From positions 124,001-188,000 of the forward strand of contig NZ_CP018258.1 in assembly GCF_001953175.1 (NCBI RefSeq): a stretch of DNA of 64,000 nucleotides, in the 5' to 3' direction. The position numbers and the translations under genes are program-made. The stretch comes from Dehalogenimonas formicexedens. Its GTDB lineage: Bacteria; Chloroflexota; Dehalococcoidia; Dehalococcoidales; Dehalococcoidaceae. Of the stretch, positions 1 to 64,000 are shown in pieces (positions within the stretch are counted from its first letter, which is position 1; each line of letters starts with the position of its first letter). The notes beneath the pieces are model-generated. The model was not told the DNA's origin. It saw only the letters and a program-made list of their open reading frames with translations, and ran no database searches.

Positions 1-2863
1 CTTGACGGTGAAGGTCTCGTCAATGGAGGCTGAATTGACAGCGCCATTGAAATCGATGATCTTGGTGATCTCGAGGGAGCCGGGGACGTAATCATTGGTG
101 ACGTCAGCGGTAGCCTTGACGCCGGCACTGACAGCGACCGCAGAAGCGGGAACGGTCTCGGTCCACTCGGCACCGGCATCGACTTCGGTGATGGTGTAGT
201 CGCCGGGGATGAGGCCGGTGAGGAGCCAAGGATTGGGCGCGACGATGGCGCCATTATCCAGGACGAACTGATGGGTGGTGCCCTCGCCGGGGTAGGAAGG
301 ACCGACTACCTTGACGGTGAAGGTCTCATCAATGGAGGCTGAATTGACAGCGCCATTGAAATCGATGACCTTGGTGATCTCGAGGGAGCCGGGGACGTAA
401 TCATTGGTGACGTCAGCGGTGGCCACGCCACCGGCGCTGACAGCGACCGCAGAAGCGGGAACGGTCTCGGTCCACTCGGCACCGGCATCGACTTCGGTGA
501 TGGTGTAGTCGCCGGGGATGAGGCCGGTGAGGAGCCAAGGATTGGGCGCGACGATGGCGCCATTATCCAGGACGAACTGATGGGTGGTGCCCTCGCCGGG
601 GTAGGAAGGACCGACTACCTTGACGGTGAAGGTCTCGTCAATGGAGGCTGAATTGACAGCGCCATTGAAATCGATGACCTTGGTGATCTCGAGGGAGCCG
701 GGGACGTAATCATTGGTGACGTCAGCGGTGGCCTTGACGCCGGCGCTGACAGCGACCGCAGAAGCGGGAACGGTCTCGGTCCACTCGGCACCGGCATCGA
801 CTTCGGTGATGGTGTAGTCGCCGGGGATGAGGCCGGTGAGGAGCCAAGGATTGGGCGCGACGATGGCGCCATTATCCAGGACGAACTGATGGGTGGTGCC
901 CTCGCCGGGGTAGGAAGGACCGACTACCTTGACGGTGAAGGTCTCGTCAATGGAGGCTGAATTGACAGCGCCATTGAAATCGATGATCTTGGTGATCTCG
1001 AGGGAGCCGGGGACGTAATCATTGGTGACGTCAGCGGTAGCCTTGACGCCGGCACTGACAGCGACCGCAGAAGCGGGAACGGTCTCGGTCCACTCGGCAC
1101 CGGCATCGACTTCGGTGATGGTGTAGTCGCCGGGGATGAGGCCGGTGAGGAGCCAAGGATTGGGCGCGACGATGGCGCCATTATCCAGGACGAACTGATG
1201 GGTGGTGCCCTCGCCGGGGTAGGAAGGACCGACTACCTTGACGGTGAAGGTCTCATCAATGGAGGCTGAATTGACAGCGCCATTGAAATCGATGACCTTG
1301 GTGATCTCGAGGGAGCCGGGGACGTAATCATTGGTGACGTCAGCGGTGGCCTTGACGCCGGCACTGACAGCGACCGCAGAAGCGGGAACGGTCTCGGTCC
1401 ACTCGGCACCGGCATCGACTTCGGTGATGGTGTAGTCGCCGGGGATGAGGCCGGTGAGGAGCCAAGGATTGGGCGCGACGATGGCGCCATTATCCAGGAC
1501 GAACTGATGGGTGGTGCCCTCGCCGGGGTAGGAAGGACCGACTACCTTGACGGTGAAGGTCTCGTCAATGGAGGCTGAATTGACAGCGCCATTGAAATCG
1601 ATGACCTTGGTGATCTCGAGGGAGCCGGGGACGTAATCATTGGTGACGTCAGCGGTGGCCACGCCACCGGCGCTGACAGCGACCGCAGAAGCGGGTACGG
1701 TCTCGGTCCACTCGGCACCGGCATCGACTTCGGTGATGGTGTAGTCGCCGGGGATGAGGCCGGTGAGGAGCCAAGGATTGGGCGCGACGATGGCGCCATT
1801 ATCCAGGACGAACTGATGGGTGGTGCCCTCGCCGGGGTAGGAAGGACCGACTACCTTGACGGTGAAGGTCTCGTCAATGGAGGCTGAATTGACAGCGCCA
1901 TTGAAATCGATGACCTTGGTGATCTCGAGGGAGCCGGGGACGTAATCATTGGTGACGTCAGCGGTGGCCTTGACGCCGGCGCTGACAGCGACCGCAGAAG
2001 CGGGAACGGTCTCGGTCCACTCGGCACCGGCATCGACTTCGGTGATGGTGTAGTCGCCGGGGATGAGGCCGGTGAGGAGCCAAGGATTGGGCGCGACGAT
2101 GGCGCCATTATCCAGGACGAACTGATGGGTGGTGCCCTCGCCGGGGTAGGAAGGACCGACTACCTTGACGGTGAAGGTCTCGTCAATGGAGGCTGAATTG
2201 ACAGCGCCATTGAAATCGATGATCTTGGTGATCTCGAGGGAGCCGGGGACGTAATCATTGGTGACGTCAGCGGTAGCCTTGACGCCGGCACTGACAGCGA
2301 CCGCAGAAGCGGGAACGGTCTCGGTCCACTCGGCACCGGCATCGACTTCGGTGATGGTGTAGTCGCCGGGGATGAGGCCGGTGAGGAGCCAAGGATTGGG
2401 CGCGACGATGGCGCCATTATCCAGGACGAACTGATGGGTGGTGCCCTCGCCGGGGTAGGAAGGACCGACTACCTTGACGGTGAAGGTCTCATCAATGGAG
2501 GCTGAATTGACAGCGCCATTGAAATCGATGACCTTGGTGATCTCGAGGGAGCCGGGGACGTAATCATTGGTGACGTCAGCGGTGGCCACGCCACCGGCGC
2601 TGACAGCGACCGCAGAAGCGGGAACGGTCTCGGTCCACTCGGCACCGGCATCGACTTCGGTGATGGTGTAGTCGCCGGGGATGAGGCCGGTGAGGAGCCA
2701 AGGATTGGGCGCGACGATGGCGCCATTATCCAGGACGAACTGATGGGTGGTGCCCTCGCCGGGGTAGGAAGGACCGACTACCTTGACGGTGAAGGTCTCG
2801 TCAATGGAGGCTGAATTGACAGCGCCATTGAAATCGATGACCTTGGTGATCTCGAGGGAGCCG
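1..2863 (-). repeat. 309-bp coding tandem repeat array
   Basis: The unit boundary word ctaccttgacgg recurs at 306, 615, 924, 1233, 1542, 1851, 2160, 2469 and 2778, always 309 bp apart. This gives nine full units plus a partial one, continuing beyond base 1. Units differ at only a few positions and fall into types: A encodes SAGGVATAD, B encodes SAGVKATAD, and C encodes SAGVKATAD with TKIIDF and different silent bases. The order by position is C A B C D A B C A, where D looks like an A/B/C hybrid. The array ends near 2863, where sequence diverges into a related but older domain. Confidence 0.95.
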
Positions 2864-4344
2864 GGCTTGAAGGTGTTGGTCACGGTACTGGTTGCGGTTT
2901 GCCCGCTATTTACAGTGACACTGCCGCCTCCTGTAACGGTCCATTCAGCCCCAGGATTGTCTTCTGAAACGGTATAGGAACCGGGAATCAAGCCTTCAAG
3001 AGTCACAGATGTTGGAGATTGCAAAACACCATTGGTAAGTGTAAAGGTGATGTCGTGCGAATAACCACCGGGCCCGGTAACGTGAATAGTGAATGTTTCA
3101 CTGATACCGGCAGGGTTAACTACGCTGCCAAGAACAACACTTTTGGTAACAGTTAGTTTGCCGGTGCCGTAGTTGAAGAAGTTGTTATTGGCACTTACTG
3201 GGGCGGGTGATGTTAATACTATCCCAGAAATTGTGCCATTGGCAGGGAAGGAATGAACGAAGTTCTCATAACCAGCCGGGATGCTCGCCCCATTTTCAGG
3301 GGCTTCTTTTACCGAATAAGTGCCATAGGGCAAATTAGTGAATTGATAAAAACCATTAGAATCCGTTACGGTTGAAACTGTGATGGGTACACCCTCAACC
3401 GTCGCGTACAGTTTTATCGGCCACCCCGGGATGCCGACATCTCCGGCAGTGAATGTCCCAGAGACATCTTTATCGTTGTATTTATACCCGGATATGACGC
3501 CGTTAACAACTGCGCCGCTGGGAAGTTGGAAAGTCTTCAAACCACTGTAAACGATAGAACCATGCAGTGAGGAACCGGGATAGAACCCAGCGCCATTGTA
3601 TTGGGCAGTCCAAGGCCGATCGAACGTTGTTGGCGTGCCTCCAGACCCGGGATAAACGCCATCAATTTGCGGCAGCAAATTTTCCGCCCCGTGGCTCCAA
3701 ATAAAGGTTAGAGCCAGGTGGGGTTCAAAGTAGATTGCAAGAGATTCCCCGGGCTGCAACATAGTTGGTGGTGGATTAACATCGAACCCACCCCAAAAAT
3801 GGCTGGCCGCGGGAGCAGTCTGGCTTTCCGTTGTGATATAAGAGTCGGTGCCGGGATCCCAAGGCATATTGATCACCTTAGGGGTGAACGGAGTCCAACC
3901 GGTTTTCCAATCACTTAAACCAATATCATCGCCAGCGACATGACCTGTGTATGGGTAACGGTCACTCGGTCCATCGCCCGCAACGAAGTATGCGCTGGGA
4001 GTCATGCTCCACGCTAAGTTTTTAACCCAATCGACTCCCACGGTTCCAGAATTATAAAAATCCAGAATGAACCCGAAACCAGAGATATCGATGGCTGCTG
4101 ATGTGCCGTTTGTGATCAAAATCTGAGATTGCCAATAATCCCCTTCAGGATACTCGCCATAGTTGCCATTACCCCAAACCTGGGCATTTGGTCCATTTCG
4201 CCAGCCGAGGCTTGTCTGAGTAACGCTGCCGCCGGCGGCGTCTGTCTTAGTCGGCCCGATAGCGGCGAAAAGCATGGCCATCGTCGCAAGTAGACCGGCG
4301 GCGATAATTGCCACTTTGTAGAAAAGGGTCTGCTTCTTAGTCAT
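1..4344 (-). CDS. Giant secreted repeat protein, SpaA/CnaB-like (3' end outside window)
   Basis: A reading frame from ATG 4344 stays open to the left edge (about 1448 codons) and is in phase with the 309-bp repeats. AGGAGG lies 5-6 nt before the ATG. The N terminus has Lys residues and a hydrophobic segment (about residues 9-28), a likely signal peptide. About residues 35-280 form an uncharacterised, probably exposed domain rich in Trp, Gly and Asn. A SdrD_B/prealbumin-like domain follows (GYKYNDKD, then NLPYGTYSVKE), then one diverged and at least nine near-identical 103-residue repeats with GLIPGDYTITEV and VTNDYVPGSLEITK. The Lys, Glu and Asn positions fit CnaB-type isopeptide domains (inference). 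It is probably a surface stalk or adhesin. The C-terminal anchor is not visible, so its attachment is unknown. Confidence 0.85.
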   Translation of the reverse strand, partial: MTKKQTLFYKVAIIAAGLLATMAMLFAAIGPTKTDAAGGSVTQTSLGWRNGPNAQVWGNGNYGEYPEGDYWQSQILITNGTSAAIDISGFGFILDFYNSGTVGVDWVKNLAWSMTPSAYFVAGDGPSDRYPYTGHVAGDDIGLSDWKTGWTPFTPKVINMPWDPGTDSYITTESQTAPAASHFWGGFDVNPPPTMLQPGESLAIYFEPHLALTFIWSHGAENLLPQIDGVYPGSGGTPTTFDRPWTAQYNGAGFYPGSSLHGSIVYSGLKTFQLPSGAVVNGVISGYKYNDKDVSGTFTAGDVGIPGWPIKLYATVEGVPITVSTVTDSNGFYQFTNLPYGTYSVKEAPENGASIPAGYENFVHSFPANGTISGIVLTSPAPVSANNNFFNYGTGKLTVTKSVVLGSVVNPAGISETFTIHVTGPGGYSHDITFTLTNGVLQSPTSVTLEGLIPGSYTVSEDNPGAEWTVTGGGSVTVNSGQTATSTVTNTFKPGSLEITKVIDFNGAVNSASIDETFTVKVVGPSYPGEGTTHQFVLDNGAIVAPNPWLLTGLIPGDYTITEVDAGAEWTETVPASAVAVSAGGVATADVTNDYVPGSLEITKVIDFNGAVNSASIDETFTVKVVGPSYPGEGTTHQFVLDNGAIVAPNPWLLTGLIPGDYTITEVDAGAEWTETVPASAVAVSAGVKATADVTNDYVPGSLEITKIIDFNGAVNSASIDETFTVKVVGPSYPGEGTTHQFVLDNGAIVAPNPWLLTGLIPGDYTITEVDAGAEWTETVPASAVAVSAGVKATADVTNDYVPGSLEITKVIDFNGAVNSASIDETFTVKVVGPSYPGEGTTHQFVLDNGAIVAPNPWLLTGLIPGDYTITEVDAGAEWTETVPASAVAVSAGGVATADVTNDYVPGSLEITKVIDFNGAVNSASIDETFTVKVVGPSYPGEGTTHQFVLDNGAIVAPNPWLLTGLIPGDYTITEVDAGAEWTETVPASAVAVSAGVKATADVTNDYVPGSLEITKVIDFNGAVNSASIDETFTVKVVGPSYPGEGTTHQFVLDNGAIVAPNPWLLTGLIPGDYTITEVDAGAEWTETVPASAVAVSAGVKATADVTNDYVPGSLEITKIIDFNGAVNSASIDETFTVKVVGPSYPGEGTTHQFVLDNGAIVAPNPWLLTGLIPGDYTITEVDAGAEWTETVPASAVAVSAGVKATADVTNDYVPGSLEITKVIDFNGAVNSASIDETFTVKVVGPSYPGEGTTHQFVLDNGAIVAPNPWLLTGLIPGDYTITEVDAGAEWTETVPASAVAVSAGGVATADVTNDYVPGSLEITKVIDFNGAVNSASIDETFTVKVVGPSYPGEGTTHQFVLDNGAIVAPNPWLLTGLIPGDYTITEVDAGAEWTETVPASAVAVSAGVKATADVTNDYVPGSLEITKIIDFNGAVNSASIDETFTVK

Positions 4345-4405
4345 TTTCTCCTCCTTTGATATCGTAAACAACCCCCAGGATGTCGTTGATGGTGTTTTGT
4401 TTCAT
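4337..4405 (-). CDS. Candidate 22-aa leader ORF overlapping the giant gene start
   Basis: ATG 4405 opens a short frame beginning MKQNTINDILGVVYD and ending TAA at 4337-4339. It overlaps the giant gene's ATG by 8 nt, and its last codons contain that gene's ribosome binding site. No strong SD precedes its own ATG. It lies after terminator 1, so it is transcribed only on read-through. The layout suggests translational coupling, but coding status is unproven. Confidence 0.35.
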   Translation of the reverse strand: MKQNTINDILGVVYDIKGGEND

Positions 4406-4430
4406 TTTTTGTCTCTTTTCGCTGGTCCAA

Positions 4431-4470
4431 AAAAGAAAAACCGGTCCGAAATAGCTTTCGGGGCCGGTTT
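4431..4470 (-). terminator. Intrinsic terminator 1 in leader of giant gene
   Basis: On the minus strand an AAACCGG/CCGGTTT outer stem (4464-4470 with 4438-4444) and a CCGAAA/TTTCGG-type inner stem surround a 4-nt loop. They are followed by a U-rich run, UUUUUCUUUUUU (4440-4429). The upstream arm of the stem shares bases GGUUU (as AAACC, 4466-4470) with the pseudoknot of element 1, so pseudoknot and terminator cannot form fully together. Confidence 0.75.
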
Positions 4471-4530
4471 CACCATTTGCTCCTCGCCGCCGAGGTGACC
4501 AGATTACAGGCGGCAGATCATCGCGTCCCA
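4464..4530 (-). promoter_or_regulatory. Structured leader element 1 (candidate riboswitch aptamer)
   Basis: Minus-strand RNA can form helix P1 (4514-4509 with 4491-4486, GCCGCC/GGCGGC). The P1 loop segment GGUCACC (4500-4494) can pair with downstream GGUGAAACC (4474-4466), giving an H-type pseudoknot directly overlapping terminator 1. A mini-ORF AUG AUC UGC CGC CUG UAA (4521-4504) spans the 5' side of P1. Element 2 has the same layout with compensatory changes. I do not recognise it as a named riboswitch class. Confidence 0.6.
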
Positions 4531-4557
4531 TGTATAGATCATGGTACCTGGACCAGA

Positions 4558-4580
4558 CTCAAAACCTCCTCCGTTTTGAG
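4558..4580 (-). promoter_or_regulatory. Hairpin with GGAGGAGG in the loop
   Basis: CTCAAAA (4580-4574 on the minus strand) pairs with TTTTGAG (4564-4558) around the loop CGGAGGAGG. This is a 7-bp stem displaying a perfect anti-16S sequence. It lies between leader elements 2 and 1. It may be a ribosome-standby or SD-decoy site, but the function is not known. Confidence 0.4.
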
Positions 4581-4630
4581 ACTACCTAGGTAACGCTACT
4601 ATTGTTGAGGCCGTCGGGCGGCGAATACAA

Positions 4631-4668
4631 TACGTAAAATTACTTATTTTTGGAGCCAATTTTACGTA
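4631..4668. repeat. 11-bp perfect inverted repeat TACGTAAAATT
   Basis: tacgtaaaatt (4631-4641) and aattttacgta (4658-4668) are perfect inverted copies separated by 16 bp. They could form an RNA hairpin in the leader of the giant gene or a DNA operator. The 11-aa candidate ORF at 4640-4675 lies almost entirely inside it. Confidence 0.6.
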
Positions 4669-4675
4669 CTGCCAT
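4640..4675 (-). CDS. Candidate 11-aa leader ORF
   Basis: ATG 4675 is preceded by AGGGG and encodes the basic peptide MAVRKIGSKNK, ending TAA at 4640-4642. It lies inside an 11-bp inverted repeat, so its translation would affect folding. Chance occurrence is possible. Confidence 0.25.
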   Translation of the reverse strand: MAVRKIGSKNK

Positions 4676-4682
4676 TGCCCCT

Positions 4683-4733
4683 GGTTTATTGCCTCCTCCA
4701 AAACAATAAACCGGCCTTACGTCAGGCCGGTTT
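4683..4733 (-). terminator. Terminator 2 and mutually exclusive SD-loop hairpin
   Basis: A perfect 10-bp stem (4733-4724 with 4717-4708, AAACCGGCCT/AGGCCGGTTT on the minus strand) is followed by a moderate U-rich run (AUUGUUUU). The 3' half of this stem overlaps GGTTTATTG (4712-4704). That segment can instead pair with CAATAAACC (4691-4683) in a 9-bp stem whose loop contains GGAGGAGG. The two hairpins compete, which suggests a switch rather than a plain terminator. Confidence 0.6.
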
Positions 4734-4795
4734 CACTACTTGCTCCCCGCAACCTAAAAGTGACCAATTACAAGCTGCGGATCATTACATCCTGG
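4729..4795 (-). promoter_or_regulatory. Structured leader element 2 (paralogue of element 1)
   Basis: P1 is CCGCAGC/GUUGCGG (4780-4774 with 4753-4747) and the pseudoknot helix is GGUCACU/AGUGAAACC (4765-4759 with 4737-4729). Relative to element 1 one P1 pair changes from C-G to A-U, and the closing P2 pair changes from C-G to U-A, both keeping pairing. The mini-ORF here is AUG AUC CGC AGC UUG UAA (4785-4768). It is upstream of element 1 in the transcript and has its own terminator. Confidence 0.6.
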
Positions 4796-4800
4796 AATTA

Positions 4801-5099
4801 CCATCGTAAGACTAGAACATATGTAAAATCAAGATGCCGTAACCTCACTTTAACTCACTTTTTGAAGCATTTTGAAAAAATAGAGATGAATCATAGGCGG
4901 GTAAGTCATGATGGCGGTCAAAGAAACCTTACAGATCGTAATGAAATAATTAGAGAATCGAGGTTATGAAGGCCGCTTTTTTCAGTGTTTTACCCACCCA
5001 AGATGCGTAGAAGTACGTATTGTCAAAGTATAGATTTGAGTATAGCCTGTCATTAAGGGAATTCATCTTTTGCCTCCTCCCGTGTGAGGATACCGATAA
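4801..5099. other. AT-richer spacer upstream of leader elements
   Basis: This stretch is visibly AT-richer than its surroundings. A possible minus-strand -10 (TACATATGTT) lies near 4815-4825, but no convincing -35 is seen. Besides the 38-codon minus-strand frame at 4950-5066, a plus-strand frame from 4911 reads 12 codons to TAA and then continues open to 5033. No known gene was recognised. Confidence 0.4.
4950..5066 (-). CDS. Candidate 38-aa ORF with perfect ribosome binding site
   Basis: GGAGGAGG (5080-5073) lies 6 nt before ATG 5066, an ideal spacing. The frame encodes 38 residues starting MNSLNDRLYSNLYFD and ends TAA at 4950. It contains many Tyr, Phe and Asn residues and resembles no family I know. 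It could be the first translated leader ORF of the giant gene's transcript, or a small independent gene. It abuts the divergent DedA gene start. Confidence 0.35.
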   Translation of the reverse strand: MNSLNDRLYSNLYFDNTYFYASWVGKTLKKAAFITSIL

Positions 5100-5834
5100 A
5101 TGGTCCAGAACTTATTCGATTCTCTATCCGGAGCGATACTCTCGGTCAGCCCTTTTGCTATCGGCGGGCTGATACTGCTTGGTATTATCATGGAGGTGGG
5201 CATACCGGACTTTGCGGTGTGCGACCTGACGCTTATTTTCATCGGATTCACCTTCGGGCTGGCCGCCTGGCAGGTGGTGATTTTCTTCGGGGCGATCTTC
5301 GCGGGCAGAGCCATGGGGTACACCGGCATTTTCCTGCTGTCCAAGAAGTACGGGGACAGGTTCTCCGACTGGTTGTGCGCCCACTCGCCGAAGCTGGAGA
5401 ACAAGCTGATAGATCTGGAAACGAGGCTGAACAAGCATTCGACGACCTCTATTCTGTTCACCCGCCTGGGGCCGGGGCTGCTTACGGCGGCATCCATCGC
5501 CTCCGGGCTGTCCAACATCAAGTACCGGCAGTTCGTCCTGGGCTCGGCGTTCTCGGCGCTGGTCGCCGACGGCACCCGGATCGCCGCCGGGTCGGTTGCA
5601 CCGCACGGGGCGGTGTTCCTGGGGATCAAAGTACAGACCTGGGAAATCGTCCTGGCGGTGACGGTGGGAGTGGCTTTTTTCTGGTTCATGATGGCGCGGC
5701 TGCAGGCCTGGTACGAGAAAAAACATCCCAGCAAGGTCAATGACAGTTTCTCCAGCTATCAGCCCCGGACCTGCCCGCTGCCGCCGGAGAAACCCCGGAA
5801 GAATAAAAAAGGGGCGATGGAGGAGATCGGTTAG
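5100..5834 (+). CDS. DedA/SNARE-associated family membrane protein
   Basis: This 244-residue membrane protein has a VTT/DedA-like domain. Hydrophobic segments lie at about 10-32, 42-80, 140-160 and 178-200. The loop motif F120-T-R122-L-G-P125-G126 matches the conserved FxRxxPG signature of DedA proteins. The family includes polyprenyl-phosphate or phospholipid flippases and affects membrane homeostasis; the substrate here is unknown. The C terminus is basic and Pro-rich (residues 205-244). ATG 5100 is preceded only by a weak GAGG. It opens a run of plus-strand genes leading to prenyltransferase and methyltransferases, so a role in lipid-linked chemistry is possible but not shown. Confidence 0.8.
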   Translation: MVQNLFDSLSGAILSVSPFAIGGLILLGIIMEVGIPDFAVCDLTLIFIGFTFGLAAWQVVIFFGAIFAGRAMGYTGIFLLSKKYGDRFSDWLCAHSPKLENKLIDLETRLNKHSTTSILFTRLGPGLLTAASIASGLSNIKYRQFVLGSAFSALVADGTRIAAGSVAPHGAVFLGIKVQTWEIVLAVTVGVAFFWFMMARLQAWYEKKHPSKVNDSFSSYQPRTCPLPPEKPRKNKKGAMEEIG

Positions 5835-5979
5835 GGAGCGGTCGGCAATCAGCGGACAGCAGCCAGCATGGAAACTTAGGAATTGCAATCTCAAAATTTC
5901 CAAATAGTATTCAAATCCAGAACCCAAATTTCGAATGTAACTTTTTGGGACTCGACGGGAGGGTGGTAATATCGAAAGC

Positions 5980-6624
5980 GTGAACAGCCTAAACGCGTGC
6001 TTGCCGGAGACTATCAGCGCCCATGAAGACTACAATAAAAAGTTCTTCGCCGGGGTGGCGCCTTTTTACGATCTGCTGCGATTCGTTTTTCCCCCATTGA
6101 GGAGAAAAGCCGCTTCATTTCTATGCGCGCCCCGAGGCAGCAAGATCATCGACGTGGCTACCGGCACAGGCGACCAGGCGGCGGAGTTCGCGCGGCGACG
6201 GTACAGCGTCACAGGCGTAGACCTGTCCGGGGCGATGCTTGAAAGGGCGCGCCACAGGATCAAGCCCGGTTTAAAGCTGGAATTCACCCAAGCCAATGCC
6301 GCTTGCCTGCCGTTTGGGGACAACTCCTTCGACGGTTCGTCGATCTCGCTGGCGCTGCATGACATGCCGCGGGAGATCGAGGTCCAGGTGCTGAAAGAAA
6401 TGAGGCGGGTGACGAGGGGGCGGGGTGAGATACTTATCGTCGAATACGCCGACCTGTCGAAAGGGATCAAATCGGTATTGAACTCGTTAATCCGGTTGTA
6501 CGAGAGCAAGTATTACCGGGATTTTGCCCGGCGCGACCTGGGGAAACTGCTGGCGGACGCGGGACTCACGATTAGAAGACAGAAAAACATTATGGGTATC
6601 TTCAGGGCGGTGGTGGCGGGGTGA
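5980..6624 (+). CDS. Class I SAM-dependent methyltransferase (UbiE-like)
   Basis: The 214-residue protein starts at GTG 5980, with a GGGAGGG run about 15 nt upstream. The SAM-binding motif IIDVATGTGD is at residues 56-65, preceded by the APFYDLLR element typical of UbiE/COQ5 relatives. Later motifs include ANAACLPFGDNSFDGSS and LKEMRRVTRGRGEILIVEY. The family methylates quinone rings, lipids or other small molecules; its acceptor is not predictable. It is the first of four methyltransferases within about 6 kb and is more diverged than the pair at 7115-8652. An approximately 490-bp repeat-bearing gap separates it from that pair. Confidence 0.8.
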   Translation: MNSLNACLPETISAHEDYNKKFFAGVAPFYDLLRFVFPPLRRKAASFLCAPRGSKIIDVATGTGDQAAEFARRRYSVTGVDLSGAMLERARHRIKPGLKLEFTQANAACLPFGDNSFDGSSISLALHDMPREIEVQVLKEMRRVTRGRGEILIVEYADLSKGIKSVLNSLIRLYESKYYRDFARRDLGKLLADAGLTIRRQKNIMGIFRAVVAG

Positions 6625-6828
6625 GGTTTAGCATGAAGCCGTCAGCAGCCAGCTATCAGCTTTTAGATTGAGTTCCGGATGAATCCTACCGATATTTCAA
6701 TGACCCATAACGCGGTCGGAGATTAGCCGGGAAATTCCAGATTCATGCGGCTAGCGAAATGGATCAGGGATGAGTGTATCACGCAGCATCGAGATATCCT
6801 GATCGGTCAAGTGTTATTATTCGTTCGG

Positions 6829-6862
6829 GACACCGAGATTCTTCGCATGGCTCAGAATGACA
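6829..6862. repeat. Dispersed 34-bp repeat, copy 1
   Basis: gacaccgagattcttcgc plus ctcagaatgaca, with a variable centre, matches 19546-19579 at about 32 of 34 positions. Both copies are intergenic. Function is unknown. Confidence 0.8.
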
Positions 6863-7030
6863 GATTTGGACTCCCTAACTTGACATATTGAGTCCTCAAC
6901 CCTATTATTTAAAACCGTTCGCGCCGAAAAAACGGCCCGGAAAAGCCAGATTCAAGCCAAACGCGGCTATCTCTCAAATCTTTACCGGCGGCGGCTTGCG
7001 GCCATTTAAAACATTGGGCTCGACGACGAC

Positions 7031-7094
7031 ACAGGCAAGGATGCCTGTGCTACCGGTTCGGGGTATGGATACAGGCAGGGAAGCCTGAAGTACC
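7031..7094. repeat. Two short palindromic dispersed elements
   Basis: acaggcaaggatgcctgtgc-tacc (7031-7054) and acaggcagggaagcctgaag-tacc (7071-7094) are related to 8780-8802. Each has an imperfect CAGGC...GCCTG palindrome followed by a TACC end. Confidence 0.65.
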
Positions 7095-7114
7095 AGTCAG
7101 GGCAAGGAGTGTTG

Positions 7115-7882
7115 ATGGAAACTATCGCGCCGGTGAAGGATCCGGGGTTCGATTCCGACGAAGCCCGGAAACGCAAGAAGTACATGGTGGACCTGTTCGT
7201 GGTCCAGGCCAAGAACTACGATTTCCACGATGACATTTACGGCCTGTACGCCCATCGGCTGTGGGTACGAACCATGGTCAATGTCATCAAGAAATACATG
7301 AAGGGCAAGAAACGCGCCGACATGCTGGACATGGGCTGCGGCACCGGATTCGTCACCTTCAACGTCGCCCGGAAGGTCCCGGCGATAGACAACATCGAAT
7401 CCTTCGACCTGTCTCCGGACATGATCAAGGTAGCCAAGGAGCGCTACGAAAAAGGCTTCAAAGGCCGCAAGATCAAGTTCTGGGTGGCCGACGCCGAGAT
7501 ACCGTTCGGCAACGGCAAATATGATCTCGTCACCACTTCCTTTGCTTATCGCAACTTCGCGAACAAGAACCTGGCGACCAAGAATGTCTTCAACGCTTTG
7601 AAACCGGGCGGCATGTTCATCATCCAGGACTTGACCAAGCCCGAGAAGCAGCCGATGAAGGGCCTCTACGCTTTCTACATGAAATTCATCCTGCCGGTCT
7701 TCGCCAAAGTCCTCGGTACCGAGCGGACGGCGGCGGGCTGGCTCAAGAAAAGCACCGACATGATGCCGACCAATGCCCAGATCCAGAAGATCCTGGAGGA
7801 TAGCGGTTTCACCAGGTGTTATTACAAGAGCCTTTCAGGCGGTATCGCCTGCATCATCGTCGGATTCAAACCGGAGGGTTAG
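7115..7882 (+). CDS. UbiE/MenG-like C-methyltransferase A
   Basis: ATG 7115 is chosen because AAGGAG ends 5 nt before it. The product has 255 residues. The N-terminal segment QAKNYDFHDDIYGLYAHRLW corresponds to the KYDLxNDxxSxGxHRxW element of UbiE/MenG methyltransferases. The SAM motif MLDMGCGTGF is at 70-79 and the post-motif ALKPGGMFIIQDLTKPEKQP is in the C-terminal half. UbiE/MenG enzymes methylate prenylated quinol rings. The next gene is a close tandem paralogue starting 3 nt after the stop, and a MenA-like prenyltransferase lies about 2 kb downstream. This strongly suggests a prenylated ring substrate, but the chemistry is inferred. Confidence 0.85.
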   Translation: METIAPVKDPGFDSDEARKRKKYMVDLFVVQAKNYDFHDDIYGLYAHRLWVRTMVNVIKKYMKGKKRADMLDMGCGTGFVTFNVARKVPAIDNIESFDLSPDMIKVAKERYEKGFKGRKIKFWVADAEIPFGNGKYDLVTTSFAYRNFANKNLATKNVFNALKPGGMFIIQDLTKPEKQPMKGLYAFYMKFILPVFAKVLGTERTAAGWLKKSTDMMPTNAQIQKILEDSGFTRCYYKSLSGGIACIIVGFKPEG

Positions 7883-7884
7883 GG

Positions 7885-8652
7885 ATGGCGGCGGGAACAG
7901 CGGAACAGCGTTTACAGGACCCCGGTTTCGACTCCGAGGCGGCTAAAAAGCGCAAGGCTTACATGCTGGAGCTTTTCGGCTACCAGGCCCCCAAGTACGA
8001 CCTGACTGACGACATCATCGGCCTGGGCATCCACCGGCGGTGGGTGAAGGACGTGCTCAAGGTCATCGGCCATTACAAGAAAGACAAAAAAAACCTGAAG
8101 ATGCTGGACCTGGCCTGCGGCACGGGTTTCGTCACCTTCAACACCGCCAAGAATTTCGATGATATCGACATCGACGCCTTCGACCTGGTGCCGGAAATGG
8201 TCGAGGTGGCCAAGAAGCGCTACGAAAAAGGCTTCAAAGGCCGCAAGATCAATTTTTGGGTGGGCGACTCCGAGGTGCCCTACGGCGAAAACAAGTACGA
8301 TGTCATCACCACCTGCTTCGCCTTCCGCAATTTCATGAATAAGAACCTGGCGGCGCAGAACGTCTTCAAGGCGCTCAAGCCGGGCGGCATGTTCATCATC
8401 CAGGATATGACCAAACCCGAGCACCAGCCGCTCCGGGGACTATACCTGTTTGCCCTGAAATACATGCTGCCGCTGGCCGGGTTTGTCCTGGGCACCGCCA
8501 AGGGCTCGCCGCGATACCTCTATAATTCCGTGATGCTGCTGCCGAAGAACACCGACATCGCCAAAATCCTGACCGACAACGGCTTCAAGGACGTGTGGCA
8601 CAAGTACCAGAGCGGGGGTATGGGCACGGTGGTGGTGGGATACAAGAAATAA
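7885..8652 (+). CDS. UbiE/MenG-like C-methyltransferase B
   Basis: The 255-residue product closely parallels the preceding protein: both start near DPGFDS-EA-KRK-YM and share EKGFKGRKI-FWV and ALKPGGMFIIQD. PKYDLTDDIIGLGIHRRW (residues 36-53) is an even better match to the UbiE signature. The SAM motif MLDLACGTGF is at 73-82. GGAGGG lies upstream of ATG 7885, so the two are co-translated. Tandem duplication with divergence suggests two successive methylations or different substrates. Whether both are active cannot be told from the sequence, but both keep the SAM site. Confidence 0.85.
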   Translation: MAAGTAEQRLQDPGFDSEAAKKRKAYMLELFGYQAPKYDLTDDIIGLGIHRRWVKDVLKVIGHYKKDKKNLKMLDLACGTGFVTFNTAKNFDDIDIDAFDLVPEMVEVAKKRYEKGFKGRKINFWVGDSEVPYGENKYDVITTCFAFRNFMNKNLAAQNVFKALKPGGMFIIQDMTKPEHQPLRGLYLFALKYMLPLAGFVLGTAKGSPRYLYNSVMLLPKNTDIAKILTDNGFKDVWHKYQSGGMGTVVVGYKK

Positions 8653-8779
8653 CCAAGAGACAAGATACAAATACCAAACAAATTTAAATTCTCAAATCCT
8701 CGTTTAACGCTTCCAACCGGGAGAAGATCGGGTCGAAAGCAATCGGAGCGACGGTAAAGGGAAAATAGAGCGGTAAGGC

Positions 8780-8802
8780 GCAGGCAGGATGCCTGCACTA
8801 CC
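8780..8802. repeat. Short palindromic dispersed element
   Basis: gcaggcaggatgcctgc followed by actacc is a near-perfect palindrome related to those at 7031-7094. It sits in the 173-bp gap before the cyclase gene. Confidence 0.65.
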
Positions 8803-8825
8803 GGGAGACTCGCAGGGTACAAGAA

Positions 8826-9929
8826 ATGATCGACACCTCATCGATGAATACGCTTCAGTACGATATCGGCGGCGGCAGGTTCCGCCCGATCTATATCGGC
8901 CGCAACATCCTCGACCGGCTGGGCGAGTGCGCCGGAACGCTCAACGCCGACAGGTTTTTCATCGTCACCGATGACACCGTCGCCAAGGTCTTCCTCGAAC
9001 CGGTGCTGGCTCAGCTCGAAAGGATCGCTCCGACCAAAGCTTTCATTTTCCCGGCGGGAGAACAATCCAAGACGCTGTCGACCCTCGAATCCTTGGGAGC
9101 CGAGATCCTGGACGCCCGCGCGACCAAGTCTTCCGTCATCGTCTGCCTGGGCGGTGGCGTGGTCGGCAACCTTGGCGGCCTGCTGGCGGCACTTCTCTTC
9201 CGCGGCATCCGGTTCTTCCACGTGCCCACAACGATGGTAGCCCAGATAGATTCCTCTATCGGCCAGAAACAGGCGGTCAACTACAAAAAAGGCAAGAACC
9301 TGTTCGGCCAGTATTATCCGCCCGAATTCGTCTTTATCGACTTCGCTTTCCTGCGGGACCTCCCGGTACGCCAGATCAGGGCCGGCCTGGCCGAATCGGT
9401 CAAGCACGGGCTATGCCAGGAGGAGAGTTTCTTCGAGTTCATAGGTTCCCGGTCTCCGGATTTTTCATGGGAAGACATTGAGTACATCTCCGCCCATACA
9501 ATCGAACTGAAGCTCGAACTGCTGAAGATCGACCCTTACGAGGGCAAGCTCGACCCCCAACTGGAACTGGGCCATACCATCGGCCACGCCCTGGAGATCC
9601 GCAAGAACGGCCAACTGCTGCACGGCGAGGCTATCGCTATCGGCATGACGGTGGAAGCCAAGATCTCGGCGGCGCTGGGTTTCATGGACCCTGTCCTCGC
9701 CCAACGCATAGAGAACATCTTCCGGAAGATCGGGCTGCCGACGCGCATTCCCCCGGAGATTTCCATCGAAGAAATCCTGGAAACACTAACCTTCGATAAC
9801 AAGCGGCGCACCGCCATCAACGACTTCTTCCTGCTGGCGCAGTTCTGCGATTTCCACAAAGAGAACGGCAAGATTGCCTGCAAGGTGCCGGAGCTGGTGT
9901 TGAGGCAAGTCCTTGAGAGCGCTTACTAG
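8826..9929 (+). CDS. Sugar-phosphate cyclase, DOI-synthase-like (AroB superfamily)
   Basis: The 367-residue protein belongs to the 3-dehydroquinate synthase superfamily: GGG motif at 109-111 and metal ligands E190, H250 or H254, and H266 in the usual AES-K, GHTIGHALE and HGE contexts. The window also encodes a canonical AroB at 49511-50590, which has the usual SSIGGKVAVN. Here the equivalent is SSIGQKQAVN followed by GKNLFGQYYPPEFVFID, closer to what I recall of 2-deoxy-scyllo-inosose synthases (KQAVN, GKNL-G-YYPP-FVF-D), which cyclise glucose 6-phosphate. Substrate is therefore uncertain. It overlaps the prenyltransferase start by 17 nt. AGGG lies 8 nt before ATG 8826; ATG 8844 is an alternative. 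Confidence 0.75.
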   Translation: MIDTSSMNTLQYDIGGGRFRPIYIGRNILDRLGECAGTLNADRFFIVTDDTVAKVFLEPVLAQLERIAPTKAFIFPAGEQSKTLSTLESLGAEILDARATKSSVIVCLGGGVVGNLGGLLAALLFRGIRFFHVPTTMVAQIDSSIGQKQAVNYKKGKNLFGQYYPPEFVFIDFAFLRDLPVRQIRAGLAESVKHGLCQEESFFEFIGSRSPDFSWEDIEYISAHTIELKLELLKIDPYEGKLDPQLELGHTIGHALEIRKNGQLLHGEAIAIGMTVEAKISAALGFMDPVLAQRIENIFRKIGLPTRIPPEISIEEILETLTFDNKRRTAINDFFLLAQFCDFHKENGKIACKVPELVLRQVLESAY

Positions 9930-10839
9930 CCCTTCGAGCGTACCTTTCGGCGTGTGGGTTCAGGCCGCTCGCCTGAAATTCCTGCCGCAAGGAGTGTTCC
10001 CGGTGATCATCGCCGGGGCTGCCGCTTTCGCCGCAGGTGTCTTCAATCCGCTCTACTTCATCATCGCTTTTTTGGCGGCTTCAGCGGTGCAAATCGGCCT
10101 CACCATGTTCAACGACACCCTGGACTTCCAGTACGGCACCGACAAATCTACCGCCGAGACGAAAAATCCTTTCTCAGGCGGTTCCGGCGTACTGGCTTCG
10201 GGCCGCGTCAAACCCAGGCAAGCGATGACGGTCATCATCGGTCTGTACGTCTTCGCTCTCATCTGCGGTATATTTTTCGCCTTCGCCGCCGGAATCGGGA
10301 GCCTGTATATCGCCGGCATCGGCGCGTTCATCTCTATTGCCTACTCCGCCAGGCCGTTCCGCCTGGCTTACCGGGGGCTCGGCGAACTGGCGATGCTCGT
10401 CGGTTACGGACCGGTACTGACGGCCTGGGCTTACTTCATCCACACCTCTTCACTCTCTCTCGATATTGTCCTCGTGGGCATTATCCCCGGCCTGTGCATG
10501 TGGACGATGATCCTCATCAATGAGATCCCCGACTACGCCGAAGATAAGGCGGCGGGCAAGAAAAACCTGACTTACCGTCTGACGCCCCGGGGTTCGAAAA
10601 ACCTGTTCATCGCCTCGCTGGCCTCCATTTATGTTTACATCGCTGTGCTAATCGGCACCGGGGTTTTACCGCCGGTGGCGTCTCTGACGTTCCTGGGCGT
10701 ACCCCTTGCCGTCTCAGCCGCCAGGACAGCGCATCGGGAGTTCAAAGACCCCCTTAAAATTGCCAAGGCAAACAAGTACATGGTATTAATATATTCTCTC
10801 ACTAACGCCGCCGTGGCTATCGGTTTTATGACGGCGTGA
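9913..10839 (+). CDS. UbiA/MenA-family prenyltransferase
   Basis: This 308-residue polytopic protein has both Asp-rich motifs of UbiA enzymes: N67-D-T-L-D71-FQYGTD77, and N203-E-I-P-D207-YAED211-KAAGKK. The latter resembles MenA (1,4-dihydroxy-2-naphthoate prenyltransferase). About eight or nine hydrophobic segments are visible. The reaction joins an all-trans polyprenyl group to an aromatic or cyclic acceptor in the membrane. The TTG at 9913, preceded by GAGG, overlaps the cyclase gene, so the two are probably co-translated; a GTG near 9952 is an alternative start. Its MenG-like and cyclase neighbours suggest one pathway, but no men or mqn genes are present in the window. Confidence 0.85.
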   Translation: MRALTSPSSVPFGVWVQAARLKFLPQGVFPVIIAGAAAFAAGVFNPLYFIIAFLAASAVQIGLTMFNDTLDFQYGTDKSTAETKNPFSGGSGVLASGRVKPRQAMTVIIGLYVFALICGIFFAFAAGIGSLYIAGIGAFISIAYSARPFRLAYRGLGELAMLVGYGPVLTAWAYFIHTSSLSLDIVLVGIIPGLCMWTMILINEIPDYAEDKAAGKKNLTYRLTPRGSKNLFIASLASIYVYIAVLIGTGVLPPVASLTFLGVPLAVSAARTAHREFKDPLKIAKANKYMVLIYSLTNAAVAIGFMTA

Positions 10840-10894
10840 AGCCAGGTTTAACAAATTGTGTAGTTGATCAGGTCACGTGCGATCGGAGACCAGC

Positions 10895-11242
10895 ATGAAA
10901 AATGGACAGGAACTCCAGTGTTACCGCGAAGCCCTGGACGATTATCAAGAAGCCAAAAAGATCGTGAGTGAAATCTCAAAACTCACCGCTGATGTGTCCA
11001 ATTGCCTGAGCACCGAACCGTACCGGCTGACGATTTCCGGGTTCGGGATGGACATGCCATTGAAACCTGAGTTTGCCGGAAAGCAGCTGGTTTGCTCGCC
11101 GGGGCAATGGCCGAACGAGCAGAACCTGGCTGAAGCGGTGACCCGTTTGTACAAGACCGAGAAAGCGCTGCACAAAGCCTGGTCGAGTTTATCGCCGGAA
11201 GGGAAGAAACAGGTCGAGGCGCCTCCGGGAAGCCTGAAATAG
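10895..11242 (+). CDS. Conserved-looking hypothetical protein, 115 aa
   Basis: ATG 10895 is preceded by GGAGACC, giving 115 residues. The protein is soluble and helical in appearance, with the segments ALDDYQEAKKIVSEISKLTAD and VTRLYKTEKALHKAWSSL. It has two Cys residues but no recognisable motif. The central part (LTISGFGMDMPLKPEFAGKQ) is less polar. It lies between the prenyltransferase and another methyltransferase, and could be an accessory protein of that pathway. I do not recognise the family. Confidence 0.6.
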   Translation: MKNGQELQCYREALDDYQEAKKIVSEISKLTADVSNCLSTEPYRLTISGFGMDMPLKPEFAGKQLVCSPGQWPNEQNLAEAVTRLYKTEKALHKAWSSLSPEGKKQVEAPPGSLK

Positions 11243-11278
11243 TTTTGTTGGAATCCAGAATCGTGAGGGCTTTCCCCC

Positions 11279-11312
11279 TTTCCTTTAATTCCTCTCCCAC
11301 CGGGGGAGAGGA
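11279..11312. repeat. Dispersed cctttaattcctctccc repeat
   Basis: This hairpin-forming element (cctctcccac-cgggggagagg) is related to copies at about 52603-52638 and 52815-52840, with a diverged relative near 12595-12630. It is intergenic, just upstream of a methyltransferase gene. Confidence 0.65.
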
Positions 11313-11335
11313 AAAACCTGATTTAAGGATGGAAC

Positions 11336-11968
11336 ATGGTAGAACCGAAGTTTTTTGAAACGATCGCGCCGCTGTATGACTTTCTGACCAAGCTTTTCAT
11401 GGGCGGCACTTACGAGAGCATGAGGAAGCGCATGCTTAATGAGGATACCTCGCAGATGGAAATACTGGACCTGTGCTGCGGCACCGGCTACATCAGCAAT
11501 ACGATCAATGCCAAGCGCATCGTCGGCCTGGATCAGTCTGACGCCATGCTGGCCAGGAACGCCAAGGTCAAGCGCCCCAACAAAGAACTGATCAAGGGCA
11601 ACGCCTACCAGGTACAGTTCAAGGACGGCGAATTCGACCGGATTTATAATTCCAGCGCGTCACACGAATTCAAGCTGTTTTCACGACTGCTGCAGAAAAG
11701 CTACCAGGCGTTGAAACCCGGCGGCAAGATCATCATCTTCGATATCTACCAGCCGAAAAACCGCATATTGTCGTTCTTCATGAACACCTTCGTCCGCTAC
11801 GTAGTCGAACGCGGCATCATGTTCGTCCATACCAAGGAAGAATGGCGGCAGATGCTGACCGAGGCCGGGTTCGAAGTCGAAGAGCTCGAATCTGTCCGCG
11901 GCTTGTATATCTTCGTGAAAGCGGTCAAACCCCTGCAGGGGAAACTGCCTTTAACGGCAGCGGGTTAA
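11336..11968 (+). CDS. Class I SAM-dependent methyltransferase
   Basis: The 210-residue protein has the element FETIAPLYDFLTKLFMGG at residues 7-24, as in UbiE-type proteins, and a SAM motif at 43-52 (ILDLCCGTGY). Downstream it has ALKPGGKIIIFDIYQPKN. AAGGATGG precedes ATG 11336. It is the fourth methyltransferase of the cluster and, like that at 5980, is shorter than the MenG-like pair. The acceptor is unknown; location suggests the same pathway as the prenyltransferase. The last about 15 residues are basic and variable. Confidence 0.8.
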   Translation: MVEPKFFETIAPLYDFLTKLFMGGTYESMRKRMLNEDTSQMEILDLCCGTGYISNTINAKRIVGLDQSDAMLARNAKVKRPNKELIKGNAYQVQFKDGEFDRIYNSSASHEFKLFSRLLQKSYQALKPGGKIIIFDIYQPKNRILSFFMNTFVRYVVERGIMFVHTKEEWRQMLTEAGFEVEELESVRGLYIFVKAVKPLQGKLPLTAAG

Positions 11969-11999
11969 ACTCCGTCTACCAATCGACACCGGGACGGTG

Positions 12000-12005
12000 T
12001 ATACT
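12000..12005 (+). promoter_or_regulatory. Candidate -10 box (TATACT)
   Basis: TATACT at 12000-12005 is preceded by GGTG and lies about 65 nt before the ATG of the next gene. No good -35 is seen at 17 nt, so confidence is limited. Confidence 0.35.
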
Positions 12006-12070
12006 ATATTGCTTAACCTGGGGTTACCAATTTATTTTGAAATTATTAGAGATGGAGGAGCTATCTGCCC

Positions 12071-12394
12071 ATGGGACTGACACTCGGTGAAGCCATCCGG
12101 CATATCACCAACAAAAACTACGCGATAGTTGCCGCCGACCTCTTTGACGAGATCTTCGGCCGCAAGTATGGCGAAACCGCCAAAATTCCAGCCAGGGATA
12201 AGGGTTCCTGGCCGATCAAGATCGAGGACAAGCTGAAGGACACCCATTTCGCCAAGATGGCCGAGGGTGAGTTCAAGCGTACCCGCGTCGATATTGCCAG
12301 CGACACCTATCTAGAGGTAAAACGGTGGCTGGAGGACGAGGTCGGGGTGCCCCATCCGTGCATCGACCATGATTTCAAACTTGGCGTAAAGTAA
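12071..12394 (+). CDS. Hypothetical protein, 107 aa
   Basis: ATG 12071 has GGAGGAG about 10 nt upstream. The product is a small soluble, mixed-charge protein beginning MGLTLGEAIRHITNKNYAIVAADLFDEIFGRKYG, written here only as its first segment MGLTLGEAIRH and the later motif GVPHPCIDHDFKLG. The PHPCIDHDF end with Cys, two His and Asp could bind a metal, but this is speculation. It appears to be its own unit, with a candidate -10 upstream and a strong terminator 25 nt downstream. I do not recognise the family. Confidence 0.65.
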   Translation: MGLTLGEAIRHITNKNYAIVAADLFDEIFGRKYGETAKIPARDKGSWPIKIEDKLKDTHFAKMAEGEFKRTRVDIASDTYLEVKRWLEDEVGVPHPCIDHDFKLGVK

Positions 12395-12417
12395 AAGCAG
12401 AAATCTCGAGTCAAAGA

Positions 12418-12447
12418 CCAGCCGCCGGAAGGCGGCTGGCTTTTTTT
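12418..12447 (+). terminator. Strong intrinsic terminator
   Basis: ccagccgcc (12418-12426) pairs with ggcggctgg (12431-12439) around loop ggaa, followed by ctttttttt-like T run (12441-12447). It ends the methyltransferase/prenyltransferase region. Confidence 0.9.
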
Positions 12448-12517
12448 AAACCCCAAATCCCAATTTCTAAATTCTAAACAAATCCAAAATTTAAAATCCC
12501 AATCTCAAAACTTGGGA

Positions 12518-12546
12518 TTGACACTTCAGGTGACGCGGCTTAGAAT
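12518..12546 (+). promoter_or_regulatory. Sigma70-type promoter for yqeY
   Basis: TTGACA (12518-12523), a 17-nt spacer and TAGAAT (12541-12546) give a near-consensus promoter. Transcription would start near 12553, leaving a leader of about 130 nt that contains a diverged ctcccgccgtgcgggcgagggg hairpin element. Confidence 0.7.
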
Positions 12547-12681
12547 CAGGTTAAGGCTCGTAGCTTCGCGAAATTACGCGTTTTACGAAACCCTCATCCT
12601 ACCTTCTCCCGCCGTGCGGGCGAGGGGAAAACGGAATGGACCCGCGTTAAGCCTCCAGAGGCGACATATGAAAGGCTGCGT

Positions 12682-13128
12682 ATGAGTCTTAAAGAAACCC
12701 TGCCCGTTGAATTAAAGGAAGCCCTGCGCTCCGGCGATAAGGTAAAACTAAATACGATCCGCCTGATCCTTTCGGCCATCAATTACGCCGAGATCGAGCA
12801 GCAGAAACAGCTGGACGATCCCGGAGTTCACGCCGTCATCGCCAAGATGATCAAGCAGCGGAAAGAAAGCATCGAGGCGTTCAAGGCCGGCAACCGGCAG
12901 GACCTGGTGGACAAGGAACAGGCCGAACTCAACATCCTCGAGAGCTACATGCCGAAGCAGTTGAGCCGCGAAGAGATTGTCGCCGAAGCCAGGAAAGTTA
13001 TTGCCGAGGTCGGCGCCAACAAACCGCAGGATATGGGCAAGGTAATGGGCAAACTAACCCCGATGCTACGTGGCAAGGCTGACGGTAAAGAGATAGCGGC
13101 GGTGGTGACGGAGCTGCTGAAACAGTAA
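12682..13128 (+). CDS. yqeY: GatB/YqeY domain protein
   Basis: This 148-residue protein matches the YqeY family: MSLKETLPVELKEALRSGDK at the N terminus, an IKQRKESIEAFKAGNRQDLVDKE helix and ILESYMPKQLSREEI. YqeY resembles the C-terminal tRNA-binding tail of GatB, but its exact role is unsettled. The length is typical. It has its own promoter upstream and is followed after 27 nt by a small membrane protein gene on the same strand. Confidence 0.9.
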   Translation: MSLKETLPVELKEALRSGDKVKLNTIRLILSAINYAEIEQQKQLDDPGVHAVIAKMIKQRKESIEAFKAGNRQDLVDKEQAELNILESYMPKQLSREEIVAEARKVIAEVGANKPQDMGKVMGKLTPMLRGKADGKEIAAVVTELLKQ

Positions 13129-13155
13129 ACGGCATCAACACCTGGAGGTGAACAG

Positions 13156-13518
13156 GTGAAAAAAGGGTACGTTATTGCGGCGGCGGTGTGGCTGGGTTCG
13201 CTGGGTGCCATCGCCATCGGCTATTCGATATTCCAATCCAACAATGTTCACATTACATGGAGCTTCGCGCAATTCCTTGACCCGCTGAAATTTTTTACGG
13301 TAGGTCTTCCGATTTTAGCGCTGCTGTTGCTCTCAGGAGCGCTGCTGATTATTCAGAGTAACCAACGCGCGGCGAAGATTTTGGTCCAGGTTGGTTTCGC
13401 CATACTCCTCATTTTGACCCTGACGGCAATATTGAGCATTCTCGGTTTGCTGATGGCGCCGGCGGCGTGGTTCGCCTACCAGGGGCTGGGGGGAGGAGAA
13501 AAACCCAAGCCAGCTTGA
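13156..13518 (+). CDS. Small membrane protein, 120 aa
   Basis: GTG 13156 is supported by GGAGGTG about 8 nt upstream. Three strongly hydrophobic segments lie at about residues 5-24, 48-67 and 77-110, ending in a short polar tail (GGGEKPKPA). There are no catalytic motifs, and I do not recognise the family. The gene is convergent with the minus-strand membrane gene that follows, their stops only a few bases apart. Confidence 0.65.
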   Translation: MKKGYVIAAAVWLGSLGAIAIGYSIFQSNNVHITWSFAQFLDPLKFFTVGLPILALLLLSGALLIIQSNQRAAKILVQVGFAILLILTLTAILSILGLLMAPAAWFAYQGLGGGEKPKPA

Positions 13519-13520
13519 AA

Positions 13521-13943
13521 CTAGGACAGGCTCCGCGAATCATTGCGCGGTTCGAAGGCTCTTTTCCCTGGTTTTGCGGATATGAAATATAAAACCATCG
13601 CAATACCTTGCGCTGCTATAAAGAAAGCTACAACAAGGTCTTCGAAAATATTGACTTCATGTGAACGCGGGCTGACAAAGTAACCGATTCCGACAATCAT
13701 GAATAGAGCCAGTACGATTCCTGAAATGACAGGTTTTTTGAAACCCGTATAAACGATTAATCCGAAAACCCCGGCGCTGATTGTGCCCTGAAAAAGAATA
13801 TCCAATATGAGATTCAATAAACCTGAACTGCTTGATATCGATTGATAACCGTTCAAGGCCAAAGCCGCGACCCAGGCAGCGGCCAAGACAAGAGACGCAA
13901 GGGTTTGCAGACCCAGGTTGGTCAGCCGATATAGGTTCCGCAT
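13521..13943 (-). CDS. Small membrane protein, 140 aa
   Basis: The frame begins MRNLYRLTNLGLQTLASL and has about four hydrophobic segments (10-30, 44-66, 69-91, 100-123), with a basic, Ser/Arg-rich tail. It resembles no family I can name. It starts 14 nt after the stop of the small gene at 13958-14149, so the two are probably one transcript. Confidence 0.65.
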   Translation of the reverse strand: MRNLYRLTNLGLQTLASLVLAAAWVAALALNGYQSISSSSGLLNLILDILFQGTISAGVFGLIVYTGFKKPVISGIVLALFMIVGIGYFVSPRSHEVNIFEDLVVAFFIAAQGIAMVLYFISAKPGKRAFEPRNDSRSLS

Positions 13944-13957
13944 ACGCTCAGTGAACT

Positions 13958-14149
13958 CTAGCCCTTGCCAATTTTAGATTCCAGCGACTCGACCTGCTGT
14001 TTAACTTGAGTTAGATCACTCTGCAGGTCTTTCAGTTGTTTCGCCTGATTTTTCAACAGAAAATAGCTTTGTACGAGCATGACTGCCAGAGCTATGGGGA
14101 TCGCCCAAGCCACAATAAGGACGATTATTTCTGTTGGCCCGATAGGCAT
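13958..14149 (-). CDS. Tiny single-pass membrane protein with coiled coil
   Basis: The 63-residue protein starts MPIGPTEIIVLIVAWAIP, one TM segment (about 6-30), followed by a heptad-like helix KNQAKQLKDLQSDLTQVKQ up to residue 60. The N-terminal IGPTE followed by a TM and a charged helix resembles TatA-type topology and is similar to the start of the protein at 14364-14942 (MSIGPSELL). It lacks the amphipathic helix sequence typical of TatA, so I do not assign it to Tat. Ribosome binding site is weak. Confidence 0.6.
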   Translation of the reverse strand: MPIGPTEIIVLIVAWAIPIALAVMLVQSYFLLKNQAKQLKDLQSDLTQVKQQVESLESKIGKG

Positions 14150-14363
14150 GCCAGTCTTCGGTCTTTCGGATGCCGCGGGTGGTGAAGATACTTAACCTTA
14201 CTCTACGCCCGATCATAAGTCAACGATCAGGCGATCATCAAGAATAATCGGGCAAACGGAACCGTAGCATCGCGTTCTTTGTTCTAGCAGTGGGCAAAAC
14301 GTCAAAGCAAACGCAATATCGCTATTCGAGGCTAATTAAATCGGGATCGGCCGCTGAAATGAT

Positions 14364-14942
14364 TCAGGGTTTTTCGGCGGCTTTGGCCTTAAGAGCCAGG
14401 TATCTTTGGTAGTCAGCCGAATCTTCTGGTTTGATGGTGGGAGCCGCGGCTCCGGCTTTCAGCGCCATGAACCTCTTGAAATCAGCCATATCTTCAGGCT
14501 TGATTTTGGGATCGATCGATGCGGCATTCGCGGCTGATTTAGGCAGACTCTGTTTTCCCGAGGTAGCTGTCTGTCTAACAGTCTGGACGCCTGATTTTTG
14601 ATTCGCGGCGACCGGACTTACTTTCTGCCGGGCCATGATGACGAACGATAATCCCAGGGCAAGCACCGCGATACCGGCTACCGAATAAAAATCCAAAACA
14701 CCCCGGGTCATCAGATACCCGATTCCAGCCAGGGCAAGGCCGGCTACCATGACGACGATGCCGAGTAGTTGCAATTCCGGGTACCTGATGGCGGTGCCGC
14801 CGGTTCTGGCCGACCGCAGGGCCTCAGCCCTTTCGGCTTCCTCCTGTTTTCTCATCTTCCGGGCTTTTTGACCTCTGGAGATGAAGATAAGAACTAAAAC
14901 GATTACGGCGACAAACAGAAGTTCACTGGGTCCGATGCTCAT
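14364..14942 (-). CDS. Membrane protein with TatA-like N terminus and C-terminal IKPED repeats
   Basis: From ATG 14942 there are 192 residues. MSIGPSELLFVAVIVLVLIF plus a basic helix (SRGQKARKMRKQEEAERAE) resembles a TatA N terminus. Two more TM segments follow. The soluble tail ends with two tandem copies of a motif, IKPEDMADFKRFMALKA and IKPEDSADYQRYLALKA, about 28 residues apart. An upstream TTG at 14993 would add 17 residues; neither start has a well-spaced SD, and a promoter at 15014-15042 fits both. The tail repeats look like a short-linear-motif or SHOCT-like element; that assignment is tentative. Confidence 0.6.
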   Translation of the reverse strand: MSIGPSELLFVAVIVLVLIFISRGQKARKMRKQEEAERAEALRSARTGGTAIRYPELQLLGIVVMVAGLALAGIGYLMTRGVLDFYSVAGIAVLALGLSFVIMARQKVSPVAANQKSGVQTVRQTATSGKQSLPKSAANAASIDPKIKPEDMADFKRFMALKAGAAAPTIKPEDSADYQRYLALKAKAAEKP

Positions 14943-15013
14943 ATTTGTTGAATTATCAGCGCTTTCAGGAGCGCTTACTCCTTTTTCATCCAAAACTAAA
15001 CGGCGTGATAGTA

Positions 15014-15042
15014 AAACTAGCTTTTAGTTGGAATTTTGTCAA
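15014..15042 (-). promoter_or_regulatory. Candidate promoter, minus strand
   Basis: TTGACA (15042-15037), a 17-nt spacer and TAGTTT (15019-15014) lie upstream of the 14364-14942 gene. Transcription would start about 15007. Confidence 0.5.
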
Positions 15043-15273
15043 TATCAGTTTAACATAAAATAGGTATTATGAGGAGACTCTAACTCAGCCGATTGGGATT
15101 GGGGAAACAACGTAATTCGAAGTGTAAACAATCGTTATCCCTTCTCATGGTTCCATTCGATAAACTCAGGGCAGGTTCAAGCTTCCCGACTGGTGTCGGG
15201 ACAAGCACCACGAACGGAACAAACGGAACCCAATTAGCCCCGATACCATCGTTTACGGTATTATGTTTACGTA

Positions 15274-16401
15274 ATGATGAATCCCATTCGCCTGGGTGTG
15301 CTCGGTTCTACCGGCAGCATCGGTCAACAAACGCTGGACGTAGCTCGGCGGCATCCGGATAAAATCTCGGTCATCGCACTGGCAGCAGGCGAAAACGTTG
15401 GTCTGCTGCAAAAACAGAAAGCAGAATTCAATCCCCGTTTTGTTTCCTGTTCCAGCAAAAATCTTGTCTGCGGAAATTCGGTGTGCCTGCCGCTGGAAGA
15501 AATGGCTATCCACCCGGATGTAGATATCGTGGTAGTGGCGGTGCCGGGAGGGGCGGGGCTCAAGCCGGCGCTGGCGGCGGCAAGGGCGGGGAAGATAATC
15601 GCCCTGGCTAATAAAGAATGCCTGGTTGCCGCCGGTGAGATGCTGCTCGATGAAGCGGTTAACAACGGCGCGGGCATCCGCCCGGTGGATTCGGAGCACT
15701 CCGCGATATGGCAATGCCTGGTGGGTGAAACCACCAAACCCGAGAAGCTGATTCTCACCGCCAGCGGCGGGCCTTTCCGGGATTTTTCCCTGGAACGGAT
15801 CGAATCGGTGACACCAGGACAAGCCCTGGCTCACCCCTCGTGGAAGATGGGCAAGAAGGTAACCATCGATTCGGCCACGCTGATGAACAAAGGTCTGGAG
15901 GTCATCGAAGCCCACCGGCTTTACGGCATCCCCTACGAGCGAATCGAGGTGGTAATTCATCCGCAATCGATTGTTCATTCGATGGTTGAATTCGCCGACG
16001 GGGCGGTCAAAGCCCAACTCTCCCCGCCGGACATGCGCCTGCCGATTCAATATGCATTATCCTATCCCGAGCGATGGAGCAATACCGACCTGCCAAGAGC
16101 GGACTGGCCGAAAATCGGCAGGCTGGACTTCTCGGCGCCGGACCTCAGTCGATTCCCTTGTCTGAAATTGGCGATAGAAGCCGGGAAAAGAGGCAGCACG
16201 TTCCCGGCCGTTCTTGCGGCGGCGGACGAAGAAGCGGTCAACCTGTTCCTGGATAACAGGATAAAATTTGGCGACATCGCCCGGCTGGTGGGAAAAACTC
16301 TCGAAGAACATAACCCTGAAGGTTCAACATCGTTAGAAAGTATAGCCGCCGCGGAAACGTGGGCTAGGCGGCGAGTATCTGAATTGGCGAGGAGTCTTTA
16401 G
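15274..16401 (+). CDS. dxr: 1-deoxy-D-xylulose-5-phosphate reductoisomerase
   Basis: This 375-residue protein catalyses the second, committed step of the MEP pathway, converting DXP to MEP with NADPH and a divalent metal. It has GSTGSIG (residues 11-17) for NADPH, the metal-site region VDSEHSAIWQCL and SGGPF, the HPSWKMGKKVTIDSATLMNKGLE region (shown in part), and VIHPQS. Length is normal. It is the first gene of a dxr-rseP-ispG unit: its stop touches the next start. The product feeds isoprenoids, and so the prenyl donor for the UbiA enzyme and carrier lipids. Confidence 0.97.
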   Translation: MMNPIRLGVLGSTGSIGQQTLDVARRHPDKISVIALAAGENVGLLQKQKAEFNPRFVSCSSKNLVCGNSVCLPLEEMAIHPDVDIVVVAVPGGAGLKPALAAARAGKIIALANKECLVAAGEMLLDEAVNNGAGIRPVDSEHSAIWQCLVGETTKPEKLILTASGGPFRDFSLERIESVTPGQALAHPSWKMGKKVTIDSATLMNKGLEVIEAHRLYGIPYERIEVVIHPQSIVHSMVEFADGAVKAQLSPPDMRLPIQYALSYPERWSNTDLPRADWPKIGRLDFSAPDLSRFPCLKLAIEAGKRGSTFPAVLAAADEEAVNLFLDNRIKFGDIARLVGKTLEEHNPEGSTSLESIAAAETWARRRVSELARSL

Positions 16402-17463
16402 TTGTCCAGCATTCTGAGTTTTTTATTCACGGCAGCGGCGTTCGCGTTGGTACTGGCGATCGTCACGCTGTCTCATGAGGCAGGCCATTTTTTCAGCGCC
16501 CGGATTTTTGGGGTTAAAGTCAACGAGTTCGGGTTGGGCTACCCACCCCGGCTATTCGCCAAAAAAGGCAAGAGCGGCACCGAGTATTCGATAAACTTAT
16601 TGCCACTCGGCGGCTTTGTGAAGTTAGCCGGTGAAGAAGACCCGACGGCGCCCGGTGCCCTGGCATCGAAAAGCCACGCAAAAAGAGTCACCGTCCTCGC
16701 CGCCGGGGCGATCGTTAACGCGCTGCTGCCGATCGTCCTGTTCACCGTGGCTTTCCTCCTTCCTCACCAGATCGCTACAGGCAAAATCGAGGTACTGGGG
16801 GTGGCTGCCGGATCGCCGGCCGAAGCCGCCGGTGTCGAGGTCGGGGACATCATTTTGAGCTTCAACGGGCGGCAACTGACAAATAATGCCGAATTGGGAA
16901 GAGACATCTTTTTGGACCTTGGCGAAACCGTTCCGATGGAGATACAAAAAGCCGATGGTACGGTAGTTACAGTCTCGGTGACGCCGCGCTGGAGCCCGCC
17001 GGCCGGGCAGGGGGCGGTGGGGATCGAAACCCAAACGACCGATGTGGTAGTCACTAAAGTTCACGATGGCTTTTTCACCGCGATATCATCCGGCTTCCGG
17101 GAAACGGGTGAGACCATGGTCTTGTTCAAGAACAGCATCCTATCCCTGGTCTTCGGCGCTCCGGCGCAGTTCGCCGGCCCGGTCGGTATCGCCCAGATGA
17201 CCGGCGAGGTGGCGAGGGCGGGATTCGGACCGCTGCTGGAATTTACCGCTTTCCTGTCGCTCAACCTGGCAATATTGAACATCCTGCCGATTCCGGCGCT
17301 GGACGGCGGACGCATCGCGTTTGTGGTGGTGGAGTGGGCGAGGAGGGGCAAGAGAATCGACCCGCAGACAGAAGGGAAAATACATTTCATTGGGTTCGTG
17401 CTGCTGATAGGACTGATTTTACTGGTGACTTTTCAGGACATTGTGAGGATTGTTGGGGGATAA
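16402..17463 (+). CDS. rseP: Site-2 protease family RIP metalloprotease
   Basis: The 353-residue membrane protein starts with TTG 16402, directly after dxr. Zinc site H25-E-A-G-H29 lies in the first TM segment, and the second motif LPIPALDGGR supplies the third ligand in the C-terminal part. A PDZ domain (GSPAEAAGVEVGDIILSFNG) lies between. The family performs regulated intramembrane proteolysis of anti-sigma factors and clears signal-peptide remnants; the substrate here is unknown. Length and layout are typical. Confidence 0.95.
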   Translation: MSSILSFLFTAAAFALVLAIVTLSHEAGHFFSARIFGVKVNEFGLGYPPRLFAKKGKSGTEYSINLLPLGGFVKLAGEEDPTAPGALASKSHAKRVTVLAAGAIVNALLPIVLFTVAFLLPHQIATGKIEVLGVAAGSPAEAAGVEVGDIILSFNGRQLTNNAELGRDIFLDLGETVPMEIQKADGTVVTVSVTPRWSPPAGQGAVGIETQTTDVVVTKVHDGFFTAISSGFRETGETMVLFKNSILSLVFGAPAQFAGPVGIAQMTGEVARAGFGPLLEFTAFLSLNLAILNILPIPALDGGRIAFVVVEWARRGKRIDPQTEGKIHFIGFVLLIGLILLVTFQDIVRIVGG

Positions 17464-17525
17464 ATTCGAAGCACGAATATCGAAATCCGAAACAAATCCG
17501 AATGATAAAATCCCAAATTCAAAAT
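17464..17525 (+). repeat. Dispersed cgaagcacgaatatcgaaatccgaaac-type repeat
   Basis: The rseP-ispG gap is filled by the permuted words aagcacgaat, atcgaaatcc and gaaacaaat. The same words occur at 22506-22546 and, inverted, at 22602-22625. The element supplies the sequence just before the ispG start codon. Confidence 0.75.
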
Positions 17526-18566
17526 ATGCGACGGAAAACAAGAGCCATCAACATCGGCGGGGTGTTGGTAGGGGGTGGTGCGCCCATAACAGTGCAGTCG
17601 ATGACAAAGACGGACACCAGGGATGTCCCATCGACGGTGGCACAGATCAAAGAACTTGCCGGGGCTGGCTGCGAAATAATCCGGTGCGGCGTACCCGACG
17701 CGCAGGCCGCCGAGGCACTGAGGGACATCAAAAAGCAGAGTCCGATTCCGGTTATCGCCGACATTCATTTTGACTACCGGCTCGCTTTGGCAGCCATAGC
17801 CGCAGGGGTGGATGGGCTGAGGATCAATCCGGGAAATATTGGCGAGGCGGACCGGGTCAAGCAGGTCGTTGAAGCGGCTAAAGAACGACAGGTCCCGATA
17901 CGCATCGGGGTAAATGGCGGGTCTTTACCCGCCGAATTTGAGCCGGAAAAACCGCTTCACCAGAGGATGGTCGATTCGGCCATGGGACAGGTGAGGCTGC
18001 TCGAAAGCCTCGATTTCAATTTGATCAAAATTTCTCTGAAGGCCTTCGACGTGCCCGAAACCCTCGCGGCTTACCGCATGATATCCAAAATGGTCGACTA
18101 TCCCCTGCACCTGGGAATAACGGAGGCGGGGACACCGAAGACCGGTATAATACGATCGGCGGTGGGGATAGGGGCGTTACTCGCCGAAGGCATCGGCGAT
18201 ACGATCAGGGTATCGCTTACAGCTGACCCGAGGGAAGAAGTCGCGGCCGGTTACGAGATACTCAAAAGCCTCGATCTCAGGAAGAGAGGACCGACCGTGG
18301 TGAGTTGCCCTTCATGCTCACGTACAGAGGCCGACGTTGTAGGCCTGGCGGAGATGATTTCCGACCTGCTGCTGTCCATCGACAAACCGATCAAGGTGGC
18401 GGTGATGGGTTGCGCCGTGAACGGCCCGGGGGAGGCTAAAGACGCCGATGTCGGCATTGCTTGCGGAAAAGGGCAGGGCATCCTCTTCCGGAGGGGTGAA
18501 AAGGTCCGGGTGGTTGCTGAGGCGGGATATTTCGAGGCGCTTTCAAAAGAGATTGAAAACTTCTAA
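17526..18566 (+). CDS. ispG: 4-hydroxy-3-methylbut-2-en-1-yl diphosphate synthase
   Basis: Start ATG 17526 gives 346 residues and matches the normal IspG N terminus (RAINIGGVLVGGGAPITVQSM in part). The upstream open frame is repeat sequence. IspG converts MEcPP to HMBPP using a [4Fe-4S] cluster. The cluster ligands are C261, C264 (CPSC) and C296, with E303, in the GCAVNGPGE context, all present. No SD is visible before the ATG because the dispersed repeat abuts it. This may lower initiation or mean translation is coupled to rseP. Confidence 0.95.
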   Translation: MRRKTRAINIGGVLVGGGAPITVQSMTKTDTRDVPSTVAQIKELAGAGCEIIRCGVPDAQAAEALRDIKKQSPIPVIADIHFDYRLALAAIAAGVDGLRINPGNIGEADRVKQVVEAAKERQVPIRIGVNGGSLPAEFEPEKPLHQRMVDSAMGQVRLLESLDFNLIKISLKAFDVPETLAAYRMISKMVDYPLHLGITEAGTPKTGIIRSAVGIGALLAEGIGDTIRVSLTADPREEVAAGYEILKSLDLRKRGPTVVSCPSCSRTEADVVGLAEMISDLLLSIDKPIKVAVMGCAVNGPGEAKDADVGIACGKGQGILFRRGEKVRVVAEAGYFEALSKEIENF

Positions 18567-18666
18567 AATGTAGCGCGGTCAGCAGGAACGGCATCGGGAA
18601 ACGTTCTTCGAAGATAGCCACGGCCCTTCTGGAGGGCCTCAGCAACAGATGTAGCGAGGTGTAAAG

Positions 18667-19245
18667 GTGGATAGCGCATTCTGGCAGGCGGCCACGGCGA
18701 TCTCGGTCGTCGTTCTGACTATCGGATTTATTATCGGCATAGTCAAATACCTCCAGTTCCGCCGCCGCGACGACGCCAAACTGGCTATCGACCTGTTCCG
18801 GGATTTCCGAAGCGACGAATTCAAAGCGGTCATACGCAGCATCTACTCGGTCAAGCCGGACCAGTGGGCGACGCTGGCCGATTATCAACGGGTGCGGTTC
18901 GATCACCTGGTGGACTGGCTGAACCTGCTCGGCGCGGTTACCCGCAACAGGGAGATCAACCAGCAACTGGCTATCGAAACACTGGGCGGCCCGACAGCTA
19001 TTCGCTGCTGGTACAAGCTCCTGCCGTACCTGCGGCAGGAAACCGAACGCCGGGGCTTTTTTTGCGATTCTTTCGAGGATTTCACCCGAAGGTCAGTAAC
19101 TCATTTTCAGGAGCGAGGCGTACCCATCTGGTTCAACTGGGGCAGCGAACGGGTCGAGCTAGTTAAGTTGCTGCAGAAGCCAGAATTCAAGCCGAGAACC
19201 ATGGAAGAGATCCGCCAGGGCGTGAAGGCCAGCGGGACAAACTGA
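18667..19245 (+). CDS. Hypothetical membrane-anchored protein, 192 aa
   Basis: GTG 18667, preceded by GGTGTAAAG, gives a protein with an N-terminal TM helix (about 10-28) and a soluble helical remainder. Features include FRRRDDAKLAIDLFRDFRSDEFK and the Trp/Arg-rich DFTRRSVTHFQERGVPIWF. It resembles the loosely defined DUF4760-type single-TM proteins, which have no known function. It is 100 nt after ispG on the same strand. Confidence 0.65.
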   Translation: MDSAFWQAATAISVVVLTIGFIIGIVKYLQFRRRDDAKLAIDLFRDFRSDEFKAVIRSIYSVKPDQWATLADYQRVRFDHLVDWLNLLGAVTRNREINQQLAIETLGGPTAIRCWYKLLPYLRQETERRGFFCDSFEDFTRRSVTHFQERGVPIWFNWGSERVELVKLLQKPEFKPRTMEEIRQGVKASGTN

Positions 19246-19250
19246 AACAT

Positions 19251-19281
19251 TTGGCATTCGATACACCGGTTGTGTTATAAT
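19251..19281 (+). promoter_or_regulatory. Extended -10 promoter
   Basis: TGTTATAAT (19273-19281) is a perfect extended -10, with TTGGCA (19251-19256) 19 nt upstream of the hexamer. It drives the 45-aa gene at 19315. Confidence 0.75.
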
Positions 19282-19314
19282 CCTAGGTCAGTTTTCAAAT
19301 TGGAGTAAAAAGAT

Positions 19315-19452
19315 ATGGCTAAGAAAGTACTCGCCGCCGATAGAAAGCCCGTTGCGCTGAAGGAATTTGCCGAAGGCGTCAACAAGAAGGACGAGGTCTC
19401 CGGTCTCAAGATCAAGTTCGCCTTCTGCAACCGCAAACGCCGCGGCGGCTAA
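19315..19452 (+). CDS. 45-residue basic protein, own promoter and terminator
   Basis: ATG 19315 is preceded by GGAG (8 nt spacing). The product starts MAKKVLAADRKPVALKEF and ends FAFCNRKRRGG; it is strongly basic with a single Cys. It is a monocistronic unit: extended -10 promoter about 34 nt upstream and a strong terminator 22 nt downstream. Those signals and the clean SD argue for a real gene. I do not recognise the family; the basic tail suggests binding to RNA, DNA or the ribosome (inference). Confidence 0.75.
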   Translation: MAKKVLAADRKPVALKEFAEGVNKKDEVSGLKIKFAFCNRKRRGG

Positions 19453-19473
19453 AACACTCGTTTCGGTCAAAAG

Positions 19474-19500
19474 AAGCCCCGATGGAATCGGGGCTTTCCT
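19474..19500 (+). terminator. Intrinsic terminator
   Basis: aagccccga (19474-19482) pairs with tcggggctt (19488-19496) around a 5-nt loop, followed by ttcctgtttt. It ends the small 45-aa gene. Confidence 0.85.
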
Positions 19501-19545
19501 GTTTTAAGAAGGATCTATTCCAATATAATACTTGGATCTATGGCC

Positions 19546-19579
19546 GACACCGAGATTCTTCGCTTCGCTCAGAATGACA
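19546..19579. repeat. Dispersed 34-bp repeat, copy 2
   Basis: It matches 6829-6862 in the same orientation apart from about two central bases, and lies between a terminator and the stop of the radical SAM gene. Confidence 0.8.
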
Positions 19580-19592
19580 ATCGTAGAGCGTG

Positions 19593-20582
19593 TTAGCCCC
19601 GTTCGAATGGATGGCCATCTGCGGTGAAGTCCGGAAGGTAAAACTCCTGGGAGCCCGCTTCCTGCATCCAGCCGTTCTCCATGCCCAGGACATCCAGGAT
19701 ATTGACGACGCGGCGGTGCTCGGCGGCGTTGATGCTGCGGGCCAGGGGCGGCATGCCCAGGGCTTTGTGGCGGGGGATGTATTGGGACATGATGCTCACC
19801 GTCACCTGCGGTGAGAGTTCGCGGGCGATCCATTTCAGGGATTCCTCGGAGCCGGCCAGGTCGTTGGGCAGGATCAGGTGGCGGATAATCAGACCCTTGA
19901 GGGCGATGCCGTCCTCGCCGACCTGCAGATCGCCCACCTGGCGGTACATCTCTTTGATCGCCGAGCGCGCGGTTGGAACATAGTGGGCGACGTCCGAAAG
20001 CTGCATGGCGATAGTGTTGGACGAATATTTCAGATCCGGCAGGTAGATATCAATCACGCCGTCGAGTTCCTGAAGCGTCGAAAGTTCTTCGTAGGCGTTG
20101 GTGTTGTAAACGATAGGCAACCTGAAGCCGTGGGGAATCGCCTCGAGGAGCGCTCTCATTATCTGGGGTACGTACTGGGTGGGAGAGACCAGGTTCAGGT
20201 TGTGGCAGCGCAGGTCGTTCTGGACGTGAAGCATACGGTTGGCAAGCCTGGAAGGGGTTACCTCATGGTGGCGCTGACCCGCCGGGTCTTGGGAGATCTG
20301 GTAATTCTGGCAATAGACGCAGCGGAGGTTGCAATTGCCGAAAAAGACGGCGCCCGAGCCTTTGGTCCCGGACAGGGCCGGTTCTTCGCCACGGTGGGCG
20401 CATACCGAAGAGACGGCTACCAGTTTGCCCGCGTTGCACAACCCGATCTCGCCTTCGAGACGGTTGGCGCCGCAGCGCCGCGGGCAGACGTCGCAATTTC
20501 CAAGGCGTTCCTCGAGCGCCAGGACGCGGCGCTGAAGTTCGCCGGATTCATAGAGTTCAACGTATCGGGGAAGATCAACCAA
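19593..20582 (-). CDS. PflX-type radical SAM protein
   Basis: The 329-residue protein has the radical SAM cluster motif C84-N-L-R-C88-V-Y-C91. An N-terminal Cys set C30, C33, C37 and C49 suggests a second metal site. The sequence around GEEPALSGTKGSGAVFF is typical of the uncharacterised PflX group (COG1313), relatives of pyruvate formate-lyase activating enzymes. Reaction and partner are unknown; no formate lyase is nearby. The start is TTG 20582, with GAGGTG 7 nt upstream. It is the distal gene in the minus-strand run after gltX and a small gene. Confidence 0.85.
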   Translation of the reverse strand: MVDLPRYVELYESGELQRRVLALEERLGNCDVCPRRCGANRLEGEIGLCNAGKLVAVSSVCAHRGEEPALSGTKGSGAVFFGNCNLRCVYCQNYQISQDPAGQRHHEVTPSRLANRMLHVQNDLRCHNLNLVSPTQYVPQIMRALLEAIPHGFRLPIVYNTNAYEELSTLQELDGVIDIYLPDLKYSSNTIAMQLSDVAHYVPTARSAIKEMYRQVGDLQVGEDGIALKGLIIRHLILPNDLAGSEESLKWIARELSPQVTVSIMSQYIPRHKALGMPPLARSINAAEHRRVVNILDVLGMENGWMQEAGSQEFYLPDFTADGHPFERG

Positions 20583-20692
20583 GTTTACACCTCACCAGTG
20601 GACAGGTCGACTCCCGATTCCGATTAAAAGACGAAGAGCCGTGTCCGCCGCCACCCAACGGATATTTTTATGATCAGAGAGCCGCCGACAAT

Positions 20693-20959
20693 TTAAGAGG
20701 CCAGTTTTCCCTGTCCCTTTAGCGCCTGCTCAACGCTGCGGCGCACCTGGACGCAATCCGCCTCGGTTTTGAGCGCAAGCAGCTTGATGAGACCCGGCCA
20801 GACCTCTTCTTCGGTATCCCGGCTGACGGACTCAACCGAACCCTTTTTCACATCCGCCTTGCGGAACATGACCTTGTTATCGATGGAATCCCAGTAGGGT
20901 ATGATGCCGTATTTGACCAGCCAGTTCAGGGCGTCCTGGCGGGTGAGAGCGCTGGGCAT
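20693..20959 (-). CDS. Hypothetical protein, 88 aa
   Basis: ATG 20959 has AGGAGG at good spacing. The soluble protein begins MPSALTRQDALNWLVKYG and includes RKADVKKGSVESVSRDTEEEVW and a C-terminal charged helix. The N-terminal part resembles a small helix-turn-helix or MerR-like segment (RQDALNWLVKYGIIPYWDSIDNKVMF in part), but no domain can be assigned. It lies between gltX and the radical SAM gene on the same strand. Confidence 0.65.
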   Translation of the reverse strand: MPSALTRQDALNWLVKYGIIPYWDSIDNKVMFRKADVKKGSVESVSRDTEEEVWPGLIKLLALKTEADCVQVRRSVEQALKGQGKLAS

Positions 20960-21024
20960 ATCCGGACCTCCTGTTGCAGGTTGCCTAATATTTAAGCCGA
21001 TTAAATGCGCCGATGCAACAAAAA

Positions 21025-22488
21025 TTATTCCGCCAGTTCACGGGTTTTGCGGATGGCTTCACGGATACGCGCCAGAGCCCGATCCTTCCCAAGCACCGCC
21101 ATGGTCTGAAACAGCGGCGGCGACACGCTCTGGCCGGTGACGGCCACCCGGATACAGCCAAAGAGTTGTCCGGGCTTGAGGCCAAGCTCGGCGGCAAGGG
21201 GCCGCAGGTCATTTTCCATGGCTTCGATGCCGAAGCCTTCGAGTTTTTCGAGGCGATCGAGCGTGGCTTGAAGCGCCTGCCGGGTGAGGGCGGTATTCAT
21301 ACCCTTGCCCACCAGATCTGCCGCATGGTATTCGAGGTTCTGGTAAAAGAAGAAACGGGTCAGTTCCGGCTGATCGCGGAGTTCGCCCAGTTTTTTGACC
21401 CTCTCCTGGATCAAAGCCAGCGCACTCTTAACATAATCACGGTCGTAGGCCGCGGCTTCGGGAACGCCGGCTTCGAGGAACGGCCGGGCGCGGTCGGTGA
21501 ACTCGTCGAGCGATAACGCCCGGATATAGGAGCCGTTCATCCAATCCAGCTTCTCGATGTTGAAAATGGCGGCGGTCTTACTGATGCGATCGAGAGAGAA
21601 GTTCTCGATGACCTTTTTAACGTCCATGATCTCGGTAGTGGCGTCCAGAGACCAGCCGAGGAGCGCCAGGAAGTTGACCATCGTTTCCGGCAGATAGCCC
21701 TGGTTCTTGTAGTCGATGATGGACACGGCGCCGTGCCTCTTGGAAAGCTTCGACCGGTCAGGCCCCAGGATCATCGGGAGGTGGGCGAACACCGGAGGTT
21801 CATAACCCATGGCCTTGTACAACTGGACGTGTTTCGGCGTGCTGGACAGCCATTCCTCGGCGCGCATGACGTGAGTGATGGCCATATCGTGATCGTCGAC
21901 GATGTTGGCCAGGTGGTAGGTAGGGAAGCCGTCGCTCTTCAGAAGGACGAAATCATCGAGTAGCGCATTTTCGAAGGCCACCTCGCCACGGATGAGATCA
22001 TTGAAATAGGTCCGCCCTTCGAGGGGCATTTTGAACCTGACGACCGGGGTGACGCCCTCAGGACCGGGCTCACATTTGTCGCGGCAGTGCCGGTCGTACC
22101 CGGTCGGGATTTTGGCGGCTTCCTGGGCGGCCCGCATCTGGTCCAGCCGCGCCGATGAGCAGTAGCAGCGGTAGGCATGGCCGCCTGCGATCAACTTTTC
22201 GGCGGCCGCCCGATACCGGTCGAGTCGTTGAGACTGAAAGTACGGTCCGAAGGCGCCGTTTTTCTCCGGTCCTTCGTCCCAATCCATGCCCAACCAGCGT
22301 AAGCCGTCGAGGATGGCTTCTACGGCGCCCTCGACATAGCGGGCCTGGTCGGTGTCCTCGATGCGGACGATGAAGCTGCCGCCCTGGTTCCGGGCGAACA
22401 GCCAGTTGAATAATGCGGTGCGGATGTTGCCGACGTGGGGGTAGCCGGTGGGGGAGGGGGCGTATCTTACTCTAACTTTATCTGTCAT
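21025..22488 (-). CDS. gltX: Glutamyl-tRNA synthetase
   Basis: ATG 22488 is chosen because GAGGATAAA precedes it; this gives 487 residues. The class I signature appears as PSPTGYPHVGN (HIGH variant HVGN) near residues 11-21, with the KMSKS-like KLSKRHG in the second half. The enzyme charges tRNA-Glu and, if non-discriminating, tRNA-Gln via GatCAB; which one cannot be read here. A Cys-rich insertion region (YRCYCSSARLDQ and HCRDKC) near residues 105-140 could bind zinc. Confidence 0.97.
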   Translation of the reverse strand: MTDKVRVRYAPSPTGYPHVGNIRTALFNWLFARNQGGSFIVRIEDTDQARYVEGAVEAILDGLRWLGMDWDEGPEKNGAFGPYFQSQRLDRYRAAAEKLIAGGHAYRCYCSSARLDQMRAAQEAAKIPTGYDRHCRDKCEPGPEGVTPVVRFKMPLEGRTYFNDLIRGEVAFENALLDDFVLLKSDGFPTYHLANIVDDHDMAITHVMRAEEWLSSTPKHVQLYKAMGYEPPVFAHLPMILGPDRSKLSKRHGAVSIIDYKNQGYLPETMVNFLALLGWSLDATTEIMDVKKVIENFSLDRISKTAAIFNIEKLDWMNGSYIRALSLDEFTDRARPFLEAGVPEAAAYDRDYVKSALALIQERVKKLGELRDQPELTRFFFYQNLEYHAADLVGKGMNTALTRQALQATLDRLEKLEGFGIEAMENDLRPLAAELGLKPGQLFGCIRVAVTGQSVSPPLFQTMAVLGKDRALARIREAIRKTRELAE

Positions 22489-22505
22489 TTTATCCTCGAT
22501 CAAAA

Positions 22506-22625
22506 ATCCGAAGCACGAATTTCGAAATCCGAAACAAATTCAAATAAACAAAAACCCTAGATGACCAATTTATTTTAACGTGTACTCCGATCGCTGAACT
22601 CGATTTCGTGCTTCGATATTCGAAT
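22506..22625. repeat. Dispersed repeat, inverted pair
   Basis: The words ccgaagcacgaatttcgaaatccgaaac (22506-22540, in part) and their inverted relative gatttcgtgcttcgatattcgaat (22602-22625) flank a short spacer upstream of gltX. They belong to the family found at 17464-17525. Confidence 0.7.
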
Positions 22626-22637
22626 CTCAAATTTATT

Positions 22638-23153
22638 TTATGCGGCGGCGGTGGGGGGCGTGGCGGCATGGGCTTCCGGGACGGCCGGAATTTTTACCAC
22701 GTAAGTCTCGGCCAGCTTGTCGTGCCAGCCTTGCTTGTGGCTGTCCAGGGCGATCCAGATAAAGCCGAGAAACAGGGGTATGAATGAAATGAGATAACCG
22801 AGATAGCGGATGACCGCCCGACCGATGTCGACTTGGCTGCCGTCGGTTTGGATGACCTTGATCCCAGCCACCATCATCCCCAGGCTCTGGCCGCGCCAGA
22901 CCCAGAAACCCACGAAGTAGATGCCCGAAACCAGGATCGATACGATATTGGACAATGCTCTGAACTGGCCTACCCAATAGTTGGAATCAAAATTGGTGGT
23001 GAAAGATACGATCTTACCGAAGTCAGGCCAGAGAAGAGGTTCAAGAACCGAAAAAATGGCTCCCAGGACGATAAAATCGATTATCCAAGCCCCGAATCGC
23101 CTCCAGAAGCCGGCGAACTCCAGGGCGATGGCGCCTTTAGATGTCTCTGGCAT
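22638..23153 (-). CDS. RDD family membrane protein
   Basis: From ATG 23153 (GAAGG 5 nt upstream) there are 171 residues; a GTG at 23177 would add 8. The start FWRRFGAWIIDFIVLG contains the R, D, D-type pattern that names the family. The hydrophobic segments at about 18-40, 60-85 and 110-135 and the WRGQSLGMMVAGIKVI loop are typical. RDD proteins are membrane proteins of mixed or unknown function, some of them ion transporters. Confidence 0.85.
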   Translation of the reverse strand: MPETSKGAIALEFAGFWRRFGAWIIDFIVLGAIFSVLEPLLWPDFGKIVSFTTNFDSNYWVGQFRALSNIVSILVSGIYFVGFWVWRGQSLGMMVAGIKVIQTDGSQVDIGRAVIRYLGYLISFIPLFLGFIWIALDSHKQGWHDKLAETYVVKIPAVPEAHAATPPTAAA

Positions 23154-23263
23154 TGGGCCTTCGCTCCTCAGGGACACTGATCAATCGGCGCACATTATAC
23201 ATCGGCGGTAAATCGATAGCTATACGAGGGCCTGGCAGCTTTAACCCGCCGAGGCGCGCGTGT

Positions 23264-23269
23264 TATAAT
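23264..23269 (+). promoter_or_regulatory. Extended -10 six nucleotides before an ATG (leaderless)
   Basis: TGTTATAAT at 23261-23269 ends 6 nt before ATG 23276. Transcription would begin at or within 1-2 nt of the start codon, and there is no SD. The -35 is weak (TTAACC at 23241-23246). Confidence 0.7.
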
Positions 23270-23275
23270 CGCGGC

Positions 23276-23917
23276 ATGGAAATTAAGTATCTCGGCCACT
23301 CCTGTTTCCGGATCAAAGGCAAGAACACCACGGTGATTACCGACCCGTTCGCGCCGGAACTTGGCTTCACGCCGGGCAAGCAGACAGCCAACATCGTGAC
23401 CGTCAGCCACCAGCACAACGGTCACAACTATACCTCTGGAGTGAGCGGAGAATTCCGGGTGGTTTCCCGGCCGGGAGAATATGAGATCGGCGACGCCATC
23501 CTGATCGGTCTGCCGTCTTTCCATGATTCCGAGAAGGGGCTGCTCCGAGGCAAGAACGTCATTTTCGTCATCTCGGTGGACGATGTGGTCATTTGTCACC
23601 TTGGCGACCTGGGCGAGCCCCTGTCCGAAAGCAAGGCCGAAGAACTTGGCAACGTGGATATCCTGCTGGTCCCGGTGGGCGACATGAGCGCGCTCAATGC
23701 CAATAACGCCGCCAGGTTAGTGCGCCAGATAGAACCCGCGATTGTCATCCCGATGCACTACAAGCTGCCGCAGGGCACCCGGGAACTTGAACCGGTCGAG
23801 AAGTTCCTCGGCGAAATGGGCTCAAGCGGTGTTGTGCCGCAACCCAAATTGGTAGTCACCAAAGCCAATCTGCCGCTGCCGACCCAGGTGGTGGTGCTGG
23901 AGGCGGGAACGGCGTAA
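23276..23917 (+). CDS. Metallo-beta-lactamase-fold hydrolase, UlaG/UPF0173-like
   Basis: This 213-residue protein begins MEIKYLGHSCFRIKG, as in the UPF0173/UlaG group of MBL-fold hydrolases. The metal motif, usually HxHxDH, reads HQHNGH (about residues 45-50), so the Asp that normally contacts the second metal is replaced by Gly. Other motif elements are HLGDLGEPL and IPMHYKLP. One metal site may therefore be weakened; activity is uncertain. The gene is probably translated from a leaderless mRNA. Confidence 0.85.
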   Translation: MEIKYLGHSCFRIKGKNTTVITDPFAPELGFTPGKQTANIVTVSHQHNGHNYTSGVSGEFRVVSRPGEYEIGDAILIGLPSFHDSEKGLLRGKNVIFVISVDDVVICHLGDLGEPLSESKAEELGNVDILLVPVGDMSALNANNAARLVRQIEPAIVIPMHYKLPQGTRELEPVEKFLGEMGSSGVVPQPKLVVTKANLPLPTQVVVLEAGTA

Positions 23918-23935
23918 TCCCGCTGCCGCGCGAAC

Positions 23936-25822
23936 CTAATCCCGCCGCTGTTTCCTCGTCTTAATCACCAGAGACACCACCAGACCGCTGAGGCACCCCA
24001 TTCCGACCAGTATCCCAATGAGTGCGCCCGGAATTGTTGAAGCCGCCACCGGCGGGGCGATCGATTGGGTTGGTGCCGTCGTTTTGACGGATGTGGTTGG
24101 TGGGGTGGATGTGGCAGCGGCCTGCGTGGTTGCCGGGGCCGTTGTCGGTGCCGGTGTCGTTGCAGGCGGTTCCGTTGTTGCCGGCGGCGCAGTGGTAGTA
24201 AACGCCGAAACGGCGCTCCAGGGCGAAGAGGTGTTCGTTCCGATAGCCCGAACCTTCCAAAAATAGCCCGTCGAGGGCAATAGAGCCGACGGCGGTTGCC
24301 AGGCATTCCCTCCGATACCGGCCGCATAAGCCGTCACCGGATTGAAATCGGCGGACGATGACAACATCAGTTCATATGTCTTCGCGCCGGTTACCGGCTG
24401 CCATTGAAAAGGCGGCTGGAGAATCTGAACGGTTGCGCCGATCGCCGGCGTCGTCAGCACCGGCGTTCCCAGGACCGTAGTAAAGCTCCAGACCGCCGAC
24501 CACGGACTTATCGATGGAGCGGCGGCGCGGGCTCGCCAGTAGTAGGTGATCCCCGGATCAAGGTTTTTCAAACGAGCGGTTTCTGCGGTCGCGGACCCCT
24601 CAAACCGAATAATGGACATGTCATAAGAATCGCTGACCTGCCACTGAAAAGCGGAAGCCCCGCCCGGATTGCGCCAAACGAGGTCGATGCCGCCGACACC
24701 GCCGGAGGCAAAGGTGCCGATGCCCGGCGCGCCGGACTGGGGAGATAAGAGTTCAATCGGCGAAGCGAGCGTGTCGTTGTAGGCGACCAGGCGGTTATTG
24801 GCGGTGTCCAGGCTATACACCCTGCTGCCCCGCAAACGAAGATCCCACAACGTGGTCCCGGCTTGCAGACCGTCGCGGGCGGTTTCCCAAGATTGGTTAA
24901 ACGGCGATCTTTTTACCAACCCGCCGTTTGAGGCGCCCACCTGGTTGCCTGAGGCAACGTAGATGATCCCGCCCGAAGAGACTTCAATCCCGCTGATCAT
25001 CGTCCCGCCCGGCAAGCCGGCGTCGATTCGCGTCCATGAAGGTTCCCCGACCTTCATGCGCCAGATGCCGGAACCGGCAGTGCTGGAAGCGGCATAAATG
25101 TATTTACTGACAGAGTAATCCGCGGAGAAGGCAAAGCAAATCTCACCGACGAGGGACGATTGCTGCAGGGCTGAAAAGTGTACCCCGCCATCGGTGGAAA
25201 GATAAAAGTTGCCGTCGGCTCCGGCGGCGATCATGGTATTATCGGCGGCAAAACCGGGGGAAAGTTTCAGACTCGACAGCGGCGTCGCGGATATTTCGGT
25301 GCTTTCAAAAACGACGCCGTCAGAGGTCCGCCACACCCTCGAACGATTGCCGTCGAAGGAAGTAAAGAACCAGACCCGTTCATTTAAAGCGGCAATGCCG
25401 CTATCTGAATCGAGAGCCGCCGGCAGCGTGAACTGGGTAAAAGTCTGGCCCTGATCGGCCGATCTAAGGTAGACCGGGCCGTTGCCGGTACGTCCGGCGA
25501 CCAAAACTATGCCATTGCCGGATACGGTAAACCGATCGATAGCGGAAAGACCAGTACCGCCGGTCTGATAGATAAGCTGCCAGGCGCCGCCATCATTGTT
25601 GCTGCGCCAGAGCTTTTGGCCGTTGTCGAACGCCAACAGGTATATCAGGCCGTCCTGACCGGGCGGCACCGCCAGATCGACCACCGCCCCCACGGATTGG
25701 GGCATCGGCAGCGAAGACCAGGCGCTGTCGGCGGCAGTGAGGGGGCGGGAGACCAGCGGCGAGCAAATCGTAAGGATTACGAAGAAGAACACCACGCCCC
25801 GCCACGAGTGACAATTCTTCAT
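23936..25822 (-). CDS. Secreted beta-propeller/FN3 protein with C-terminal membrane anchor
   Basis: ATG 25822 gives 628 residues: a signal peptide (basic start, hydrophobic stretch to about residue 25, PLTAADS) and BNR/Ycf48-like propeller repeats up to about 330 (RSNNDGG, RSADQGQTF, LSTDGGVHF). Two fibronectin type III-like domains (ITYYWRARAAAP and TGYFWKVRAIG) follow, then a Thr/Pro-rich stalk (about 530-590) and one TM helix with basic tail (TRKQRRD). It is a cell-surface protein of unknown ligand. TACAAT sits 7 nt before the ATG (25835-25830), suggesting a leaderless transcript. Confidence 0.8.
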   Translation of the reverse strand: MKNCHSWRGVVFFFVILTICSPLVSRPLTAADSAWSSLPMPQSVGAVVDLAVPPGQDGLIYLLAFDNGQKLWRSNNDGGAWQLIYQTGGTGLSAIDRFTVSGNGIVLVAGRTGNGPVYLRSADQGQTFTQFTLPAALDSDSGIAALNERVWFFTSFDGNRSRVWRTSDGVVFESTEISATPLSSLKLSPGFAADNTMIAAGADGNFYLSTDGGVHFSALQQSSLVGEICFAFSADYSVSKYIYAASSTAGSGIWRMKVGEPSWTRIDAGLPGGTMISGIEVSSGGIIYVASGNQVGASNGGLVKRSPFNQSWETARDGLQAGTTLWDLRLRGSRVYSLDTANNRLVAYNDTLASPIELLSPQSGAPGIGTFASGGVGGIDLVWRNPGGASAFQWQVSDSYDMSIIRFEGSATAETARLKNLDPGITYYWRARAAAPSISPWSAVWSFTTVLGTPVLTTPAIGATVQILQPPFQWQPVTGAKTYELMLSSSADFNPVTAYAAGIGGNAWQPPSALLPSTGYFWKVRAIGTNTSSPWSAVSAFTTTAPPATTEPPATTPAPTTAPATTQAAATSTPPTTSVKTTAPTQSIAPPVAASTIPGALIGILVGMGCLSGLVVSLVIKTRKQRRD

Positions 25823-25882
25823 TCGTAGGATTGTAATCGCTGGGCGAGGCACCCGTCAATGCAGAACCGACGAATGACGAAT

Positions 25883-27331
25883 TCAGGTCGAGGATTTGAT
25901 ATTACGATGTGGGGAAGCCGGTGGCGGGGGAACCGGAACCCCTGTTCCCCGGGCGAGCGAAGCGAAAACCCCAACGATGCAAAGCCCGGTAAAAATGGCG
26001 AAGGCGACCCTCAGGCTCGACACAAGTTCATCTTGAACCGCGCCGGAAATGCGGACGTGGCCGATGATAAGGGAAAACAGGAGCATGGCGATACCCAGCG
26101 ACAGCATCTGGCCGACAAGTCTCGTCGTTCCCAGGGTCGCCGAGGCCACGCCGTACTGCCGCCGCTCTACGGACCCCATGACCGCGGAGGTGTTGGGCGA
26201 AGAGAAAAGACCGAAACCGGCGCCCAGAATCACCAGACCGGCGATGACGTAGACCATCGAGGTGTTATTGCCGATGAAGATGAACATGGCCAGGCCGATA
26301 GCCGAAATAGCCATGCCGAGCGAAGCCAGAAACCTGGGTCCGAGCCGGTCCGCGCTCCGTCCGGCCCAGGGTGAAATGAGAGCCATGACGACGGGTTGGG
26401 CCACCAGGACCAGGCCGGCATCGGTCGGTGAAAACCCCTTGACGAACTGAAGGTAAAGAGACAAAAGAAACCCGACGGCAAACGTAGCGGCATAGTTGAT
26501 CAGGGAAGCCGCGTTGGACATCGCAAATACGGTGTTATGCCGGAACATCTTGACCGAGAGCAGGGGGAATTGAATCCTGGACTCAAACCAGACAAAAGCG
26601 GCCAGACCGCCAGCACCCACCACCAGCAAAATGAAACCGATGTTATCCGGCAGCTCGGAAAAGCCAAGCATCAAGGCACACAGGGCCAGGCCGTAAACGA
26701 TAGCGCCTTTGAGATCGAACGCCTCGCCTTTGCATTCCTGAAACTCCGTTTTCAGCTGGGTCAGGACGACGACAAGGGCGAAGAAGGCGAGGCCAGCGTT
26801 CAATAGGAAAATTCCGCGCCAACCCCAGGCGTCGGTAATGACGCCGCCGACCGTCGGGCCAATGGACAGGCCGATATACACGGCGGCGGCGTTCAATCCA
26901 AGCACCTTGCCTCTCTCCGAAGGCGGGAAGATCGAAGTCAGAATAGCCATGCCGGTGCCGAATAGAAGCGCTCCCGACACTCCCTGGAACACCCTCATGA
27001 CGATCAGTTGGCCGCCGTTATGAACCAGCGCCACCAGGATGGACGTGACGGTGTAAGAGGCCAGACCGGCGATGAAGACCTTCCGGCGGCCAATGATGTC
27101 CGCCAGGCGCCCGAAGGGCAGCAGGAAAACCGCCGCGGCTAGGATATAGGCGGTAGCAACCCAGCCCAGGGTGACGGCGTCAAGTGAAAACTCCAGCCCG
27201 ATAGGCGGCAGGGCGATATTCACCGATGCGCCCATGAAGGGCGTCAGGAAGGAAGCAACAATTGCCGCGATAAGCCCGCCGCGGCGAGCTTTGGCTTCCG
27301 CGGCGGGTGGTAACACGGAATGGGGCAACAT
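25883..27331 (-). CDS. MFS drug exporter, DHA2-like (14 TM)
   Basis: The 482-residue protein has about 14 hydrophobic segments. The DHA2-type motif appears as LPFGRLADIIGRRKVF near residues 70-85, and GSGLGPALGG-like motif C as GLSIGPTVGGVITD. It probably exports drugs or hydrophobic compounds by proton antiport. It starts 3 nt beyond the stop of the VOC gene, in the same direction, so the two are probably co-transcribed. The C terminus is Pro-rich and polar. Confidence 0.9.
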   Translation of the reverse strand: MLPHSVLPPAAEAKARRGGLIAAIVASFLTPFMGASVNIALPPIGLEFSLDAVTLGWVATAYILAAAVFLLPFGRLADIIGRRKVFIAGLASYTVTSILVALVHNGGQLIVMRVFQGVSGALLFGTGMAILTSIFPPSERGKVLGLNAAAVYIGLSIGPTVGGVITDAWGWRGIFLLNAGLAFFALVVVLTQLKTEFQECKGEAFDLKGAIVYGLALCALMLGFSELPDNIGFILLVVGAGGLAAFVWFESRIQFPLLSVKMFRHNTVFAMSNAASLINYAATFAVGFLLSLYLQFVKGFSPTDAGLVLVAQPVVMALISPWAGRSADRLGPRFLASLGMAISAIGLAMFIFIGNNTSMVYVIAGLVILGAGFGLFSSPNTSAVMGSVERRQYGVASATLGTTRLVGQMLSLGIAMLLFSLIIGHVRISGAVQDELVSSLRVAFAIFTGLCIVGVFASLARGTGVPVPPPPASPHRNIKSST

Positions 27332-27334
27332 AAA

Positions 27335-27703
27335 TTACTTGGCGTTGGGGGCGTTCTGCATCAGACCGAAGGGGTTGCCTTCGGTATCGGTGAAATAGGC
27401 GAAATAGCCGATACCCGGAACCGTTTGATCCGGGCTGACGCGTTTGCCGCCGGTGGAGACAACCTTTTCGGCGGCTTTACCAAGGTCTTCGACGCCGATG
27501 GTATTGACCACCTGCTTGATGGCGCCGTCGACGCTCATGATGGCGCCGTTAATGCCGGGCTCCCGATCGGAGCCGGTGGTGATGTTCCAATAATCCATGG
27601 GCCCCGCCCATTTTTCTATCTTCCAACCGAAAGCCGTCTCATAGAACTTCACCGCGCGATCAGCCTTGACTGCCGGGATCTCGAAATGGACAACCCTGTT
27701 CAT
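27335..27703 (-). CDS. VOC (glyoxalase/bleomycin-resistance) family protein
   Basis: The 122-residue protein, with GAGGAGGG before ATG 27703, has the fold signature HFEIPAVKADRAVKFYETAFGWK at the N terminus (in part) and FTDTEGNPFGL at the C terminus. The pair of conserved ligand-type residues (H6 and E in DTEGN) suits a metal or small-molecule site. The family includes glyoxalases, dioxygenases and resistance proteins; the function here is unknown. Co-transcription with the MFS exporter may hint at detoxification. Confidence 0.85.
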   Translation of the reverse strand: MNRVVHFEIPAVKADRAVKFYETAFGWKIEKWAGPMDYWNITTGSDREPGINGAIMSVDGAIKQVVNTIGVEDLGKAAEKVVSTGGKRVSPDQTVPGIGYFAYFTDTEGNPFGLMQNAPNAK

Positions 27704-27717
27704 GATGCCCTCCTCAT

Positions 27718-28632
27718 TTAGCGCCTGGCGGCGCCGATTAACTGAGAAATTTCAGTCAGTTTCCATTGTAGCATGTATTTTTCGATACCTTTTACAATGT
27801 CTTTGAGGGCACCTGGATTTACCAGCGCGGCGGTGCCGACTTCGATTGCGGAAGCGCCGGCCAGCAAGAATTCGAGAGCATCCTCTGCCGTGGCTATCCC
27901 GCCGCCGCCAATGACCGGGATCTTCACTCCGGCGGCAACACGCCAGACCATCGCCAGGGCAACCGGTTTGATGGCGGGGCCAGAAAGCCCTCCGGTGACG
28001 TTACCCAGGACGGGTTTGCGTTTCCTGATGTCGATAGACATACCGCGGAGGGTATTAATGAGCGAAACCGCGTCGGCGCCGGCATTCTCGACCGCCTGCG
28101 CCAGGGCGACGATGTCCGAGGTGTTGGGCGTCAGTTTGACGATGACCGGCAGGGCGGTAGCCGATTTGACCGCCCGGGTTACCGCAGCCGCTCCTTCCGG
28201 GGTGGCGCCGAATTCCAGACATCCGGCGGCTACGTTGGGACAGGAGATGTTGACCTCGAGCGCCGCAACGCCGGGAACCCTATCGAGGCGCCTAGCGATC
28301 TCGAAGTAATCATCGATGCTCTCGCCGGCGATGTTGACCAGCACCGGCGTCCGCCATTTTTCCCAGATGGGGGCAAAATGCTGCACGACGTATTCAACGC
28401 CCGGATTCTGAAGGCCTATGGCATTGAGGAGGCCGTTTTCGGTCTCCATGATTCGGGGCTGGGGGTTGCCGGCCCGCGGTTTCAGCGTAGTGCCCTTGCA
28501 AACGAAGGCTCCTATGTCGGCAATGTCGTAAAGGCGGGAAGGCTCATCGCCGTAACCCGCGGTTCCCGAGGCGGCGACGACGGGGTTCTTAAGGGTAAGA
28601 CCGGGGAGCAATTGAACGGAAAGATCAGGCAT
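27718..28632 (-). CDS. pyrD: Dihydroorotate dehydrogenase, class 1B catalytic subunit
   Basis: From ATG 28632 the protein has 304 residues (MPDLSVQLLPGLTLKNPV). Class 1 features are ISCPN with its catalytic-loop Cys, LTPNTSDI, NTLRGMSIDI and GGGGIATAEDALEFLLAG. The enzyme oxidises dihydroorotate to orotate in pyrimidine synthesis; class 1B normally works with the FeS/FAD subunit PyrK, not seen here. The -10 box TATAAT (28645-28640) is 7 nt upstream of the ATG, with TTGCCT 18 nt further, implying a leaderless mRNA. Confidence 0.95.
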   Translation of the reverse strand: MPDLSVQLLPGLTLKNPVVAASGTAGYGDEPSRLYDIADIGAFVCKGTTLKPRAGNPQPRIMETENGLLNAIGLQNPGVEYVVQHFAPIWEKWRTPVLVNIAGESIDDYFEIARRLDRVPGVAALEVNISCPNVAAGCLEFGATPEGAAAVTRAVKSATALPVIVKLTPNTSDIVALAQAVENAGADAVSLINTLRGMSIDIRKRKPVLGNVTGGLSGPAIKPVALAMVWRVAAGVKIPVIGGGGIATAEDALEFLLAGASAIEVGTAALVNPGALKDIVKGIEKYMLQWKLTEISQLIGAARR

Positions 28633-28639
28633 CGGCAAG

Positions 28640-28645
28640 ATTATA
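28640..28645 (-). promoter_or_regulatory. -10 box of pyrD, 7 nt before ATG
   Basis: TATAAT on the minus strand, spaced 18 nt from TTGCCT at 28669-28664. No SD is present between it and the start codon, so the mRNA is probably leaderless. Confidence 0.7.
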
Positions 28646-28655
28646 GACCCTGCGA

Positions 28656-29597
28656 TTACGAAGAGGCAACCGAGTCCGCAAAGCCGGCCGGCTGGCCGGA
28701 ATCCGTACTGGTGCGGTTCTTGCCCTCTTTTTTACTGCGGTACAGCAGGGTATCGGCACGGCGGGTCAAGGATTCGGCGTCATCTTCGGCGGTGGCGATG
28801 GTCGCCCCCGCCGATACCGTGACTCTGATCTCATCGTCGCCCCGGACGATGAAAGAAGTCGCCACCAGAATCCGCATCCGCTCAGCGATGTCGTAAAGCT
28901 GCCGGCCGTTTACGTTCGAGGCCAGGATGACGAATTCTTCGCCTCCCCAGCGGAAGAACAGAGAAGCGGGGCTGCGCATATTGTCGGAGATCGAGCGGGC
29001 GACCATTTGCAGCGCCTTGTCTCCGGCGTCATGACCGAAAGTATCGTTAACTACCTTGAAATTATCGATATCGAACATGATCATGCCGAAGGGCCAACCG
29101 TAGCGCTTGAATTCACTCAACCTGGTTTCCAGGGTGATATTGGCATAACGGCGGTTGCCGGCCTGGGTAAGTTCGTCGATCAGCGACAGGCTTGTCAGAT
29201 GGGCGTTCTGTTCCTTGAGAAGCCTGTTCGCCGAGTTGTCGGTGAAAGTCTCGATGCCGCCGGTGATATTACCCTGTTCGTCGTAAACCGGCATGGCTTT
29301 AACCGTTACCGGAACCCGATGGCCGTCCTTGTGCAGCATGTAGACCGAGGCTTCATGATACCGGCCGTCGGTCATCATGGCGGAGAGGGGGCAACCGGAG
29401 AGGCACAGGTTTGCGCCCTGTTCGTCGGTGTGGACCAGGATGTTGTCGGCGCAGCAGAAACCCAACACTTCGCCCGCCGTACGCCCGGTCATTCTCTCGG
29501 CGGCTTTATTCCAGTACAAGATGCGCTTATCGCGGTCGACGAAGTACACCCCTTCGCTGAGGTTGTCGAGGAGCGTTTTGTAAATGGCGTCTTGCAT
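28656..29597 (-). CDS. PAS-GGDEF diguanylate cyclase
   Basis: The 313-residue protein has an N-terminal PAS domain (about 5-118) and a GGDEF domain (about 135-300). The active-site motif GGEEF is at 218-222 and intact, with the metal Asp-containing FDIDNF at 175-180, so it should make c-di-GMP. The PAS domain carries a Cys/His pattern (C48, C49, H56, C65, C69, in the form CCADN-H-G-NLC-SGCPL) that could bind a metal or sense redox. No transmembrane segment is visible. A -10-like TATTCT lies 10 nt before ATG 29597. Confidence 0.9.
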   Translation of the reverse strand: MQDAIYKTLLDNLSEGVYFVDRDKRILYWNKAAERMTGRTAGEVLGFCCADNILVHTDEQGANLCLSGCPLSAMMTDGRYHEASVYMLHKDGHRVPVTVKAMPVYDEQGNITGGIETFTDNSANRLLKEQNAHLTSLSLIDELTQAGNRRYANITLETRLSEFKRYGWPFGMIMFDIDNFKVVNDTFGHDAGDKALQMVARSISDNMRSPASLFFRWGGEEFVILASNVNGRQLYDIAERMRILVATSFIVRGDDEIRVTVSAGATIATAEDDAESLTRRADTLLYRSKKEGKNRTSTDSGQPAGFADSVASS

Positions 29598-29624
29598 GTT
29601 ACCGTTAAGAATACGTGGGCCGGC

Positions 29625-29891
29625 CTATTTGCGCCGGGTGATCGCCAGCCAGGCGGCGGCGCCGAGGGCGATAGCCGGGAGCATGGTGATGATGACGAAG
29701 ACATAGGATTCCGGGGTGGCCAGGTCGTTGCGGGCATCCAGGATGACCCACAGTCCGGACAACAGCAGAATGCCTCCGATGCCGCCGACAATGCGGTCGT
29801 ACATGGTGACCTTAGCGCCGTGGGACCTGAAATAGTACTCAAGAAAAGCATAACCGGCAACGATGATGAAGAAGAAGAGCACGAAGATCAT
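29625..29891 (-). CDS. Small membrane protein, 88 aa
   Basis: Three hydrophobic segments (about 1-18, 33-50, 62-84) with a short basic end (ITRRK). SD-like GGGCGG lies just before ATG 29891. A TATATT -10-like box lies about 50 nt upstream, so it has its own leadered promoter. No family is recognised. It sits directly upstream of the diguanylate cyclase in the same direction. Confidence 0.6.
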   Translation of the reverse strand: MIFVLFFFIIVAGYAFLEYYFRSHGAKVTMYDRIVGGIGGILLLSGLWVILDARNDLATPESYVFVIITMLPAIALGAAAWLAITRRK

Positions 29892-29998
29892 GGGAATCCG
29901 CCCTCGCTTTCCTTAAATCAGAAAAACCCGAGAATATAAGCATTTTAGCTTAAACCGGATGAATTTACTAAAGGGCGGGCGGCTGAGGTCCGGAAGTG

Positions 29999-30799
29999 CT
30001 AGTCGTGACGGTGGCCGTCGTGGGGGTGGACGCATTCCAGCACGGTAAAACGTTTCTGGTCTCCGCCGATGACGATACCGAACGTCTCAAGGAGGGTCTG
30101 CGGAGTGAGCACCTCGTCCGGCGGACCGAGGGCGACGACGCGGTGCGCCAGGAGCATGACCTGGTGGCACAGGGACGCCTCATCCTGGACATCGTGGGTG
30201 GCGACGACGACCGAGGCGCCGCGGCAGAGTTCGTCCTTGATGGCCTGAAGATAGCGCTCGCGGCCGCCCACGTCGAGCCCGGAGGTCGGCTCGTCGAGGA
30301 CCAGGAGGTCAGCCCGGTGTGCCAGGACCTGGGCCAGGTAGACCCGCTGCTGTTGGCCTCCGGACATGGACCGGAGCGGGGAATCGGCCAGTTTTTCAAC
30401 GCCCATGGCTGTCATGGCGCCTCGGACGATGTCGTTGTCCTCGCCGGTCATCCGGCCCATCAGGCCCTTGCCCGGAAAACGACCCATGCGCACGACGTCG
30501 ATCGCCCGGAGCGGCAGCACAAACCCCGACGCATGAAATTGCCCCAGGTAGGCGATACGCTTGGGTTTGGAGCCGGGAGCGCCGCCGAACACCTGGATCT
30601 GGCCCCCGATAGGCGGCAGCAGGCCGACGATGGTTTTGAGCAGGGTGGATTTGCCGGAACCGTTGGTGCCGATCAGGGCGATGGCGCGCCCTTCGGTCAG
30701 CTCGAAGTTGATGCCTTCTACTACCGTGTTGCCATCATAGCCGATAGCCAGGTCATGGGCTGAAATATCGACAGCTGAGGCATCTTTGACGCTAACCAT
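29999..30799 (-). CDS. znuC: Zinc/manganese ABC transporter ATP-binding protein
   Basis: The 266-residue ATPase has Walker A GTNGSGKST (44-52), ABC signature MSGGQQQR and Walker B LLVLDEPTSGLD. It overlaps the permease start by 8 nt. The C terminus is His/Asp-rich (HPHDGHRHD), a likely metal-binding tail. With Zur and ZnuA in the same operon, zinc is the most likely substrate; manganese is a possible alternative. It is the last gene of the operon. Confidence 0.9.
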   Translation of the reverse strand: MVSVKDASAVDISAHDLAIGYDGNTVVEGINFELTEGRAIALIGTNGSGKSTLLKTIVGLLPPIGGQIQVFGGAPGSKPKRIAYLGQFHASGFVLPLRAIDVVRMGRFPGKGLMGRMTGEDNDIVRGAMTAMGVEKLADSPLRSMSGGQQQRVYLAQVLAHRADLLVLDEPTSGLDVGGRERYLQAIKDELCRGASVVVATHDVQDEASLCHQVMLLAHRVVALGPPDEVLTPQTLLETFGIVIGGDQKRFTVLECVHPHDGHRHD

Positions 30800-31646
30800 G
30801 GGCGCCCTCCGAGACGCCGGGCGCGCGCCGGGCAGACACGTTCTTGACGACGAACACGGTAAAAAAGATGGCGGCGGCGACCAGGATAACCGAAGCCCCG
30901 GCGGCGATGTTCAGGTGATAGCTGACTAAAAGGCCCGTGAACATCGAGAACGCGCCAAAGATCGTTGCCAGGGCCATCATCGTGCCGATTCTCGAAGCGA
31001 GCAGAGCCCCTGCCCCGGCGGGGGCGATCAGCAAACCGAAGACCAGCAGGGTTCCTACCGTCTGGAATGAAACGATAACGGTAGCGGCAATCATGACCAG
31101 CATCAGGAAATGATACTTCCTGGCGGAGAAACCAGCCACCTGGGCCTGTTCGGGGTCAAAGGCGAGGAGCATGAACGGCCGGGCGCTGACAATGGCGACG
31201 ATGCCGATGATTATCGCGGAGGCCAGTAGCAGCCAGATGTTGCTCCAGGAAATCCCGAGAAGTTCACCGAAGAGGATCCGGGTCAGGTCTCCGGAGAACG
31301 AACCGGAACGCGACACGATGGCTACCCCCAGCGCCAGCATGCTGACGAAGAGCAATCCGATAGCCGTATCCGACGACAGGCGCGAGCGTTGGGTGATGAG
31401 AGTCACGCCTCCGATCATCACCGCGGCTCCGACCGTGGCCCCGATGATGCCGGGAAAGCCAAACAAAACGGCAGCGGCAATACCCGGAAGAACGCCGTGA
31501 GCCAGGGCGTCGCCGATAAACGCCAGTCCCCGCAACACGATGAACGTTCCGGCAATGGCGCACACCACGGACACCAGGATGCCTGCTACCAGGGCTTTGA
31601 TCATAAATTCATTATTGGCGAACGGTCCGATGAAAAAATCAATCAT
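30792..31646 (-). CDS. znuB: Zinc/manganese ABC transporter permease
   Basis: The 284-residue protein is an ABC-3 family permease: 8-9 hydrophobic segments, with the motif GLAFIGDALAHGVLPG near residues 40-55 (cf. SHGVLPG of MntB/ZnuB) and a cytoplasmic-loop FDPEQAQVAGF. It forms the membrane channel used by ZnuC and ZnuA. It begins 12 nt after the lgt stop and is translationally coupled to znuC. Confidence 0.9.
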   Translation of the reverse strand: MIDFFIGPFANNEFMIKALVAGILVSVVCAIAGTFIVLRGLAFIGDALAHGVLPGIAAAVLFGFPGIIGATVGAAVMIGGVTLITQRSRLSSDTAIGLLFVSMLALGVAIVSRSGSFSGDLTRILFGELLGISWSNIWLLLASAIIIGIVAIVSARPFMLLAFDPEQAQVAGFSARKYHFLMLVMIAATVIVSFQTVGTLLVFGLLIAPAGAGALLASRIGTMMALATIFGAFSMFTGLLVSYHLNIAAGASVILVAAAIFFTVFVVKNVSARRAPGVSEGAHG

Positions 31647-31658
31647 ATTTTAACGTTT

Positions 31659-32447
31659 TCAGCTTTGAACGACCGAACCGCTGCCTCCGGCTGCAGGGTT
31701 CTTCCCGCGGTGGCGGAGCCATAGAATTATGGAACACCCGATAACCAGCGCCCCGGAAATCCATCTCGCCGTGGGGATGCCGCCGATGGTCCAGACCTCG
31801 ATCTTGAAACCCTCGAGGATGAAGCGGACCACGCCGTACCAGATGAAGTACATGAGCATGATATCGCCGTTTTTGAGACGGTCCTTCAGTTTCCTGCCGA
31901 TGATCATCAGGAAAACAAATCCGGTAATATCCAGAATCGACTCGTACAGGAATAGAGGGTGAAAGTGGGTGTACTGCTCAAATCCCGGGAGGCGGTGCGC
32001 CGGATCGATCGGAATTCCCCATGGCAGGCTGGTAGGATAACCATACAATTCCTGGTTGAAGAAGTTGCCCCACCGGCCGATGCCCTGGGCAAGGATAAGG
32101 CCCGGGGCCAGAATGTCGGCCCACCGCAGGAGATTGAGTTTTTTCCAGCTGGTGTAGATGATGAGGCCGAGAAGCCCGCCGGCTACGGCGCCGAATATGC
32201 CCAGGCCAGCGCCGCCGATGATTTTGCCCGGATTGGCGCTGTAGTACGACCATTGGTCGATGACATGGTATAACCGGGCGCCGATTACACCGAGCGGGAT
32301 GACGATCAGGGCCATATTGAAAAGGTGGTCCGGATTCTCCCCGCGGCGCCTGGCTTCGATGTAAGCGATAAATATGGCGGCTAGAGCGCCGAGCGCAAGC
32401 ATCACGCCGTACATGTGGATATTGAAAGGGCCGATCTGGAATGACAT
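31659..32447 (-). CDS. lgt: Prolipoprotein diacylglyceryl transferase
   Basis: The 262-residue membrane protein attaches diacylglycerol to lipobox Cys residues. The Lgt signature is present as AQGIGRWGNFFNQELYG, with IARLYHV-like GARLYHVIDQW and about seven TM segments. It sits inside the zinc operon between znuA and znuB. Since ZnuA carries a lipobox, this places the lipidating enzyme next to one of its substrates. The signal peptidase gene lspA lies 2 kb away on the opposite strand. Confidence 0.95.
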   Translation of the reverse strand: MSFQIGPFNIHMYGVMLALGALAAIFIAYIEARRRGENPDHLFNMALIVIPLGVIGARLYHVIDQWSYYSANPGKIIGGAGLGIFGAVAGGLLGLIIYTSWKKLNLLRWADILAPGLILAQGIGRWGNFFNQELYGYPTSLPWGIPIDPAHRLPGFEQYTHFHPLFLYESILDITGFVFLMIIGRKLKDRLKNGDIMLMYFIWYGVVRFILEGFKIEVWTIGGIPTARWISGALVIGCSIILWLRHRGKNPAAGGSGSVVQS

Positions 32448-32485
32448 TAAACGAAAAACTCCTCAGCCAAAGTATATACCCAAGT

Positions 32486-33406
32486 TCATTTTATAGCAGT
32501 GACGATCGTATTTGTCACCCCTCTCATGAAAGTGAAGTACGAACCGTCGGCGGGCAACACGTGCGTCGTCAATTCCACGACTTTAACGTCGGTTTCGTCT
32601 CCTATCGCCCGCGCCACCACCGGTGATGTCCCGATCTCGGTGAAAATCGCCTTAACGTTGTTGTCCAGAATGGCCTGTTTCAGCGCCGCCAGGTCGGCGG
32701 CCGAAACCTCGGCCTGGGACGACAGGCTGGGAATGATCACCCCGACGAGTTTAAAGTCGTAGCGCTGGGCGAAGTAACCCATGGATTCGTGACCGGTAAC
32801 CAGCTTGCGATCGGTTTGAGGAATCTGGTCGAGTATCCCGGCGAGTTCGGAGTTCAGACCGGTCAGCCGGCTTTCAAGGTCGGTCGCCCGGACGGATACG
32901 TCTATTTGAAGGGTGTTTTTCAATACCGGCGCCAGAGCCACCACCACATCTCTTATAGTTAGAGGATCCATCCATAAATGCGGATCGGGCGCGCCGATAA
33001 CCTGGTCCGGGTCGCCGGAGGGGATGCCCTCGCCCTGCCCGACGTGACGGACAGAGATGTGGTCAGCGGCGGTAAAGAACGGCACACCGTTGGCTCTGGC
33101 CTGGCTCAGCGTTTTTTCAAGTCCCGCCTCAAGGCCGAGGCCGTTTTCGATGACCAGATCCGCGTTGTTGATGGTCTCAATGTCCCTGGCTGACGGTTCC
33201 CAGTCGTGGGGGTCCTGGCCGTTGGGGATGGAAACGGTGACCGCCGCGGCATCGCCGACCAGGTCTTTGACGATCGAGCCCAGGACGGAATAGGTCACAA
33301 CGATTGATGTGCCGGTTTTGACCGGCTTGCCGCAGCCCAACACAGCAATCGAGCCCGTTACGAGGATAAGAGTGGATAAGATAACGATCAGGATTCGTTT
33401 TTTCAT
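32486..33406 (-). CDS. znuA: Zinc ABC transporter substrate-binding lipoprotein
   Basis: From ATG 33406 the protein has 306 residues. It carries a signal peptide with lipobox IAVLGCG (Cys near residue 25). Metal-site candidates follow the ZnuA/TroA pattern: an NGQDPHDWEPS His, APDPHLWMDP His and TGHESMGYFAQ His, with FTEIGTSP late Glu. It binds zinc or manganese outside the membrane. It starts 2 nt after the zur stop with no SD of its own, so it depends on coupled translation. Confidence 0.93.
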   Translation of the reverse strand: MKKRILIVILSTLILVTGSIAVLGCGKPVKTGTSIVVTYSVLGSIVKDLVGDAAAVTVSIPNGQDPHDWEPSARDIETINNADLVIENGLGLEAGLEKTLSQARANGVPFFTAADHISVRHVGQGEGIPSGDPDQVIGAPDPHLWMDPLTIRDVVVALAPVLKNTLQIDVSVRATDLESRLTGLNSELAGILDQIPQTDRKLVTGHESMGYFAQRYDFKLVGVIIPSLSSQAEVSAADLAALKQAILDNNVKAIFTEIGTSPVVARAIGDETDVKVVELTTHVLPADGSYFTFMRGVTNTIVTAIK

Positions 33407-33408
33407 GA

Positions 33409-33834
33409 CTACTTGTTCCGGCAATCTTTGCAGTAGCCGGCGAACTCGAGTTGATGGTGGGTGATCAAGAAGCCGGTTTCCCGTTCCAGGCTCGTTTTGA
33501 GTTCGACGGGGCAGCGGCCGGTGAAATCGACCACTTCGCCGCAACCCCGGCAGACCAGGTGGTGATGATGTTCCGGCGGGCCCGCTTTGAAACTACGGGC
33601 ATTGCCCTGGGGCTGGAACTGGCACAAAAGACCCAGGCTGTTCAAGACGTCCAGGGTCCGGTAGACAGTCACCAGACCAATTTCCGGATGTTTTCCGGTC
33701 AGCTTTGAATAAAGTTCCTGTGGGGTCAAGGACCTGTCCGCCGACAGCACCGCTTCCACGACGGCACGCCGCTGCGGGGTTAACTTGTAACCCGCGCGCT
33801 TCATCTCCCCGAGTAAGTCTTTGGAACAGGTCAT
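33409..33834 (-). CDS. zur: Fur-family metal-responsive repressor (Zur)
   Basis: The 141-residue protein has a winged-helix DNA-binding domain (KLTPQRRAVVEAVL, GLVTVYRTLDVL) and a metal domain with HHHHLVCRGCG and YCKDC. The two CxxC pairs form a structural zinc site. As first gene of the zinc uptake operon it is most likely Zur; Fur or Mur cannot be excluded. A palindromic site immediately upstream (33843-33863) is a plausible autoregulatory operator. Confidence 0.88.
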   Translation of the reverse strand: MTCSKDLLGEMKRAGYKLTPQRRAVVEAVLSADRSLTPQELYSKLTGKHPEIGLVTVYRTLDVLNSLGLLCQFQPQGNARSFKAGPPEHHHHLVCRGCGEVVDFTGRCPVELKTSLERETGFLITHHQLEFAGYCKDCRNK

Positions 33835-33842
33835 GATTAAAC

Positions 33843-33863
33843 GAAAACCATTTTCAATTGAAA
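33843..33863 (-). promoter_or_regulatory. Candidate Zur operator
   Basis: gaaaaccattttc (33843-33855) is a palindrome with 5-bp arms, overlapping the perfect 12-bp palindrome tttcaattgaaa (33852-33863). AT-rich dyads of this kind next to a Fur-family gene are typical operators. The consensus for this phylum is unknown to me. Confidence 0.45.
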
Positions 33864-33916
33864 TCTAACAAAGGCAGTCGATGGTGTCAAATTCCAAAAT
33901 TTCGGGCGGTTATGAG

Positions 33917-33950
33917 ATATTGCCAATCAGCCGGTTATCGTATACACTTA
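33917..33950 (+). promoter_or_regulatory. Candidate promoter before the DksA-like gene
   Basis: TTGCCA, a 17-nt spacer and TACACT are present in the gattgccaatcagcc...tatacactt segment, leaving a leader of about 100 nt to ATG 34059. The rest of the gap from 33864 to 34058 shows nothing else. Confidence 0.45.
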
Positions 33951-34058
33951 TTGTTGCCGGTGAGGGGTGAGCCCCGGTTCCGGCTTACGATTTGTTTCCC
34001 TGATTTTCAGCTATAGCGGCGCATAGGCACAAACGCTGATCAACCCGGGAGGACGAAC

Positions 34059-34424
34059 ATGGCGACGGAAAAGAAAAACTATGATGAGGTAACGAATCGC
34101 CTCAAAGCCGATTACCAGCGTCTTTCCGAACAACTGGAGGCGCTGAAAGCGTCTGCACCCCAGGAAGACAGGCGGGAAGGTTCTCCGTTCGGTAAGCGTG
34201 AAGAGGAAGCTACCGAAACCGCGGACCTGGAGAACCGGCTGGCCCTGGAAAAAAGGGTCCTGGATCAGATGGCCGAAGTCGAATACGCCCTGTCCAAGAT
34301 CAATAAGGGGACGTTCGGCAGGTGTGAAAATTGCGGCCAGACAATAGATCCGGCCCGTTTAGAGATATTGCCCTATGCAAAATTGTGCGTCACCTGTAAA
34401 ACCAAACTCAACCGACCGGGATAA
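34059..34424 (+). CDS. TraR/DksA-type zinc-finger protein
   Basis: The 121-residue protein has an N-terminal coiled-coil (about 5-85) and a C4 zinc finger: C89, C92, C110, C113 (GRCENCGQ and LCVTCK). GGAGGACGAAC precedes ATG 34059. DksA proteins insert their coiled coil into the RNA polymerase secondary channel and work with ppGpp. This one lacks the classic DxxDxA coiled-coil tip in a form I can see, so a TraR/YocK-like role is equally possible. It overlaps the lspA frame. Confidence 0.85.
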   Translation: MATEKKNYDEVTNRLKADYQRLSEQLEALKASAPQEDRREGSPFGKREEEATETADLENRLALEKRVLDQMAEVEYALSKINKGTFGRCENCGQTIDPARLEILPYAKLCVTCKTKLNRPG

Positions 34425-34911
34425 AATCTTCCCTTTGAAGTTCAGCGTCAAAAACCTGGGCCTTTCCGCATTCATCATGGCCGTGATCGTCGGCCTTGAT
34501 CAACTGACCAAGCACCTGGTCCGCACCTATATTTCATTTTCAGAAGCCATCCCGAGTCACGGCTTTTTCCAGCTGGTACACGCCGAAAATACCGGGGCGG
34601 CATTCAGCATATTCCAGAATTCTATCCCCATACTTATCGTCACCAGCAGCCTGGCCCTTATTGTCATCGCGGTGATCGCCCTGTCTCACCAGTTCCGCTT
34701 CCTGGAGAACACCTGGGGGCGCATCGGGCTGGGTTTGGCGGCAGGCGGAACCGCGGGAAATCTGATAGACCGGGCTTACTACGGCTTTGTCACCGATTTT
34801 CTTAAAGCCGGCCCCTGGCCGGCTTTCAACGTCGCGGATTCGGCAGTGGTAGTCGGCATGATCCTTATGGCGTTTCTTTACCTTCGCTCCGGACAAGCGG
34901 CGGGGCGTTAA
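34375..34911 (+). CDS. lspA: Lipoprotein signal peptidase (signal peptidase II)
   Basis: Aspartyl protease of the membrane that removes signal peptides from lipidated prolipoproteins. Conserved regions: ENTGAAFSIF, GGTAGNLIDRAYYGFVTDF (first catalytic Asp in NLIDR) and FNVADSAVV (second catalytic Asp). Four TM segments are present. The start is uncertain: ATG 34375 overlaps the zinc-finger gene by 50 nt, while TTG 34435 would remove 20 untypical residues. The stop and the rluD ATG are adjacent (taaatg). Confidence 0.93.
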   Translation: MQNCASPVKPNSTDRDKIFPLKFSVKNLGLSAFIMAVIVGLDQLTKHLVRTYISFSEAIPSHGFFQLVHAENTGAAFSIFQNSIPILIVTSSLALIVIAVIALSHQFRFLENTWGRIGLGLAAGGTAGNLIDRAYYGFVTDFLKAGPWPAFNVADSAVVVGMILMAFLYLRSGQAAGR

Positions 34912-35814
34912 ATGCCGGAGAAAATCACTCTCATCTCTGACGCCAGCGAAGTCAGGCTGGATAAGTTTGCCACCGGGAAAATTCCAGCGATGTCCCGTGC
35001 CCGTATCAGGGAACTTATCGACGGCGGTTCAATAAAGGTCAACGGCAAAACGGCCAAGCCGTCACACCTGATCAAGGCGGGCGATCAGATCGAAATTGAA
35101 ATTCCCCCCTCTCCTTCGGGGAATCATGGTGCCGAACCGATCCCCCTCACGATTATTTACGAAGACGCCGACCTGGCGGTTATCGACAAACCCCCCGGAC
35201 TGACCACCCATCCGGCTCCGGGACACCCGGACGGCACCCTGTTAAACGCCCTGCTGGGGCGATACCCCGAGCTGCAGGAAGACGGCGGCGACCGCCCCGG
35301 CATCGTCCACCGGCTTGATAAGGAAACCTCCGGACTGATGGTGGTCGCCCGGTCCCGGCAGGCCCAGGCTGCCCTTTCACAGCAGTTCAAAGACCGCCAG
35401 GTGATCAAGACGTATCTGGTGCTGGTCAAAGGGAAAGTGGAGCCCGAGAGGGGCATCATCGAAGCGGCCATCGGACGGCATCCGGGCAACCGTAAAAAAA
35501 TGGCGGTCACCGAAGACGGCAGGGAAGCTAAAAGCCAGTATCAGGTGATCCGGTATTACAGGGGCTACACTTTATTGGAAGTCCGGATCTTCACCGGGCG
35601 CACCCACCAGATCAGAGTTCACCTGGCGGCTATCGGTTTTCCGGTGGCAGGGGACGAAACTTACGGGATGAAATCCGAGTTGTTTCCACGGCAGTTCGTC
35701 CATTCCCACCGGTTGAGTTTCACCCAGCCGAAAACCGGTACGGCGCTGAGCTTCACCTCCGAATTGGCGCCGGATCTCACCGCAGGGTTGGCTAAACTCA
35801 CCCCTTTACCTTGA
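34912..35814 (+). CDS. rluD: RluA-family 23S rRNA pseudouridine synthase
   Basis: The 300-residue protein has an N-terminal S4 RNA-binding domain (about 15-65: VRLDKFA, GGSIKVNGK) and a PSI synthase domain with active-site motif HRLDKETSGLMV (catalytic Asp) and GRTHQIRVHLA. It isomerises uridines in 23S rRNA (RluD sites 1911/1915/1917 in E. coli). It follows lspA without a gap, an lspA-rluD pairing common in bacteria. The following promoter overlaps its stop codon. Confidence 0.93.
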   Translation: MPEKITLISDASEVRLDKFATGKIPAMSRARIRELIDGGSIKVNGKTAKPSHLIKAGDQIEIEIPPSPSGNHGAEPIPLTIIYEDADLAVIDKPPGLTTHPAPGHPDGTLLNALLGRYPELQEDGGDRPGIVHRLDKETSGLMVVARSRQAQAALSQQFKDRQVIKTYLVLVKGKVEPERGIIEAAIGRHPGNRKKMAVTEDGREAKSQYQVIRYYRGYTLLEVRIFTGRTHQIRVHLAAIGFPVAGDETYGMKSELFPRQFVHSHRLSFTQPKTGTALSFTSELAPDLTAGLAKLTPLP

Positions 35815-35874
35815 CAAATCCGTCTCAAAAGTGCTAAATTACGTTTGTTAGCAATCGACACCCCGGACTGCTAA
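35811..35874 (+). promoter_or_regulatory. hrcA promoter with CIRCE operator
   Basis: TTGACA (35811-35816) with 17-18 nt spacing to CTAAAT/TAAATT (35834-35840) is followed by TTAGCAATC (35848-35856), N9 and GACTGCTAA (35866-35874). The last part is a CIRCE inverted repeat with two central changes from TTAGCACTC-N9-GAGTGCTAA. HrcA should bind it to repress the operon (established for CIRCE). Confidence 0.85.
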
Positions 35875-35886
35875 CGGATATAAGTT

Positions 35887-36930
35887 ATGCTCAATCCAAG
35901 ATCGGAGACCATACTCTCCAGCATCATCCGGCAGTACATCGAGCGAGCCATACCGGTATCCTCCGCGTCGGTTGCCACCGAGTGCGGTCTTGACGTTTGC
36001 TCGGCGACTGTCCGCAACGAGATGATGCGCCTGGAAGAGGAAGGGTATATCCTGAAGCCGCATCACTCGGCGGGAAGCGTCCCCTCCGACAAAGGCTACC
36101 GCTATTACGTCGAGAGCATCAAGCACGCCCAGCTTCCGATCAACGAGCAACTCCTGATCAACCACCTGTTCCACCAGGTGGAGAAGGAGATGGAAAACTG
36201 GCTGTCGCTGGCGGCAGGCCTGGTGTCCCAGCGGGTGCATAACGTGGCCGTGGTGACCCAGCCCAGGCAGACTTCAAGCAAGTACCATCACCTGGAACTG
36301 GTTACGCTGCAGGAAAATCTGGCTCTGGCCGTCCTGATCCTCAGGGGAGCCCGGGTACGCCAGCAGCTGGTCAGTTTCGATAACTCAATCAGCCAGTTCG
36401 AACTGGCGGCGATGTCCGGCAAACTAAATGAAGGTTTCGACGGCCAGACCAGGTCGCAGATCGAAAAGTCTGCCATGCTCCTGTCGGACACCGAGAAGAA
36501 GGTTCAGGCCGCGGTCATCAAGATGATGCAGGCTGAAGATGAGCAGCGCAACGAAGAGCCGTACCTTGAAGGTCTGAACTATCTCCTCGAGCAACCGGAA
36601 TTTGCCAGGAGCCAGCGTGCCCACTCACTGATGGAGCTGGTCGAGAAGCGCCGGCTGGGCCCGATGCTGGGGGATGAGGAGTTCCAGGGCCAGGAAATCA
36701 AGGTGTACATCGGACAGGAAAACCGGGAAGAAACCATCCGCGACTATTCTGTGGTCCTGGGCAGTTACGGTCTCCCGAACGAAGCGCGCGGCACCCTTGG
36801 AGTGATCGGTCCGACCCGGATGAACTATGAGAAGACAATCGCCGCCGTCCGTTACCTTTCGCTGGTGATGAGCGCCCTGGTAGCTGAACTGTACGGCCGG
36901 GAGCCGGGGGCCACCGACTGCGGTAATTGA
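35887..36930 (+). CDS. hrcA: Heat-inducible transcription repressor
   Basis: The 347-residue protein has an N-terminal winged helix (about 1-75: VSSASVATECGLDVCSATVRNEM, in part) and HrcA dimerisation domain (GVIGPTRMNYEKTIAAVRYLS near the end). It represses chaperone genes via CIRCE. The CIRCE site 13 nt upstream of ATG 35887 makes autorepression likely. It leads a hrcA-grpE-dnaK cluster. Confidence 0.95.
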   Translation: MLNPRSETILSSIIRQYIERAIPVSSASVATECGLDVCSATVRNEMMRLEEEGYILKPHHSAGSVPSDKGYRYYVESIKHAQLPINEQLLINHLFHQVEKEMENWLSLAAGLVSQRVHNVAVVTQPRQTSSKYHHLELVTLQENLALAVLILRGARVRQQLVSFDNSISQFELAAMSGKLNEGFDGQTRSQIEKSAMLLSDTEKKVQAAVIKMMQAEDEQRNEEPYLEGLNYLLEQPEFARSQRAHSLMELVEKRRLGPMLGDEEFQGQEIKVYIGQENREETIRDYSVVLGSYGLPNEARGTLGVIGPTRMNYEKTIAAVRYLSLVMSALVAELYGREPGATDCGN

Positions 36931-36999
36931 GTCAGGGCGCGTTAGGTATATACCGCCGCGGGCGGTATATTTATTACAGGAAACTATTTGAGGGGAATG

Positions 37000-37509
37000 A
37001 TGGAACAGGAACACAACGGCGACGGGATCATGGAAGGCGATTTTGACGCTTTACGGGGCGCCCTGGAGCAGGAGAAAGCCCGAGCCGAAGACAATCTCAA
37101 CAACTTGAAGCGGGCGCAAGCCGATTTTATCAACTACAAGCGCCGTTCCGAGGTCGAAAAAACCGAGAGCGTGGGACTTGGCAAGAGTCTCGCTTATATG
37201 TCCATCCTGCCGGTTCTGGATGACTTTGGCCGCGCCCTGGCAGCCGTGCCGCCTCAATCCGCCGAGGAGCCCTGGGTGCAGGGCATGGCGCTTATCGAAA
37301 AGAAGTTCCGGCAATTATTGACCAGAGAAGGCATCTCCCAGATCAAAACTGTCGGTGAGCAATTTGATCCGAGCCTTCACGAAGCGGTGCTCAGGTGCCG
37401 CGGCGAAGAGGGCGTAGTCGTTGAGGAACTGCAGGCCGGCTACACCTTCCAGGGGAAGGTGCTGAGACCTGCCAAGGTCAAGGTATCGTGCGAGGATATC
37501 GAGGAGTAG
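37000..37509 (+). CDS. grpE: Nucleotide exchange factor GrpE
   Basis: ATG 37000 is preceded by GAGGGG at 4 nt; ATG 36997 is the alternative. The product has 169 residues, short for the family, with a brief N-terminal helix (ALRGALEQEKARAEDNL) and the beta-wing domain (GEQFDPSLHEAV, VLRPAKVKVS). It releases ADP from DnaK. It lies 69 nt after hrcA, in a gap that includes a GC-rich dyad (accgccgcgggcggt, 36951-36965). Confidence 0.93.
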   Translation: MEQEHNGDGIMEGDFDALRGALEQEKARAEDNLNNLKRAQADFINYKRRSEVEKTESVGLGKSLAYMSILPVLDDFGRALAAVPPQSAEEPWVQGMALIEKKFRQLLTREGISQIKTVGEQFDPSLHEAVLRCRGEEGVVVEELQAGYTFQGKVLRPAKVKVSCEDIEE

Positions 37510-37541
37510 AAGCGCACTTAGGACTTGTTTATTTGCTGAAG

Positions 37542-37547
37542 TATAAT
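37542..37547 (+). promoter_or_regulatory. Candidate internal -10 box before dnaK
   Basis: TATAAT at 37542-37547 in the 67-bp grpE-dnaK gap, 30 nt before ATG, with a weak TTAGGA -35 at 18 nt. AAGGAGGG (37559-37566) is the dnaK ribosome binding site. It may give dnaK extra, CIRCE-independent expression. Confidence 0.5.
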
Positions 37548-37576
37548 CGAATTGTTTTAAGGAGGGTTTTCAGGTA

Positions 37577-39493
37577 ATGAGCAAAGTAGTCGGTATCGAT
37601 CTGGGTACGACCAACTCTGAGGTGGCGGTAATCCAGGGCGGCGAACCGGTAGTCATTCCTTCAGCCGAAGGGTCGACGCTGGTGCCCTCGGTGGTTGCCG
37701 TCAACAAAAACGGGGAAAGGCTGGTAGGCCGCCAGGCCAAAAACCAGGCCGTTTTGAACCCGGAGAACACCATTTACAGCATCAAGCGCTTCATGGGCCG
37801 CAAGTGGGGCGAACCCGCCGGACGCGAACTGCCGGTGGAAGAGGACGCCCGCCGCAAACCGTATAAGGTCACCAAGGGGCCGAATAACGAAGTCAAGGTA
37901 CTTCTGGGCGGAAAGGAATACTCACCGCCTGAAGTCTCCGCGATGATCCTGCAGAAACTCAAGGCCGATGCCGAGGCTTTCCTGGGCGAAACCGTGACCG
38001 AAGCGGTTATCACCGTTCCGGCGTATTTCAACGATGCCCAGCGCCAGGCCACCAAGGACGCCGGTCAGATCGCCGGCCTTAAAGTACTGCGGATCGTCAA
38101 CGAGCCGACCGCCGCGGCACTGGCTTACGGCCTCGACAAGAAGAAGGAAGAAACCGTCGCCGTTTACGACCTGGGCGGCGGCACCTTCGATGTCTCGGTT
38201 CTCGAACTGGGCGAAGGCACCTTCCAGGTCAAGTCCACCAACGGCGATACCCACCTGGGCGGCGACGATTTTGATCAGAAGGTCATCGACTGGCTGGTCG
38301 CCGAATATAAGAAAGACCAGGGTATCGACCTTTCCAAGGACAAGACGGCCATGCAGCGGTTGAAAGAGGCGGCTGAAAAGGCCAAGATCGAGCTGTCGAC
38401 GGTGGCGCAGACCGAGATCAACCTGCCGTTCATCACCGCCGACGCCTCCGGTCCGAAGCACCTGAATATCACCCTGACCCGCAGCAAGCTGGAGCAGCTG
38501 GTCATGGACCTGGTCGAAAAGACCATCGCACCCTGCCGCCAGGCCCTCCAGGACGCCGGCAAGTCGACTTCGCAAATTGACGAGGTTATCCTGGTCGGCG
38601 GCCAGACCCGCATGCCGCTGGTGCGCGCCCGGGTCAAGGAGTTCTTCGGCAAGGAACCCAACATGAGCGTCAACCCGGATGAGGTCGTCGCCATTGGCGC
38701 CGCCATCCAGGCCGGCGTCATCAAAGGCGAGGTTTCCGATGTACTCCTGCTCGACGTGTCACCGTTGACTTTGGGTATCGAAACCCTGGGTGGGGTCGCC
38801 ACTCCGCTGATCCCCCGCAACACCACCATCCCGACCTCCAAGAGCCAGGTATTCTCGACCGCCGCGGACAACCAGCCGAGCGTGGAGATCCATGTCCTCC
38901 AGGGCGAACGCCCCATGGCGGCCGACAACCGGACCCTGGGTCGCTTCATGCTGGACGGCATCCTGCCGGCGCCCCGCGGCCTGCCGCAGGTCGAAGTCAC
39001 CTTCGACATCGATGCCAACGGTATTTTGTCGGTCAAAGCCCAGGACAAGGGCACCGGCAAGGAGCAGAAGATCACCATCACCGCGTCCTCCGGCCTGTCC
39101 AAGGATGAAGTGGCCAAAATGCAGCGCGAGGCAGAAGCCCACGCCGCCGAAGACACCGCCCGCAAAGAATTGGCCGAGGCCAAGAACCAGGGCGATACCC
39201 TGGCTTACCAGGCTGAAAAAATGCTCAGGGACAACAAGGACAAGGTACCGGACGAAATGAATTCCGATATCACGGCCAAAATCGAGGCCGTCAAACAAGC
39301 CTTGCAGGGCAGCGATGCCGCCGCCATAAAGTCGGCGACACAGACCTTGTCTGAGGCGATGCAGAAATTGGGCGAAGCCGTCTACAAAGCCCAGCCGCCG
39401 CCGCCCGGCGCTCAACCGCCGCCTCCCGGTGAAGAGGGCGGCAAGAAACCCGGCGACGAGGGAACTGTCGAGGGCGAATTCCGCGAAGTTTAG
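37577..39493 (+). CDS. dnaK: Chaperone DnaK (Hsp70)
   Basis: The 638-residue Hsp70 has the nucleotide-binding domain ([37 protein letters not shown]) up to about 380, the linker [15 protein letters not shown], a substrate-binding domain and lid, and a Pro/Gly-rich tail ([15 protein letters not shown]) with end EGEFREV. Length is typical. The usual partner dnaJ does not follow; a flavoprotein gene of the opposite strand does, after a strong terminator. Confidence 0.97.
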
Positions 39494-39514
39494 CCGGAAA
39501 TAAAAACCAAGTTA

Positions 39515-39552
39515 AAAAGGGGGGAGGGGCAAAAAGCCCCTCCCCCCTTTTT
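39515..39552 (+). terminator. Strong intrinsic terminator after dnaK
   Basis: aaaaggggggaggggc (39515-39530) pairs with its complement 39536-39551 around loop aaaaa, a perfect 16-bp stem, followed by a T run. It probably acts on both strands. Confidence 0.9.
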
Positions 39553-39601
39553 TGTCATCGAATCCGGACTGACCGGTAATTTGAGCCCGGACCAGCGGTT
39601 T

Positions 39602-40786
39602 TTATTCCGCAGCCCCGGCCACCCAACCCGAAGCCCATGCCCAGGCCAGGTTGTAGCCGCCGCGCTGCCCGTTGACGTCCAGGACTTCTCCGGCGAAGAA
39701 AAAGCCCTTTTGCTTTTTGGACTCGAGGGTTCCCGTGTTGATCTCATCAACCGAGACGCCCCCGGCGGTAAATTCGGCTTCGTTCCAACCGCACGTCCCG
39801 GATACCCGGAATAACCGGTGTTTCAGAGAATTTACCGCTGCATCGATGCCGCTATCGAATACGGGGCGCAAAGCCGGGCCGAATTTATTCGGCAGTATTC
39901 CGGCCAAAATATCCGCTGTGTCCGGAACCTGATTCCACCTTCGTTTGAGTTCTTCTTTCAAGGCTTCTTCGCTCATAAACGGCACCATATCGACCGCCAC
40001 GAAGACCTGGGTTTTGGCCTGCCTGGCCAGGGCGATCGAGATGGCCTCCGAAACATCCAGGATACAGGTGCCTGAAAGCCCGTACTTGGTGAACAGCAGA
40101 TCTCCCGTAACCTCGGGCCCAACCTCACCATTGATGACGGGGCGGGCTGAAGCAAAGATCTTCTGCCCCTGCAACTGGTGGCAGAGGGTATCCCTCACTA
40201 ACAGCGGCACCACCGCGGGAACGGGTTCGATGATCGTGTGGCCGAAACGGCGGGCAATTTCGTAAACGCTCCCGTCGGAACCGAACGACGGGTAAGTTTT
40301 GCCGCCGCCGGTGAGGATGGCGTTTTTGCACTTCACCGTATCACCGGATCTAGACGAAACGGTGAACCCGCCGGGGGTGGGGACAACGCCGGCGCAATCA
40401 AAATTGAATTTTAAGGGCACGGACAGCCGCCGTAGCTCCAGTTCCAGTACCCTTAAAACTGAAGCCGCCTGGTTCGTCCTGGGGAAAATCCGCCCTTCCT
40501 GGGAGAAAACTGAAAGCCCCAGCTTCTCGAAGAAACCCAGCATTTCAAATTTACCGAATTTTTCGAAAACGGAATCCACCAATCCCCTGGACGCCGGGTT
40601 ATAGTGGCTGGAATCGAGTCTATCATTCAGAAGATTGCATCGACCGTTGCCCGTCGCCAGAATTTTCTTCCCCAAAGAGGGCGTTTTTTCGAGAATTACG
40701 GCGGATTTGCCGCGGGTAGCCGCGCTGATGGCAGCGACGATGCCGGCGGCTCCTCCGCCGATGATTGCCAAATCAAACTTTTCCAT
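39602..40786 (-). CDS. NAD(P)/FAD-dependent oxidoreductase, HI0933/YhiN family
   Basis: The 394-residue flavoprotein starts with the Rossmann motif FDLAIIGGGAAGIVAA and has KKILATGNGRCNL, ILTGGGKTYPSFGSDGSVYEIARRFGHTI (in part) and a C-terminal second FAD segment GFFFAGEVLDVNGQRGGYNL. The family (HI0933-like) has no firm function; some members act on nucleic acid or sulfur compounds. An extended -10 (TGTTATCAT) ends 9 nt before ATG 40786, so its leader is very short. It is divergent from argC. Confidence 0.9.
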   Translation of the reverse strand: MEKFDLAIIGGGAAGIVAAISAATRGKSAVILEKTPSLGKKILATGNGRCNLLNDRLDSSHYNPASRGLVDSVFEKFGKFEMLGFFEKLGLSVFSQEGRIFPRTNQAASVLRVLELELRRLSVPLKFNFDCAGVVPTPGGFTVSSRSGDTVKCKNAILTGGGKTYPSFGSDGSVYEIARRFGHTIIEPVPAVVPLLVRDTLCHQLQGQKIFASARPVINGEVGPEVTGDLLFTKYGLSGTCILDVSEAISIALARQAKTQVFVAVDMVPFMSEEALKEELKRRWNQVPDTADILAGILPNKFGPALRPVFDSGIDAAVNSLKHRLFRVSGTCGWNEAEFTAGGVSVDEINTGTLESKKQKGFFFAGEVLDVNGQRGGYNLAWAWASGWVAGAAE

Positions 40787-40856
40787 ATTTTCAATATGAT
40801 AACATGTCCGAAAAATGAATTTCTCAGGTGACTCGAAACGCCGAAACAGAAACTGC

Positions 40857-40862
40857 TATACT
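40857..40862 (+). promoter_or_regulatory. -10 box of argC, 8 nt before ATG
   Basis: TATACT at 40857-40862 leaves at most a 1-2 nt leader before ATG 40871, with no SD. The gap to the divergent flavoprotein gene is only 84 bp, so the two promoters are back to back. Confidence 0.55.
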
Positions 40863-40870
40863 GAGACGCT

Positions 40871-41890
40871 ATGGCAAAGACAAGAGTAGGCATTTTGAAC
40901 GTGACCGGGTATGCCGGAATAGAACTGGCCCGGCTTCTGGCCGGGCATCCGGGAGTTGAACTGGTCTCGGTAACCGGCCGAAGCTCAGCCGGACAAAGGA
41001 TTGGCCAGGTATTCCCGCACATGGCAAATTTGGATCTCACGATCAAATCTGAACTCGATGAAGTTGACCTGGTTTTTTCAGCTTTACCGCACCACGAGAG
41101 CGCGGACCAACTGATCCCATTCATCGAACAAGGCGTCAGTGTTATCGATGTCAGCGCGGATTTCAGACTTAAGGACCCAGGGCTATACGATGAATGGTAC
41201 GGCTTCAAGCACCCGGCGCCCGAATTATTGAAAACCGCGGTCTACGGCCTGCCGGAATTGCACCGGGCGGAAATCAGGCAATCCAGGGTCATCGCCAATC
41301 CCGGATGTTACCCCACGGCTTCCATCCTGGCGCTGGGGCCGGCACTCAAGGCTGGGGTCGTTGGCGGGAATGTCATTGTAGACGCCAAGAGCGGGGTATC
41401 GGGGGCGGGACGAAGCCTCAAACTCAGCAGCCATTTTTGCGAATCAGACGAGGACGTTTGCGCCTATGCCATCGCCTCGCACCGGCACCAGCCGGAAATT
41501 TTCCAGGAGCTGGCGGGCGTCAGCGGCGATATCACCGGGGTGACTTTCACCCCGCATTTAATTCCGATGACGCGCGGCATACTGGCCACCTGCTATGCCA
41601 AACTCAATAACAACGTATCTGAGACCGACGTTACCGCAATCTACCATGACTTCTACAGGGACGAGCCGTTTGTCAGCGTAGTATCGGAAGCTCCCCACAC
41701 CAAACACACCTCCGGCACCAATATGTGCCTGGTGTACACCAAAATCGATCATCGCACCGGTTTATTGATCTGTATAGCCGCCATAGACAACCTGATCAAG
41801 GGCGCCGCCGGGCAGGCAATTCAGAACATGAACCTGATGCTTGGTCTCCCCGAAGAAACAGGGCTGCCCAGGTTGGCCCAATTCCCCTGA
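40871..41890 (+). CDS. argC: N-acetyl-gamma-glutamyl-phosphate reductase
   Basis: The 339-residue enzyme reduces N-acetylglutamyl phosphate in arginine synthesis. The NADP motif VGILNVTGYAGIEL is at the N terminus and the catalytic Cys lies in NPGCYPTA (about residue 150), with HRHQPEI and TPHLIPMTRGI typical of ArgC. No other arg gene is in the window. Promoter position suggests a leaderless mRNA. Confidence 0.96.
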   Translation: MAKTRVGILNVTGYAGIELARLLAGHPGVELVSVTGRSSAGQRIGQVFPHMANLDLTIKSELDEVDLVFSALPHHESADQLIPFIEQGVSVIDVSADFRLKDPGLYDEWYGFKHPAPELLKTAVYGLPELHRAEIRQSRVIANPGCYPTASILALGPALKAGVVGGNVIVDAKSGVSGAGRSLKLSSHFCESDEDVCAYAIASHRHQPEIFQELAGVSGDITGVTFTPHLIPMTRGILATCYAKLNNNVSETDVTAIYHDFYRDEPFVSVVSEAPHTKHTSGTNMCLVYTKIDHRTGLLICIAAIDNLIKGAAGQAIQNMNLMLGLPEETGLPRLAQFP

Positions 41891-41952
41891 AACCCCGCCA
41901 GCGCGAATCCACGGCGCCCCGTTTCATTTTGATGCCTGGAGCCGGCGCAGGT

Positions 41953-43149
41953 TTAAGTCTGCGCGGTTTTCGGCGGCGCTTCCCGGCGCATCAACGCCGA
42001 AGTCACGATGGCCACGATGCCGGCAATTCCCACCCCCACGCTGAAGAACAGGAACGGGTTCAAGGCGTTCTGTACCAACCCCGGCAGCCATGACTGAATT
42101 GCGGCCGGAACCGAGCCGAAATCTACGGCTGAAACGGTTGAATCAGCCACGATCACAGCTATCGATCCCAAGGCGCCAAAGATGAGCAGGATTATTCCGC
42201 CAAAAAGAAGCAACCCGGAGAACCTGCGCAAGATCAGTAAGGCGAGTCCGAAAAGCAGCACGATGAAAATGATCAAGCCGTAAAAAGCCAGCCAGTAGTA
42301 AGTGAGGTAGGCTTTCGCGTCTTCAAGGCCGGTTTTGAGGTCGGAAAACCCCTGGGCGATTTCCTGGGGGGCTCCGCTGAAAAAGCTTGAGTCAATGTCT
42401 ATCGCCGCCGGCAGGGCGGGGATGAATTCAAAGAAAAAGAAATTGTTGAACGCCGCTTGTTTTTGGGCCGCGCTCAACCCGGCCAGCTGCGGCGGCGGGA
42501 ACCGGTTGAAAGCGTCCAGAAAGGTTGAATACAAAACGACCGTCGGTTGTTCCAACGAGATTGAAACATCAAGAGTTTGTGTCTTGCCTAACAGATAATC
42601 GTGGACCGGCGGCACAATTTCCCGGAGTGTCGATTTAATCCAGGGATCCAGTTTAACGGCGGCATCGCCGATATAATCGAGCAAATAGCCGAAAGTTGGA
42701 TCGACGCCCCCATTTTTCAGGAGCTCCTTCCGGACCTGTTCGTCCACCAGCGAAGGCCAATCGATCTTATCGGCCAGAGAATAGACCAAGTCCGGTTCCA
42801 GGACGGTATCACCCAGGACCGCCCCGAGATCAAGGGTGTCGATACGGCCGAGAAGATAATCGAATAACCGGCTGTTGGCGTCCTTGGCGGCGGTCTTGAT
42901 TTCCTGGGAGAAAGCCGGGAGCCCGTTCTTTAAAAAATCACGCATCGCCTGCGGAAGTTCAGCGGCCGCGGGGTCATTGGAAACGGATTCATCAATGAGG
43001 CTTGCGACATCCAGCCTTTCGATCTGCCGGTTTATGAATGACGGGTTAAGCGCGGTAGTGTTGACGGTAACGCCGACCCCGAGCAGGAGGATCGATAAAA
43101 AGAGAAGGATACTTATTAACGCCAGCCCCAGGCCTTTTAGAAATCCCAT
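41953..43149 (-). CDS. Membrane protein with large extracytoplasmic domain, 398 aa
   Basis: An N-terminal TM helix (about 7-29) is followed by about 220 polar residues with many Asp and Leu (IERLDVASLIDESV, DWPSLVDEQV, IVPPVHDYLLGKTQ), then three or four TM helices from about 280 to 385. The arrangement resembles actinobacterial and Chloroflexi proteins of unknown function. SD GAGGA precedes ATG 43149. It lies downstream of tyrA in the same direction but after a 61-bp gap. It converges with argC. No function is proposed. Confidence 0.7.
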   Translation of the reverse strand: MGFLKGLGLALISILLFLSILLLGVGVTVNTTALNPSFINRQIERLDVASLIDESVSNDPAAAELPQAMRDFLKNGLPAFSQEIKTAAKDANSRLFDYLLGRIDTLDLGAVLGDTVLEPDLVYSLADKIDWPSLVDEQVRKELLKNGGVDPTFGYLLDYIGDAAVKLDPWIKSTLREIVPPVHDYLLGKTQTLDVSISLEQPTVVLYSTFLDAFNRFPPPQLAGLSAAQKQAAFNNFFFFEFIPALPAAIDIDSSFFSGAPQEIAQGFSDLKTGLEDAKAYLTYYWLAFYGLIIFIVLLFGLALLILRRFSGLLLFGGIILLIFGALGSIAVIVADSTVSAVDFGSVPAAIQSWLPGLVQNALNPFLFFSVGVGIAGIVAIVTSALMRREAPPKTAQT

Positions 43150-43210
43150 GTGACGTCCTCATTGGCCCTGCCTGGTTTTACCAACTTTACCCGCGCGTAA
43201 CGGTTTACCA

Positions 43211-44101
43211 TCACTCGCGATCGATCAACCGGTAGAGGTTCTGATACGACCGGCCAAAATCAGGATTTGCCGCTTCCAACCTGGATTTGAGCTCACTCAT
43301 CCGGCGGACAAATTCATCCCGGTTCCCCTGCTTTACCATTGCCGCCCAATCCCGGGCTTTCTCAGAAAACAGGCTTTCGATTTCGGGAATCTGGGGCAGG
43401 TTCAGCTGGATCGAGGCGTATAGGGAAGGGTCCTCGGACAGGACACTCTCGACGAGGGTAAGCAAGGCCTTGTAAGTGATGCCGCTGGCGCCATTCATAT
43501 CAGTCAACTTGTCCAGGCTGACGAGCGCGTCCGCGGTGATGATGGCGATGAAGTGGGCCAGTCCCAGCGAAATGGACATGAGGCGATCGTGTTCTTCCGG
43601 CGGCATTATCCGGACGTTGGCGCCCCGTGCGGCGAGCCAACCCGAAATATTTTCTGCGAAATCTCTCTCCGGGTCGCTGGTCGGGGTCAGGATGAAGTTC
43701 TGACCGCCGAGTCCCGCGGCGCCGGGGCCGAAGACCGGGTGGGCGCCGAGAACTATCGAGCGGGGGAAATGAAGATGCATGGTGTCAACGGGTCTGGTTT
43801 TTACTGAAGTAAGATCGACAACTTTGTGATTTGCTCCGACATTCGGCGCTAGGCTTTGGCAGACACTCCCGAAGGCGTCTATCGGTACCGATAGAACAAC
43901 GATATCGGCTTCCGCAACTCGTTCAAACCGGTCGGTCGCGGCCACCCCGAGTTCGATAGCCGCCTTTGCCAGTTTGTCTTTATCGCGGCCGATAATGGTG
44001 ACCGCGAAGCCCTCAGACTCCAGAAAACGGGCAAACCAGGCGCCCATCTTGCCGTAACCGCCAACGATGGCCACTCTTTTTGCCGCTGTGCCGGAATTCA
44101 T
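43211..44101 (-). CDS. tyrA: Prephenate dehydrogenase
   Basis: The 296-residue protein has the NAD(P) motif VAIVGGYGKMGAWF at residues 10-23 and helical dimerisation region (LGLAHFIAIITADALV). It converts prephenate to 4-hydroxyphenylpyruvate for tyrosine; arogenate use is not excluded. There is no ACT domain. It overlaps pheA by 4 nt and is the last gene of the aromatic operon. Regulation should follow the upstream attenuator. Confidence 0.92.
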   Translation of the reverse strand: MNSGTAAKRVAIVGGYGKMGAWFARFLESEGFAVTIIGRDKDKLAKAAIELGVAATDRFERVAEADIVVLSVPIDAFGSVCQSLAPNVGANHKVVDLTSVKTRPVDTMHLHFPRSIVLGAHPVFGPGAAGLGGQNFILTPTSDPERDFAENISGWLAARGANVRIMPPEEHDRLMSISLGLAHFIAIITADALVSLDKLTDMNGASGITYKALLTLVESVLSEDPSLYASIQLNLPQIPEIESLFSEKARDWAAMVKQGNRDEFVRRMSELKSRLEAANPDFGRSYQNLYRLIDRE

Positions 44102-45177
44102 TTGCCTTCCGTCCTGGCTTTAGGGTAGGAACCCAAAATCTTGAAGAAAAGGGTCTGTTCCTCGAGCGCGGGCAGGGCGGCTTTAATCCGCTCATCCTGA
44201 CGGTGTCCCTCGAAATCGAGGTAGAAGTTGTATTCCCAGGCTTTCTTACGGGTGGGGCGGCTCTCGATCTTGGTCAGGTTAATCTGGCGTTCAGCCAGAA
44301 TGCGAAGGAACTCATACAGCGCGCCCGGTTTGTGCTTGACGGCAAAGACCACGGAAGTCTTGTCATCGCCGGAAGGCGGGGCGTCATGCAGTCCCAGGGC
44401 GAAGAACCGGGTAAAGTTGTTGGGGTTGTCCATGATGTCCCGGGCTAAAATCTTCATCCCGTAGATGGCGGCAGCCCGTTCTGAGGCGACCGCGGCGGCG
44501 TCCGTGAAGCCTTTCTCTTTGATCAGCTTGACGCTGCCGGCGGTGTCACTGGCCGGGATGAGTTCCAAATGAAGCTGCCGCAGGAAGTGGCCGGTCTGCC
44601 CAAGCGCCTGGGGATGCGAATAGACGCGCTTGATGCCGTCCAGGGTCGATCCCGGATTGCCGATAAGACAGTGATTGACCCGCAGGTTGAGCTCACCGGA
44701 AACCATCAGGTTGGATTCCAGCATCAAGTCATACGAACGTGAAATGCTGCCTTCAACGGAGTTTTCAATGGGAATCATGCCGAATTGGACGATTCCGTTG
44801 GCGACCTGCCTGAAGACTTCTTCGAGCGACTCGCACGACCTGGTCACTGACCGTGGACCGAAATAAGCCAGGGCGGCAGCCTCGGAATATGCCCCCGCCT
44901 CACCCTGGAAGGCAACGCTCGTTTCCTGCCGCTGGCGAGCCAGCTTGATCACGCTGCCGTAGATCTCAGTTATCTCATCCGCGCTCATGCCGCCCGCCGC
45001 GGCTGTGGAAATAGCATGGTCCAGGACTTTGCGTTCACGGCCGGGGTCTATCGGGGCGTTTCCCGAGGCGCTTTTTTCGTGCCCTATGGCTTCGGCTACG
45101 GCAAGGCGCTCGGCCAGAAGCTTGACGATATTCTCGTCGAGCTGGTCAATCCGGTGGCGCAATTCATCAAGGCTCAT
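44098..45177 (-). CDS. pheA: Bifunctional chorismate mutase/prephenate dehydratase
   Basis: Three domains in 359 residues: AroQ chorismate mutase (1-85; [23 protein letters not shown], in part), prephenate dehydratase (about 90-270; [26 protein letters not shown]) and ACT regulatory domain (about 280-355; [28 protein letters not shown], in part). It leads to phenylpyruvate. The ESRP motif and ACT domain suggest phenylalanine feedback inhibition. It overlaps both neighbours by 4 nt. Confidence 0.96.
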
Positions 45178-46271
45178 TTCAGTACCCTCGAAATTTTCCC
45201 GGCGCGGAGGGCGAAATCTGCCAGTACGATAGCGGTCATCGACTCAGCCACTGCAGCCGCGCGGGGCACAATGCAGGTATCGTGGCGGCCGCCGACGGCG
45301 ATGGAGGTCGGCTCCCTGGTTTCCGCATCCACCGTGCGCTGCAATTTACCGATCGAAGGCGTCGGCTTCACGGCCAGGCGAGCCACCAGAGGCATACCGC
45401 TCGATATGCCGCCCAGGATCCCGCCGTGGTTATTGGTGGTGGTAACGATCTTGCCGCCGACAACCGAAAAAGCATCGTTATCTTCGGAGCCTTTCAAACG
45501 GGAGACGCTGAAGCCCGCTCCGAATTCCACTCCCTTGACCGCGGGGATGGCGAAATAGGCTTTGGATAAACACCCTTCGAGGGTGTCAAAAACCGGCTCG
45601 CCGAGGCCGGGAGGCAAACCCTCTGCCCTGGCTTCGATCACGCCGCCAAGCGAGTCATGGTCTTTAGCTGCGGCTTTGATCAGTTCGATCATGGCGTCAG
45701 CGGCGGCTGGGTCGGCGCAGGAGACTTCATTTGTGGCCATAGCCGCGCGGATGGATGCGATCCGCTGGGGCGGGCTGCTCTTGACGCCGCCGATCTCAAT
45801 GGTGTGGCCGATGACGTCGATGCCGATCGTGGCAAGGAGTTTCTTGGCGATGGCGCCGGCCATGACGAAACCGGCGGTAATCCGGCCCGAAAATCTCCCG
45901 GAGCCGCGCCAGTCATTGAACCCGCCATATTTTTCATAGGCGGTGAAATCAGCATGGCCGGGGCGAAAGACGTTTTTGATCTTCTCGTATTCGGATGAAT
46001 CGATGTCGCGGTTCCAGATGGCGAGGCAGATCGGCGCCCCGGTGGTGAAACCGTTGAACACGCCCGAAAATACCTCAACCTTGTCCGCTTCACGCCTTCC
46101 GGTGGCGAGGGGACGATTACGCGAGCTCTTGCGTTTATCTGCCTCGCGCTGTATCTCGTCGATATGGATGGGCAACCCCGCCGGACAGCCATCGATGACG
46201 ATACCGACGCAATCGCCGTGGCTCTCGCCAAAGCTGGTGATACGAAAAACTTCGCCCAATGAATTATTCAC
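45174..46271 (-). CDS. aroC: Chorismate synthase
   Basis: 365 residues, final step to chorismate, reduced-FMN dependent. Family motifs are [24 protein letters not shown] (in part), [12 protein letters not shown]-like [21 protein letters not shown] and a late [10 protein letters not shown]. Length is typical. Overlaps aroA by 8 nt and pheA by 4 nt. Confidence 0.97.
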
Positions 46272-47526
46272 TCAGAGTCACCTTTCCTCCGGCCAGCTTG
46301 AAATCTTCCCAGAAGCCGGGATAGGTCTTGTTGACGCACTCCGCGCCGGTTATCACCGTGTCGCCGCAGACTGTCGCCAACATAGCGAAAGCCATGGCAA
46401 TGCGGTGGTCTCCGAAGCTGTCGATCACGGTTCCCCGAGGACTGCCGCCCGCAACCGTTAATATACCAGGCCCTTCGACGACATCGATGCCCATGATTTT
46501 CAAATTATCGGCTACCGCCTTCACGCGGTCCGATTCCTTGAGGCGGGCGCGGCCGAGGCCGGTCAGATTGCTTTGCCCACCGGCTACGGCGGCCAGGCAG
46601 GCGACGGTCGGCAGCAGGTCGATAGCTTCGTTGAGATCGACATCGATCGGTTTAAGGCGTGACGGGAAGACGGAAACGCCGTTCTTTTCCGTGAGCACCT
46701 TGGCGTCCATCTGTCGCAGGCAGTTTAACATGAATCTATCGGCCTGGAAACTGCCGGTATTCAACCCGGCGACCGTGGTGGCGCCGGCAATCGCCCCCAG
46801 ACCCAGAAAGTACGAGGCGCTCGACCAGTCACCCTCAACGGCGTAGTCCGCCGGCGTATAGGCCTGGCTCTTTATCCGAAATCCGGTAAGTTCGTTGTCG
46901 GTTTCGACCGTAACACTGAAATGGCGAAGGCATGAAATGGTCATCCGGAGGTAGTCTTTGGATTCCGCAGGAGTCGAAAGACTGATGACCAGTCCGTCTC
47001 TGGCCAGCGGCGCGGCGAGCAAAAGCCCGGAAACAAATTGAGAGCTGATGTTCCCGGGCAGCGAAATGTTATTGGAGCTGAACCGCCCGCCTGAACCGAT
47101 GATTTTGACGTAACTGTTGGTGAGATCGGCGCAGACGCCCAACTGACGGAAGATGTCGGTGAAGGGGGTCATCGGCCGCCGGGCCAGGCCGGGGTCGAAG
47201 GTCAGGTAACTGGTGCCTTCGAGGAGGGCGCAGAGGGGGGCCAGGAAGCGGAGGGTGGCCGCGGATTGACGGCAGTTTAACGCCTCGCCCGATGGTTTCA
47301 GGTTACCGCCGGATATTTGCCAGTACCCGGAATGCCGTTCGATCCTGGCGCCAAGTTGCGTCAGTATTTCGGCGGCAGCTTCAGTGTCACCCGAGATCAG
47401 AGGATTGACGACGCGGCTTTGACCCTCGGCGAGCGCGGCGGCGAAAAGGGCACGAATGGTGAAACTTTTTGAAGGCGGGGCGGCTACCGTACCACCGGAG
47501 GAGCCTTTAGTGACGGTCGCTCTCAT
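46264..47526 (-). CDS. aroA: EPSP synthase (3-phosphoshikimate 1-carboxyvinyltransferase)
   Basis: 420 residues. The N-terminal [16 protein letters not shown] segment (in part) binds shikimate 3-phosphate; later [27 protein letters not shown] and [12 protein letters not shown] match the family. It overlaps the end of aroK by 20 nt. The sequence has the KxSxx-R pattern needed for activity; class I or II glyphosate response cannot be called by eye. Confidence 0.96.
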
Positions 47527-48037
47527 CTATTCCCAACCTGTCGATTATTTCGCTGATGACTGCGGCAAAAGGCCTCTTTCCGGTTTTGACGGTGACATCC
47601 GCGGCAGCCTCGTAGACCGGACGCCGGGCCTCATGTAACTCCTCGATCACAGTGTCCCGATCCGGGCGGTTTAGCAGCGGCCGCTTCCGGCTGGAGGCCA
47701 ACCGTTCCTTCAGCGCTGGAATTGGCGTTTCAAGATACACCACTACAGAACAACGCTTTAATTGTTCGATATTGGCCTGCCGGATGACCGCGCCGCCGCC
47801 GCAAGCGATGACAGCATTTTGAGCTGAATCCGAAATGCCTTTGATCACCTCTTGTTCCGCGTCCCTGAACCAGGTCTCGCCTCGCTCCTGGAAGATATCG
47901 CCGACAGGCATGCCGGCGCGTTCCTCTATCAACCGGTCGGTCTCGATGAAGTCGCGTTCAAGACGGCGGGCCAGTCTTTTACCGACGGTTGATTTGCCGG
48001 AGCCCATGAAACCTATCAGGGAGATATTACTTTTCAC
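47507..48037 (-). CDS. aroK: Shikimate kinase
   Basis: The 176-residue kinase has Walker A GFMGSGKST at residues 9-17, the shikimate-binding DTDRLIEERAG-type segment (here ETDRLIEERAG), GGGAV and lid RP-LL-RP (KRPLLNRPD). It phosphorylates shikimate at O3. ATG 48037 overlaps the aroE stop by 4 nt. Confidence 0.95.
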   Translation of the reverse strand: MKSNISLIGFMGSGKSTVGKRLARRLERDFIETDRLIEERAGMPVGDIFQERGETWFRDAEQEVIKGISDSAQNAVIACGGGAVIRQANIEQLKRCSVVVYLETPIPALKERLASSRKRPLLNRPDRDTVIEELHEARRPVYEAAADVTVKTGKRPFAAVISEIIDRLGIDESDRH

Positions 48038-48864
48038 CGCAAGGCCTCGGCGGCTGCCTGCCGCATGACGTCACGGGGCGCTGGTTGGCCGGTCCAGAGT
48101 TCAAAAGCAAGGGCGCCCTGTTCAAGCAGCATCTCAAGCCCGCCCATGATTTTGCAGCCGGCGGCTTCGGCTTCCTGCAACAGGCGGGTTTGCCTGGGGC
48201 GATAGACCGTGTCGAATACGAAGAGTCCCTGCTTCAGGAAGGACGCGAGCAGCGGGGTAGAGCCGACATCGGGGGTCATCCCCAGGCTGGTGGTGTTCAC
48301 CACGAGCGAAGACCCCTTCATCGCAGATTTGAGCCCGGACTCCGATAACTCAAAGCTCAAGGCCCCGGACTCCCTGGCAAGATTGACCGCAGACTCATGG
48401 GTCCGATTGAGGATGGTGACGGTGGCGCCGGCGTCCCGCAACGCGAAAACGACCGCCCTGGCCGCGCCCCCGGCTCCAAGGACTACGGCTTTTTGACCCT
48501 TCGGTTCGAAGCCGCCTTGCCTGAGAGCGGCCAGAAAACCGGGGGCGTCGGTGTTGTAGCCGGTCAGTTTGCCCTGGGTATTCACGACGGTGTTGACCGC
48601 GCCGATACGTTTTGCGGCAGGGTCGATCTCATCCAAAAAGGGCATCACCGCCGTCTTATGGGGGATGGTGATATTGGCGCCCCTGAAACCGAGTCCGCGG
48701 ATGACATTGACCGCTTCAGCCAGGGCGGCCGGCGGGACCTGAAAAGAGAGGTAAACGAAATCAAGGTCCAGCGCCTGGAATGAGGCGTTCTGCATCGCCG
48801 GGGAAACGGAGTGGGCGACCGGGTTGCCGATGAGGGCAACCATTTTCGTATCGGTGTTGATCAT
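48034..48864 (-). CDS. aroE: Shikimate dehydrogenase
   Basis: ATG 48864 is chosen: SD GAAGG lies just upstream and it overlaps the aroD stop by ATGA. 276 residues. IGNPVAHSVSPAMQNASF (shikimate site), NITIPHKTAVMPFLDEID (catalytic Lys), NTDAPGF, VLGAGGAARAVVFAL (NADP) and LEMLLEQGALAFELWTG are present. It reduces 3-dehydroshikimate. Confidence 0.95.
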   Translation of the reverse strand: MINTDTKMVALIGNPVAHSVSPAMQNASFQALDLDFVYLSFQVPPAALAEAVNVIRGLGFRGANITIPHKTAVMPFLDEIDPAAKRIGAVNTVVNTQGKLTGYNTDAPGFLAALRQGGFEPKGQKAVVLGAGGAARAVVFALRDAGATVTILNRTHESAVNLARESGALSFELSESGLKSAMKGSSLVVNTTSLGMTPDVGSTPLLASFLKQGLFVFDTVYRPRQTRLLQEAEAAGCKIMGGLEMLLEQGALAFELWTGQPAPRDVMRQAAAEALR

Positions 48865-49514
48865 ACCTTCATCCGCCTGTAAATTTCGGCCAGTTGAGAA
48901 ACGGTCAATTGCCCGGGGGCAGATGGCTTGCCGGAATCGAGGGCGGCGTAGGTAAAAGGAGCGCCGCACAACGGGGCCATAACCCGGCTGGTCACTCCCG
49001 CCTCTCCCATGGCGAAGGCGACCAGGCTGCTGCCCGGGAACTGGTTATATAATCCTAATATATTGACATTGTCGCTGACCGCGTTAGCGGTGGTCACCAG
49101 CTTACAGATATCGGCGCCGGCGGCAAGCTGACGTTTTATAAGGAAGGGCAACAATTCTGGCGAAGGCGTCCCGTCCAGATCGTGATGAGAGATGAGGCAT
49201 CTGGCCTTTTTCTTGACCGCGGCGACCATTTCGCCGACGGTGGGGGTGATCAGTTCCAGATCGACCATGGAAGCTCCCAGATCCAGGGCTTTCATCAGTT
49301 CTTCCAACCGGGAGCTTTCCGAACCCTGCCACGTACCGCCCTGGGCAGCCATCCGGTTGGTGGCGATCCAGGGGCTGGTCAGATTCCCGGCGACGGCAGG
49401 CCATTCCGGTCCGATAAGATCGATCCGGACCTCAAAGAGATTGACCAGGGGCGCGGCGGCTCTAATTGCCGCCTCGTCAGCTTCGGTGATGACGCCGCAG
49501 ATTTTAAGTTTCAC
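48861..49514 (-). CDS. aroD: 3-dehydroquinate dehydratase, type I
   Basis: 217 residues, a TIM-barrel Schiff-base enzyme. EVRIDLIG near residue 28, catalytic His in ISHHDLDGTPS and Schiff-base Lys in GADICKLVTTA are all present. It dehydrates 3-dehydroquinate to 3-dehydroshikimate. Type I, rather than the type II more usual in many Gram-positives. It overlaps aroB and aroE by 4 nt each. Confidence 0.93.
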   Translation of the reverse strand: MKLKICGVITEADEAAIRAAAPLVNLFEVRIDLIGPEWPAVAGNLTSPWIATNRMAAQGGTWQGSESSRLEELMKALDLGASMVDLELITPTVGEMVAAVKKKARCLISHHDLDGTPSPELLPFLIKRQLAAGADICKLVTTANAVSDNVNILGLYNQFPGSSLVAFAMGEAGVTSRVMAPLCGAPFTYAALDSGKPSAPGQLTVSQLAEIYRRMKV

Positions 49515-50590
49515 CCTCTCAACGCCTCGATCGCTTCGTTCGGCTCGATACCGTCTTTTATGATGACGTTACCTATGCCGGCAGGCAGAACGAATTTCAG
49601 CTTGCCGGCGGTTTTTTTCTTGTCATGGCTTATCGCTTCGATGAAAGCGCCTGATCGGGCACCGGCGTCGAAAGCGCCCGGCAATCCGGCGGCGGCGATA
49701 ACGTTGATAATCCGATCGTTGTCTGCTCCCGACAGCAGGTTCAAAAGCCGGGATAAACGCGCTGCGGCCGCCATGCCCGCGGCCACCGCCGCCCCGTGCT
49801 TCATTTCGAATCTGGTGATCGTTTCCAAGGCGTGGCCGAAGGTGTGCCCCAGGTTCAAATAGTTGCGGATTCCCGAATCCCGCTCGTCCTGTTCCACGAT
49901 GCGCGCCTTGACCACAGCCGAACGCTCGACGATGAAGCTGAGCGCCTCCGGTTCCCGATTCAATATTCGCGGCATGTCACTTTCGAGAAATGCAAAGAGT
50001 TCGGCATCGCCGATGATCGCCGATTTAATCACCTCGGCCATCCCGTTGCGTAATTCGTCGATCGGTAAAGTCGACAGGGTTGAGATATCGGCCACGACCA
50101 TCCTGGGCTGGTAGAAAACCCCGGCCATATTCTTGAGGCTGCCGACGTTGACCGCCACCTTGCCGCCGATACTGGAATCAACCTGCGCCAGGAGCGTGGT
50201 CGGAAGTTGAATGAAAGGCACTCCCCGCTGGTAGGTGGCGGCGACAAACCCGGACAGATCGCCGATGACGCCGCCGCCGAGGGCGATGATCGGCGTACCG
50301 CGTTCAGCCTGCTTTTTCGAAAGGTCTTCGTAGAGGTGTCCGGCGGTCACCAGGGATTTGTAAGCCTCTCCTCCGGGGACCAGGACCAGCTCCGGGCTGA
50401 ACCCGGCTGAACGCAACGTGCCGAGGAGACGGTTGCCATGCAGCCCGGCAATGTCCGGGTTGGTGACAATCATCAACCGCCCGAGGAACCCGGCTTCCTT
50501 TAATAGATCCGGCAGTTGGCCGAGCAAGCCCTGGCCGATGTGGACAGGGTAGCCGCGGTCACTAAGATCGACGCAAAGCTGAACTGACAT
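49511..50590 (-). CDS. aroB: 3-dehydroquinate synthase
   Basis: 359 residues. NAD motif GGGVIGDLSGFVAATYQRG, DSSIGGKVAVN, metal ligands in MAEVIKSAII, NLGHTFGHALE and KHGAAVAAGM. This is the canonical AroB, in the aro operon, in contrast to the cyclase at 8826-9929, whose equivalent motifs differ. It starts 4 nt after the aroF stop. Confidence 0.95.
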   Translation of the reverse strand: MSVQLCVDLSDRGYPVHIGQGLLGQLPDLLKEAGFLGRLMIVTNPDIAGLHGNRLLGTLRSAGFSPELVLVPGGEAYKSLVTAGHLYEDLSKKQAERGTPIIALGGGVIGDLSGFVAATYQRGVPFIQLPTTLLAQVDSSIGGKVAVNVGSLKNMAGVFYQPRMVVADISTLSTLPIDELRNGMAEVIKSAIIGDAELFAFLESDMPRILNREPEALSFIVERSAVVKARIVEQDERDSGIRNYLNLGHTFGHALETITRFEMKHGAAVAAGMAAAARLSRLLNLLSGADNDRIINVIAAAGLPGAFDAGARSGAFIEAISHDKKKTAGKLKFVLPAGIGNVIIKDGIEPNEAIEALRG

Positions 50591-50594
50591 GGCG

Positions 50595-51644
50595 CTATTT
50601 TACGGCAATCTTTCTCAGCTGTCTCGCCGAGTCGATGATGTCTTTCAGTTCAGACGGCTGGATCATCTGGGCGGCGTCGCAACGCGCTTCCTCGGGACGG
50701 TCGTGGACTTCTATCATCAGCCCGGCGGCGCCGGCGGCTATCGAGGCCAGGCTCATCGACCGGATGAGGTCACGCCGCCCGGTGGCGTGGCTGGGATCGA
50801 CGATGATAGGCAGATAGGTCTCCTTCTGGATAACGGGCACCGCCGCCAGGTCGAGCATGTAGCGGGTGAAATTCTTGCCCTTGCCCAGCGGCACGATGCC
50901 GCGCTCGCACAGGATGATGTCCTTGTTGCCCTCGGCGGCGATATACTCAGAGAAACAAAGGAACTCCTCTATAGAGGCGCCGAAGTGACGCTTGAACATC
51001 ACCGGCAGCTTCTTGCGGGCGGCGGTCTGGAGGAGATCCTGGTCGTACATGTTGCGGGCGCCGATCTGGATCATATCGACGTAGTGGCTCACCAGGTCTA
51101 CCTGGGCCTCGCCGCGGACCTCGGTCACCACCGGCATGCCGAATTCCCGGCCTGCGTCCCTCAGCCAGGTGAGAGCCTCGATAGCTTCTTCAGTACCGGC
51201 CGAACCGAGGCCTTGGAAGGAGTGGACGGAGGAGCGGGGCTTGAAGACGCCGCCGCGGAGGATCTGGGCACCGGCGGCCCTGCATTTTTCAGCGATGCGG
51301 AACAGGTCGTCATGGTTTTCGACAGCGCACGGCCCGGCGATGAACACCGGCTCGTCGCCGCCGAGTTCGACGTCGCCGATCTTGACGACGCGGGTGCCGG
51401 TCTCGCCGTAGGCGCTGGAGTATTCACGGTTTATCAGTTTGTAGGGCGCTTCGATCATCCTGGCCTCCTTTACTCCGGGAAGGGCTGCCAGGTGGGTAAA
51501 GTCCGCTTTGGTCTCATCGCCGATGAGGCCGATGATGGTGAGATAGGCGCCGCGGGAGACATCGGTTCTCAGACCGACCTTTGCCACTTCGTCGACGACG
51601 TGCTGCACCTGCTCCGGGGTGGCGTCCTTCTTCATGATGATCAT
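50595..51644 (-). CDS. aroF: DAHP synthase, AroF type with N-terminal ferredoxin-like domain
   Basis: 349 residues, first shikimate-pathway step (PEP + erythrose 4-phosphate). Residues 1-70 form a ferredoxin-like regulatory domain (MIIMKKDATPEQVQHVVDEV); the barrel has FIAGPCAVEN, KPRSSVHSFQGLG and DPSHATGRRDLI, characteristic of the Thermotoga/Bacillus-type (Ibeta) enzyme. A tiny ORF ATG AAC AAA TGA (51652-51641) with SD AAAGGAAA overlaps its start as ATGA, perhaps serving for translational reinitiation. The attenuator lies just upstream. Confidence 0.95.
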   Translation of the reverse strand: MIIMKKDATPEQVQHVVDEVAKVGLRTDVSRGAYLTIIGLIGDETKADFTHLAALPGVKEARMIEAPYKLINREYSSAYGETGTRVVKIGDVELGGDEPVFIAGPCAVENHDDLFRIAEKCRAAGAQILRGGVFKPRSSVHSFQGLGSAGTEEAIEALTWLRDAGREFGMPVVTEVRGEAQVDLVSHYVDMIQIGARNMYDQDLLQTAARKKLPVMFKRHFGASIEEFLCFSEYIAAEGNKDIILCERGIVPLGKGKNFTRYMLDLAAVPVIQKETYLPIIVDPSHATGRRDLIRSMSLASIAAGAAGLMIEVHDRPEEARCDAAQMIQPSELKDIIDSARQLRKIAVK

Positions 51645-51691
51645 TTGTTCATTTTCCTTTCCGAATTTCTGTTGAAAGTCCCCTATAAACT

Positions 51692-51717
51692 GAAAAATCC
51701 TCCACTTGGGAGGATTT
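51692..51717 (-). terminator. Attenuator terminator of the aro operon
   Basis: AAATCCTCC (51717-51709 on the minus strand) pairs with GGAGGATTT (51703-51695) around a 5-nt loop, followed by TTTC. The first arm can instead pair with GGGGAGG (51771-51765) inside the leader peptide's coding sequence, forming an antiterminator. Confidence 0.85.
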
Positions 51718-51746
51718 GTGCTTTGTTTTTGGTGTAACCGGTGCTT

Positions 51747-51830
51747 TTACGCGACGACGCCGTACCTCCCCGACGTGCCCTGCGGGCACCAGGTAAAGTA
51801 GTAATAGACGTAATATTTGCGCATCGACAT
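51747..51830 (-). CDS. Aromatic amino acid leader peptide (27 aa) of the aro operon
   Basis: ATG 51830 to TAA 51747-51749. The peptide contains the run YYVYYYFTW (residues 6-14): five Tyr, one Phe and one Trp, plus another Tyr at 23. GTGCCC/GGGCAC (hairpin just after the run) and GGGGAGG near the end match the segments of a transcription attenuator. It lies between the operon promoter and the terminator. The promoter's -10 box ends 7 nt before the ATG, so the peptide is probably read from a leaderless mRNA. Confidence 0.9.
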   Translation of the reverse strand: MSMRKYYVYYYFTWCPQGTSGRYGVVA

Positions 51831-51837
51831 TTCGGTA

Positions 51838-51866
51838 AAGATAACACGGGCTAAAAAGGTTGTCAA
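51838..51866 (-). promoter_or_regulatory. Promoter of the aromatic operon
   Basis: TTGACA (51866-51861), exactly 17 nt, TATCTT (51843-51838). The only gene-like item downstream before aroF is the leader peptide, starting at or next to the transcription start. Confidence 0.85.
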
Positions 51867-51875
51867 GGGAGGTGA

Positions 51876-51899
51876 GGGGGGAGCCATGCGGCTCCCCCT
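51876..51899 (-). terminator. Hairpin between bacterioferritin and aro promoter
   Basis: gggggagcc (51877-51885) pairs with ggctccccc (51890-51898) around atgc. There is no U-run, so it may be a weak or factor-assisted terminator for the bacterioferritin gene. Confidence 0.55.
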
Positions 51900-51987
51900 G
51901 ATTAGGATTGCGATTTTTGTCACCGGCTGACCGGGGGGTTCCTTTTCTTCAGTGCTCTCCAAGCTGCGGGAGAGGAATAATCGGAAG

Positions 51988-52455
51988 TTATTCGACCCGG
52001 GTGGACAGGAAGACCTGGATGCCCATCTGGCCGATCTGGTCCTGGGTCGTCTCGATCTCGTCGACGTGGCCGTCTTCATCGTCGAGGATGGACTGGAGAA
52101 GATCGCGGGTGGCGTTGTCGGCGACATCACGGGCAAGCTTGACGGCGGTGTTGTAGGACTTGACGGCGCCGTTCTCCAGCATGAGGTCGTTCTCGAACAT
52201 CTTGGGGACGTCGGCGCCGATATACATCTTGCGATACTCCGAAACGATGGGAACACCCTCGAGGAAGAGGATGCGGCTGATAAGTTTCTCGGCGTGCTTC
52301 ATCTCGACGATGGCGCGTTTCTGGATCGTCTTGTGGAGCTTCTCGAAGCCCCAGTTTTCGCACATCTCGGCGTGAACCATGTACTGGTTGGTGGCGGTGA
52401 GTTCGTCGGCCAGAAGTGAATTAAGGGTCGCAATAAGCTGGGTATCGCCTTTCAT
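51988..52455 (-). CDS. bfr: Bacterioferritin
   Basis: The 155-residue four-helix protein has ferroxidase-type residues in LADELTATNQY, CENWGFEKLH and EMKHAEKLISRILFLEG, with a Met in the EMKHA position that is the haem ligand in bacterioferritins. It stores iron. GGAGGC lies before ATG 52455. Expression is likely iron- or stress-linked, but no operator is visible. The C terminus (STRVE) is short. Confidence 0.93.
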   Translation of the reverse strand: MKGDTQLIATLNSLLADELTATNQYMVHAEMCENWGFEKLHKTIQKRAIVEMKHAEKLISRILFLEGVPIVSEYRKMYIGADVPKMFENDLMLENGAVKSYNTAVKLARDVADNATRDLLQSILDDEDGHVDEIETTQDQIGQMGIQVFLSTRVE

Positions 52456-52527
52456 TTTGCCTCCTTGTTATTTGGATATAACTCAATATTACCACCGAAA
52501 AATCCAGTTACAAACAGGGCGGCTGCC

Positions 52528-52581
52528 AGCTTTCAGCTATCAGCTATCAGTCGACAGTTTACAGTTTTCAGTAAACAGTTC
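52528..52581. repeat. cagctatcag / cagttttcag dispersed repeat
   Basis: Short A/T-rich words (tcagctatcagctatcag, acagtttacagttttcag) repeat in tandem. A related fragment lies at about 6640-6660. Confidence 0.6.
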
Positions 52582-52602
52582 GGGTGAGTGGGGGGATTGC
52601 CC

Positions 52603-52840
52603 TCTCCTTCAATTCCTCTCCCACGCGGGGGCGAGGAAAGACGAGGCGGGCGGGTTAAAAACCCGCCCTACGGCAGGATGGGCACGGCGTGCCGTGCCGC
52701 TACGGGAACAATGAAATTACCGATCGGTCATTCAAAGTCTCCCCGACTAGTCGCGAAGCCTGATGGATAACGGGAAGAGGGCGGGCGAGCGCCGCTGACC
52801 CTACGCGGCGAGGTTCTCTCCTTTAATTCCTCTCCCGGTC
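52603..52840. repeat. Two copies of the ctctcctt-aattcctctccc hairpin repeat
   Basis: Copies at 52603-52638 and 52815-52840 resemble 11279-11312. Between them lies a palindromic gcacggcgtgccgtgc element. Confidence 0.65.
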
Positions 52841-52946
52841 CCTCGCCTTCCCTGATTGAAATGCGGGGCAAACGCGCAGGACGGTAGAGGAAAGATTGAT
52901 TATTTTTAGCATGTGTCGCCCATTTGCGGGGCGTAGGATTGGGCTG

Positions 52947-52975
52947 TTGACAGCCAATCTCCCAAGTGATACACT
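52947..52975 (+). promoter_or_regulatory. str operon promoter
   Basis: TTGACA (52947-52952), 17-nt spacer, TACACT (52970-52975). Transcription would start about 52982, leaving a leader of about 120 nt before rpsL. Confidence 0.85.
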
Positions 52976-53046
52976 AACCGATTGTTGTGGCTTTTTGCCG
53001 CACGGGCAGATGATGCATACCAGGCAGTCTGCCAGCGGGCTTAACG

Positions 53047-53077
53047 AAGGATGAGCTCGTCTCGTCCTTTATTTTTG
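53047..53077 (+). terminator. Possible attenuator in the rpsL leader
   Basis: aaggatgag (53047-53055) pairs with ctcgtcctt (53061-53069, one G-T pair), followed by tatttttg. It lies between the str promoter and the rpsL ribosome binding site (aaggagc, 53089-53095), so it can act only as a conditional terminator or RNA structure. Confidence 0.5.
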
Positions 53078-53100
53078 TCCGGAATAATAAGGAGCACACG

Positions 53101-53529
53101 ATGCCTACAGTGAACCAGTTGATCCGAAAAGGGCGCCATAAGCTGACCAAGAAGGCCAAGACTCCGGCGCTGCATTACAATTTCAATGCGCTCAAGAACC
53201 GCACCTCCTACGGCGCCGGTTCACCCCAGAAGCGCGGCGTGTGCTTACAGGTGAAGACGACCACCCCCAAGAAACCGAACTCGGCGCTCCGCAAGATCGC
53301 CCGCGTCCGCTTATCCAATCACATGGAAGTCACCGCCTACATCGGCGGCGAGGGACACAACCTCCAGGAGCACTCGGTGGTACTTATCCGCGGCGGCAGG
53401 GTGCCTGATTTACCGGGCGTCCGCTACCACATCGTGCGCGGCACACTCGACACCGCCGGCGTAGCCAACCGCAAGCAGGGCCGCTCAAAGTACGGCGCCA
53501 AGGTCGCCAAGGCAGCCGCCAAGAAATAA
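53101..53529 (+). CDS. rpsL: 30S ribosomal protein S12
   Basis: 142 residues, decoding-centre protein. It has the PNSALRK loop ([25 protein letters not shown] in part) with Lys at the classic streptomycin-resistance position, and [12 protein letters not shown]. An N-terminal insertion ([19 protein letters not shown]) makes it slightly longer than E. coli S12. AAGGAG lies 5 nt before the ATG. It is the first gene of a str-S10-spc run. Confidence 0.97.
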
Positions 53530-53566
53530 AACCCCTTCATTACAGGGAGGCATTTAGAAAAGAAAA

Positions 53567-54037
<471 letters not shown>

Positions 54038-54065
54038 ACACAAAAGGAAACTCGAAACATTTTTT

Positions 54066-56162
<2,097 letters not shown>

Positions 56163-56176
56163 GGGATATAGAAACG

Positions 56177-56485
56177 ATGGGCAAACAGAAGATCCGCATC
56201 AAGCTAAAAGGGTTCGACCACAAGGTGCTCGACCAGTCGGCGCTGCAGATCGTCGAGGCGCTGGAGCGCACCGGCGCGGTCATTTCCGGACCGGTGCCGC
56301 TGCCGACCCAGATCAAGAAGTACTCCGTCATCCGGGCGTCCTTCATCGATAAGGACTCCCAGGAGCAGTTCGAGGTCCGCACCCACAAGCGGCTCATCGA
56401 CATCGTGGAGACGACCAGTAAAACAATCGACGCGCTGACCAGCCTCAACATGCCGGCCGGCGTCAGCATTGATATCAAGCTATAG
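56177..56485 (+). CDS. rpsJ: 30S ribosomal protein S10
   Basis: 102 residues: [57 protein letters not shown] (in part). It begins only 14 nt after fusA, in place of tuf. Confidence 0.97.
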
Positions 56486-56518
56486 GCCAATTTTAGATTA
56501 ACCTTTAGGAAACTAGAG

Positions 56519-57142
56519 ATGATGAACGGGATTATCGGTAAGAAACTGGGTATGACCCAGGTCTACGGCGAAGGCGGCAAGGCGGAACCGGTTACGGTGC
56601 TTGCGGTCGGGCCGTGCACGGTCACCATGCTGCGAACGGTTGAAAAGGACGGCTATGCCGCCGCTCAACTGGGTTTCGGCAAAGCCAAGAACCTGGCCAA
56701 GGCTGAAAAAGGCCACACCAAGGACCTTGGCGAGTTCCGCCACCTGCGCGAGTTCCGGCTGGAAGATACCGCCGGAATCGAGGTCGGCGCCAAGATCGAC
56801 GCCGGGCTGTTTAACGACGGCGAACTGATCGATGTCACTGGTACCTCCAAGGGCAAGGGGTTTGCCGGCGGCGTCAAGCGCCACGGCTTCCATGGCGGCC
56901 CCAAGACCCACGGCCAGAGCGACCGCCATCGTGCCCCGGGCTCCGTCGGCTCGACCACTACCCCGGGCCGCGTCTACCCCGGCACCCGCATGGCCGGGCA
57001 CATGGGCCACGAACAGGTCACGGTACGCTGCCTCAAGGTGGTCAAGGCCGACAAAGAGAAGAACCTGCTTCTGGTGCGCGGGGCTGTCCCCGGCGCCAAG
57101 AACGGTCTTATCCTGATTAAAAAATCGAAGAAGAGCAAGTAA
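56519..57142 (+). CDS. rplC: 50S ribosomal protein L3
   Basis: 207 residues (ATG 56519 or 56522). GIIGKKLGMTQVYGEGGKAEPVTVL start, GKGFAGGVKRHGFHGGP-THG loop and GHMGHEQVTVR are diagnostic. The Gln in the loop targeted by methyltransferase PrmB in E. coli is present. Confidence 0.97.
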   Translation: MMNGIIGKKLGMTQVYGEGGKAEPVTVLAVGPCTVTMLRTVEKDGYAAAQLGFGKAKNLAKAEKGHTKDLGEFRHLREFRLEDTAGIEVGAKIDAGLFNDGELIDVTGTSKGKGFAGGVKRHGFHGGPKTHGQSDRHRAPGSVGSTTTPGRVYPGTRMAGHMGHEQVTVRCLKVVKADKEKNLLLVRGAVPGAKNGLILIKKSKKSK

Positions 57143-57775
57143 ATGGAAATTGCCGTTTATAATACCCAGGGCCAGGTGGTCAAGAACTTAAGCGTCAGCG
57201 AAGCGGTGTTCGGCGTCCCGATGAACGATGCGGTGGTGCACCAGGCGCTGGTCGCCCAGGCCGCCAACGCCCGGCAGGGCACCCAGAGCACCAAAGGCCG
57301 CAGCGAAGTGGCCGGTTCTTCCAAGAAGCTGTTCCGCCAGAAAGGCACCGGCGAAGCCCGGGCCGGATCGATCAAAAGCGGCCTCAGGCCAGGAGGCGGC
57401 ATCATGTTCGGCCCCAAGCCGCGGGATTTCGGCAAGGCGCTGCCCAAAAAGGTCAGGCAACTGGCTATCCGCTGCCTGCTTTCCGATAAGTTTTCCAGCG
57501 GCGGACTGAAGGTCGTCGAAGGCTTCAATTTCGAGACCCCCAGGACCAAGGACATGGCGGCGCTGCTCAGCACCCTGGAGTGCAGCCCTTCGGCTATCGT
57601 AGCTACCGCCGGGGTCGACCAAAAAGTAGTTTTGTCAGCCCGGAACCTGCCCAAGGTCAAAACCACTCCGGCCAATCTGCTGAACGTGGTTGACCTGATG
57701 AAGTACGACAAGCTCGTCCTCACCGAGGAAGCGCTGGTCTTGGTCGAAAAGGTCTGGGGCGGCGAGGCCGTTTAA
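57143..57775 (+). CDS. rplD: 50S ribosomal protein L4
   Basis: 210 residues, starting 1 nt after the L3 stop. RQGTQSTKGRSEVAGSSKKLFRQKGTGEARAGS (in part) is the extended loop lining the exit tunnel. In E. coli L4 also autoregulates the S10 operon; whether this happens here is unknown. Confidence 0.97.
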   Translation: MEIAVYNTQGQVVKNLSVSEAVFGVPMNDAVVHQALVAQAANARQGTQSTKGRSEVAGSSKKLFRQKGTGEARAGSIKSGLRPGGGIMFGPKPRDFGKALPKKVRQLAIRCLLSDKFSSGGLKVVEGFNFETPRTKDMAALLSTLECSPSAIVATAGVDQKVVLSARNLPKVKTTPANLLNVVDLMKYDKLVLTEEALVLVEKVWGGEAV

Positions 57776-57784
57776 GGAGAATCC

Positions 57785-58069
57785 ATGCATATTTTAGATG
57801 TATTAAAAAAGCCGCTGATCACCGAGAAAAACGCCCGGCTGCAGGAAGCCAACCAGTATGCCTTCGAGGTGGCCGACGAGGCCACCAAGCCCCAGATCAA
57901 AGCGGCGGTGGAGACGGCTTATAAAGTTACGGTGACCGGGGTTAACGTCATCGTTGTCAAAGGCAAAGAAAAACGAATGGGACGCGGCATGTACCGCTCT
58001 CCGGACTGGAAAAAAGCCCTGGTCACCCTGAAGGCCGGCGACAAGATCCAGTTCTTTGAAGGGGTATAA
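57785..58069 (+). CDS. rplW: 50S ribosomal protein L23
   Basis: 94 residues: [39 protein letters not shown] (in part) and a [16 protein letters not shown] extension. It forms the docking site at the tunnel exit. AAGGAG lies 7 nt before the ATG. Confidence 0.96.
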
Positions 58070-58071
58070 CT

Positions 58072-58896
58072 ATGGCACTTAAAGAATACAACCCGACTTC
58101 GGCGGGCCGCCGGCATCAGACCGGGTACTCCTTCGAGGAGATCACCAAGGCCAGGCCGGAAAAGTCGCTGACCATGACGGTCAAGCAGGAAGCCGGGCGC
58201 AACAGCCAGGGCAAGCTGACGGTACGGCACCGCGGCGGCGGCGCCCGGAAGGTTATTCGCATCATCGATTTCAAACGCGAAAAGATCGGCATTCCCGGCA
58301 AGGTAGCGGCTATCGAGTACGACCCGCACCGTTCCGCACGCATTGCCCTCATCTTCTACGTCGACGGCGCCAAGCGTTACATCCTGGCACCCCAGGGTTT
58401 GAAGGTCGGCGAGACGATCATGACCGCCCCTGACGCCGAACTCAAACCCGGCAACGCGCTGCCGCTCAAGAGCATGCCCTCGGGCACGCTCATCCATAAC
58501 ATCGAACTTGAACCAGGCCGCGGCGGCAAGCTGGTGCGTTCCGCCGGTGATTCCGCCCAGCTCATGGCCAAGGAAGGCGAATACGCCCTGGTCCGCCTGC
58601 CCTCAGGCGAGGTACGGCGGATACGCATCGACTGCTACGCCACGGTTGGCGTCGTGGGCAACGAGGAACACCAGACGGTGTCGCTGGGCAAGGCCGGGCG
58701 CAAGCGCCACATGGGCTTCAGGCCTACCGTCAGAGGCTCGGCGATGACGCCGCGCGATCATCCGCACGGTGGCGGTGAAGGCCGCACGCCTATCGGTATG
58801 CCCGGACCGAAAACGCCCTGGGGCAAGCCGGCGCTGGGCTTTAAAACTCGCCAGCCCAAGGCTTCGGACAAACTCATCGTCAAGCGGCGGAGGTAG
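58072..58896 (+). CDS. rplB: 50S ribosomal protein L2
   Basis: 274 residues: [21 protein letters not shown], the [19 protein letters not shown] segment and C-terminal [22 protein letters not shown] with the conserved His near the peptidyl-transferase centre. Confidence 0.98.
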
Positions 58897-58901
58897 AATA
58901 G

Positions 58902-59201
58902 ATGTCACGTTCTGTTAAAAAAGGGCCTGCAGTAGAGGCCAAGCTGATGAAAAAGGTTGAAGAGGCCAACCGCTCCGGCAAGAAGGTCCTGATCAAGACC
59001 TGGGCGCGGTGGTCCACGATTCTCCCTGAAATGGTGGGTCTGAATATCGGCGTCCATGACGGCCGGCGCCACATGCCGGTTTTTATCACCGAAAATATGG
59101 TAGGGCACCGGCTGGGCGAATTTGCTTCCACCCGGACCTTCCGCGGCCACGGCGCCGGTAAGGCAGCCGAAGCCGCGCCGGCAAAAAAACAAGGGGCATA
59201 A
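58902..59201 (+). CDS. rpsS: 30S ribosomal protein S19
   Basis: 99 residues: [21 protein letters not shown] and [18 protein letters not shown]-like [18 protein letters not shown]. The C terminus adds [11 protein letters not shown]. Confidence 0.96.
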
Positions 59202-59204
59202 ATT

Positions 59205-59543
59205 ATGCAGGTTAAAGCAGTATCAATGAATACCGGGGTTCCGGCCAGCAAGGTCAGGCTGTATATCGACCTGGTCCGGGGCAAGTCGGTGGCCGAAGCA
59301 CTGGCCATCCTGAAATTCGCTCCGTCGCCCTCGGCTGTAAGCGTGGCCAAAACGGTTAAATCCGCGGCTGCCAATGCCGAGAACAATTTCCAGCTGGAAC
59401 CGTCCGCGCTTAAAGTGGTCAAGATTTTCGCCGACGGCGCACCGATGATGAAACGTCATAAGCCGCGTTCGCGCGGCCGGGCGTCGCCGATTCTTAAAAG
59501 GTCGAGCAATATCACCGTCGTCGTGGCTGACCAGGAGGTTTAA
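59205..59543 (+). CDS. rplV: 50S ribosomal protein L22
   Basis: 112 residues: [27 protein letters not shown] (in part) and [26 protein letters not shown] at the tunnel loop and C terminus. Its stop overlaps the rpsC start by 1 nt. Confidence 0.96.
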
Positions 59544-60409
59544 TGGGACGCAAGGTTCATCCGTACGCTTTCCGCATCGGGGCCATCAAGGGCTGGAACG
59601 CCAAGTGGTACGCCGATAAGCACTTCTCGGAAAATCTCCTGGAAGATTTGAAGCTGCGGCAGGGCATCAAGCAGAAATACGTCGATGCCGGCATCTCCAA
59701 TATCGAGATCGAACGCCAGGCCAACAAGGTTTCGGTCACCGTGGCTACTTCACGGCCGGGTATCGTGATCGGCCGCGGCGGCCAGCGCGTCGACGAGATG
59801 CGCAAGTTCCTGGAAGAGCTGGCTGGCAAGAGGATCCAGCTCAATATCCACGAGATCGGCCAGCCGGAACTGGACGCCTTCCTGGTGGCCCGCTCGGTCG
59901 CCGACCAGATGGAGCGCCGCATTGCCTACCGCCGCGCCATGAAACAGGCGATGTTCCGCACCCGGCAATCCGGGGCCAAGGGCATCAAGATCGCCTGTGC
60001 CGGCAGGTTGGGCGGCGTGGAAATCGCCCGGCGCGAAATGATGCATGACGGCCGCGTGCCGCTGCACACCATCCGCGCCGATATCGATTACGGCTTTGCC
60101 GAGGCTAAAACCGCCCTGGGCCGCATCGGGGTCAAGGTCTGGATCTACCGCGGCGATATTTTACCTGAGAACAAAGCCGAGGCCGAGGAAGCCGAAATGA
60201 CGGAAATGACACCGTCAGCCGCGGCCCAACCGGTTGCCAGGACCGAAGCCGCGCCGGCCGAGGTTTCGGCCGCGCCAGCAGCGGAGGCCAAACCGCGCAG
60301 CCGCAAGAAAGCGGAAACCGCGGTTGAGACCACCGCCCCGGCCGCGGATGCCGCTCCGGCCCCCAAACGGCGCAGCCGCAAGGCGGAAGAGAAAACTGAA
60401 GAGGCCTAG
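59543..60409 (+). CDS. rpsC: 30S ribosomal protein S3 with long C-terminal extension
   Basis: 288 residues. The first about 212 match S3 ([14 protein letters not shown] domain [19 protein letters not shown], ending [12 protein letters not shown]). The remaining about 75 residues are a low-complexity Ala/Pro/Glu tail with two basic motifs ([10 protein letters not shown] and [10 protein letters not shown]). Most bacterial S3 proteins are 210-235 residues, so the tail is an addition, perhaps disordered and rRNA- or mRNA-contacting. Confidence 0.95.
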
Positions 60410-60434
60410 CGCCGGCCTTCATTAGAGGAATACC

Positions 60435-60878
60435 ATGCAGCAACCAAAACGAGTCAAATACCGCAAGAGCCATAAGGGCCACCGCCACGGTGAGGCCCAG
60501 GCCGGCAATAAAATCGATTTCGGCGATTTCGGCCTGCAGGCCACCTCGACCGCCTGGGTCACCGCCCGGCAGATCGAAGCCGCGCGGCGCGCCATGACCC
60601 GCTACATCAAGCGCGGCGGCAAGGTGTGGATCCGCATTTTCCCGGATCACCCGGTCACCGCCAAGCCTGCAGAAACCCGCATGGGTTCCGGCAAGGGCGC
60701 CCCGGACCACTGGATCGCCGTGGTCAAGCGCGGCCGGATGCTGTTCGAGATGGGCGGTGTAGATGAAGGGACAGCCCGCGAAGCCATGAGGCTGGCGGCT
60801 TACAAGCTGCCGCTCCAGTCAAAGTTCGTCCTGAAAACCGGCGAAGCGGCTGCCGCGGCGGTCGAGGAGGCAGCATAA
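60435..60878 (+). CDS. rplP: 50S ribosomal protein L16
   Basis: 147 residues: [46 protein letters not shown] (in part) and [20 protein letters not shown]. It lies at the A-site finger/tRNA region. Confidence 0.97.
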
Positions 60879-60879
60879 C

Positions 60880-61077
60880 ATGAAAATCGAAGAGATCAGG
60901 CACCTTTCGGCCGAGCAGATCAAGAAAGAAATGGACGCCGCGCACCGCGAGTTCATGGAACTGCGCTTCAAGCTGGCGACGAAGCAGCTGGTCAACCACC
61001 GGCAACTGCCGGCGGTCAAGAAGAAGATCGCCCAATTCCAGACGGTGCTCCGCGAGCGCGCCCTGGGCATAAGGTAG
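60880..61077 (+). CDS. rpmC: 50S ribosomal protein L29
   Basis: 65 residues: EIRHLSAEQIKKEMDAAHREFMELRF and VKKKIAQFQTVLRER; a helical hairpin near the tunnel exit. Starts 1 nt after the L16 stop. Confidence 0.95.
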   Translation: MKIEEIRHLSAEQIKKEMDAAHREFMELRFKLATKQLVNHRQLPAVKKKIAQFQTVLRERALGIR

Positions 61078-61083
61078 GATAAG

Positions 61084-61374
61084 ATGGAACAGAAACCGCA
61101 AGCCAAGACCATGATAGGCCGGGTGGTGTCCGACAAGATGATGAAAACGGTCATAATCGAAGTCGAGGGCAGCCGCCAGCACCCGATCTACAAGAAGGCC
61201 TATAAAGTGGTCAAGAAATACCAGGTTCACGACGAGGCCGGCGCCGCCCATTACGGCGATATCGTCGAAGTGGCGCCGTCGCGCCCGCTGTCGCGCACCA
61301 AGCACTTCCGGTTGCTGCGCGTCCTCACCCGGGGCGAGGTGGCGGAGTCTGCCGAACTCAAGGAGATCACCTAA
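61084..61374 (+). CDS. rpsQ: 30S ribosomal protein S17
   Basis: 96 residues: GRVVSDKMMKTVIIEVEGSRQHPIYKKAYKVVKKYQVHDE (in part) and RPLSRTKHFRLL. GATAAG precedes the ATG. Confidence 0.95.
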   Translation: MEQKPQAKTMIGRVVSDKMMKTVIIEVEGSRQHPIYKKAYKVVKKYQVHDEAGAAHYGDIVEVAPSRPLSRTKHFRLLRVLTRGEVAESAELKEIT

Positions 61375-61743
61375 ATGATACAGGCTTACACGCGCCTCAA
61401 GGTGGCCGACAACACCGGCGCCAAGTCGCTGATGTGCGTCAACGTCCTGGGCGGCAGCGGCAAGAGCCGCGGCCGTATCGGCGATGTCATCGTCTGCTCG
61501 GTCAAGCGCGCTTCGCCGGATTCCGCGGTCAAGGAAGGCACCGTGGTCAAGGCGGTCATCGTGCGCCAGGTATCGCCGCTGCGGCGGTCCGACGGTTCCT
61601 ACATCAAGTTCGACGACAACGCCGCCGTCATTTTAACCGATAAAAACGAACCCCGGGGCACCCGCATCTTCGGTCCCGTAGCCCGTGAGCTGCGCGACAA
61701 GAAATTCCTGAAGATCCTGTCCCTGGCGCCGGAGGTCTTATAA
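61375..61743 (+). CDS. rplN: 50S ribosomal protein L14
   Basis: 122 residues: [27 protein letters not shown] and [28 protein letters not shown]. It starts directly after the S17 stop. Confidence 0.97.
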
Positions 61744-61749
61744 CCGATT

Positions 61750-62061
61750 ATGAAAATCAAAAAAGACGATAACGTGCTGGTCATCGCCGGTAAAGACCGG
61801 GGCAAAACGGGCAAGGTCAGGCTGGTTTATACCGCCAAGAACCGTGTCCTGGTCGACGGCGTCAACATGGCCAAGAAACATTCCAAGGCCCGCGGCCAGG
61901 TGAAGCAGGCCGGCATCATCGAGCGCGAAGCGCCGATTGAAGCGTCCAATGTCATGCTGCTGTGCAGCAAGTGCAATAAGCCGTCCCGCCTGGGCGACCG
62001 GCGGCTGGCTGACGGCAAAAAGGTTCGGGTTTGCAAATCCTGCGGCGAGGTAATCGACTAA
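61750..62061 (+). CDS. rplX: 50S ribosomal protein L24
   Basis: 103 residues: KOW motif [30 protein letters not shown], and a CxxC pair set (LCSKCNKP and VCKSCGE) that could bind zinc. Confidence 0.96.
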
Positions 62062-62062
62062 C

Positions 62063-62608
62063 ATGGCCGGACTGAAAGAAAAATACATTAAAGAAGCCGT
62101 ACCGAAGCTGAAACAGGCTTACGGCTACGAGAACGTCATGCAGGTGCCGCGCATCACCAAGGTGGTGCTGAACGTCGGCGTCGGTAAGGAAGCCTCAGCC
62201 AACCCCAAAGCGGTGGAGACGGCGCAGGCGGATTTGGCCTCCATCGCCGGGCAGCACCCGGTGATCACCCGGAGCAAGCGTTCCATCGCCAACTTCAAGC
62301 TCAGGGTGGGCATGCCCGTCGGCCTCAAGGTGACCTTACGCGGCGCCGCCATGTACAACTTTCTGGAAAAGCTGATCAGCGTCGTGCTGCCTCGCCTCCG
62401 CGATTTTCAGGGAGTGCCGACTGACGCCTTCGACGGCCGGGGCAGCTACGCCCTGGGTCTCAAGGAACAGACGGTTTTCCCGGAGATCGATTTTTCCAAG
62501 GTCGATAAACTGCGCGGGCTGGAGGTCTGCATCGTCACCACAGCCAAGACGGACGCCGAAAGCCGGACCCTGCTCGAGGGTATCGGCATGCCGTTCGCCA
62601 AAGAATAG
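62063..62608 (+). CDS. rplE: 50S ribosomal protein L5
   Basis: 181 residues: [39 protein letters not shown] and [18 protein letters not shown]. It contacts 5S rRNA and P-site tRNA. Confidence 0.97.
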
Positions 62609-62616
62609 AGGTAACA

Positions 62617-62802
62617 ATGGCTAAGACATCAAAGATCGTCAAATCCAAGCGGGCTCCCAAGTTCAAGGTGCAGCAGCACAACCGCTGCCTGAAATGCGGG
62701 CGGCCGCGCGGTTACATCCGGCAGTTCGGATTATGCCGCATCTGCTTCCGCGAACTGGCTCTCCAGGGGCAGATCCCCGGGGTCCGGAAGTCGAGCTGGT
62801 AA
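62617..62802 (+). CDS. rpsZ: 30S ribosomal protein S14 type Z (zinc-binding)
   Basis: 61 residues with the C4 zinc site [21 protein letters not shown]. The short zinc-dependent form is the type Z; the zinc-free long form is not seen here. Confidence 0.97.
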
Positions 62803-62840
62803 ATGAAAAATATTCTTATGCGATTACAGGGGGAAGCCCG

Positions 62841-63233
62841 ATGACTGATCCTATTGCCGATATGCTGACCCGAATTAGAAACGCTGCCATGGCCGGGCAC
62901 GAGACGACCCTGATCCCGGCTTCGCGCATCAAGCAAAATATCGCCAAGCTCCTTAAATCGGAGGGTTTCATCTCCGGTTTTGAGGTCACCGGCGCCAAGA
63001 CCGAGCGTCAGATCAAGGTGACGCTGCGCTACGACGAAAAGGGCGTTCCGGCGGTATCGGGCCTGGAGCGCGTCAGCAAGCCGGGACTCCGGGTCTACGT
63101 CCAGCGCGGCGAGATTCCCCGCGTTTACGGCGGGCTGGGGGTGGCCGTGCTGTCCACGCCGCAGGGCGTGATGACCGGTTACCAGGCCTGGCGCGCCGGC
63201 GTCGGCGGCGAACTTCTGCTCAAAGTTTGGTAG
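62841..63233 (+). CDS. rpsH: 30S ribosomal protein S8
   Basis: ATG 62841 gives 130 residues: [38 protein letters not shown] and [21 protein letters not shown]8 represses the spc operon in E. coli; the target is not visible here. Confidence 0.97.
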
Positions 63234-63251
63234 ATTCTAGAGGATACTGAT

Positions 63252-63800
63252 ATGTCACGAATTGGAAAGATACCGGTGGCCGTACCCAAAGGGGTCAAGG
63301 TCACCATCGACGGCGACACGGTGACCGTCACCGGCCCCAAAGGCGAACTGAAACGGACATTCTCTCCGGAGATGGGGATCACCCAGGAGGACGGTAAGCT
63401 CGTGGTGACCAGGCCGTCCGACGCGCAACAGCACAAAGCCCTGCACGGCCTTTCACGGACGCTTTTATCGAATATGGTCAAGGGCGTTAGCGAAGGGTAT
63501 GAAAAGGGGCTGGAGATCGTCGGCGTCGGCTTCAGGGCCGAGAAAGCCGGTGAAACGCTGGTGCTCAGGGTTGGCTATTCCCACACCGTCGAAGTGGCGC
63601 CTGAAAAAGGCATCAGCTTCACCCTCGAATCGCCGACCAAGCTCAAGGTTGTCGGCATTGACAAGGAGCAGGTAGGCCAGGTCGCCGCCGAAATCCGGGC
63701 GGTCAAGAAACCTGATGCCTATAAGGGCAAGGGCATCCGCTACGCCGGCGAGAAGATCAAGCTGAAGCCGGGCAAAGCGGTCGGAAAGGCGGCTAAATAA
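63252..63800 (+). CDS. rplF: 50S ribosomal protein L6
   Basis: 182 residues: [37 protein letters not shown] (in part) and the C-terminal [25 protein letters not shown]. Its stop overlaps the next start by 1 nt. Confidence 0.97.
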
Positions 63801-64000
63801 TGGTTAAACAGACTTCCAGAGCGGCGCGGTTGATGCGCCACGAACGGCTGCGCAAGACCCTTTCAGGCACCGCGGATCGTCCCAGGTTAAGTGTCTTCCG
63901 CTCATTAGAACATATCTATGCCCAGGTTATCGATGACAAGCGCGGCGCCACCCTGGCGCAGGCTTCGACCCTGGATGCCGAACTCAAGACCCAGTCCGCG
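63800..64000 (+). CDS. rplR: 50S ribosomal protein L18 (3' end outside window)
   Basis: ATG 63800 opens [21 protein letters not shown] followed by [20 protein letters not shown], as in L18, which binds 5S rRNA. 67 codons are visible. Confidence 0.93.

Follow-up and report, generated by a model that had tools for sequence, protein, structure and literature searches.

Two modules, each with a hairpin, a pseudoknot and a terminator, precede the gene of a giant surface protein in Dehalogenimonas formicexedens, and the question raised by this locus is whether its leader is a new kind of regulatory RNA or a doubled form of a known one. An earlier note on this DNA matched the modules to no known class, and named c-di-GMP-II among those excluded. 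We addressed the question in a 64,000 nt stretch of the genome, here called the window (the genome is a single contig of 2.09 Mb), and in the genomes of relatives. As judged from sequence, the locus is a real and very probably functional tandem c-di-GMP-II riboswitch.

A covariance-model search of the window with all 4227 Rfam families placed both modules above the curated gathering score of c-di-GMP-II (RF01786, 53.5 bits), over model positions 1-84 of 84 and with E values of 2.8e-12 and 4.4e-10 for the whole window and all families. Both are, by this assignment, canonical c-di-GMP-II riboswitches, and the class is known, not new. The match refutes the novelty claimed for the modules and leaves their proposed function standing; c-di-GMP, which had been suggested as a candidate ligand, would fit the class. 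At the family threshold, the two copies in the window are the only ones in the whole D. formicexedens genome. No match to c-di-GMP-I (RF01051) was found in the window, nor in 11 genomes of the family, the latter in a search run without a positive control. Coordinates of the features are collected in Table 1. The extent of 4429-4795 given in the earlier note located the element properly and was slightly short, as evident from the limits of aptamers and terminators (the latter end at about 4700 and at 4429).

Table 1 Features of the tandem c-di-GMP-II locus, in positions of the window
Feature	Position	Strand	Details
Weak candidate promoter	4803..4832	minus	TTGATT-N18-TACGAT, directly 5' of the upstream aptamer; 8/12 matches, equalled by 29% of shuffles
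Upstream c-di-GMP-II aptamer (element 2)	4716..4801	minus	RF01786, 65.1 bits; own-order model, 75.8 bits
Intrinsic terminator of the upstream switch	4700..4733	minus	stem 4733-4708, 10 pairs; fold -18.5 kcal/mol; 5' arm AAACCGGCC is the 3' strand of the aptamer pseudoknot/P1
Linker	4538..4715	minus	178 nt; three hairpins
Downstream c-di-GMP-II aptamer (element 1)	4455..4537	minus	RF01786, 57.3 bits; own-order model, 73.0 bits
Intrinsic terminator of the downstream switch	4429..4470	minus	inner stem 4461-4446; fold -18.9 kcal/mol; 5' arm AAACCGG overlaps the pocket strand
Regulated gene, 2119-aa secreted surface protein	1..4344, on beyond the window to genome position 121985	minus	start 4344
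GGDEF domain of PAS-GGDEF protein	28713..29183	minus	GGEEF motif intact

The two paralogous tandem modules and their helices were found on the minus strand as previously described. In element 1, the hairpin pairs GCCGCC (4514-4509) with GGCGGC (4491-4486), and the pseudoknot pairs GGTCACC (4500-4494) with GGTGA(AA)CC (4474-4466). The hairpin of element 2 is formed by CCGCAGC (4780-4774) and GTTGCGG (4753-4747), while its pseudoknot, at 4765-4759 and 4737-4729, is identical to that of element 1. The helix earlier termed P1 is the hairpin of the c-di-GMP-II class, and the pseudoknot with its overlapping terminator represents the ligand pocket and expression platform of this class. The class pseudoknot, GGTCAC with GTGA(AA)CC and two unpaired A's beside CC, is present in both modules, and these A's are conserved family-wide. 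Both modules also carry the pocket strand AAACCGG, and with it the conserved pocket nucleotides of the class (AACCG), which we take to be A69, A70 and G73 of the c-di-GMP-II crystal structure. The outer stem of element 1 contains mismatches and its score is just over the threshold; because of these two features, its affinity could be lower. A pairing of CTGGTCC with GGACCAG around module 1 was also considered and judged likely to be due to chance.

Riboswitches of the c-di-GMP-II class are present in 41 of 156 genomes of the order. To characterize covariation, 80 RF01786 copies from the order, the two in the window included, were aligned without structure, and the class structure, with its pseudoknot, was then counted. 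In this set, somewhat biased towards structure because the copies were gathered by a structure-aware model, 91.4% of cells are paired, compared with 80.7% in shuffles. Changes on both sides are shown by 18 of the 22 pairs, and double-change cells amount to 229, whereas shuffles gave 84 and sliding the partners gave no more than 60. The signal is above every shuffle and every slid control and is strong for all helices, in line with the covariation first noticed between the two modules. Pseudoknot cells are paired in 95.7%, the AACC pocket motif is invariant, and the next G is conserved in at least 90% of copies. The sole departure of the pseudoknot from the Rfam consensus, a U-A instead of a G-C pair, is common to most of the order.

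A terminator scan disclosed two sites, both on the minus strand, compared with 0.8 expected. The overlap of pseudoknot and terminator proposed for each module was confirmed, the pocket strand being at the same time the 5' arm of the terminator. Furthermore, a 3' arm complementary to the pocket strand and followed by a T-rich tract recurs in 71 of the 80 copies, compared with 4 of 80 with shuffled flanks. The U-tract of the upstream terminator is interrupted (TTTATTGTTTT). The fold predicted for both modules, by a method that cannot model pseudoknots, is the terminator state, as expected for the ligand-free form.

These elements suggest the following switch logic. Transcription would start just 5' of the upstream aptamer. 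At low c-di-GMP, nothing would keep AAACCGG(CC) in each aptamer from serving as the terminator 5' arm, and RNA polymerase would halt behind one module or the other. Bound c-di-GMP would hold the pocket strand sequestered in the pseudoknot, and therefore binding should block termination and transcription would go on. In this way each module, equipped with an expression platform of its own, would act as an ON switch. Such polarity agrees with Clostridioides difficile: its four class II switches are all ON switches, and the targets of three are adhesins, known or putative (PMC6200980). Full-length mRNA would require read-through at both modules, which makes the predicted leader a same-ligand, pseudo-cooperative AND gate. 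The steep-response arrangement suggested previously is found in the anatomy, two aptamers each with its own terminator, while steepness comes from calculation only: with two gates that are equal and independent, the ligand range spanning the 10-90% response would shrink from 81-fold to about 40-fold. Since leaks multiply when gates stand in series, the chief benefit in this simple model is probably a tight OFF state.

Tandem doublets were observed in three further genomes of the genus (G004, G009 and G010), ahead of other secreted proteins. Both units are complete in all three, and linkers are 172-188 nt long. Between G004 and G009, which are different species, first units are 90% and second units 96% identical; orthology of first and second units is resolved only for this close pair, other identities being uninformative. 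A shared neighbourhood of the tandem loci was rejected, as 12 fetched loci contained no ORF matching those in the first 20 kb of the window, a set from which the giant gene, cut by the edge, was left out. In another family, two c-di-GMP-II switches about 300 nt apart are separated by a small reading frame, and the frame after the second switch is related to the one in between (G044; L107:491-956). This pair is apparently a duplicated switch-plus-gene cassette, comprised of two single-gene switches.

In the family of D. formicexedens, 8 of 11 genomes carry a c-di-GMP-II riboswitch, and the own-order model, built from the 80 copies, revealed two additional diverged relatives. A third, decayed copy was found in the D. 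formicexedens genome (G000:C1:1706650-1706728; L125:1501-1579; L132:3151-3229), retaining the promoter and the 5' half while the pseudoknot 3' strand and the terminator are lost. It lies about 60 nt 5' of a gene for a 652-aa glycosyltransferase (cellulose synthase-related, with a PilZ domain), followed by a gene for a GH26-like protein, an arrangement suggesting that a glycan synthase regulated by c-di-GMP once also had a riboswitch, since lost. In G005, a diverged copy precedes glmS (G005:C1:749285-749363; L109:1374-1452); it scores 28.1 bits with the own-order model, has no Rfam match and is missing the 5' conserved segment, with GGTCAC/GTGAAACC and the terminator retained. The second glmS of the same genome is preceded by a canonical c-di-GMP-II copy (L063:12611-12694). 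The diverged glmS leader is possibly a variant, or else a switch in decay.

In each of the four loci of the genus that carry a tandem, a promoter-like site precedes the first unit at a fixed distance; G010, G009 and G004 match the promoter geometry better than the window does. For the second units, the promoter scan turned up no convincing candidate at the corresponding distance in any of the four. The sequences would most simply be read as one transcript that crosses both gates.

In the linker, the 3' arm of the terminator and its U-tract build a first hairpin, whose loop carries GGAGGAGG. The further hairpins are ACGTAAAATT/AATTTTACGT and CTCAAAAC/GTTTTGAG, the latter also with a GGAGGAG box in its loop. 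These Shine-Dalgarno-like boxes are not accompanied by any evident gene, and no conserved ORF was found in the 178 nt of the linker; the boxes are possibly vestigial ribosome sites, derived from a duplicated switch and start region. The sequence GGAGGAGG, without an obvious start codon, stands right after the first terminator in D. formicexedens, G009 and G004, and inverted repeats of the TACGTA type recur in linkers of the tandem loci (the window, L059, L060 and L061). A mobile-element origin of the linker was rejected, since D. formicexedens has a single copy of its DNA and the sole recurring part is a 30-nt piece in G005. The inner linker motif was also dismissed as a widespread element, having no wide distribution.

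Combining these data, we consider it highly probable that the locus comprises two independent canonical ON switches in series, behind a single promoter and in one leader of the giant surface-protein gene. It is very improbable that the modules belong to a new riboswitch class or to a c-di-GMP-II variant with a changed ligand (such as GAG/GCG variants or a mixed cyclic dinucleotide). A new RNA class is ruled out by the RF01786 match. Variant families do exist in the Rfam clan of RF01786 (for their names see PMC12452182) and give lower-scoring overlapping matches here, but neither module scores higher with any of them than with the canonical family. Altered specificity was rejected on the canonical pocket strand, AAACCG, present in both, with the order-typical U-A as the only pseudoknot departure.

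The number of working modules and of transcripts could also differ from the preferred reading. One module could be functional and the other a decaying duplicate, adding a constitutive terminator or nothing. The third copy in the genome, devoid of pseudoknot strand and terminator, indicates that such decay occurs in the genus, and element 1 has its outer-stem mismatches; however, full pocket, pseudoknot and terminator are kept in both modules, and complete doublets recur in G004, G009 and G010, with the high identity of both units between G004 and G009, so that we regard this possibility as unlikely. We give a similarly low probability to two transcripts, in which an internal promoter would let the second module act alone while the first yields only a short RNA. 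The long linker with its hairpins and Shine-Dalgarno-like boxes is consistent with such a scheme, but it holds no conserved ORF, and second units in the four loci are not preceded by a convincing promoter-like site at the usual distance. Two switches in series on one transcript thus remain the preferred interpretation.

The gene under this predicted control encodes a protein that has a signal-like segment at its N-terminus and contains 103-aa repeats, 12 in number and nearly identical. Pfam recognizes DUF5979, SdrD_B and SpaA in this protein. We infer that it is an adhesin. When genome contigs were searched for homologues of its N-terminus, the sole match was weak, covered 43 residues and came from an Alistipes MAG. 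Three targets of other switches in the family were scanned and contain repeats of DUF7507 and DUF11; one of the three also matches SpaA weakly. At the DNA level, the 12 nearly identical repeats are 309 bp long (306-2726 on the minus strand, on to genome position 121985) and are likely prone to recombinational changes in copy number. A 22-codon reading frame (MKQNTINDILGVVYDIKGGEND; 4405-4337, minus strand) follows the second terminator and overlaps the start of the giant gene (ATGACTAA), with possible translational coupling. A short leader frame likewise precedes the switch target in L072.

A possible source of c-di-GMP is the PAS-GGDEF protein encoded in the window, one of two GGDEF proteins in the genome, both with an intact GGEEF motif. 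GGDEF and HD_5 (HD-GYP-type) proteins are present in all 11 genomes of the family, as are reductive dehalogenase genes, while EAL is found in none of the 11 and PilZ in a single one, D. formicexedens. Because GGDEF is present in all of these genomes and PilZ in only one, riboswitches may be a main c-di-GMP output in the family; as only 8 of the 11 carry a riboswitch, c-di-GMP must have other outputs in the remainder. A broader proposal, which we advance with slightly less than even confidence, is that c-di-GMP in these organohalide-respiring Dehalococcoidia acts largely via RNA, with class II switches, doubled for a sharper response, as a main recognizable receptor over giant repeat surface proteins, PilZ-type receptors almost absent, and the switch recruited to new jobs (glmS in one species). 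No mention of Dehalogenimonas together with "cyclic di-GMP" was found in the literature library searched. The locus offers a concrete, testable c-di-GMP output for a little-studied family with strong environmental use, and a pointer to what c-di-GMP controls there.

With RF01786, both modules share the full-length match, P1, hairpin, pseudoknot, pocket strand and overlapping terminator platform, and differ in nothing class-defining, only in the order-typical U-A pair. Same-ligand switches in series are also known from the triple-tandem c-di-GMP-I Bc3-5 of Bacillus thuringiensis (PMC4759541), where the RNA is of class I, with another fold and three units. Adhesion genes are under c-di-GMP ON control, as predicted here, also in C. 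difficile, where class II switches govern pilA1 and surface proteins (PMC6200980); that organism has four switches, one per gene. A later survey indicates that c-di-GMP riboswitches tend towards tandem occurrence (PMC12452182). The closest arrangement, tandem class II switches before surface-anchor genes, has already been reported: 59 doublets and 9 triplets, most of them ahead of the surface-anchor protein COG4932, in Paraclostridium and relatives (PMC9481103). The locus studied here is a further example, with two complete class II switches before a surface protein, a SpaA-type domain and a predicted steep response, in organohalide-respiring Dehalococcoidaceae and not in Clostridia. The tandem probably arose separately from the Clostridial cases, and this apparently independent doubling outside Clostridia lends support to the view that steep or tightly closed control by c-di-GMP is favoured at surface-protein genes.

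Follow-up and report, generated by a model that had tools for sequence, protein, structure and literature searches.

Putative Attenuator Ahead of the aro Operon

The shikimate (aro) operon of Dehalogenimonas formicexedens is probably controlled by a ribosome-mediated attenuator whose Tyr-rich leader peptide would be translated from a leaderless RNA. This reading is built on sequence comparison. The element lies within the window, that is, the whole 64,000-nucleotide stretch of DNA that was analysed, and its features are collected in Table 1 together with the genes that follow it. The ORFs past aroD resemble, judging from their sequence, aroE and aroK, which we take them to be.

Table 1. Predicted features of the aro leader, the genes downstream of it and a second leader peptide found elsewhere in the genome.
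Feature	Position	Strand	Basis or comment
-35 hexamer TTGACA	51866-51861	minus	promoter scan
Extended -10, TGT-TATCTT (TG-N)	51838..51846; hexamer 51843-51838	minus	10/12 matches, TG present
Predicted transcription start region, A-A-A	51832-51830	minus	deduced from the 7-nt -10-to-ATG gap
Leader peptide ORF MSMRKYYVYYYFTWCPQGTSGRYGVVA, 27 codons, stop TAA 51749-51747	51830-51747	minus	orthologues in 8/8 genus genomes
Control codons TAT TAC GTC TAT TAC (Tyr)	51801..51815	minus	read from sequence
TAC TTT ACC TGG, directly after the control codons	51800-51789	minus	read from sequence
Predicted hairpin P1, arms 51800-51784 / 51780-51763	51763..51800	minus	-17.6 kcal/mol, z -2.7
Predicted antiterminator, GGGAGG 51770-51765 with CCUCCC 51713-51708	51708..51770	minus	fold of 51789-51700 and 49-leader pairing test
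Predicted intrinsic terminator, AAATCCTCCCAAGTGGAGGATTT then TTCAGTTTAT	51717-51695	minus	-11.0 kcal/mol, z -3.6
aroF, DAHP synthase with ferredoxin-like domain, first structural gene	50595..51644	minus	Pfam PF00793, PF18152; NCBIfam NF006421 over cut-off
aroB, 3-dehydroquinate synthase, next in operon	49511..50590	minus	Pfam PF01761, PF24621
aroD, type I dehydroquinase, next in operon	48861..49514	minus	Pfam PF01487
Second leader peptide MFTGRFGYTFAFTRRTRVRLGRSNMN	L083, about 1501-1420	minus	relatives L127-L136

For comparison, 52 DAHP synthase loci of Dehalococcoidia were examined, paralogues at 41-51% identity and fragments having been left out of the locus set, and the 49 loci with an aromatic leader peptide and a recognisable promoter were counted. 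The three dropped loci were L058 and L057 (the latter in G044), both second DAHP synthases lacking the aromatic leader, and L025, excluded for its decayed leader and unclear promoter. L058 (G000:C1:587500-589200), the second DAHP synthase locus in the D. formicexedens genome, has a T-run hairpin ahead of the gene. Ten of the relatives are metagenome bins of Dehalococcoidia, one of them labelled only Chloroflexi, and five of these ten match other genomes of the same order at every position of the 200 nt that precede aroF. The eight genomes of the genus measure 1.7-2.1 Mb, and all eight carry many reductive dehalogenase genes; the sister genus is presumably Dehalococcoides.

Promoter Position and Predicted Transcription Start

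The aro promoter is the sole promoter-like site in a scan of 51600-52000, where shuffled sequences lead one to expect 0.3, and its -35 and -10 elements are separated by a 17-nt spacer. The earlier note had placed the end of the -10 box TATCTT 7 nt before ATG 51830, and this was confirmed: the seven nucleotides TACCGAA (51837-51831) lie between the hexamer and the ATG (51830-51828) on the minus strand. Transcription from sigma-70 promoters begins 7-8 nt past the -10 box, with a possible variation of a few nt. At that distance the leader RNA would begin at 51831 or 51830; its 5′ UTR would be 0-2 nt, within which an SD is impossible, and the DNA upstream of ATG 51830 lacks an SD as well (duplex energy +0.1 kcal/mol).

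The spacing of 7-8 nt is kept in all eight genus genomes even though the spacer and the upstream DNA have diverged, a recurrence that argues against a chance distance between promoter and ATG. With ATG, GTG and TTG all allowed, the first start codon past the -10 is ATG in 8/8 genus rows. The position of the promoter and its conservation point to a start at the start codon or within a few nt of it. The leaderless start of an attenuator peptide proposed in the earlier note is retained as the best reading, now backed by comparison across genomes, with the exact start nucleotide standing as a prediction.

A short-leadered attenuator would arise if transcription started slightly upstream, start sites being known to shift by a few nt around the -10, or if translation began at a second in-frame ATG at 51824, which lies 13 nt past the -10 and likewise lacks an SD; either way the leader would be 6-10 nt long and without an SD. 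We consider this arrangement unlikely, because the closest relative (L003) has GTT in place of the second ATG while its first ATG likewise stands 7 nt past the -10, and in each of the six remaining genus members a single ATG precedes the aromatic codons, at a gap of 7-8 nt.

The leader might instead be made mainly on read-through RNA from the ferritin gene that lies upstream on the same strand (52455-51988), with the promoter playing a minor part. In D. formicexedens the reading frame of the leader stays open for a long way upstream, and no T-run terminator was found in the interval between the ferritin gene and the leader. A G+C-rich hairpin in this interval (51876-51899, minus strand), upstream of the aro promoter, has no T-run on the minus strand, so that read-through could occur. 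Against this stand the exact TTGACA in 48/49 leaders and the TG-N extension of the -10 in 45/49, an in-frame stop 36 nt before the ATG in four of the eight genus members, and the lack of an SD before ATG 51830. Taking both sides, we judge read-through to be a very improbable main source of the leader, and initiation from the aro promoter, at or next to the ATG, is the reading followed below.

Leader Peptide and Predicted RNA Switch

An aromatic codon run, encoding YYVYYYFTW, stands ahead of the DAHP synthase gene, and each of the 49 leader peptides contains at least five aromatic residues. An intrinsic terminator is predicted before the first gene, with a terminator-like hairpin in 49/49 rows. 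The predicted folds further contain an antiterminator and a competing hairpin, P1, which overlaps the control codons. In the predicted fold, P1 sequesters GGGGAGG (51771-51765); a fold of 51789-51700, which omits the 5′ arm of P1 and leaves the terminator incomplete, shows instead the pairing of GGGAGG with CCUCCC. All three structures, P1, antiterminator and terminator, are predicted in 8/8 genus members, among which changes in P1 preserve pairing (for example, GGUGCCC-GGGCAC vs GGUGCCU-AGGCAC).

Covariation was assessed by permutation across the 49 leaders. Pairings between each leader and its own terminator averaged -17.5 kcal/mol, compared with -15.2 kcal/mol for swapped partners and -9.5 kcal/mol for shuffled leaders, and none of 2000 permutations was as low as the observed value, although relatedness inflates such a test. 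In the D. formicexedens row, the own antiterminator pairing (-12.4 kcal/mol) is no better than the swapped mean (-14.3 kcal/mol), so the pairing signal stems from the 49-leader set. The fold of the whole leader is unremarkable (z -0.9), with the 5′ end paired with the region near the stop. Low 5′-end structure was considered as a leaderless signature and dropped, the mean over the 18 short-gap rows (-2.5 kcal/mol) being not clearly beyond that of shuffles (-2.8 kcal/mol). No Rfam family was found at the leader at the gathering threshold. Elsewhere in the window, two cyclic di-GMP-II riboswitch aptamers lie in tandem on the minus strand (4455-4537 and 4716-4801), both above the Rfam gathering score.

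That the locus holds no attenuator at all, with a chance small ORF beside a promoter and a terminator of other function, is hardly credible, since 49/52 of the loci examined show the aromatic-rich peptide, the antiterminator and the terminator at the DAHP synthase gene, and the covariation test gave 0/2000.

Attenuation requires a ribosome close behind RNA polymerase. In the mechanism that we propose for the leaderless attenuator, RNA polymerase would start at ATG 51830 or at most 2 nt from it, and a ribosome would load on the 5′-terminal AUG upon its emergence and translate the aromatic run; as for leaderless mRNAs in general, initiation would be of the 70S type. When charged aromatic tRNAs are abundant, the ribosome would move on, P1 or the ribosome itself would mask GGGGAGG, the terminator would form and transcription would stop. 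When tRNA-Tyr (and perhaps tRNA-Phe or tRNA-Trp) is uncharged, the ribosome would stall on the Tyr codons and cover the 5′ arm of P1, and the freed GGGAGG would pair with CCUCCC of the terminator, allowing the operon to be transcribed. Sequence and comparison show the promoter, its spacing, the ORF and the three predicted pairings with their conservation; the exact start site, the 70S-type initiation, the stalling and the amino acid sensed are what we infer from this arrangement. An AUG-first leader would permit the earliest possible ribosome loading, and the sensor would hinge on the pathway by which ribosomes initiate on leaderless RNAs.

Probable Leaderless Starts in the Genome and a Second Leader Peptide

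The pattern TTGACA-N16-18-TANNNT-N6-9-ATG has 11 matches in the genome, compared with none for the reversed control. Of the 11 pattern ATGs, eight start an ORF 90 aa or longer, compared with a baseline of 22% among 11,238 ATGs in a 400-kb sample (binomial probability 0.0005), and two of the remaining three belong to leader peptides, namely the aro leader and the second leader at L083. From the 11 vs 0 matches, the eight ORFs and the two leader peptides, leaderless starts look usual in the D. formicexedens genome. At a gap of 10-13 nt, matches are nearly as frequent (eight in the genome, one being the aro promoter with the second ATG), and three of these eight lead into an ORF of 90 aa or more. 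A strict promoter/ORF histogram over 464 kb was too sparse for a leaderless peak to be visible; it contained three promoters that stand at gaps of 5-10 nt from an ORF 100 aa or longer. No obvious leadered attenuator was seen in the genome at gaps of 10-21 and 24-27 nt, a scan that weaker promoters could escape.

The second leader is Phe/Tyr-rich and apparently leaderless, and stands with a terminator before a gene for an AMP-binding acyl-CoA ligase. Judged by eye, its gap is 6-9 nt in all ten family genomes with the ligase, which one of the 11 genomes is without.

Apparent Switching Between Leaderless and Leadered Starts

Among the 49 Dehalococcoidia leaders, counted with ATG starts only, the -10-to-ATG gap falls into two classes: 18 rows have 6-10 nt and 31 have 13-41 nt. 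One row stands at 13, and the values 11, 12, 14 and 15 are unoccupied. All three genomes of the sister genus have a gap of 9 nt. Over the 20 nt that precede the ATG, SD-like pairing averaged -1.0 kcal/mol in short-gap rows vs -4.0 kcal/mol in long-gap rows; it reached -4 kcal/mol or lower in the UTR of 14 of the 31 long-gap rows, so a clear SD is missing from some leadered rows. Certain assignments involved choices: the -10 box was picked by hand in L026 (gap 13), L027 (gap 8), L037 and L049, and so was the start of L031 (gap 34, with an upstream ATG alternative that gives 13). In L020 a further ATG stands at gap 20; in L010, L011, L012 and L043, in-frame GTGs occur upstream, at gaps of 18-20.

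When the two gap states are mapped onto a phylogeny of the 49 DAHP synthases, eight changes are needed, at least six of which are forced by well-supported branches; such counts carry no information on direction. Shuffled labels need 14.8 changes on average, and none of 500 shuffles needed as few as observed. With L020 recoded as leadered and L026, L027 and L031 dropped, seven changes are still required; dropping L020 as well leaves seven, at least six of them forced by well-supported branches. The sister loci L030 and L046 share the promoter and a near-identical peptide start (MLNVSQ), and differ by 9 nt in the length from -10 to ATG: L030 has a gap of 8 (leaderless) and L046 a gap of 17 with AAGG (leadered).

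The leaderless mode appears to be common to the family and, by these comparisons, to have been exchanged repeatedly among remoter relatives. More tentatively, and as a proposal that could well fail, we suggest that selection has made leaderless initiation part of the attenuator design in two operons throughout Dehalococcoidaceae, and that the aro attenuator has repeatedly switched modes across Dehalococcoidia while its promoter, peptide and switch were kept. If true, this switching would be a natural experiment on how the mode of ribosome loading tunes attenuation, and L030 and L046 would form a ready-made natural pair for testing the effect of initiation mode.

Comparison with Known Systems

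The earlier note had set the leaderless aro leader against the SD-led trp, his and phe leaders. That contrast is incomplete, because leaderless leader peptides have been published for Sinorhizobium meliloti, Corynebacterium glutamicum and Streptomyces lividans; the leaderless attenuator is therefore a kind already known. For S. meliloti trpL, PMC7298713 describes an RNA that begins at the ATG of the leader ORF. According to that source, trpLE(G) shares with the aro leader, where the start is predicted, an RNA starting with the leader ATG, a leader peptide, a terminator and an amino-acid biosynthetic operon; it differs in being Trp-specific, in its 14-aa peptide, in belonging to Alphaproteobacteria, in its experimentally known start and in a peptide and RNA that act in trans.

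In C. glutamicum, the ilvBNC transcript is described as beginning at a distance of 1 nt from the start codon of ilvL (PMC11857589). The near-leaderless start (predicted for aro) and the three-hairpin model are common to both, whereas ilvBNC concerns branched-chain amino acids, belongs to Actinobacteria and is given as experimentally tested (PMC11857589). The DAHP synthase gene aroF of C. glutamicum is also preceded by an aromatic leader peptide, with Phe-Tyr-Phe (PMC4046766, PMC3890552), in another phylum (PMC4046766). For S. lividans, RNA-seq in PMC8079986 is reported to include several leaders transcribed leaderless among leuL, trpL, ilvL, thrL and metL; these resemble the aro leader, as predicted, in their leaderless leader peptides, and differ in amino acids and phylum and in that some have no clear terminator. 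Mycobacterial polycysteine leaderless sORF attenuators (Canestrari 2020, by its title as cited in PMC13236596) are, to go by that title, likewise leaderless sORFs rich in the sensed amino acid, which there is cysteine.

A computed survey gives leaderless genes in 4 of 12 Chloroflexi genomes, at about 5% there (PMC3160421), and a 2010 terminator survey presents leader peptides as known only from Proteobacteria and Actinobacteria, to which it adds Firmicutes (PMC2965389). In titles and abstracts of the literature on Dehalococcoides, Dehalogenimonas and Chloroflexi, in which few subscription journals are represented, and in portions of PMC3160421 and PMC4833913, the attenuator is undescribed. As far as these searches show, what is new relative to the known systems is the phylum, with leader-peptide attenuation extended to Chloroflexota, and the repeated swapping of leaderless and leadered starts in one attenuator family.
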